Virus record (IMG/VR): IMGVR_UViG_3300042914_002111
Location: 1 to 23,576 of that record
Direction: 5' to 3' (one strand)
Length of the DNA stretch: 23,576 nt
Origin: a virus
Each line of letters begins with the position of its first letter. The stretch's first letter is position 1. Shown in pieces: positions 1 to 23,576 of the stretch. The position numbers and the translations under genes are program-made. Below the pieces are notes generated by a model, which did not search any database, was not told where the DNA came from, and worked only from the letters and a program-made list of their open reading frames with translations.

Positions 1-103
1 TTCATTAAGAAAACTAAAGGCTAACCCCCTTGGTACCCCCTTTGAGAAATGCTTCTAGGGGTACTGAGAGGATTTCTTTTAGGGGTGGGAACCAGAGTGT
101 AAT

Positions 104-135
104 ACACCCAGTCTACACCCAGTCTACACCCAGGA
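104..135 (+). repeat. Three tandem 11-bp repeats ahead of -10-like boxes
   Basis: Two exact copies of TACACCCAGTC (104-114, 115-125) are followed by a third, TACACCCAGG. Immediately downstream are GATAAT (134-139) and TATATT (142-147), both close to the -10 consensus, with no good -35 box at the usual distance. This arrangement resembles a promoter served by a DNA-binding regulator. Seen: the repeats and boxes. Inferred: regulatory function. Confidence 0.5.
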
Positions 136-547
136 TAATGTTATATTGTTACACTTTCAGTATCCCATTGGTATTGTTATCCTTTCTCTCCTGTCTCATC
201 AGTATCATCAGTATACCTAGTGCCCTCTACTGTATGGTACTCTGGTACCTCATCAGTACCATCAGGACCACCAGCATCCTTGAGGATTACCATCTAGTTC
301 CCGCTAGTCATGAACAGAGCCAATGGCACAGATATCCAGAGGATTACATCCATTGAGCTACCATTGTCTCTGCCCTTCGGGTGACTATCGGGGGTAGCTC
401 GCAGGTCCCTAGCGGCTGAGAGAGCGAGGCCAACTCCGGTCGCGTCCCACATAAGCAGCAGCGCCGAGACCACCTCCCAGCACTCGTGCCGTCCACCAAT
501 GGAATAGCACTACGGTCCCTGAGGTCTGTCCTCACGGGTGCTGCCTC

Positions 548-562
548 TAGTATTGAATACTA
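548..562. promoter_or_regulatory. 15-bp palindrome, possible operator
   Basis: TAGTATTGAATACTA is a perfect 7+1+7 inverted repeat. It sits in the G+C-rich leader between two copies of ACGGGTGCT (534-542 and 566-574). It could be a dimeric repressor site; no cognate regulator can be identified here. Confidence 0.3.
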
Positions 563-930
563 ACTACGGGTGCTCGGCTGTCCAATGGTGGGTCCTCGAT
601 GTACTCGCCATGCTCGGACGTTGTCCTGCGCGTGGCTCCGTGCATCTCCGGTCCCAATCCCTTCAGGATTGCATTGGACATCCTGCGACTCCCTCCGTTG
701 GGCGTATTTCAACAGGCAGCACCCACATAAGAACAGACTGCCGACAGGCTCCAGTATAGCGCGGAACATCCATTGGCGGACTAGTACGCGCGCGCCAAGG
801 GCGGGGATCGACTCCCGCTACAGCATATGTGGGCCGCTGAGACCGCAAGGAGATGACATCAGTATTTGCGGTCAGATTAAAACTTCGGAGATCGAAGCGT
901 ACCAAGGGCATCGTCTTGGTCTTTCTCCCT

Positions 931-942
931 TTCCTATCATCA
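931..942 (+). promoter_or_regulatory. TTCCTATCATCA motif, copy 1
   Basis: First of four exact non-coding copies of this 12-mer (931, 2099, 3663, 4027). Each lies ahead of a gene or gene cluster; here the first microprotein gene starts 33 bases downstream. It contains TATCAT, which is 5/6 to a -10 box, but no -35 partner is consistent between copies. It may be a promoter element or a 5'-leader motif. Confidence 0.4.
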
Positions 943-974
943 CATCCACACCAACACACCAATGGAGAACTCAC

Positions 975-1178
975 ATGCTCACCTACACCATCATCACTAT
1001 CGCCTTCTGTCTCTGCTCCATCCTGTTCACTCTGGTTATTGGTCATACCTCTACCAAACGCCTTCAGTCCAATATGCAGACTCTCTATGGTACATCTGGT
1101 TTCTCTCCTGCTTGGACTGCATCCAATGGCAACCGTTACAAATACGATCTTTCTTCTGGTCGTATCGTAGCAGCATAG
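975..1178 (+). CDS. Small membrane protein, 67 aa
   Basis: Function unknown. The N-terminus (MLTYTIITIAFCLCSILFTL) is one hydrophobic helix, followed by a polar C-terminal tail of about 45 residues, so it is probably a single-pass inner-membrane protein. The ATG has GGAG about eight bases upstream (aatGGAGaactcac). It is the first gene of a run of very small ORFs, and the next start follows 9 bases after its stop. Small early phage membrane proteins often act on host functions or exclusion; that role is only a guess. Confidence 0.65.
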   Translation: MLTYTIITIAFCLCSILFTLVIGHTSTKRLQSNMQTLYGTSGFSPAWTASNGNRYKYDLSSGRIVAA

Positions 1179-1187
1179 GAGACTACA

Positions 1188-1325
1188 ATGATCCTCCTAT
1201 CATCACCCTCTGCATACAACGCCTGGTTCGATGAATGGCCATCGTACCAAGGTATTACCTACGACTACTGGTTCAGCCTTCACCCCTCTGTCTACACAGC
1301 AATCGGAGATAACGACAATGACTGA
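1188..1325 (+). CDS. Hypothetical small protein, 45 aa
   Basis: Unrecognised. It starts with ATG after an AGGAG site (atAGGAGactacaATG) and is rich in aromatic residues (several Trp and Tyr, for example YDYWF). Its stop overlaps the start of the next ORF (ATGACTGA). The good ribosome binding site and chain-like packing support it; there is no homology evidence. Confidence 0.5.
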   Translation: MILLSSPSAYNAWFDEWPSYQGITYDYWFSLHPSVYTAIGDNDND

Positions 1326-1419
1326 AGAAACACTAGCAACCCTTGAACAGAACATACACTTCAACACCACATTGGCACTTCGCCTCATGTGGACCCGAAC
1401 CTCAATCATCTGGTGCTGA
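1318..1419 (+). CDS. Hypothetical microprotein, 33 aa, ending IIWC
   Basis: Unrecognised. It begins inside the end of the previous ORF, with GGAG about 11 bases upstream, and ends in Ile-Ile-Trp-Cys. The last 15 bases (1405-1419) are repeated exactly at the end of the next gene, which suggests a partial duplication. Supported only by context. Confidence 0.4.
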   Translation: MTEETLATLEQNIHFNTTLALRLMWTRTSIIWC

Positions 1420-1420
1420 C

Positions 1421-1606
1421 ATGACAACACTCAAGTACACAACAACGTATCAGACCCTAGCGGTCAACGGTATGTACTCACTCATCGAAGAAGACGGAAC
1501 CCTCGCAATACTACTACATGGACGAGTAATAGACTACCCACGAAACAAAAACGAAGGCCTAAAGTCGCTGGCAGTCCGTGCTGCTTACAACATCATCTGG
1601 TGCTGA
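1421..1606 (+). CDS. Hypothetical protein, 61 aa, ending IIWC
   Basis: Unrecognised. Its ATG comes one base after the preceding stop (TGAcATG), so translation probably couples by reinitiation, because no strong Shine-Dalgarno is visible. The composition looks like a folded small protein (for example SLIEEDGTLAILLHGRVIDYP). It ends in the same 15 bases as its upstream neighbour, giving the same IIWC C-terminus. Confidence 0.5.
   Translation: MTTLKYTTTYQTLAVNGMYSLIEEDGTLAILLHGRVIDYPRNKNEGLKSLAVRAAYNIIWC
1592..1606 (+). repeat. 15-bp repeat at ends of two adjacent small genes
   Basis: ATCATCTGGTGCTGA occurs here and at 1405-1419. In both places it encodes the last four residues IIWC and the TGA stop. 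This is best explained by a local duplication of a gene end. Confidence 0.6.
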
Positions 1607-1616
1607 GGAGAGAACA

Positions 1617-1787
1617 ATGGGTATCAGCCTTCGTATCAACAAAAAGTTCGCAGCACTCAACTACGAACAATATGAATACAACGAAGATACGTACTGCAAT
1701 GATGGTATCCAGCATGACTGGCACTGCATGGCGTACGCAATCTATCTGCTTCAACAATACCACAATGGAGAACTCGGATGTTTGTAG
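1617..1787 (+). CDS. Hypothetical small protein, 56 aa
   Basis: Unrecognised. The start is supported by GAGGAG ten bases upstream. It is tyrosine- and asparagine-rich (NYEQYEYNEDTYCNDG) with a His/Trp/Cys patch (HDWHCMAYAIYLL). It overlaps the next gene by 10 bases. It belongs to the same microprotein cluster. Confidence 0.5.
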   Translation: MGISLRINKKFAALNYEQYEYNEDTYCNDGIQHDWHCMAYAIYLLQQYHNGELGCL

Positions 1788-1969
1788 TCTACGGAAAAGT
1801 CCTACTCAACCACCCCTACTACATACAAGTTGCTACCTTTGAAGAGCGCCGACGCTGGCTCCAAAGCTCCACTACCTCTGAGTATGACTTCAGTGAATCC
1901 GACACTGAAGCAGACGGACCTTCAGACTGTCTCTGGATTGTTCCCGGCACATACGTAGGAGATGAGTGA
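1778..1969 (+). CDS. Hypothetical acidic protein, 63 aa
   Basis: Unrecognised. It starts at ATG with GGAG about nine bases upstream, inside the end of the previous gene. The N-terminus is beta-like (MFVVYGKVLLNHPYYIQVATF), followed by an acidic tail (EYDFSESDTEADGPSD). The stop overlaps the next start (TGATG). Confidence 0.5.
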   Translation: MFVVYGKVLLNHPYYIQVATFEERRRWLQSSTTSEYDFSESDTEADGPSDCLWIVPGTYVGDE

Positions 1970-2067
1970 TGACCCCTGAACATCCCCTCGGTGTTATCTT
2001 CTTCGCATCTATTCTCTTGTCTCTCGTGTTTATGATCATCGCATTCAGGAATGCCAGTAAATATTGA
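1969..2067 (+). CDS. Membrane microprotein, 32 aa
   Basis: A 32-residue ORF starting in a TGATG overlap with the upstream gene. Nearly all of it is one hydrophobic helix (GVIFFASILLSLVFMIIAF) with a short basic end (RNASKY). It is probably a single-pass membrane peptide, function unknown. The coupled start and the clear transmembrane segment are the support. Confidence 0.5.
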   Translation: MTPEHPLGVIFFASILLSLVFMIIAFRNASKY

Positions 2068-2098
2068 ATAAACCAGTATTAATAACAACCAGAATTCT

Positions 2099-2110
2099 TT
2101 CCTATCATCA
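2099..2110 (+). promoter_or_regulatory. TTCCTATCATCA motif, copy 2
   Basis: Exact copy of the 12-mer, in the gap between the microprotein cluster and the gene at 2188. It is followed by the inverted repeat at 2138-2153. Confidence 0.4.
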
Positions 2111-2137
2111 TCCCAACCACCTGTCAAGCCCTTAGAA

Positions 2138-2153
2138 ATTGACGTTTGTCAAT
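2138..2153. promoter_or_regulatory. ATTGAC-gttt-GTCAAT inverted repeat
   Basis: A perfect 6+4+6 inverted repeat 34 bases before the ATG at 2188. TTGACA follows at 2164-2169 but has no -10 at proper spacing before the gene. It could be an operator, or a weak hairpin in the leader. Confidence 0.3.
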
Positions 2154-2187
2154 GACTATTGGCTTGACACCAACTAGGAATATAGTC

Positions 2188-2400
2188 ATGAAACGTTCAA
2201 AACACCAACTGTACAAAGTCGTCGGCTATGCAATCAACAAAACTGACGATGACTTCATCGTTGAAGATCGACTCACTAAAGAAAAAGCAGAACTTATTTG
2301 TCGTAATCGACAACCTAAAGACAATGACGAAACTATCTCTGCCTTCCATTACGGAGTCATCAAACAAAACAAATACATCCAAAAAGTGAGGAACACATGA
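2188..2400 (+). CDS. Hypothetical protein, 70 aa
   Basis: Unrecognised small, charged, lysine-rich protein (MKRSKHQLYKVVGYAINKTDDDF). The start is chosen at 2188 because AGGA lies about nine bases upstream; an ATG at 2152 in the same frame lacks a site and overlaps the inverted repeat. The stop overlaps the next start (ATGA). Its base use is A-rich compared with the G+C-rich leader. Confidence 0.6.
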   Translation: MKRSKHQLYKVVGYAINKTDDDFIVEDRLTKEKAELICRNRQPKDNDETISAFHYGVIKQNKYIQKVRNT

Positions 2401-2657
2401 GCAGCATCCTTCTCATCCAGTATCGTTCTTCACTAGCTATCATCGAAGAACTCCAACAACACGCAGACAATGGGGAGAAACACGACCTTTATGAACAGCA
2501 CAAGCAACAACTAAAACAACGAATAAAAGAACTAACAGATACCACGGGCTCACAACTCTCAGCTTCGACGCAAGGCATCCACCCGTATCCCCTTCGGGGT
2601 CCCTCGGGCGGAGCCTCCTTGCGTCAGCTTCGAGCCGTGAGCTTGGGGGTTTTGTAA
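2397..2657 (+). CDS. Hypothetical helical protein with tail in a hairpin
   Basis: Unrecognised. The first 50 residues are helical and rich in Gln/Glu/Lys (for example EELQQHADNGEKHDLYEQHKQ), probably a coiled-coil or helical bundle. From about residue 53 the frame runs through the large palindromic element at 2548-2656, giving a Gly/Pro/Ser/Leu-rich tail of doubtful meaning. It is coupled to the upstream gene by ATGA. The real function may lie in the helical part only. Confidence 0.5.
   Translation: MSSILLIQYRSSLAIIEELQQHADNGEKHDLYEQHKQQLKQRIKELTDTTGSQLSASTQGIHPYPLRGPSGGASLRQLRAVSLGVL
2548..2656 (+). terminator. Long nested hairpin, terminator-like
   Basis: Nested complementary arms: GCTCAC (2548-2553) with GTGAGC (2637-2642), GACGCAAGG (2567-2575) with CCTTGCGTC (2617-2625), CCCG (2582-2585) with CGGG (2605-2608), and an apical CCCC-ttc-GGGG (2589-2599). 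GGGGGTTTTGT follows. It probably ends or attenuates transcription of the leader operon, or acts as a processing site, before the gene at 2742. It overlaps the 3' end of the preceding reading frame. Confidence 0.55.
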
Positions 2658-2741
2658 TGAGGTAATCACGGAGAACAGGAAATGATTAGGTTTCTTGGTC
2701 TCTTAGGTCTAACGGCAGTTCTAGCAATAAGGAAATCAGTC

Positions 2742-3407
2742 ATGTCTAAGTCAAACGTCTCTGTTGCTGTCTCTGGTCGCGCTCCTGCTCGTACTGGTCG
2801 CGTGGCTGATCGTACCCATGGTTGGGACCCCGTTGCTCGTGGTCTCTTCGAGTCCATCGGTGGCCTCGTGGCTGCTCTCGATGCTACCACGGAGCTTCGG
2901 TCCCATGCTGAAGCAGACACTGGTGCCACCAAGCGCAGCACCACGGACATGAGCATCCGGATCGAATTCGGACAGATGCTCTCGTTCTACCATCGTCAGC
3001 TTAATGGTCCTATCATCACCAACAAGAAGGACCAGAACGGACGTGTCATCGGGACCCAAGAGATACCTTGTGCCCGTGAGATGCTCCGTCAGTCAGAGGA
3101 AAAGGCCCAGAAGGCTCGTGAAGACCTCGACAATCCTGACCTCTCGACCACAGCACAGATCAACGTCCTCGCTGAACTTGAGAAACAGCTTTACTGGCAG
3201 AACGTCAATGAAGCCAAGGTCCAGCATTACGAGAACATGATCGGTGCTATCTCGACGGTGTATCGTGAAATCACCAATGAGGACTGGGTTGCACCCAAGA
3301 ATCCCAAGACCGAGAACAACCTCGCCAAACTCCCCGACGATGAGCGTGTAAAGCGTATCGAAGAGGCCAAGGCTTCCTACCAAAAGAAGTTCGGCAAGGT
3401 TGCGTAA
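2742..3407 (+). CDS. Unknown phage protein, 221 aa
   Basis: Unrecognised, with no catalytic motif seen. The N-terminal 75 residues are Ala/Gly/Arg-rich. The middle and C-terminal parts are strongly helical and charged (residues about 105-220), with likely coiled-coil segments. The ATG at 2742 has AAGGA nine bases upstream. The frame is open further up to an ATG at 2682, also with AGGA, which would add a hydrophobic 20-residue leader (FLGLLGLTAVLA). The shorter start is preferred, but the longer form would be a signal-anchored protein. Gene-like codon use (CGT, GCT, ATC, AAG) suggests good expression. It is the largest gene of the early region and stands alone between structured RNAs. Confidence 0.7.
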   Translation: MSKSNVSVAVSGRAPARTGRVADRTHGWDPVARGLFESIGGLVAALDATTELRSHAEADTGATKRSTTDMSIRIEFGQMLSFYHRQLNGPIITNKKDQNGRVIGTQEIPCAREMLRQSEEKAQKAREDLDNPDLSTTAQINVLAELEKQLYWQNVNEAKVQHYENMIGAISTVYREITNEDWVAPKNPKTENNLAKLPDDERVKRIEEAKASYQKKFGKVA

Positions 3408-3434
3408 TAGGCTCTCACGGGCTTTGCCTTGAGC

Positions 3435-3481
3435 CTGACCTGAGCAAGTCTTAAAACTGCTCACCTCCTGAAAGGAGGGTG
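3435..3481 (+). promoter_or_regulatory. Switch-like leader with sequestered SD
   Basis: CACCTCCT (3462-3469) can pair with the perfect Shine-Dalgarno AGGAGGGTG (3473-3481, one bulge) across a 3-base loop, hiding the ribosome site of the 25-codon ORF at 3484. Just upstream, TGAGCA (3441-3446) can pair with TGCTCA (3458-3463), which overlaps the anti-SD arm by two bases, so the two hairpins compete partly. The words CTGACCTGAGCAAGTC and AAACTGCTCACC recur in the 4016-4222 gap. Seen: the pairings. Inferred: translational control. Confidence 0.45.
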
Positions 3482-3483
3482 TC

Positions 3484-3561
3484 ATGCGTACCAAGAGACG
3501 TAAGTCCTTGTGTAACTTCCTCACCGTGTTCTGGGGAAAATCATCAGGCAGAAGACCTTGA
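3484..3561 (+). CDS. Basic 25-codon ORF with strong SD
   Basis: Encodes a short basic peptide beginning MRTKRRKSLC and ending SSGRRP. It is preceded by AAAGGAGGG at ideal distance, in a gap that otherwise has no gene. The stop lies in the loop of a CAGGCA/TGCCTG hairpin (3545-3576). It could be a real microprotein or a regulatory leader peptide. Confidence 0.4.
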   Translation: MRTKRRKSLCNFLTVFWGKSSGRRP

Positions 3562-3673
3562 CCAATCCGGTGCCTGGACAAGCATCGTGCAATAGCTTGC
3601 AAACAAAACTGTCCGCCCCCCGCACCCGGGGAACGGTCAAAAACTAGGGCGTAAACCACAGGTTCCTATCATC
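3562..3673. other. Intergenic stretch with G+C hairpin and shared words
   Basis: No gene. It contains CCCC-gcacc-GGGG-type pairing (about 3616-3632) flanked by near-complementary TGTCCG/CGGTCA. Then comes CTAGGGCGTAAAC (3644-3656), repeated exactly at 4012-4024, and TTCCTATCATCA (3663-3674), which runs into the ATG of the next gene. Confidence 0.45.
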
Positions 3674-3674
3674 A
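3663..3674 (+). promoter_or_regulatory. TTCCTATCATCA motif, copy 3
   Basis: Exact 12-mer whose last base is the A of the ATG start at 3674. CTAGGGCGTAAAC lies 6 bases upstream. The same word pair occurs at 4012-4038 with a 2-base gap. Confidence 0.45.
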
Positions 3675-4015
3675 TGGACATCTCCAAATACACAAACAAA
3701 ACCATCACCGCTGTCAGCTTCAACGACGGACTTTACCTGACATTTGATGACAAGTCACAATGTTATATCTATGACAACGCACAATACTGTTGCGAACGTC
3801 GATGGGCAACCTGTGACGATGACATCAATGTTCTCATCGGAGGACAGCTCATATCCATCGAAGTCACCGACATTGATTACGGTGCCGGAGAATCTGACTT
3901 TGATGAGGAAGACATTCAGTGCGTTAAAGTCCAAACCACCACAGGATTCATTACAATCTTCAATCACAACGAACACAACGGTTACTACGGCGGATTCAAA
4001 CTTGCCATCAGCTAG
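3674..4015 (+). CDS. DUF7448-like protein, 113 aa
   Basis: Function unknown. The layout resembles the phage family DUF7448 as I remember it: an N-terminal strand pair (ITAVSFNDGLYLTFDD), a Cys-Cys-Glu motif (YCCERR, residues about 38-43), then DDINVLIGGQLISIEV, an acidic turn (DFDEEDIQCVKVQT), and the C-terminal signature NEHNGYYGGF (residues about 98-107). It is a small soluble beta protein. The start overlaps the TTCCTATCATCA motif and has only a weak AGG site 11 bases upstream. The stop codon TAG lies inside the shared word CTAGGGCGTAAAC. Confidence 0.75.
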   Translation: MDISKYTNKTITAVSFNDGLYLTFDDKSQCYIYDNAQYCCERRWATCDDDINVLIGGQLISIEVTDIDYGAGESDFDEEDIQCVKVQTTTGFITIFNHNEHNGYYGGFKLAIS

Positions 4016-4222
4016 GGCGTAAACACTTCCTATCATCACCATTAATCCCACAGTCTCTGACCTGAGCAAGTCCCAAGTAGTTCATCGACCTGTGACGTCG
4101 GCAGTCGTAAGTACGGTGTAAGACACGGTGTGTCCCAAGCCCGAAACCATAACGGACTAGACCAGATAACCGATCAAACTACCCGTGTATAAACTGCTCA
4201 CCATTTCTCCAACCATACTGGC
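4016..4222. other. Intergenic leader ahead of the ligase cassette
   Basis: No gene seen. It repeats the words found in the 3408-3673 gap: CTAGGGCGTAAAC (4012-4024), TTCCTATCATCA (4027-4038), CTGACCTGAGCAAGTC (4057-4072) and AAACTGCTCACC (4191-4202). TGAGCA (4063-4068) and TGCTCA (4195-4200) are complementary and could close a loop of about 130 nt that contains GACAC-ggt-GTGTC (4122-4134). The region probably controls the cassette at 4223-8608, whose first ATG has no clear Shine-Dalgarno. Confidence 0.45.
4027..4038 (+). promoter_or_regulatory. TTCCTATCATCA motif, copy 4
   Basis: Exact 12-mer, two bases after CTAGGGCGTAAAC, and the last non-coding copy before the ATP-grasp gene. Confidence 0.45.
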
Positions 4223-5101
4223 ATGACTCGTTACATTATCCGCCCTCAGGGCATAAACAAAACACCCCGGCTACTCAAGGAAGCCTTGAATGCTACACGA
4301 ACACTTCGATACCCTTTTGTTGGTCTACGGAGGCCTGATCGTCTTCGGGACTTTTTCCTGGTTTACCCCCCAGCAGAACAGCTAGAGAATTTCAATGCCC
4401 TCACCGAGAACCAGAGGAATACCTACCGATCCATACGGTCTTTCTCAGGAGGAAATAAGGCGTATCAACGCCGAAGTATTCAGAGCCTTGGGTTCCCCAT
4501 CCCTGAGACCTACACCTCCTCCGATACAACCCTTGGAATGGGAGTCTATATCGCTCGACCCCTCAGGCATTCCGGTGGAGCAGGGTACCGAATTATCCGA
4601 GGAAGTCCGCACTCAAATAATTCACAACACAGTATACGAAACCAGGTACCTAGCAACACCACAACCGAGGTATCCCAATCCTCCTTTCAGGAAACCGAAT
4701 CCTCAGCAAGTTGGGACCCCTCGTGTGAATACCTTCAAGAGTTTTATCCAAAGGACTATGAATACAGGATCATAGTCTCTAGGGGTGTTCCTATCATAAC
4801 GCTTCTCAAAAGAATTCCTGAATCACTCTCTAATGAAGCTCCCTGGAATCACTCTCAAGGTTCTTCTTTCGTTACCGTCAATAACATTGAAAACAACAGG
4901 CTCCGTCATACGGATATCTACGATCTCATCGGTAACAACTCGTTCTTCCATGGTGTCGATCTGTGCGGGATTGATGTCATGATGTCACGTAACCATGAAA
5001 AGCCGTACGTCATAACTGAGTTTAACTTTTGTCCAAGCATCACTATCCCAGACAACCTCACAAGGATCGCCAACCATGTCCAAGGTTCTGTTCTTCGCTG
5101 A
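4223..5101 (+). CDS. ATP-grasp ligase-like protein, 292 aa
   Basis: Probably an ATP-dependent carboxylate-amine ligase of the ATP-grasp fold, which activates a carboxylate as acyl phosphate and joins it to an amine. Seen: a pre-grasp LGFPIPET (89-96), the ATP-binding strand and glycine loop RPLRHSGGAGYR (112-123), then EYLQEFYPKDYEYRIIV (169-185) and GIDVMM (249-254). The metal-binding strand ITEFNFCPS (264-272) carries E266 and N268. Residues 127-166 form a Ser/Asn/Thr-rich insert in the glycine-loop region, and a second reading frame is open through it. The C-terminal 26 bases overlap the amidoligase gene, so the two are probably co-translated. The substrate is unknown. Neighbours suggest a peptide or gamma-glutamyl modification pathway. 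Confidence 0.75.
   Translation: MTRYIIRPQGINKTPRLLKEALNATRTLRYPFVGLRRPDRLRDFFLVYPPAEQLENFNALTENQRNTYRSIRSFSGGNKAYQRRSIQSLGFPIPETYTSSDTTLGMGVYIARPLRHSGGAGYRIIRGSPHSNNSQHSIRNQVPSNTTTEVSQSSFQETESSASWDPSCEYLQEFYPKDYEYRIIVSRGVPIITLLKRIPESLSNEAPWNHSQGSSFVTVNNIENNRLRHTDIYDLIGNNSFFHGVDLCGIDVMMSRNHEKPYVITEFNFCPSITIPDNLTRIANHVQGSVLR
4395..4775 (+). CDS. Possible overlapping gene inside the ATP-grasp gene
   Basis: A 126-codon frame lies entirely within the ATP-grasp gene in another phase. Its product has natural-looking composition: a helical start (YGLSQEEIRRINAEVFRALG), then a Pro/Glu-rich, probably disordered chain (PSLRPTPPPIQPLEWESISL) and a basic end. It covers the part of the host gene that encodes the low-complexity insert, as expected if overprinting relaxed that frame. 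No good Shine-Dalgarno is visible (only agagaattt). Shadow frames of similar length occur elsewhere in the window, so this is uncertain. Confidence 0.25.
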   Translation: MPSPRTRGIPTDPYGLSQEEIRRINAEVFRALGSPSLRPTPPPIQPLEWESISLDPSGIPVEQGTELSEEVRTQIIHNTVYETRYLATPQPRYPNPPFRKPNPQQVGTPRVNTFKSFIQRTMNTGS

Positions 5102-6857
5102 CAATACCATGACTTCTCTAAAGGAATTTACCCTTGAGGAATTCCTTGATCCCCGTGTCAATAAAATCTGGCAGCTTTCCGATGACCGTAGGATTCTCTC
5201 AGAAACTTATCACAAGCTGACACGCCAGTTGTTCTGCAAGGAAAATCTCATTGCGTTTCCTTATCAGTGTATCTACCAACTCAATGATTACCTTCTCCGT
5301 AATGATCGACAAGCTTTCTGTGACCATTTTCTCTCAGCCGTAAACCCTGAACTTGCATGGGTTTTCCAATACATTTATGTTTGGGGTATCGATCGTATAG
5401 ACAACAACTTCAGCGTGTTACTCAAACATCCACACTTTTCATCCAATACTAATGTTAGTAATAACCTTGTCAAATACGAGATATCTGACTGGACCCAAGT
5501 TAGGGTAAACAAAGACAACATCAACGAGCTTTTATCACGTCTTGCTAATAGTTACCAGATACTGTTCAATTCAACAGTAGGGCGTAAAACCCATCGCAAC
5601 TACGTCGAAGTTTACTGTCAATTTGGACAACACTTCCGTGACTTTCTTTTCCAACTAACAGTGTATACGTTATCTTCGGGTGACGGTTGCCGTATGCTTG
5701 ACCTTTTTGGTTACGGTCCTGAGCAAATGGTTTACTTCAACCACCCCCTTGACGATATCACCAAGAAAGGACTTATATTCAGCCTTATGCTAAGGCAGAA
5801 GATCACCAAAACCTTCCGCGACCCCCTGTACCGTGTCCTTTCCTACAGTACTCAGGCCACCAACCTGATCGACTGGCCTATTCTCGACAAGAACGAGAAG
5901 AACCCTGTTCTCTACGGCGTAGAGCTTGAGTGTGTCTCGGACTACAATGTCCGTCAGATCATTGATGCCCAGGCTATCCCGTTCTTCATTGCCAAGAGTG
6001 ACGGCAGTATCTCTGGTAGTAAGCGTAATGCCACTGAACTTGTGACTGTCCCAATGTCCCTAAAGGCACATAAGAAACACTGGGCACACTGGTTCCGTAA
6101 TATTGATTACAAGCAGTTCGACTGCACCAAGGATACCACCAATGGTCTTCACGTTCATATCGACCGTAAGGCCTTCATGAATGAACAGCATCTGCGGAAC
6201 ATGGTCTGGTTCTACACCAACCCTGCCAACACAGACTTCCTGCTGTACATCTCCGAGCGTGGGTCCCTTGAGCGTATGGCTCAGTACTCCCCGATCTACC
6301 AGTACCCCAGTTCCTTGAGTAAGGTCCGTGCCTTTAAGGACTGTACCCGATTGGTTGCTGGTACCCGTGGGATTGTGAATCTCTCAAAGACTGCGACGGT
6401 CGAAGTCCGCATGTTCCGTGGGATTGTCTCTTTCGGTGAACTCGTCAAGGACCTTGAGTTTGTCGATGCTGTGTTCCATTTCTGTGAGGGAGAACATTCC
6501 CTGAACAAACTAACGTTCCCGGACTTCCTGGTCTGGCTCTCACGTGAACCCATCAACAAATACACTATCCTCCGGAAGTTCATCGACCAGTGTAAGAACC
6601 TCCCTGACATGATCATTCACTCTGAAGTCAAGAGCATTGTGTTTAACCTCTCTGATCCCGATACTATCGTTGAACGTCTCAACAAGTCCAAGATCAAGAT
6701 CACCAATGCTCACGTAACGATCCTCAATAAAGGAAACAAACGGAAGTACATTCTCAATAAAGAAACAGGACTCATTGATGTCCTCCAGACAAACCTTTCC
6801 AAATTCGCCAAGCTCGACCGAGTCATCGAGTCCCGTTACACCCGTCACGCTATCTGA
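5076..6857 (+). CDS. Amidoligase (COOH-NH2 ligase), 593 aa
   Basis: Two-part protein. The N-terminal 265 residues are mostly helical and unrecognised. The C-terminal part matches the phage/bacterial amidoligase family (gamma-glutamylcysteine-synthetase/glutamine-synthetase fold). Seen: GVELE (281-285, acidic metal ligands), KSDGSI (307-312), ELVTVP (321-326), GLHVHIDR (357-364) and the strand TVEVRMFRG (441-449). Such enzymes use ATP to form an amide between a carboxylate and an amine. Base use shifts near 5870, from A+T-richer to more G+C-rich with CGT/AAG/ATC codons, close to the domain boundary, which hints at a fusion of parts with different histories. The start at 5076 is preferred over 5109 because AGGA lies upstream and it overlaps the previous gene. 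It is the core of the 4223-8608 cassette. Confidence 0.82.
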   Translation: MSKVLFFADNTMTSLKEFTLEEFLDPRVNKIWQLSDDRRILSETYHKLTRQLFCKENLIAFPYQCIYQLNDYLLRNDRQAFCDHFLSAVNPELAWVFQYIYVWGIDRIDNNFSVLLKHPHFSSNTNVSNNLVKYEISDWTQVRVNKDNINELLSRLANSYQILFNSTVGRKTHRNYVEVYCQFGQHFRDFLFQLTVYTLSSGDGCRMLDLFGYGPEQMVYFNHPLDDITKKGLIFSLMLRQKITKTFRDPLYRVLSYSTQATNLIDWPILDKNEKNPVLYGVELECVSDYNVRQIIDAQAIPFFIAKSDGSISGSKRNATELVTVPMSLKAHKKHWAHWFRNIDYKQFDCTKDTTNGLHVHIDRKAFMNEQHLRNMVWFYTNPANTDFLLYISERGSLERMAQYSPIYQYPSSLSKVRAFKDCTRLVAGTRGIVNLSKTATVEVRMFRGIVSFGELVKDLEFVDAVFHFCEGEHSLNKLTFPDFLVWLSREPINKYTILRKFIDQCKNLPDMIIHSEVKSIVFNLSDPDTIVERLNKSKIKITNAHVTILNKGNKRKYILNKETGLIDVLQTNLSKFAKLDRVIESRYTRHAI

Positions 6858-6866
6858 GGGCATCCT

Positions 6867-7982
6867 ATGTGTGTAATCATCGTCAAGAAACCTGACGTAA
6901 TCATTCCCTACGACAAGATCGACAGTGCCTGTGCTGTCAATAACGATGGCTGGGGCCTCTCGGTTCTTCAGGAACCAGGGAAACTTCTGAACTACAAAGG
7001 GTTCAAAGCATCAGGTAATGACCCTGATGAAATCTACGATCTCATTAACCGACATAAGGAACATACCCAATTCCTTCATCTTCGGTTCGTGACCAAGGGC
7101 GACAAGAACCTAGAAAATACTCATCCGTTCCCACTGATTGAGGAAGAAGACTACCAGCTTTACCTCATGCACAACGGGACACTGTCGTTCTCCAAGTTCG
7201 ATATCCCCGATGGTCAGTCTGATACCCGGGCTTTCTGTGAGCAGTACGCAAGTCCTACAGCCAAAGCGTTTTACACCGTAGCCGGTAAAGACCTCCTGAA
7301 TGACGTGAACTTCCTTCGCATGATGGATCACTTCATCAGTGCGTCCTGGTACTTCGCTCTCTACGATAACCTTGGTAACTACCGTGTCCTTGGTGGCCAG
7401 GGTCATTGGCACGACAGCGATACCTGGTGGTCTAGTAATACATACTCGTTCAATTCCAGCCATCGTATTGCCTACAGTAATAACGACTACCAAAACACTC
7501 ACTGGCATAACTGGGCCCGCGGAGAATCCTTTAACCGGGAACCCTTTCGGGACAACAAAGGCAAGCTCATCCGCTGGGACGCAGCTAAACATAAGTATGT
7601 TCCAGTCGAAGAAGAAGAAAAGAAAACGACGGTAACCAAGGCCACAACAACGACAACAACAGAAAAGGAGGTAGGCAAATCTGTGATTCCCTTTCTCAGC
7701 GAGAAAAACATTAAATCCCAAGGAGTTGCTCTTGGTTACGCACTATCAGAAGCCAAGCGAAAGGGTCTCGATTGGGCTTCACACACGCCACCTAAGGAAC
7801 GCCCGACCTTTACTGAACTCTGCGACCTCGATAACCTGGACCAAGCCTGTCTCCTCAACGAAGAAGATATTGAGGAACTCATTGGCAACTATCCAGAGGC
7901 TACTCTTATCCTAATCCTCGATCTTCTCCACGCTTTGTACTTCTCCAAGCGTGTAGCACAACAGAAAGAGCTTGCAGCATGA
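6867..7982 (+). CDS. Class II glutamine amidotransferase-like, 371 aa
   Basis: N-terminal nucleophile amidotransferase (GATase II fold), which releases ammonia from glutamine for a partner ligase. Seen: Met1 followed by the catalytic Cys2 (exposed after Met removal), NNDGWGL (25-31), HLRFVT (71-76, glutamine site), the HNG motif (102-104) and SDTRAF (118-123). The domain ends near residue 245. A Lys/Thr/Glu linker (about 247-270) leads to an unrecognised helical C-terminal domain (about 272-371). The start has GAGGG eight bases upstream, and the stop overlaps the next start (ATGA). It presumably works with the amidoligase and ATP-grasp proteins. No synthase or ligase domain is fused to it. 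Confidence 0.82.
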   Translation: MCVIIVKKPDVIIPYDKIDSACAVNNDGWGLSVLQEPGKLLNYKGFKASGNDPDEIYDLINRHKEHTQFLHLRFVTKGDKNLENTHPFPLIEEEDYQLYLMHNGTLSFSKFDIPDGQSDTRAFCEQYASPTAKAFYTVAGKDLLNDVNFLRMMDHFISASWYFALYDNLGNYRVLGGQGHWHDSDTWWSSNTYSFNSSHRIAYSNNDYQNTHWHNWARGESFNREPFRDNKGKLIRWDAAKHKYVPVEEEEKKTTVTKATTTTTTEKEVGKSVIPFLSEKNIKSQGVALGYALSEAKRKGLDWASHTPPKERPTFTELCDLDNLDQACLLNEEDIEELIGNYPEATLILILDLLHALYFSKRVAQQKELAA

Positions 7983-8608
7983 GTATCTTCCAAGTCCAGA
8001 GAAAGTCCCCGTCTACTACCCCTCCATCCATGGCCTGCTGGGACGACTACGAAGGCCTCAGTGCTGCCTTGTCAGAACGCTTTGAGGAAATCCCCGAGTA
8101 CTCCACCAGTACTTCTGACTTCCCTGAATTGATGAAGCACGATTCTCATTACATCTTTGTCTACGATGGGATGAAGCAAGGCTTCCGCCACGACAAGCAT
8201 CTCCTTGGATGTAAGCTTGTAGCTGTAGGGTACACCAAATATTACTTCACGATGTACCGTGAGGTCATTCAGAGTCGATACCAACAGCCTGTGGTTTTAC
8301 TCGGTGGTGGTCCCAAAGAACGGGCTGCTATCTACGGTGAGGTCTATCAAGTCTTCCCTGAGGTCATCGCAGAACTAGACTGGAAGGAGTCCAATGGCCC
8401 TATTGTTACTCGTAGGCGTGTTCCTGTTGACGCTACTGTGTCTAAAGACGGGACGATGAAGCAACTATATCCGTGGATGTACATCCACAAGAATACCTAC
8501 TGGGATTCCCGTTTCGACAGGTTACAACCAATGGATCAACTAACAGCCAACAGCAGCGGTATGAAGTACTATAATTTTCTCAAGAAATTTGAACAGGTGA
8601 CACAATGA
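7979..8608 (+). CDS. Gamma-glutamylcyclotransferase-like protein, 209 aa
   Basis: Resembles the GGCT/AIG2/BtrG fold, which removes a gamma-glutamyl group from an amine as 5-oxoproline. Seen: IFVYDGMKQGFRHDKHLL (59-76), in the place of the family's YGSL-x-G substrate loop. Then come a central strand (VGYTKYYFTMYR), PVVLLGGG (104-111), GEVYQV (120-125) and LDWKESN (133-139), the family's 'GEvy.v...L..LD..E' segment. The YGSL motif is altered to YDGM, so activity is uncertain. Start and stop overlap neighbours by ATGA on both sides, placing it firmly in the operon. With ATP-grasp, amidoligase and GATase II it completes a set known from aminoglycoside side-chain chemistry and proposed phage peptide-tagging systems. 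Confidence 0.72.
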   Translation: MSIFQVQRKSPSTTPPSMACWDDYEGLSAALSERFEEIPEYSTSTSDFPELMKHDSHYIFVYDGMKQGFRHDKHLLGCKLVAVGYTKYYFTMYREVIQSRYQQPVVLLGGGPKERAAIYGEVYQVFPEVIAELDWKESNGPIVTRRRVPVDATVSKDGTMKQLYPWMYIHKNTYWDSRFDRLQPMDQLTANSSGMKYYNFLKKFEQVTQ

Positions 8609-8763
8609 AGTGGGAATATCGTGTGTGTCGTGGGGATAATGGTATAGGCCCTTGGGAAGAAGAACGTATTCTCAATAGTCAGGGAAAAGACGGGTGGGAA
8701 CTAACTTCAGTTGTTATTGGCAATCGGTACACATGGTTTTATTTCAAGCGAGCAATTAATTGA
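8605..8763 (+). CDS. DUF4177-like small protein, 52 aa
   Basis: Short protein of the DUF4177 pattern: an N-terminal strand MKWEYRV, a helix with a Leu-Asn turn (ERILNSQGKDG), the signature GWELTSVV (residues about 31-38), and a final strand YTWFYFKR. The family's function is unknown. The start overlaps the preceding stop (ATGA), and the stop overlaps the TTG start of the next gene (TTGA). Confidence 0.7.
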   Translation: MKWEYRVCRGDNGIGPWEEERILNSQGKDGWELTSVVIGNRYTWFYFKRAIN

Positions 8764-8990
8764 GCAGATGCGCTATTTGTGATTACGTAGAAGGTCAATA
8801 CCATGGCTTTGCATACGTACCCCGTTTTAACACCAAAGTCCGCTGGCGTCCTAACCATAAGGAATTCCAGTGTGACGAATGTTACAATTCAATTTCAGCA
8901 TACCAGGACGCATTCCAGTCCCTTGAGGAAGGAGAAATAGAAACGCTCGACGATGTACCTGAAGACACACCAACCTTGCCCAAAGTGTAA
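8760..8990 (+). CDS. Zinc-ribbon protein, 76 aa, TTG start
   Basis: Small metal-binding protein with two Cys pairs, CAIC (residues 4-7) and CDEC (about 38-41), a zinc-ribbon arrangement, followed by an acidic tail (EEGEIETLDDVPED). It starts at TTG in a TTGA overlap with the previous stop; no ATG fits the frame. The last 38 bases overlap the primase-helicase gene. A role in replication or nucleic-acid binding is possible from context only. Confidence 0.65.
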   Translation: MSRCAICDYVEGQYHGFAYVPRFNTKVRWRPNHKEFQCDECYNSISAYQDAFQSLEEGEIETLDDVPEDTPTLPKV

Positions 8991-10548
8991 CTCAAGTGAC
9001 TCCCTTGCCATATACACTGATGGACATGGGTATTGTTTCTCTAATTGTGGTCATCTTGAAAGTTCTGAATTGACTGACGTAATTACAAGTGACTCTACGG
9101 GTGCTTCCTATCATCAAGGTTCTCCCCCAGATTTCTCTCAAAATTTCTCTTACCAGTACGTTTCCATGCGTGGTATCTCGACTGATACCATGGAAAAGTA
9201 CAAGTCTCTCACCAAGGTCGCAGAGGATGGTACCCCTGTCTCCATAGGGTTTCCATACTCTCCTGACGGCAATACCCTTAAAGTTCGTAACCTCTCTAAG
9301 AAAGAGTTTTACTCTGTAGGAGATATGAGAAATGCAACACTCTTCGGTAAGTCAGTCTTCCCAGCAGGCTCCTCTAAGTACATCACCATCACCGAGGGAG
9401 AGTTCGATGCCCTCGCTGCCTACCAAATGCTTGCATCCGGGTATCCTGTTGTCTCAATCCGCTCTTCGTCGTCTGCAAAGTCAGATTGCCAAAGAGAATT
9501 CGAATACCTCAACTCCTTCGAACGGATTTACCTCTGCCTAGATTCTGATGAGCCTGGTCAAAAAGCTACCAAAGAAATCTCCAGGCTTTTTGACTTCAAC
9601 AAAATTTACCACGTCCAATTAGACGCTTCCCTCAAAGACCCTAACAACTACCTCCTAGAAGGTAACTCAGATGTCTTCAAACGTACGTGGTGGAACGCAA
9701 AGAGGATTGTTCCTGAGGGTATTCTTTCTCAGTTGTCTGAGTTTGACGATATCATTGATCACTCGGAAAACAAGATCGGTGTTCCGTTTCCTTTCCCAAC
9801 CCTTCAAGAAAAAACTTACGGAATCAGAACTGGAGAAACTTACCTTTTCACTGCACTTGAAGGCATTGGAAAGACAGAGATCATTCGCGCAATTGAGTAT
9901 GACCTTCTACGAACTACAGACTCAAATATCGGCATTATCCATCTCGAAGAGGGAAAAGATCGAGTCCTTAAAGGCCTTGCAGGCTATGAACTCAAGACTC
10001 CAGCGCACCTCCCAGATTCAGGAGTAACCAATGACGACGTTAAAACTGCTTTACATAGCCTCATTAAGCGTGACGAACGGCTTCATATCTACAGTCATTT
10101 TGGCTCTGCTGATCCCGACCACATCCTGGACACTATACGATTTCTTGTCGCTTCTTGCGGGTGTCAGTATATCTTCCTTGATCACATTACTATGGTGGTA
10201 TCAGGACTTAAGGAAGATGATGAACGTAAAGCCCTGGACTACATCTCTACCCGATTAGCCATGATGGTCGAGGAGCTAGACTTCGCGCTTATCTTCGTCT
10301 CCCACATCAATGATCACGATCAGACCCGTGGCTCCAGGAATATCTCCAAGGTCGCAAAGACCTGGATCAAGCTTGTCCGTGACCAGAATGCCCCTACAGA
10401 AGAGGAACGCAACACAACACAATTAATAATCCAAAAGAACCGGTTCGGTGCCCATACAGGCCCAGCCGGTAAGGTTTACTTCGATATGAAGACCTTCATG
10501 GTCTCAGAAGACATCCCTGTAAAACTCCCTCCGGTGGAAAATGGATAA
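8953..10548 (+). CDS. T7 gp4-like primase-helicase, 531 aa
   Basis: Bifunctional replication protein: it makes RNA primers and unwinds DNA as a ring with the phage polymerase. The N-terminal zinc site has C9, C12, C28 and C32. The TOPRIM domain has TEGEFDA (147-153) and the LDSDEPG acidic motif (196-202). The RecA-like helicase has Walker A ALEGIGKTE (301-309, with Ala at the usual first Gly). Further on are an acidic HLEEGKDR segment, Walker B IFLDHITMV, and the SHINDHDQTRGSR loop typical of the DnaB/gp4 group. Length is close to T7 gp4 (566). The start lies within the zinc-ribbon gene, and the stop overlaps the next ATG. Confidence 0.93.
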   Translation: MYLKTHQPCPKCNSSDSLAIYTDGHGYCFSNCGHLESSELTDVITSDSTGASYHQGSPPDFSQNFSYQYVSMRGISTDTMEKYKSLTKVAEDGTPVSIGFPYSPDGNTLKVRNLSKKEFYSVGDMRNATLFGKSVFPAGSSKYITITEGEFDALAAYQMLASGYPVVSIRSSSSAKSDCQREFEYLNSFERIYLCLDSDEPGQKATKEISRLFDFNKIYHVQLDASLKDPNNYLLEGNSDVFKRTWWNAKRIVPEGILSQLSEFDDIIDHSENKIGVPFPFPTLQEKTYGIRTGETYLFTALEGIGKTEIIRAIEYDLLRTTDSNIGIIHLEEGKDRVLKGLAGYELKTPAHLPDSGVTNDDVKTALHSLIKRDERLHIYSHFGSADPDHILDTIRFLVASCGCQYIFLDHITMVVSGLKEDDERKALDYISTRLAMMVEELDFALIFVSHINDHDQTRGSRNISKVAKTWIKLVRDQNAPTEEERNTTQLIIQKNRFGAHTGPAGKVYFDMKTFMVSEDIPVKLPPVENG

Positions 10549-10723
10549 GTTTTGCTACACATGCGACCTTACATCTACACAACGTGAACAGTTAGAAAGT
10601 TTACTTTATGGGATTAAAATCGCCGTAGAAGAATGCCTTGCTAACGAAACTACTATTTTGGCTACAACTTGGGAAATCCGTAGCCACACCGATAACTTGT
10701 TTGAATTTATCAAGGACCTGTAA
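10541..10723 (+). CDS. Hypothetical protein, 60 aa
   Basis: Unrecognised small helical protein with an N-terminal CYTC pair (residues 5-8). It starts inside the end of the primase-helicase gene and ends in a TAATG overlap with the excisionase-like gene, so it is translationally coupled to both. Thr- and Glu-rich, no further motif. Confidence 0.6.
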   Translation: MDKFCYTCDLTSTQREQLESLLYGIKIAVEECLANETTILATTWEIRSHTDNLFEFIKDL

Positions 10724-11055
10724 TGCTGACTGCCAAGGACCTCGCCCATAGATGGGGCATTTCATTGCCGACTATCTATAAGTTATTCTCCTCAGGTGCC
10801 CTCCCTGGTCTCAGGATATCCGCCAAGAATATCCGCTTCCGGGAAGAGGACGTTATCGCATACGAGAACTCAACGTGGAACCAAAGTACCGCCTCGTCAT
10901 CTACCGGGGAAAGTACGCCGTCTACTGGCGAGACGACCGAGGACGACCCCAGCGTAGCTCGCTTGGTACGACAGATGGAGAGAGTGCTAAACGAGGACTT
11001 TCAGAGTTCATCCGGCTCACTGAGCTTCGGAGGAGTTCCGGTCATCACACGATAG
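10723..11055 (+). CDS. Excisionase-like HTH protein
   Basis: The first 50 residues form a MerR/excisionase-type winged helix-turn-helix: LTAKDLAHRWGISLPTIYKL, then LPGLRISAKNIRFREEDVIAY, a wing with basic residues. Such proteins act as recombination directionality factors or regulators of int. Placement directly before the integrase fits. The remaining 60 codons are Ser/Thr/Glu-rich and share DNA with the start of the integrase gene in another frame for 181 bases. That tail may be disordered and carry little function. Start in a TAATG overlap. Confidence 0.75.
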   Translation: MLTAKDLAHRWGISLPTIYKLFSSGALPGLRISAKNIRFREEDVIAYENSTWNQSTASSSTGESTPSTGETTEDDPSVARLVRQMERVLNEDFQSSSGSLSFGGVPVITR

Positions 11056-11867
11056 CGTCCCTCTGGGATGCCCGTAGGAAGGCCCTGGGAGCCCGTAGGC
11101 TGGCAGAAAACATGGCCTATAGTGGGGTAGCTCTCCTGCCTGTACTTGGCTTCCTTGAGCCCCACAGCCTCAGCAAACAGCATATCCTAGAATACGAAGC
11201 CCTCAGGAAGGGGGAAGGCAAGGCCCCAGGGACAATCTGGACGGAGTTAAATCACCTCCGCATGACCCTGGCATGGGCCAAGAAGGAAAATCTGATCGCA
11301 GACTCTACGTCCTTCAGCCTTCCCCCAAGGCCACCTCCGAAGACAGAGTACCTCACCAAGGAGCAAGTCCGTGAGCTTACCGCCAGTGCCAAACTTCCCC
11401 ATCTTTCTCTCTTTATTCTTTTCGCTGTTGCTACTGGTGCACGCAATCGCGCGATCCTTGACTGTACCTGGGACCGTGTAGATTTTCAACGAGGTCTCAT
11501 TGATCTCCGTGTTCCGGGTGATGAGCACCGCAAGAATCGTGCCCTGGTACCCATCAACAATACCCTAAGGACTGCACTTGAGAAGCAATACCCCTTACGC
11601 CAATCCGATTATGTGGTCGAGTTTGCAGGCCGTCGAATACTCTCTGTCAAGAAATCCCTCAAGCGTCTTGCCGATGCTTGTGGCATCCCTAATGTTTCTC
11701 CTCATGTGTTCCGGCACTCAGCGGCAGTCTGGATGGCAGAGGCGGGAACTCCTATGGAAGAAATATCCCAGTATCTTGGGCACACTGACATCTCGGTGAC
11801 CCGTTCGGTATACGCCAGGTTTTCCCCTGGGTATCTTCGTAAAGCAGCATCAGCATTGGAGTTGTGA
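10875..11867 (+). CDS. int: Tyrosine-family phage integrase, 330 aa
   Basis: Site-specific recombinase that inserts and, with an excisionase, removes the phage genome at attP/attB. The N-terminal arm-binding-like domain is KYRLVIYRGKYAVYWRDD...SLGT (4-31). The core-binding helices span about 60-140. The catalytic set is R190 (ATGARNR), K220 (HRKNRA), H277 and R280 (HVFRH), H303 (LGHTD) and nucleophile Y313 (SVYARF). All expected residues are present, so it is probably active. The start at 10875 keeps the arm-binding domain, although it lies 181 bases inside the upstream gene. The attP core is 570 bases downstream. Confidence 0.93.
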   Translation: MEPKYRLVIYRGKYAVYWRDDRGRPQRSSLGTTDGESAKRGLSEFIRLTELRRSSGHHTIASLWDARRKALGARRLAENMAYSGVALLPVLGFLEPHSLSKQHILEYEALRKGEGKAPGTIWTELNHLRMTLAWAKKENLIADSTSFSLPPRPPPKTEYLTKEQVRELTASAKLPHLSLFILFAVATGARNRAILDCTWDRVDFQRGLIDLRVPGDEHRKNRALVPINNTLRTALEKQYPLRQSDYVVEFAGRRILSVKKSLKRLADACGIPNVSPHVFRHSAAVWMAEAGTPMEEISQYLGHTDISVTRSVYARFSPGYLRKAASALEL

Positions 11868-11868
11868 C

Positions 11869-12114
11869 ATGTCATTTGCTAACTTCGTACGAGACAGAGT
11901 TCCCCGGTATCAGCCTCCTTTAACTCAGAAGTACCCTGTAGTTAAGGGTAGTTTCAAAGTAGGGGATCGAGTTAGAGTTGTTCGTAATGTCATTGAGGGT
12001 TCTGTAAGTTGTATAGGAGAAGAAGGTACTATTCGTGTTATATTTAAATCTCGAAACTTTGATTGCGAAGTAAACAATCGTTTGTTTAACTTCCTAGAGC
12101 TTGAACACATATGA
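11869..12114 (+). CDS. Small SH3/KOW-like protein, 81 aa
   Basis: Unrecognised function. The N-terminal MSFANFVRDRVPRYQPPL resembles the N-terminus of the next gene. The rest looks like a small beta-barrel (FKVGDRVRVVRNVIEGSVSC, GEEGTIRVIF) of the KOW/SH3 type, often RNA- or protein-binding. GGAG lies about nine bases before the ATG, and the stop overlaps the next start. It sits between int and attP. Confidence 0.65.
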   Translation: MSFANFVRDRVPRYQPPLTQKYPVVKGSFKVGDRVRVVRNVIEGSVSCIGEEGTIRVIFKSRNFDCEVNNRLFNFLELEHI

Positions 12115-12380
12115 ACTTCGCTTCCTTTGTCAAGAAACACTTCCCGTTGAATCACCCTTTGCCAATGAGACCCAAGGTTAAGGCTCGTAAGAAACGTAGG
12201 ACGGTCTCAGGGTACTCTGCTGGAGAACAGGTCTCGTACCGTTCTTTCAATGGTACTCTTGTACCGTGCACCATTCGAAGAACTTGGGGACGGTATATTT
12301 ACCTCCAGCCTAGTGTTTACCCTAATGAAACTTGGTGTGTCGCTTCTAATCAGGTCCAACCCCTACATGCCGGTCTCTAA
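12111..12380 (+). CDS. Paralogous small basic protein, 89 aa
   Basis: Starts MNFASFVKKHFPLNHPLP, closely echoing MSFANFVRDRVPRYQPPL of the gene before it. A basic stretch follows (KVKARKKRRTV), then a small beta-rich domain (GEQVSYRSFNGTLVPCTIRR). The pair probably arose by tandem duplication followed by divergence. Function unknown; the basic region allows nucleic-acid binding. ATGA coupled to the upstream gene. Confidence 0.65.
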   Translation: MNFASFVKKHFPLNHPLPMRPKVKARKKRRTVSGYSAGEQVSYRSFNGTLVPCTIRRTWGRYIYLQPSVYPNETWCVASNQVQPLHAGL

Positions 12381-12435
12381 TGTTCATCTGCACACAAGGG
12401 AAGTCCCTGCTGATCTTCTAAATGTCTGATATCAT

Positions 12436-12480
12436 TGGTGGGCGCGACAGGGATTGAACCTGTGACCCCTCCCGTGTGAA
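12436..12480 (-). other. attP core: 3' half of tRNA-Val(CAC)
   Basis: Read on the minus strand this is the 3' part of a tRNA: anticodon loop TTCACAC (anticodon CAC), 3' anticodon arm GGGAG, variable GGGTC, T arm ACAGG-TTCAATC-CCTGT, acceptor CGCGCCC, A73 and CCA. Beyond the anticodon loop the sequence no longer pairs (CTCCC would be needed), and no GGGCGCG 5' acceptor is present. It is therefore a tRNA fragment. Tyrosine integrases commonly use exactly such tRNA 3' halves as att cores that restore the host tRNA after integration. Confidence 0.85.
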
Positions 12481-12598
12481 GTTCTTTCCCTTCGATAAGG
12501 TCTTGAAATCTATGCTTACTAGTCTCATTGGATTCGTCACAGGTATATCCTTTACGCTCTGTACAATCCTGTTCTTGTGCAGTTGAACAAGAGAACTC

Positions 12599-12614
12599 CC
12601 TAAGGTCTCTTAGG
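12599..12614. promoter_or_regulatory. CCTAAG-gtct-CTTAGG inverted repeat
   Basis: A perfect 6+4+6 inverted repeat just upstream of the promoter-like pair and 8 bases from the next palindrome. It could be an operator for a phage regulator or a short transcription-stopping hairpin after the int side. Confidence 0.4.
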
Positions 12615-12621
12615 AAGATTT

Positions 12622-12653
12622 CCCTTGACAAGGGCATAAAAGTCTAGTACTCT
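12622..12653 (+). promoter_or_regulatory. Sigma70-like promoter with palindromic -35
   Basis: TTGACA (12625-12630) is followed after exactly 17 bases by TACTCT (12648-12653, weak -10, TAxxxT). The -35 lies inside the palindrome CCCTT-GAC-AAGGG (12622-12634), so a repressor bound there would block it. It sits 55 bases before the polymerase start codon and would drive the replication genes. Confidence 0.5.
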
Positions 12654-12707
12654 AAGGTTTCAGGGGTACAGAATAGTCCACCCCTTTCGGTATGTAATAG
12701 GTCCACA

Positions 12708-14597
12708 CTGTACTGCATCATTGATATTGAGACCGAGGGTCTAGAGAACCCTCAGAAAATCTGGGTCATTGTCTGTAAGGAGGTTTTCTCCGGGGCAGTC
12801 AAGACCTTCAAGAATGTCCACGAGAACCCAAAAGAATTTCTTACGTATGCGCAGTCTGTCTCTGTCTTTATTGGCCATAACATCATTGGCTTCGATTACC
12901 CTGTTCTCGTACGTCTTCTCGGTCTGGAGCCTAACAAACCTCTTGTCGATACTCTTGTTGTCTCTAGGCTTCTGAACTTCGAGATCGAGGGAGGTCATAG
13001 CCTAGAGGCCTGGGGTACCCGATTCAAATCTCCTAAGGGTACGTTCAAGGACTTCTCCCAGTACTCCCCTGAGATGGAGAAGTACTGCATCCAAGACACA
13101 GAGATCACGTATAAGCTCTACAAGCATTTTGAAGAGTACATCTTCTCTGACCAGTGGAAAGACGCCTTAAGGTTAGAGCACGACATGGCCCGCATATCCC
13201 AGGGTATGCACGAGACAGGCTTTGCTTTCGATGTCTCTACAGCAAGGAAACTATATGAAGAAATTGACCAAAGGGTTACGTCCCTCGACAATGAGTTGGT
13301 CGAATCCTTTCCCGCCAGGACCTCTTTGGTACGTGAGATTTCGCCTAAGGCGACTAAACATGGCACTCTCTCGCGAGTGGACTTTCGATGGACGGATGCT
13401 CATGATCTGTCCCCATACTCGGTCGGTGCGCCATTCTCTCTTATCGAGTATGTCCCGTTTAACCCGGGGAGCCCTAAACAAATTGTCGAACGCCTTAACG
13501 AAGCGGGCTGGAAACCTTTCGAAAAAACGAAGGGTCATATCCAATGCGAAAGGGACCTCCGTAGGTGCCGTGACAACCAGCAAAGGGAAATCCTGGAGGA
13601 ACGCCTCAAGGAATACCAAAGGATTGGTTGGAAGGTCTCGGAAGACAACCTAAAGACACTGCCTAAAGATGCCCCAGAAGCCTCCAGGAAGCTCGCACAG
13701 AGGCTTCTTCTCGCCTCCCGTAGGAGTACCCTCAACGAGTGGCTCACCGCCTACAACACCACCACAGGACGAATCCATGGCAGATTTCTGCACATTGGGG
13801 CATGGACCCAAAGGATGTCTCATGCTGGACCCAATATGGCGAACATCCCCAGCGGAGATACCGAGTACGCTACAGAAATGCGGAGTCTGTGGACAGTCCC
13901 TAAGAATAAGCTACTTGTAGGCGTAGACGCCGATGGTATCCAGCTACGTATCCTTGCCCACTACATGAATGACAAGGTCTTCACCGAGGCTTTGATCAAT
14001 GGTAGTAAGTCCAACGGTACTGATGCCCATACCCTTAACATGAAAGCCCTGGGGTATGTCTGTAAGTCCCGTGACGTAGCCAAGACCTTTATCTATGCCT
14101 GGCTCCTGGGTGCTGGTATCCCAAAGATAGCCAGTATCCTTGGATGCACTAACGAAGAAGCCCGTATAGCCTGCGATAACTTCCTCAAGGCATACCCAGG
14201 ATTACAACAACTAAAGCAAGAACAAATACCATACGATGCTAACCGAGGGTACTTCGTAGGTCTAGACAAACGACTGGTTTTATGTAATAATGAACATCTA
14301 ATGCTGGCCGGATACCTCCAGAACGGCGAAGCAATAGCGATGAAGAAGGCCAACGTACTCTGGAGGAAACAACTAACTGAAGAACGCGTACCATATTGGC
14401 AGGTAAACTTTGTACATGACGAGTGGCAAACTGAGACCATAAACGATATTTCCGTAGCACGGTACATAGCGAAGGTCCAAGCAGACTCTTTACGCATAGT
14501 AGGAGAACACTTAGGACTTAACTGCCCTCTAGCTGGTAGTACAGTAAACTCCCACAACCAAGAAACAATAGGGACCAACTGGCACCAGACCCATTAG
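12708..14597 (+). CDS. T7-like family A DNA polymerase, 629 aa
   Basis: Replicative polymerase with 3'-5' exonuclease. Exo I is DIETEG (D6, E8), Exo II GHNIIGFDYPVL and Exo III YCIQDTEITY. The polymerase part has MSHAGPNMANIP, motif A VDADGIQLR (D407), motif B RDVAKTFIYAWLLGAG (R455, K459, Y463) and motif C NFVHDEW. The frame is open without ATG from 12648 to 13074, and Exo I lies near its upstream end. I therefore place the start at CTG 12708, six bases after AGG. Starting at ATG 13074 would delete the exonuclease. Motif A has Gln412 where T7 has Glu480. Motif B keeps Tyr at the T7 Tyr526 position but has Leu at Tyr530. Slightly shorter than T7 gp5 (704). Confidence 0.92.
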   Translation: MYCIIDIETEGLENPQKIWVIVCKEVFSGAVKTFKNVHENPKEFLTYAQSVSVFIGHNIIGFDYPVLVRLLGLEPNKPLVDTLVVSRLLNFEIEGGHSLEAWGTRFKSPKGTFKDFSQYSPEMEKYCIQDTEITYKLYKHFEEYIFSDQWKDALRLEHDMARISQGMHETGFAFDVSTARKLYEEIDQRVTSLDNELVESFPARTSLVREISPKATKHGTLSRVDFRWTDAHDLSPYSVGAPFSLIEYVPFNPGSPKQIVERLNEAGWKPFEKTKGHIQCERDLRRCRDNQQREILEERLKEYQRIGWKVSEDNLKTLPKDAPEASRKLAQRLLLASRRSTLNEWLTAYNTTTGRIHGRFLHIGAWTQRMSHAGPNMANIPSGDTEYATEMRSLWTVPKNKLLVGVDADGIQLRILAHYMNDKVFTEALINGSKSNGTDAHTLNMKALGYVCKSRDVAKTFIYAWLLGAGIPKIASILGCTNEEARIACDNFLKAYPGLQQLKQEQIPYDANRGYFVGLDKRLVLCNNEHLMLAGYLQNGEAIAMKKANVLWRKQLTEERVPYWQVNFVHDEWQTETINDISVARYIAKVQADSLRIVGEHLGLNCPLAGSTVNSHNQETIGTNWHQTH

Positions 14598-14601
14598 GAC
14601 C

Positions 14602-14856
14602 ATGAATCTATACCAAATCGTAATTTCTTTCCTTGAGCCAACACAAGCCGTTGTTACCATCGGTGCAGACACTCAGGAAGAAGCCATCCAGAAACTCCGT
14701 GAAGAAGCAGAGCCACAAGTCTCTGGATTAGAGATCGTCTCCGTCATTGAACTAGGACCAGTAACACCCCCAGCACAACCAAAAGAACCAGAACCAGCTT
14801 TCACACCTCTGCCTGATAACGTCATCGTATTCCCAGGCAACAACTCTAAGCACTAA
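14602..14856 (+). CDS. Hypothetical acidic protein, 84 aa
   Basis: Unrecognised. The N-terminus is a beta-alpha-beta unit (LYQIVISFLEPTQAVVTIGADTQEEAIQKLREE) like small ferredoxin-like domains, followed by a Pro/Glu-rich linker and a short tail (LPDNVIVFPGNN). It lies between polymerase and SSB, 4 bases after the polymerase stop, with AGGA close to the ATG. It may be a replication accessory factor, from context only. Confidence 0.65.
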   Translation: MNLYQIVISFLEPTQAVVTIGADTQEEAIQKLREEAEPQVSGLEIVSVIELGPVTPPAQPKEPEPAFTPLPDNVIVFPGNNSKH

Positions 14857-14866
14857 GAAGAAAACA

Positions 14867-15340
14867 ATGTCTACTCAGAATATCTACCTCACCGGAACCG
14901 TCAAGTGGGCCAAGGTCCGTACACCTGACGAGAAGTACAACGACTATAAGGTCAACCTGTATCCCGACAAGGACTCCCTGGTCCGTATCAAGGAATCAGG
15001 CCTCCAGGTCCAACCCAAGGAAGACGAGGACGGAACCTTTTACACATTCCGTCGTAAGCACGAACAGATCATCAAGCGGGAACTCAAGGTCAACGGACCT
15101 CCGCAGGTCTTGTCCGCTGACAACACAGAGTTCGAAGGGCTCATTGGTAACGGGAGTACAGTAACCATCAAGGTTATTGTTTTCGATACCATCAAGGGCA
15201 AGGGCCATCGACTAGCTACTGTCCGTGTAGACTCCTTGGTCGAGTACAACCCTCAAGGTTCCGTGGATACCGGTATGCCACCTCCGGCTGCTATGGCCCC
15301 TAAGGCCTCTGCAAAACCCATGGTAAAACCCCCGTTCTAA
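14867..15340 (+). CDS. Single-stranded DNA-binding protein, 157 aa
   Basis: Matches the short SSBs of marine T7-like podoviruses. An OB-fold N-terminal part begins IYLTGTVKWAKVRTPDEKYN and contains conserved-looking GTFYTFRR and IGNGSTVTIKVIVFD. A Pro/Ala-rich C-terminal tail ends in Phe, as SSB tails do for partner binding, though here the tail is basic rather than acidic. It coats single-stranded DNA at the fork. AAGAAGAAA lies upstream of the ATG. It is followed by the structured RNA stretch. Confidence 0.78.
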   Translation: MSTQNIYLTGTVKWAKVRTPDEKYNDYKVNLYPDKDSLVRIKESGLQVQPKEDEDGTFYTFRRKHEQIIKRELKVNGPPQVLSADNTEFEGLIGNGSTVTIKVIVFDTIKGKGHRLATVRVDSLVEYNPQGSVDTGMPPPAAMAPKASAKPMVKPPF

Positions 15341-15345
15341 TCAGT

Positions 15346-15523
15346 TTGGCGGCGACGTGGAAGGACACGTGGTAGCGGCCCTAAGAGGTCCTGACGGCAT
15401 TGCTTGAAGGAGCGGCCAATAGCTGGAGTCGGTATCAAGCCCGGCCCGCCAATGTCTCTAGTGTTTGTCCGAGCTAGAGAGACGTAGGAAATCCTACACG
15501 TATCCGCATGGGGTACATCGGAC
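15346..15523 (+). ncRNA. Unassigned structured RNA stretch
   Basis: The 188-base gap between SSB and tRNA-Trp has no gene but dense complementarity. TTGGCGG (15346-15352) pairs with CCGCCAA (15446-15452), enclosing ACGTG-gaagga-CACGT (15355-15370) and twin AGCGGCC words. A second set follows: TCTCTAG/CTAGAGA (15455-15480), GTCCGA (15467-15472) with TCGGAC (15518-15523), and GTAGG-aaat-CCTAC (15484-15497). No standard tRNA fits. It may be a phage small RNA, a processing leader for the tRNA, or degenerate tRNA remnants. Confidence 0.4.
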
Positions 15524-15528
15524 TCCAT

Positions 15529-15604
15529 AGGCCTTAAGCATTAAGGGGCGATGCACTGGTCTCCAAAACCGGGTAGCCAGGTTCGAGTCCTGGAAGGTCT
15601 GCCA
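15529..15604 (+). tRNA. trnW: tRNA-Trp(CCA)
   Basis: Cloverleaf read by eye: acceptor AGGCCTT with AAGGTCT (one G-U), D stem GCAT/ATGC with GGGG in its loop, anticodon stem CTGGT/ACCGG with loop CTCCAAA (anticodon CCA). The variable loop is 4 nt, the T arm CCAGG-TTCGAGT-CCTGG, then G73 and encoded CCA. Position 8 is A instead of the near-universal U, and CCTTAA-gca-TTAAGG (15532-15546) offers a competing hairpin at the 5' end. The anticodon-to-3' half is very close to bacterial tRNA-Trp. Confidence 0.85.
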
Positions 15605-15617
15605 CTAGGAGAATACT

Positions 15618-15728
15618 ATGGTATGTGACGAATGTGATGGGTCAGGTGACTGTGTTGATGGAAGTCCTTGCCCATTTTGTAATGGTGAAGGCTGGATTGA
15701 TCTAGAGGATAATGACGAAGACAATTGA
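15618..15728 (+). CDS. DnaJ-type zinc-finger microprotein, 36 aa
   Basis: Contains two CxxCxGxG-type repeats, CDECDGSG (3-10) and CPFCNGEG (18-25), the four-Cys unit of the DnaJ cysteine-rich domain, followed by an acidic tail. It has no J domain. It starts at ATG with AGGAG eight bases upstream, 13 bases after the tRNA, and overlaps the exonuclease gene by 17 bases. It could bind zinc and aid folding or partner binding. Confidence 0.6.
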   Translation: MVCDECDGSGDCVDGSPCPFCNGEGWIDLEDNDEDN

Positions 15729-16602
15729 AAATGTGTCTCCGAAGGAGATCACTACCCTCGTAGACGATATCTACGGCCTCTTTAGTAACGACAACTGGAC
15801 CCCTGATAAAAAGAATGTCGAAGAATTCGGACAGCGACTCGCTCAGCACATTGCTAACCGAGCTTCAGAAAACAAGGGAGCACCTACTCTCCGTCTCTCA
15901 AATCTTGGGTACCCTGACCGAAAACTCTGGTTTTCAATTAACCGACCAGATGAAACAGAAAGTCTACCGCCATCGACGCGAGTTAAGTTCCTCTTTGGAG
16001 ACATACTCGAAGAGCTTTTACTTTTTCTTGCAAAAGAAGCGGGCCATACCGTTACAGGAACCCAAGACACAGTCGAAGTCTCAGGGGTAATCGGCCACCG
16101 TGACGCTGTCATTGATAATCATCTTGTCGATTGTAAATCTGCTTCTTCATATTCGTTCAAGAAGTTCCAGGAGCACAGACTTGGAGACGATGGTGCTGAT
16201 CCCTTTGGCTATCTCAGTCAGCTTGGGGCTTATCACTGGGCTTCTACTGACTGCGATCCTGATGTAGCAAGCTTCCTCGTTATAGATAAGACCCTAGGAA
16301 AGATCACGTTAGACACATGGCCCCGATCAGATACGGACTTCAATAAGGTAGTTGAAGAGAAGCGAAGGGTACTCGATCTCCCTGAACCTCCTCCGGAGAA
16401 GTGTTATCCGGATGAACCAGAAGGAAAGTCAGGGAACCGGAAGCTTTCAGTATCATGTTCGTATTGTCCATTCAAGTGGACGTGTTGGGATTCCCTAAGG
16501 TGTTTTATTTACTCTACCGGTCCTGTGTACCTCACCGACGTACAACGTGAACCAAAGGTCCTGGAGGTCAACAAAGACGGGGAAGTTGTACACAAGTTTT
16601 AA
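15712..16602 (+). CDS. Cas4/RecB-like PD-(D/E)XK exonuclease, 296 aa
   Basis: Nuclease of the RecB/Cas4 family, probably the phage's 5'-3' or recombination exonuclease in place of T7 gp6. Seen: an N-terminal helix with GDILEELL (96-103), the catalytic GHRDAVI (D131) and VDCKSAS (D140, K142), then a Q-containing helix (GYLSQLGAY, Q170). The C-terminal cysteines C231, C249, C252, C258 and C264 can hold an Fe-S cluster as in Cas4/AddB. The start overlaps the zinc-finger ORF. It sits with SSB and endonuclease VII in the replication/recombination block. Confidence 0.83.
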   Translation: MTKTIENVSPKEITTLVDDIYGLFSNDNWTPDKKNVEEFGQRLAQHIANRASENKGAPTLRLSNLGYPDRKLWFSINRPDETESLPPSTRVKFLFGDILEELLLFLAKEAGHTVTGTQDTVEVSGVIGHRDAVIDNHLVDCKSASSYSFKKFQEHRLGDDGADPFGYLSQLGAYHWASTDCDPDVASFLVIDKTLGKITLDTWPRSDTDFNKVVEEKRRVLDLPEPPPEKCYPDEPEGKSGNRKLSVSCSYCPFKWTCWDSLRCFIYSTGPVYLTDVQREPKVLEVNKDGEVVHKF

Positions 16603-16668
16603 GACACTACTTCCCCTTATTCTCTTCTATCCACCCGTGTTTACGGTACTATTCCTGATACTATTTAA

Positions 16669-17013
16669 GTGACACCACAAGAACGTGCAAGAGACAGATA
16701 CTACCAGAAGTTCTATGGAATCAATCTCGAAGACTATACCAGGTTACTTGAGGCCCAAGGGCATAAATGTGCTTGCTGTGGAAGCTCGACCGACAGGCTT
16801 AAGCAACGTCTGTCAATTGACCATAACCACACTACAGGGGAAATACGAGGGCTTCTTTGTTTCAGATGTAACCATTTACTCATTGGACGAGTCGAAGATC
16901 ACAATGTCTTTCAACGAGCGGCAGATTATCTAAAAGGGCCGTACACCGGAAGGTTTGTACCGACAGAGTACCTCAAGGGTCAGAAGAAAAAACGGAGAAA
17001 ACGTAAGCGTTGA
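16669..17013 (+). CDS. Recombination endonuclease VII, 114 aa
   Basis: His-Me finger nuclease that resolves branched DNA and Holliday junctions before packaging. Seen: zinc ligands C34/C37 (CACC) and C64/C67 (CFRC), the catalytic segment LSIDHNHTTGEIRGLLC (D51-H52-N53-H54), then N68. The Lys/Arg-rich tail (KKKRRKRKR) is likely DNA-binding. It starts at GTG; no ATG is available and the ribosome site is weak. In many T7-like marine phages this enzyme replaces T7 endonuclease I. The stop overlaps the next TTG start. Confidence 0.87.
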   Translation: MTPQERARDRYYQKFYGINLEDYTRLLEAQGHKCACCGSSTDRLKQRLSIDHNHTTGEIRGLLCFRCNHLLIGRVEDHNVFQRAADYLKGPYTGRFVPTEYLKGQKKKRRKRKR

Positions 17014-17291
17014 CTTGGTATATTTTACATGATGATCGTTCTCCTTATGATCGAGAAACCAATACAGTTGCTCAATTTGAAACTGAATCAGAAGCCGATG
17101 CGTATCTGGAGTTGAAAGCCAAAGAGTTCAAAGAACTTTCTCGACGCACCTTTTACTGGAGTTCAAAAGCACGAAAAAGTGTTAAACGAAGTTTCGGTAT
17201 TTACTCTAAGTCTTTACACCCACAAGGTCTAATTCTTTTTGACAATTCATCTAGTAATTCCCGATCAGCACGCCCACTACCAACACAATAA
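17010..17291 (+). CDS. Hypothetical protein, 93 aa, TTG start
   Basis: Unrecognised. It starts with TTG in a TTGA overlap, with GGAG upstream. The N-terminal part looks like a small alpha/beta domain (TWYILHDDRSPYDRETNTVAQFETESEADAYLEL is the kind of strand-helix seen in DUF-type phage proteins). The C-terminus is basic and Ser-rich. The last 53 bases overlap the phosphoesterase gene, so the tail may be poorly constrained. Confidence 0.55.
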   Translation: MTWYILHDDRSPYDRETNTVAQFETESEADAYLELKAKEFKELSRRTFYWSSKARKSVKRSFGIYSKSLHPQGLILFDNSSSNSRSARPLPTQ

Positions 17292-17997
17292 TGACCGAGC
17301 CGATTGGCTCTCTAGACTAATCATTGATGTAAAGCCTGATGTCGTAGTGAACATTGGAGACGCAGCAGACATGCCGAGTCTCTCAGGGTACGACAAAGGC
17401 AAAAGAGGATTTCATGGAAGGACCTACAGAGCAGATATTGATGCACACCTTGACTTTCAAGATCGACTCTGGGGTCCTATTAGACGACGCAAAAAACGAC
17501 TTCCAGCCACGTACTTCTGTATTGGAAATCATGAGCAACGGATCGAAAAGGCTCTCGATCTCTCTCCAGAACTTGAGGGATCAATCGGACTGGAAGACCT
17601 CAACCTTCGAGAGTGGTACGATACAGTTGTACCTTACGAAGGAGGAACTCCGGGAACTGTAAACATCCACGGCATTCGTTATGCTCATTACTTTGTGTCT
17701 GGTCTTATGGGCCGTCCTATTGGTGGTGAGCATCCAGCATATTCAATCCTCACCAAGCAATTTACCTCCGGAACTTGCGGTCATTCTCACTTGGCTGACT
17801 TCTGTATTCGTACTGATGGTGACGGTAACAAGGTCATGGCTGCCCATTGTGGTGTCTACCAGGACTACGACTCTGACTGGGCCGGTGTCTGTAACCGTCT
17901 CTGGTGGCGTGGGGTCCTCGTGAAGCATAATGTAATCAATGGTACCTACGATCCCCAGTGGATTTCTATTGATGCCCTCCGGAAGGAGTATGGTTAA
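17239..17997 (+). CDS. Calcineurin-like metallophosphoesterase, 252 aa
   Basis: Metal-dependent phosphoesterase. Seen: PDQHAH (D9, H11), NIGDAAD (GD at 40-41), FCIGNHEQR (N97, H98) and CGHSH, the five standard blocks of the fold. A second Asp/His region near the C-terminus (AAHCGVYQDYD) completes the site. The substrate is unknown (DNA ends, nucleotides or phosphoproteins in related phage enzymes). The start is TTG 17239 inside the previous gene; this keeps the first metal-binding block intact. It is followed by a TAATG-coupled small gene. Confidence 0.85.
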   Translation: MTIHLVIPDQHAHYQHNNDRADWLSRLIIDVKPDVVVNIGDAADMPSLSGYDKGKRGFHGRTYRADIDAHLDFQDRLWGPIRRRKKRLPATYFCIGNHEQRIEKALDLSPELEGSIGLEDLNLREWYDTVVPYEGGTPGTVNIHGIRYAHYFVSGLMGRPIGGEHPAYSILTKQFTSGTCGHSHLADFCIRTDGDGNKVMAAHCGVYQDYDSDWAGVCNRLWWRGVLVKHNVINGTYDPQWISIDALRKEYG

Positions 17998-18158
17998 TGT
18001 TTAATGAATCAACAGCCATTGAAGACAAGGTCTCCAGAGCCCTAAGCATTTACTCCCTCCAAGAAATCCTGGAACAGAATGACCTAACGGAAGAGGAAGC
18101 GTTGGTTATTCTCGTAGAGAACGGCTTCCTTGAACTCCCTGAGGTCCTGAGTGTCTGA
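17997..18158 (+). CDS. Small acidic helical protein, 53 aa
   Basis: Begins in a TAATG overlap, with AAGGAG upstream. It is an all-helical acidic protein (YSLQEILEQNDLTEEEALVILVENGFLELPE). The LQEILEQNDLTEEE pattern recalls small proteins found in other T7-like marine phages. Function unknown. It overlaps the next gene by 8 bases. Confidence 0.65.
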   Translation: MFNESTAIEDKVSRALSIYSLQEILEQNDLTEEEALVILVENGFLELPEVLSV

Positions 18159-18363
18159 GCAAAGAATGTACAGTATCAGTCGTAGTAATATGTCTGCTGC
18201 TGTTGAACAATTCCTAAAGTCCATGAGCATTCTTAACGATAATGAATACGGTGACGTAACCGAGATTAAGTTCAATAAACGTATTGGTGACTGGTCAGTT
18301 TACCTTCAGGTTCATAATGAGCGTCAGCTAGAACTTCCTTTGGGTAACCCACTTGCACGCTGA
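18151..18363 (+). CDS. Hypothetical protein, 70 aa
   Basis: Unrecognised. The start is GTG 18151, with GAGG eight bases upstream; an in-frame ATG at 18166 is the alternative. An N-terminal helix (AAVEQFLKSMSIL) is followed by a strand pair (DVTEIKFNKRIGDWSVYLQV). It overlaps the thyX start by 11 bases, so it is co-translated with nucleotide-metabolism genes. Confidence 0.6.
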   Translation: MSEQRMYSISRSNMSAAVEQFLKSMSILNDNEYGDVTEIKFNKRIGDWSVYLQVHNERQLELPLGNPLAR

Positions 18364-19015
18364 ACTGTCCCTCGGTTCCCTCAGAACGGAATTAATCGAC
18401 TCCATGGGTTCGGACCTTACTGTAGTCAATGCTGCTAGGGTATCTTTCGATAAGTCTTCAGAAAACTATTCTGAAACTTCAAATCACAATTTGATTAAGT
18501 ACCTTGCAACACATAATCATTGGACGCCTTTCGCCCATTGTGTAGTAACTCTACGAGAGACTGTTCCAATTTTTGTTGCCAGACAACGTTTCAAATCGAC
18601 CGTAGGCTTTACCTACAATGAAATCTCCAGGCGATACGTAGACTCAACCCCTGAATTCTACATCCCTGAGAACAACGAGTGGAGGCTAAAGGCAGAGAGC
18701 AAGAAGCAGGGTTCGTCAAATGAAACCACGCCAGTCAATCCTGTTCTTATGTGGGAATATTACGACCAATGTAAACAACTGTACGGAAAACTTCTCCATA
18801 TGGGTGTTGCTCCCGAACAGGCGCGAATGGTTCTGCCTCAGAGTATGTATACCTCATATTATGTTACTGGAAGCCTAGCTGCCTGGGCTCGTGCCTATAA
18901 GCTCCGGTCCTCTGAGGATGCCCAGTCCGAGATACGTACTCTGGCGTCTCAGTGGGATGATATCATTAAACCCTTATTCCCCGTGTCATGGGAGGCACTT
19001 ACTAGCAATGGCTAG
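18353..19015 (+). CDS. thyX: Flavin-dependent thymidylate synthase
   Basis: Makes dTMP from dUMP with methylene-tetrahydrofolate, FAD and NADPH. The ThyX signature appears as RQRFKSTVGFTYNEISRRY (77-95), a variant of RHRxxSxNExSxRY with a longer middle, a form I associate with phage enzymes. Also seen: NHWTPFAHCVV (55-65, FAD-site His) and the C-terminal ARMVLPQSMYTSYY. The length of 220 residues is normal. It starts at TTG within the preceding gene. It supplies dTTP together with the ribonucleotide reductase and MazG downstream. Confidence 0.92.
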   Translation: MHAELSLGSLRTELIDSMGSDLTVVNAARVSFDKSSENYSETSNHNLIKYLATHNHWTPFAHCVVTLRETVPIFVARQRFKSTVGFTYNEISRRYVDSTPEFYIPENNEWRLKAESKKQGSSNETTPVNPVLMWEYYDQCKQLYGKLLHMGVAPEQARMVLPQSMYTSYYVTGSLAAWARAYKLRSSEDAQSEIRTLASQWDDIIKPLFPVSWEALTSNG

Positions 19016-19244
19016 AGACTATAAGAAAGAATACCGGGACTACCACGGTACCGCAGAGCAGAAGAAGCGACGAGCAGAGCGTAACAAAGACCGTAGGGCT
19101 GCTGTACGTAAGCATGGTAAGGAAGCCCTACGAGGAAAAGAGGTTGACCATCTGGGCTCTGACCCTGATGGTGATCTCTCAAAGCGTAGGACTAGAATCG
19201 TTGACAAAACAACCAACCGACGACGCCAACCCAAAAGACCTTGA
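19008..19244 (+). CDS. HNH-like basic protein, 78 aa
   Basis: Starts MARDYKKEYRDYHGTAEQKKRRAERNKDRRA, the basic N-terminus of a small phage family often labelled HNH endonuclease. It keeps VDH (residues 47-49), but the usual NG...N..NLR part reads GSDPDGDLSKRRTRIVDKTTNRR, so catalytic Asn/His residues seem to be missing or changed. It may be a degenerate nuclease kept as a DNA-binding protein. GGAGG lies upstream at slightly long spacing, and the gene overlaps thyX by 8 bases. Confidence 0.65.
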   Translation: MARDYKKEYRDYHGTAEQKKRRAERNKDRRAAVRKHGKEALRGKEVDHLGSDPDGDLSKRRTRIVDKTTNRRRQPKRP

Positions 19245-19374
19245 TCGCCTACAGATTGCTGAAAAGTACTACAAGTACTGCTTAAAGGAATCTAACCGTT
19301 TAGTACGCGGCCGTAAGGTCCCTCAGATTATCCGCGATAAAAAAGAATACTACTGGAAACTACTGACTAAATGA
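19201..19374 (+). CDS. Hypothetical small protein, 57 aa, TTG start
   Basis: Unrecognised charged helical protein (LDRLQIAEKYYKYCLKESNRLVRGRKVPQIIRD). I chose TTG 19201, ten bases after AGGA, because sequence upstream in this frame only shadows the previous gene. The stop overlaps the mazG start (ATGA). Confidence 0.55.
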   Translation: MTKQPTDDANPKDLDRLQIAEKYYKYCLKESNRLVRGRKVPQIIRDKKEYYWKLLTK

Positions 19375-19703
19375 TTGAACCTTCAGAGTATACCCTCGAC
19401 GAATACCAAAACCACGCTCTTGCTACAGCCGTGTATCCCGCCAAGACTGCTCTTGAGTACTGTCTCCTACAGCTTGCCTCAGAGGCAGGAGAAGCAGCAG
19501 GAAAGCTCGCCAAGGCCCTCCGTAAGGGAGCCTACGTAGACCGTGAGGCCCTTGCCTATGAGTTAGGAGATGTCCTCTGGTACGTCGCTAATACAGCTAA
19601 TGTAATCGGCTACGACCTGTCTATGATTGCAGAGATGAACACAGAGAAGCTCAAGGACAGAACAGTACGTGGGGTAATCCACGGTGATGGAGACAATCGT
19701 TAA
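19371..19703 (+). CDS. mazG: MazG-like NTP pyrophosphohydrolase, 110 aa
   Basis: All-alpha NTP-PPase that hydrolyses (d)NTPs or alarmone-type nucleotides to monophosphates. Metal-binding motifs: LASEAGEAAGKLAKALR (35-51, the ExxE pair) and ELGDVLWYVAN (64-74, ExxD). The length fits single-domain phage MazG. In marine phages it is proposed to adjust nucleotide pools or ppGpp. ATGA coupled to the upstream ORF, and the RNR start follows its stop directly (TAATTG). Confidence 0.88.
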   Translation: MIEPSEYTLDEYQNHALATAVYPAKTALEYCLLQLASEAGEAAGKLAKALRKGAYVDREALAYELGDVLWYVANTANVIGYDLSMIAEMNTEKLKDRTVRGVIHGDGDNR

Positions 19704-21404
19704 TTGACGTTCAAAAGTAATAAGAACCCAGTCTTCCGAAGTAAACTAGCAGAAGATACATTCAACAGGAAGTACCGTCACGAAGGAGCAGAGACCTGGG
19801 ATGAACTCGTGGATACCTTGGTGGAAGACGTCTGTGGACCACGACCAGACGGAAGCCCCCATATGTCCCCCAGTGACCGAGGACAACTCAAAGATTACAT
19901 ACGAAAGATGTACTTTATTCCCGGTGGACGGTACCTTTATTACGCGGGTAGACCAAACTCCTTCTGGAACAATTGCTATCTCCTACGCGCTGAAGAAGAC
20001 ACCCGAGAAGACTGGGCAGCCCTAAGCCAACGGGCTGAATCCTGTCTGATGACCGGTGGGGGTATCGGATCGGATTACTCCGTATACCGTCCCAAAGGGT
20101 CACCTATTAGCCGTACCGGTGGTGAGGCCTCAGGGCCTATACCCAAGATGCTCATGATCAATGAGATCGGCAGGAACGTCATGCAGGGAGGCTCCAGGCG
20201 GTCTGCTATCTATGCCTCACTTAACTGGCGTCATGGGGACATTGGGACCTTCCTGGGTGCTAAAGACTGGCACAGCATCAAGGTCCCGGGTACCGAATTG
20301 TCCCTGGCTAACCTCAAGGAGCTTGACTTCAACTGGCCTGCTCCTCTGGATATGACGAACATCTCGGTCAACTATGACACTAACTGGCTTCTCCAGTACT
20401 ATTCTTCAGGTAATCCTGGTAGTGTTTTTATTCGGAATGTTGAACAAGCTCTCCGAACTGGTGAACCTGGATTCTCATTTAACTTCTTTGATAAGGAGTC
20501 TGAGACACTCCGTAATGCCTGCACTGAGGTCACAAGTTCAGACGACTCAGATGTCTGTAATCTTGGTTCTCTTAACCTCTCTAGGATTGACAGTCTTAGT
20601 GAACTGGCTGCTGTCACTGATCTAGCTACACAGTTCCTTCTGTACGGTACCCTTCGGGCACAGCTTCCTTATGAGAAGGTAACGCGGGTACGAGAGAAGA
20701 ACCGTCGCCTGGGACTAGGCCTCATGGGTGTCCATGAATGGCTTGTCAAGCGAGGGTACCGCTACGAGGTCCCTGAAGAACTCCACCAATGGCTTTCAGT
20801 TTATAAAGGCGTTTCAGACGATGTCTCCCGAAGAGCGGCAGATGCACTTGGAATCTCTCGACCGGTTGCGAACCGAGCTATCGCCCCTACTGGGACTATT
20901 GGCATGTTGGCGGACACAACTACGGGAATCGAGCCAGTCTACGCTGTTGCCTATAAGCGGCGTTACCTCGTCGGTGGAAATCAATGGCGGTACCAGTACG
21001 CTGTCGATCACAGTGCAAAGGAAATCATAGAGTCTACTGGCATCTCTCCCGATAAGATTGAATCAGCAATTGATCTGGCAATGGATTACGAACGTCGGAT
21101 CGCATTTCAGGCAGATGTCCAAGACTATGTTGACATGTCTATTTCTTCTACGATTAATCTGCCAGCTTGGGGTAGCAAGTATAATAACCCTGATCTGGTT
21201 GTTCCTTTCGCTAAGATTCTTAGCAAGTACGCCTCTCGCCTTCGGGGGTTCACTTGTTATCCTGATGGCTCTCGTGGCGGACAGCCTCTTACATCTGTCC
21301 CTTATTCAGAGGCAGTCGAACGACTCGGAGAAGAATTCGAAGAACACCTAGAGGCCAATGACGTCTGCGATATCACAGGTCATGGAGGTTCCTGTGGGGT
21401 TTAA
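19704..21404 (+). CDS. nrdJ: Ribonucleotide reductase, B12-dependent class II type
   Basis: Reduces ribonucleotides to deoxyribonucleotides as one polypeptide of 566 residues. Seen: an N-terminal redox Cys (WNNCYLL), the finger region MTGGGIGSDYS...GGSRRSA, and active-site RNACTE...VCNLGSLNL. Further on are the phosphate-binding APTGTIGMLADTTTGIEP and a C-terminal Cys pair (CDITGHGGSCGV) for re-reduction. No small (NrdB) subunit follows, and the closest pattern known to me is the monomeric cobalamin-dependent enzyme of SIO1-like roseophages, so class II is inferred. It starts at TTG right after the mazG stop, with GGAG upstream. Confidence 0.88.
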   Translation: MTFKSNKNPVFRSKLAEDTFNRKYRHEGAETWDELVDTLVEDVCGPRPDGSPHMSPSDRGQLKDYIRKMYFIPGGRYLYYAGRPNSFWNNCYLLRAEEDTREDWAALSQRAESCLMTGGGIGSDYSVYRPKGSPISRTGGEASGPIPKMLMINEIGRNVMQGGSRRSAIYASLNWRHGDIGTFLGAKDWHSIKVPGTELSLANLKELDFNWPAPLDMTNISVNYDTNWLLQYYSSGNPGSVFIRNVEQALRTGEPGFSFNFFDKESETLRNACTEVTSSDDSDVCNLGSLNLSRIDSLSELAAVTDLATQFLLYGTLRAQLPYEKVTRVREKNRRLGLGLMGVHEWLVKRGYRYEVPEELHQWLSVYKGVSDDVSRRAADALGISRPVANRAIAPTGTIGMLADTTTGIEPVYAVAYKRRYLVGGNQWRYQYAVDHSAKEIIESTGISPDKIESAIDLAMDYERRIAFQADVQDYVDMSISSTINLPAWGSKYNNPDLVVPFAKILSKYASRLRGFTCYPDGSRGGQPLTSVPYSEAVERLGEEFEEHLEANDVCDITGHGGSCGV

Positions 21405-21667
21405 TGCTTAAGAATTTTGAGATTATCGAATGGCTCGACCATTGTACATTTACCGACAGCAAGTGGCGGTCTACAGAAGACGTAAACTCCCTGACCCCTG
21501 TGAAGGTCTTAACACTAGGCTTCGTTGTCTCTGAAGACAAGACTTGTATCAGAGTTGTCTCTACAGCCGGGGAGAATGAAGCCCTGGCAGGAGAGTTCCT
21601 GATCCTCAAGAAAGCTATTGTACGAAGAAAGCGGATTGCTAATCCCTGGAAAGGCTGGAGCAAGTGA
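21404..21667 (+). CDS. Small beta-rich phage protein, 87 aa
   Basis: Starts in a TAATG overlap with the RNR stop. The order FEIIEWLDHCTF..W.....VKVLTLGFVVSEDKTCIRVVSTAG..FLILKKAIVRRKRI resembles a small conserved protein seen after nucleotide genes in many podoviruses and siphoviruses. Function unknown. Predominantly beta, soluble. The next gene's GTG overlaps its stop. Confidence 0.65.
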   Translation: MLKNFEIIEWLDHCTFTDSKWRSTEDVNSLTPVKVLTLGFVVSEDKTCIRVVSTAGENEALAGEFLILKKAIVRRKRIANPWKGWSK

Positions 21668-21906
21668 AGGTCGCATGGGTTGATACTGGAGAAAGAACAC
21701 GCATTGTGGAAATGACCTCTGACCCAATTGTCCAGGCTGTCATGGACCGTATGGCCAGGAGATCAGAGCAGGGCATGAAGACCTACGGGGTCCCTATGAC
21801 CCGTCCTGATGTCTCTACAATCGAGTGGCTACGCCATGCCCAGGAAGAAGCCATGGACCTAGCTGTGTACCTGGAAAGGGTGATATCTGACCTCTCTGCG
21901 AATTGA
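21664..21906 (+). CDS. Small MazG-like (all-alpha) protein, 80 aa
   Basis: Contains DPIVQAVMDRMARRSEQGMKTYG, then LSTIEWL-type segment VSTIEWLRHAQEEAMDLAVYLER (EE..D helix), the pattern of short phage proteins related to all-alpha NTP pyrophosphohydrolases. The EExxD motif could bind metal. The start is GTG 21664 (GTGA overlap); ATG 21712 would also keep the conserved part. It would be a second nucleotide-pool enzyme beside mazG. Confidence 0.65.
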   Translation: MKVAWVDTGERTRIVEMTSDPIVQAVMDRMARRSEQGMKTYGVPMTRPDVSTIEWLRHAQEEAMDLAVYLERVISDLSAN

Positions 21907-22201
21907 AACTGAAGAAATCCGGGGTACCCCTCAAAGGCCCGGGAAGGGTCGATACAGGGTGTACTTTGAAGGAAAAGTCCTCCTGGCCTCCTCAAGGACT
22001 CCTTTCTTCGATGCAGCTAGGGCAATTCTTTCTGAGGGGTACCCAAAAACTGCCCTATTAGAGATGTCCCGCAGGGGTAGTAGCCAAGTAGATTTCAGGG
22101 GAGAATTAGGCAGGGCCTCAGAAACATCTGTCCTGGAGAACTCCCGGGCAGGACCGTACTTTTCGAAATACATACCGTTCTCAGGAATCTCTGAGGACTG
22201 A
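21896..22201 (+). CDS. Small conserved-looking phage protein, about 100 aa
   Basis: Function unknown. The core GRYRVYFEGKVLLASSRTPFFDAARAILSEGYP resembles a small phage family with a '..YRVyl.g..l....RtPf.dAAR.Ll..G' pattern. The C-terminal part keeps LGRASETSVLENSRAGPYFSKYIPF. The safest start is GTG 21959 (80 aa), but it cuts the first strand. The frame is open upstream, without ATG/GTG/TTG, as far as CTG 21896 or CTG 21887, which would restore a family-like N-terminus. It is the last plus-strand gene before the terminator. Confidence 0.6.
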   Translation: MRIETEEIRGTPQRPGKGRYRVYFEGKVLLASSRTPFFDAARAILSEGYPKTALLEMSRRGSSQVDFRGELGRASETSVLENSRAGPYFSKYIPFSGISED

Positions 22202-22209
22202 CAAAAAGA

Positions 22210-22235
22210 AACCCCAGGGCTACCTGGGGTTTTTT
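22210..22235. terminator. Bidirectional rho-independent terminator
   Basis: AACCCCAGG (22210-22218), loop GCTA, CCTGGGGTT (22223-22231), then a T run to 22235. On the other strand the same stem is followed by TTTCTTTTT. It lies between convergent transcription units and can stop both. Confidence 0.93.
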
Positions 22236-22258
22236 ATTGGTTAAACGTCCTAGGGTGT

Positions 22259-23576
22259 CTAACTCTTTTTCTGAGGATCGTCTTGTAGGTCAGCCCTAGG
22301 TCCTAGCTGCATCATTTTCCTGAGGGCTGGTTGTGCCCAGGCAGGCTGTTCTGAGATATCTACTCCCTTGAACCGACCCCAGGCAGATGGCCCCCAAGAC
22401 ACGGGAGAGGACTGCCTAAGGTCAACGTGCAGGGATTTGCCACCTGGGTAGATACCGATACCTCTAGCTCCTCTGGCGATAGCTGCCTCAAGGACCTTGG
22501 TTTTTTGCTCATCAGAAAGATCAGAAATATCAAGGTCTACTGCCCCACCAAGCATATGTTGGGAGTACCTAGCCCCACCAGCACGCCTGTTACGTGTAGG
22601 GTCACGGTACCCAGACCTAATAGGTACCTCGTCCAGTAACCCATCTTCCGCTAGTCCTTCAACAAGCTTCTTGGTATCTGGGCTTAGCCGGGAGATATCA
22701 GGACTTCCGGTCACTGGGACTTCCTGATTACCTACCTTTACTGTACGAGTCTGGCTTCCGGTACCCGTGTTATCTCCGGAAGCCTTCTGAAAATTTATTG
22801 TACTCGTAGACCCGAATAGACCCTCTAGGCCTGGAGACATACCTTCGGTTTTCTTAGGTGCACCTCTCTTCAAGGCATCAAACAACCCGTCAAAGAACCC
22901 TGGTTGTTCTGGCTTGTTCTTGTCGATACCCCAGGCCTTAAAGAGGTTCTGCATGGCGTCAGTGGTCGTCATGTTCGTTTCAGCCAACAAGGGATTGACA
23001 ACTAGCAAAGCCTTGTTCAACTGATCCACAGCCATGACTGTTTTCATAGCACCCGAGTCAGACTGAGCTATCGCCCTGAACTCGTTGTCTCCCTTGATAC
23101 CCCGGGAATCCAAGAACTTCTTAGCCTCAGGGGTAAGTTTCATGATAAACTGATTGGAGTTACTGTCCCAATCGTACTTCAGATATCTGTTGTCTGCCTG
23201 AGCAGCAACATTGTGACCAAGCTGTCTGGCAGCATACTGGAAGTTCTCCAGAGCCCAGTCCCTATACTGGTTGTATATACCAGGGAACTTCTCATCGAGC
23301 TTCTTCATGGAAGCTGCAATGTCAGGTCTCATCATACGGGTAAAAATCTGGGCACCATCACCGGCAGAACCCTTCTCAAAGTTCTTGCCCGGGAACTTGT
23401 CTACAATGTTCTTCGTAGCAAAGAGAGCCTTAGCGGTATTCAACTGGACTTCATGAGGAACAGGTACTGCTAGAATTTGAGAAACCTTATCCAACGCACT
23501 GTGAAACTCAGGTCTTGTGCTAGCCCCTCCTTTCTTGAGTTCATTGACAAGGTCATTAACAGTAGCCTTACCAGTC
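22259..23576 (-). CDS. Virion-associated protein with C-terminal M15 peptidase (partial)
   Basis: C-terminal 438 residues of a large protein; the frame stays open to the window edge. The visible N-terminal 250 residues are helical, with heptad-like and Gln/Asn/Lys-rich segments, as in internal virion or tail proteins. The end is a peptidase M15-like domain: SGYRDPTRN, YSQHMLGGAVDLDIS (His and Asp zinc ligands), GIGIYPGGKSLHVDLR (second His), and a final Trp-rich SWGPSAWGRF. Such enzymes cut peptidoglycan cross-links or stem peptides. T7's internal protein gp16 carries a transglycosylase for the same task, so a role in genome entry is likely; a separate lysis role is less likely. It is convergent with the replication genes and marks the late region. 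Confidence 0.82.
   Translation of the reverse strand, partial: TGKATVNDLVNELKKGGASTRPEFHSALDKVSQILAVPVPHEVQLNTAKALFATKNIVDKFPGKNFEKGSAGDGAQIFTRMMRPDIAASMKKLDEKFPGIYNQYRDWALENFQYAARQLGHNVAAQADNRYLKYDWDSNSNQFIMKLTPEAKKFLDSRGIKGDNEFRAIAQSDSGAMKTVMAVDQLNKALLVVNPLLAETNMTTTDAMQNLFKAWGIDKNKPEQPGFFDGLFDALKRGAPKKTEGMSPGLEGLFGSTSTINFQKASGDNTGTGSQTRTVKVGNQEVPVTGSPDISRLSPDTKKLVEGLAEDGLLDEVPIRSGYRDPTRNRRAGGARYSQHMLGGAVDLDISDLSDEQKTKVLEAAIARGARGIGIYPGGKSLHVDLRQSSPVSWGPSAWGRFKGVDISEQPAWAQPALRKMMQLGPRADLQDDPQKKS

Follow-up and report, generated by a model that had tools for sequence, protein, structure and literature searches.

A divergent and short copy of the phage amidoligase/ATP-grasp/GATase II/GGCT cassette upstream of a T7-like primase-helicase

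The viral DNA analysed here (23,576 nucleotides of IMG/VR record IMGVR_UViG_3300042914_002111, hereafter the window) contains a locus that almost certainly belongs to the phage amidoligase/ATP-grasp/GATase II/GGCT peptide-bond cassette family. The cassette is of a known kind, already described in dozens of phages, and the window has a short copy that has diverged to about 20-30% identity. We regard it as probably a divergent, shortened peptide-bond cassette in the replication part of a distant phiM6 relative, which would modify a host peptide via amide bonds. The first-pass annotation, made from the sequence alone, had guessed at the phage amidoligase system of Iyer, Aravind and colleagues, and the published cassettes match this guess. 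The stretch 4223-8608 that it had delimited is real: all four ORFs are present on the + strand, and their length, their order and the same neighbours in other phages argue against chance ORFs. The features of the stretch and its flank are:

4223..5101, + strand: ATP-grasp ligase (RimK / alpha-L-glutamate-ligase-like), 292 aa, divergent
5076..6857, + strand: Amidoligase_2 (GCS2/glutamine-synthetase-like) ligase, 593 aa, catalytic part at about residues 275-510
5076..5870, + strand: N-terminal 265 residues of the amidoligase, no confident homologue
6867..7982, + strand: class II glutamine amidotransferase of 371 aa (Ntn type, its Cys becoming N-terminal once Met is removed)
7979..8608, + strand: protein of GGCT/GGACT (AIG2-like) fold, 209 aa
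8605..8763, + strand: DUF4177-like small ORF, 52 aa, whose start overlaps the stop of the GGCT gene
8760..8990, + strand: ORF of 76 aa whose two CxxC pairs may form a zinc ribbon, TTG start overlapping the previous stop
8953..10548, + strand: T7-like primase-helicase (PHROG_239, 4.4e-141)

The four genes had been called overlapping, which holds for two of their junctions, whereas the third is a gap (in order: 26-nt overlap, 9-nt gap, 4-nt ATGA overlap). They had also been placed next to the primase-helicase, and they do lie upstream of it, but with the 52-aa and 76-aa ORFs in between; the former matches Pfam DUF4177 at 7.8e-5, slightly under the cut-off, and a Pfam search with the latter gave no match. 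The primase-helicase itself shares 41% identity with those of phiM6-type phages. Sigma-70-like promoters in the cassette region show no excess over shuffled sequences, and a PADLOC scan for known anti-phage defence systems gave no match.

The enzyme identities originally proposed are borne out for all four proteins by family matches and aligned catalytic residues. Taken alone, the two ligases fail the Pfam cut-offs (ATP-grasp 0.053; Amidoligase_2 0.022), and their assignments are secured by related proteins: HMMs that include phiM6/RIO-1 homologues (for the ATP-grasp also PA11-type ones), with the window sequence in the seed, give 2e-58 for the window ATP-grasp and 7e-89 for the amidoligase. 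Independent, weaker support comes from tblastn of the window ATP-grasp to that of RIO-1 (E 4e-4) and from the match of the amidoligase to PHROG_16683 (2.4e-17 over residues 279-496). The predicted ATP and Mg residues of a RimK-like ATP-grasp (Lys, Glu, Asp, Glu-x-Asn) are present, K177, E180, R182, K196, D246, D251, E266 and N268 being invariant among 12 phage ATP-grasps, and the family profile matches RimK, cyanophycin synthase and MdnB in the PDB; the window protein carries a low-complexity insert at about residues 130-165. As tblastn queries against phages, the window ATP-grasp and GGCT-like protein returned nothing, and relatives were reached via phiM6.

The amidoligase likewise possesses the predicted metal/ATP residues of the Amidoligase_2/GCS2 group (GxExE, HVH and ExR): GxExE (281-285), D309, E321, HVH (359-361), R395, E443 and R445 are invariant in 13 phage homologues. 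The core of its structural model, a low-confidence one, appears glutamine-synthetase-like, with matches to YbdK/GCS2 (YbdK E 2e-5) and to glutamine synthetase. The 265-residue N-terminus is missing from phiM6-type amidoligases. Among other phages, MEP401/MEP402 (OM43 phages) and ctgrD200 resemble the window in a long-N-terminus amidoligase followed by the same GATase type, but no ATP-grasp or GGCT was found in the regions examined, and their N-termini carry CxxC motifs that the window lacks. Comparison with the N-termini of MEP402, ctgrD200 and L090 revealed no confident homologue; the best alignment (33% over 36 aa, E 0.03) was not accepted as homology. The AlphaFold model of this part (pLDDT 24-46) is unusable.

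The other two proteins pass the Pfam cut-offs on their own (GATase_4, 2e-5; GGACT, 7.7e-9). The GATase has the residues expected of a class II glutamine amidotransferase, namely the N-terminal Cys nucleophile and the predicted glutamine-site residues HxR, NG and Asp, and Cys2, H71, R73, N103, G104 and D119 are kept in all cassette GATases; one GATase scan over bacterial genomes found no relatives. For the GGCT-like protein, AlphaFold and Foldseek confirm the fold (1vkb, 3cry, 3juc; E 3e-5 to 2e-4), so that the fold check suggested earlier turned out well for this protein and, within the low confidence of the model, for the amidoligase core. Both the fold and the LDxxE motif with its catalytic Glu (E137) are common to the window protein, GGACT and GGCT (human A2LD1 3jub, GGCT 2rbh). 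In contrast to the YG(S/T)L substrate loop of the latter two, the gamma-glutamyl-binding loop of the window protein (residues 62-65) reads YDGM and has lost the glycine, and because of this loop we file the protein as GGCT-fold and not as a cyclotransferase. The altered loop had been presented as a new part to explain; the alteration is there, but it is a family trend and not unique to the window. The loop of phiM6 reads YGDM; of 14 complete cassettes, 4 have another residue in place of the Glu. The pair in the window combines an intact GATase with a GGCT-like protein that lacks the loop glycine.

Amidoligase_2, ATP-grasp and GATase genes encoded together near replication genes characterise the published cassettes as well as the window, and of 50,697 phage records, 309 contain ATP-grasp homologues and 284 amidoligase homologues. 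In phiM6 all four genes are known to accompany the primase-helicase, in what has been called a 'peptide bond' cassette (PMC6256558); 'peptidoglycan modification cassette' is likewise a published name (PMC5498523). The co-occurrence for which the first-pass annotation had proposed a search is indeed recurrent: the four families adjoin a T7-like primase-helicase in phiM6 (MH700630, SmphiM6_70 to _80) and in three Rhizobium phages (RHph_I3_11, N3_13 and N3_19), and a primase-helicase in ten IMG/VR records (L015, L016, L018, L019, L105, L107, L109, L111-L113; in L113 the examined flank stops before any primase). IMG/VR scans with single proteins and some with alignments found no relatives. In phiM6 and the Rhizobium phages the GGCT gene directly follows and overlaps the GATase II gene, by 4 nt in phiM6 as in the window, whereas the order of amidoligase and ATP-grasp is swapped between phiM6 and the window. 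RIO-1/PSA-HP1, PA11, CW02 and phiEco32, for whose 'peptidoglycan modification cassette' PMC5498523 and PMC6256558 cite Iyer 2009 and Hardies 2013, resemble the window in Amidoligase_2, ATP-grasp and GATase beside the primase-helicase, some of them with a GGCT/AIG2 gene; their version differs in having seven genes, among them a phiEco32-type COOH-NH2 ligase, and a GATase unlike the GGCT-paired type of the window. For the LUZ24-like UFV-P2, amidoligase, GATase II, ATP-grasp and an AIG2/GGCT_like ORF are listed directly before the primase/helicase (PMC3890496), as in the window, from which it differs by a COOH-NH2 ligase, an HNH insertion and a small (131 aa) AIG2 protein.

Searches of the window, which is a fragment, with tblastn and HMMs gave no match to a COOH-NH2 ligase, to a class I GATase, to another GATase II besides that of the cassette or to the conserved gene of ~190 aa. 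Beyond the four shared families phiM6 has the COOH-NH2-ligase-like gene _76, a further GATase II (_78), a class I GATase (_79) and _75 with ~200 aa, and no counterpart of these was found in the window; such genes may lie outside it. Longer versions are published from phiM6, RIO-1/PSA-HP1 and LUZ24-like phages, but a COOH-NH2 ligase of phiEco32 type together with a class I GATase does not occur in every published member. Since several members of the longer cassette are absent from the window, its chemistry may differ.

From gene content, residue conservation, the GGCT-like fold and shared gene order we infer the following catalytic steps, target and purpose. The GATase, with its intact site, would hydrolyse glutamine, either to provide ammonia or to retain a gamma-glutamyl group; the two ligases, with theirs, would each activate a carboxylate with ATP and join it to an amine. 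The GGCT-like protein presumably acts together with the GATase and binds or trims a gamma-glutamyl end, and may no longer be an efficient cyclotransferase. The most likely product would be a host peptide that is amidated or aminoacylated while replication proceeds. The peptidoglycan stem peptide is the leading candidate for the target, though a tentative one: a peptidoglycan role of the cassette is only proposed in the literature (PMC6256558, PMC5498523), and our literature search revealed no experiment supporting this or another target. The earlier statement was that these combinations have no worked-out chemistry, and the search found neither an established function nor a link to DNA modification.

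Alternatively, the cassette might modify a small molecule, a nucleotide or a phage DNA base, for instance by amidation or aminoacylation of a nucleotide precursor, and not peptidoglycan. Where relatives have enough sequence, nearly all show the cassette next to primase-helicase and DNA polymerase genes, and the window also encodes ThyX, MazG and RNR; these, however, are ordinary nucleotide-supply genes, no hallmark gene of base hypermodification was seen in the window, and early phage genes often adjoin replication genes whatever their function, so that we consider this unlikely. We are similarly doubtful that residues are added to a host or phage protein, for instance as a RimK-like tail on a ribosomal or translation protein. 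Although RimK, cyanophycin synthase and ATP-grasp peptide maturases are the solved structures nearest to the ATP-grasp family, this similarity is common to the whole ATP-grasp branch and leaves the acceptor unspecified, and no precursor peptide gene was recognised beside the ATP-grasp. The first-pass annotation had drawn an analogy with butirosin, in which a ligase adds a gamma-Glu and the GGCT removes it as 5-oxoproline; ATP-grasp and GGCT in one operon and the retained E137 would be in line with it. We hold such gamma-glutamyl protection to be very improbable, given the replaced Glu in complete cassettes, the lost loop glycine, and no carrier-protein or aminoglycoside genes found in the window. 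A butirosin-type pathway was rejected, as a Pfam scan of window ORFs found no genes for an ACP-linked substrate or its partners.

A different kind of explanation concerns the GATase and GGCT genes, which are adjacent in every cassette with such a pair, the GATase always first, whereas the order of the ligases varies; this constancy suggests one physical unit. In a supported neighbouring clade, related by its primase, a degenerate GATase and a Glu-less GGCT stand side by side beside the primase, and no ligases were found there (several records are fragments). Loss of catalytic residues in relatives, which the first-pass annotation had set against its own reading, thus does occur in GGCT-like proteins, and in GATase plus GGCT in this clade, but not in the ligases or in the GATases of complete cassettes. 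The constant order and the persistence of the pair could mean that the GATase and GGCT-like protein form a mainly non-catalytic complex with a binding or regulatory role near the replication machinery, the ligases being a separable addition. The GATase and both ligases of the window are intact, however, and the degeneration of the pair may have arisen secondarily in a single clade; we see little probability in this explanation.

We prefer the reading of a peptide-modifying cassette. It is a new detail that two of the four proteins lose catalytic residues in relatives and yet stay together by the replication genes. It is conceivable, if rather improbable, that in this phage group GATase II and GGCT-like protein form a physical unit that keeps a role at the replication machinery even where its chemistry is gone, the window representing an intermediate. 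The cassette occurs in about 300 sequenced phages and we found no paper establishing its substrate; the window offers a shorter version, and its relatives reveal that GATase and GGCT are the parts that stay together, and which residues can be lost. If the physical unit is real, the cassette would be a gamma-glutamyl-binding complex that can do without catalysis, and more than a pathway for tailoring the cell wall.

The locus is genuine and belongs, as a divergent representative, to a phage cassette that is already known. In Sinorhizobium phage phiM6 (MH700630), SmphiM6_73 to _70 encode amidoligase, ATP-grasp, GATase and GGCT directly ahead of the primase-helicase, and Rhizobium phages RHph_I3_11 and N3_13 carry the same four genes ahead of theirs, with the GGCT annotated solely as hypothetical. 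The grouping of the four families next to a primase-helicase, which the first-pass annotation had described, recurs in these three phages. The phiM6 locus has been termed 7 ORFs for peptide bond synthesis, and a peptidoglycan role is cited there, second-hand, as a proposal (PMC6256558). A seven-gene 'Peptidoglycan Modification Cassette' that includes GGCT was named in RIO-1-like podoviruses (PMC5498523), and in LUZ24-like UFV-P2 amidoligase, GATase II, ATP-grasp and AIG2/GGCT are listed directly ahead of the primase-helicase. The phiM6-type ATP-grasp is present in 309 records of the phage collection and the phiM6-type amidoligase in 284. A related phage (52% primase identity; record of L020) carries a long cassette:

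L100:1764-9705, canonical GGCT, class I GATase, GATase II, COOH-NH2 ligase, amidoligase, ATP-grasp

In the window, the GATase and the GGCT-like protein score above the Pfam cut-offs; taken singly, the amidoligase and the ATP-grasp fall below them, and tblastn of the phage collection with the latter gave zero matches. The identities of these two are settled by homologues. As read from an alignment with proteins from phiM6, RIO-1, TC6, CW02, CVT22 and IMG/VR, the ATP-grasp keeps Lys, Glu-x-Arg, Asp, Asp and Glu-x-Asn where they are expected, and its family profile matched RimK-type glutamate ligases in the PDB. The amidoligase, aligned with its homologues, retains GxExE, D309, E321, HVH, R395 and ExR, and its low-confidence predicted model matched YbdK and glutamine synthetase. 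The model of the GGCT-like protein (mean pLDDT 68.6; 80-95 over most of the core) matched GGACT and GGCT structures (E 3e-5 to 2e-4), which bears out the fold initially assigned.

The window, a 23,576-base IMG/VR virus record for which end repeats were not noted, also encodes a T7-like primase-helicase, family A DNA polymerase, integrase, Cas4-like exonuclease, ribonucleotide reductase and tRNA-Trp. The four cassette ORFs agree with the positions first reported, and their junctions are, 5' to 3', a 26-nt overlap, a 9-nt gap and a 4-nt overlap:

4223-5101, plus strand, ATP-grasp
5076-6857, plus strand, amidoligase
6867-7982, plus strand, GATase II
7979-8608, plus strand, GGCT-like protein
8605-8763, DUF4177-like small ORF, between GGCT-like gene and primase-helicase
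8760-8990, small ORF with two CxxC pairs, possible zinc-ribbon protein, between GGCT-like gene and primase-helicase
10875-11867, tyrosine integrase
15529-15604, tRNA-Trp (cca) gene

The two small ORFs overlap start to stop, and a DUF7448 protein (3674-4015; Pfam 1.4e-12) lies upstream of the cassette. The tyrosine integrase together with the tRNA-Trp (cca) gene suggests that the phage is possibly temperate or derived from an integrated ancestor. ThyX (18353-19015) shares 47% identity with a stretch of Vibrio phage vB_ValP_IME271, which has its own cassette of this kind. The DNA polymerase A ORF (13074-14597, 507 aa) starts in the apparent end of an exonuclease domain, most of which it lacks; a separate or upstream coding region may supply the exonuclease part.

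Profiles for the COOH-NH2 ligase, class I GATase, second GATase II and a conserved ~190-aa gene match most relatives and detected none of these in the window. Because only 4.2 kb precede the cassette in this fragment, such members may be located elsewhere in the phage. Unlike phiM6-type amidoligases, that of the window has an extra 265-residue N-terminus; the amidoligases of MEP401/402, ctgrD200 and L090 (L-numbers are IMG/VR records with related loci) also carry N-terminal extensions, but without confident similarity to it. The window's gene order is shared with L018; the amidoligase comes first in most relatives, and the ATP-grasp comes last in L112 and L113. What the analysis shows directly is which genes are present and in what order, which residues are kept or lost, and the fold of the GGCT-like protein. 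On the proposed mechanism, the GATase would provide ammonia or a gamma-glutamyl moiety, each of the two ligases would form amide bonds, and the GGCT would act together with the GATase. The target proposed in the literature, a peptidoglycan peptide, is a possible one that we hold to be less likely than not.

GGCT lies directly 3' of GATase in every cassette found with a window-type pair, usually overlapping it, apparent long overlaps being an artefact of first-possible start codons. All 14 complete cassettes keep GATase Cys2, H71, R73, N103, G104 and D119, and four of them have the GGCT catalytic Glu replaced (Met in L015, L019 and L105; Gln in L111). This residue, E137 in the window, corresponds to E82 of human GGACT, of which 3jud is the E82Q structure. 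Glu is absent from 7/8 GGCT proteins without the glycine of the YG(S/T) substrate loop, against 2/17 with it (Fisher p 0.0005, holding with near-copies dropped, kinship otherwise uncorrected). The window protein, with YDGM in this loop, is the exception, having kept Glu although the glycine is absent. N139, two positions after the Glu, is kept in pair-associated GGCT proteins and absent from stand-alone canonical GGCT.

In several related phages a degenerate GATase II without Cys1 is followed by a Glu-less GGCT-like protein, just upstream of the primase-helicase:

L021:5272-7478, degenerate GATase II, then GGCT-like protein
L023:5998-8400, the same pair
L026:3214-5504, the same pair
L045:6688-8996, the same pair

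In these and L022, where it is truncated, the gene 5' of GGCT encodes a product of 479-555 aa, with zero Pfam matches in L021 and L045, the two checked. The GATase profile matches its N-terminal part with hhalign probabilities of 93.8 and 89.8% (P 1.7e-7 and 1.8e-6; unrelated controls, 0.1-0.2%). Cys1, Arg, Asn and most other GATase site residues are lost, and the GGCT Glu position holds Lys, Met, Lys or His. Neither ATP-grasp nor amidoligase was found in these records (11-48 kb, possibly incomplete). In the primase tree these phages and L024 make up a clade with 100/100 support, nested in a larger group that contains the window, which is placed to group level only. The feature that deserves following is that, in these relatives of the phage, both partners have lost catalytic residues together.
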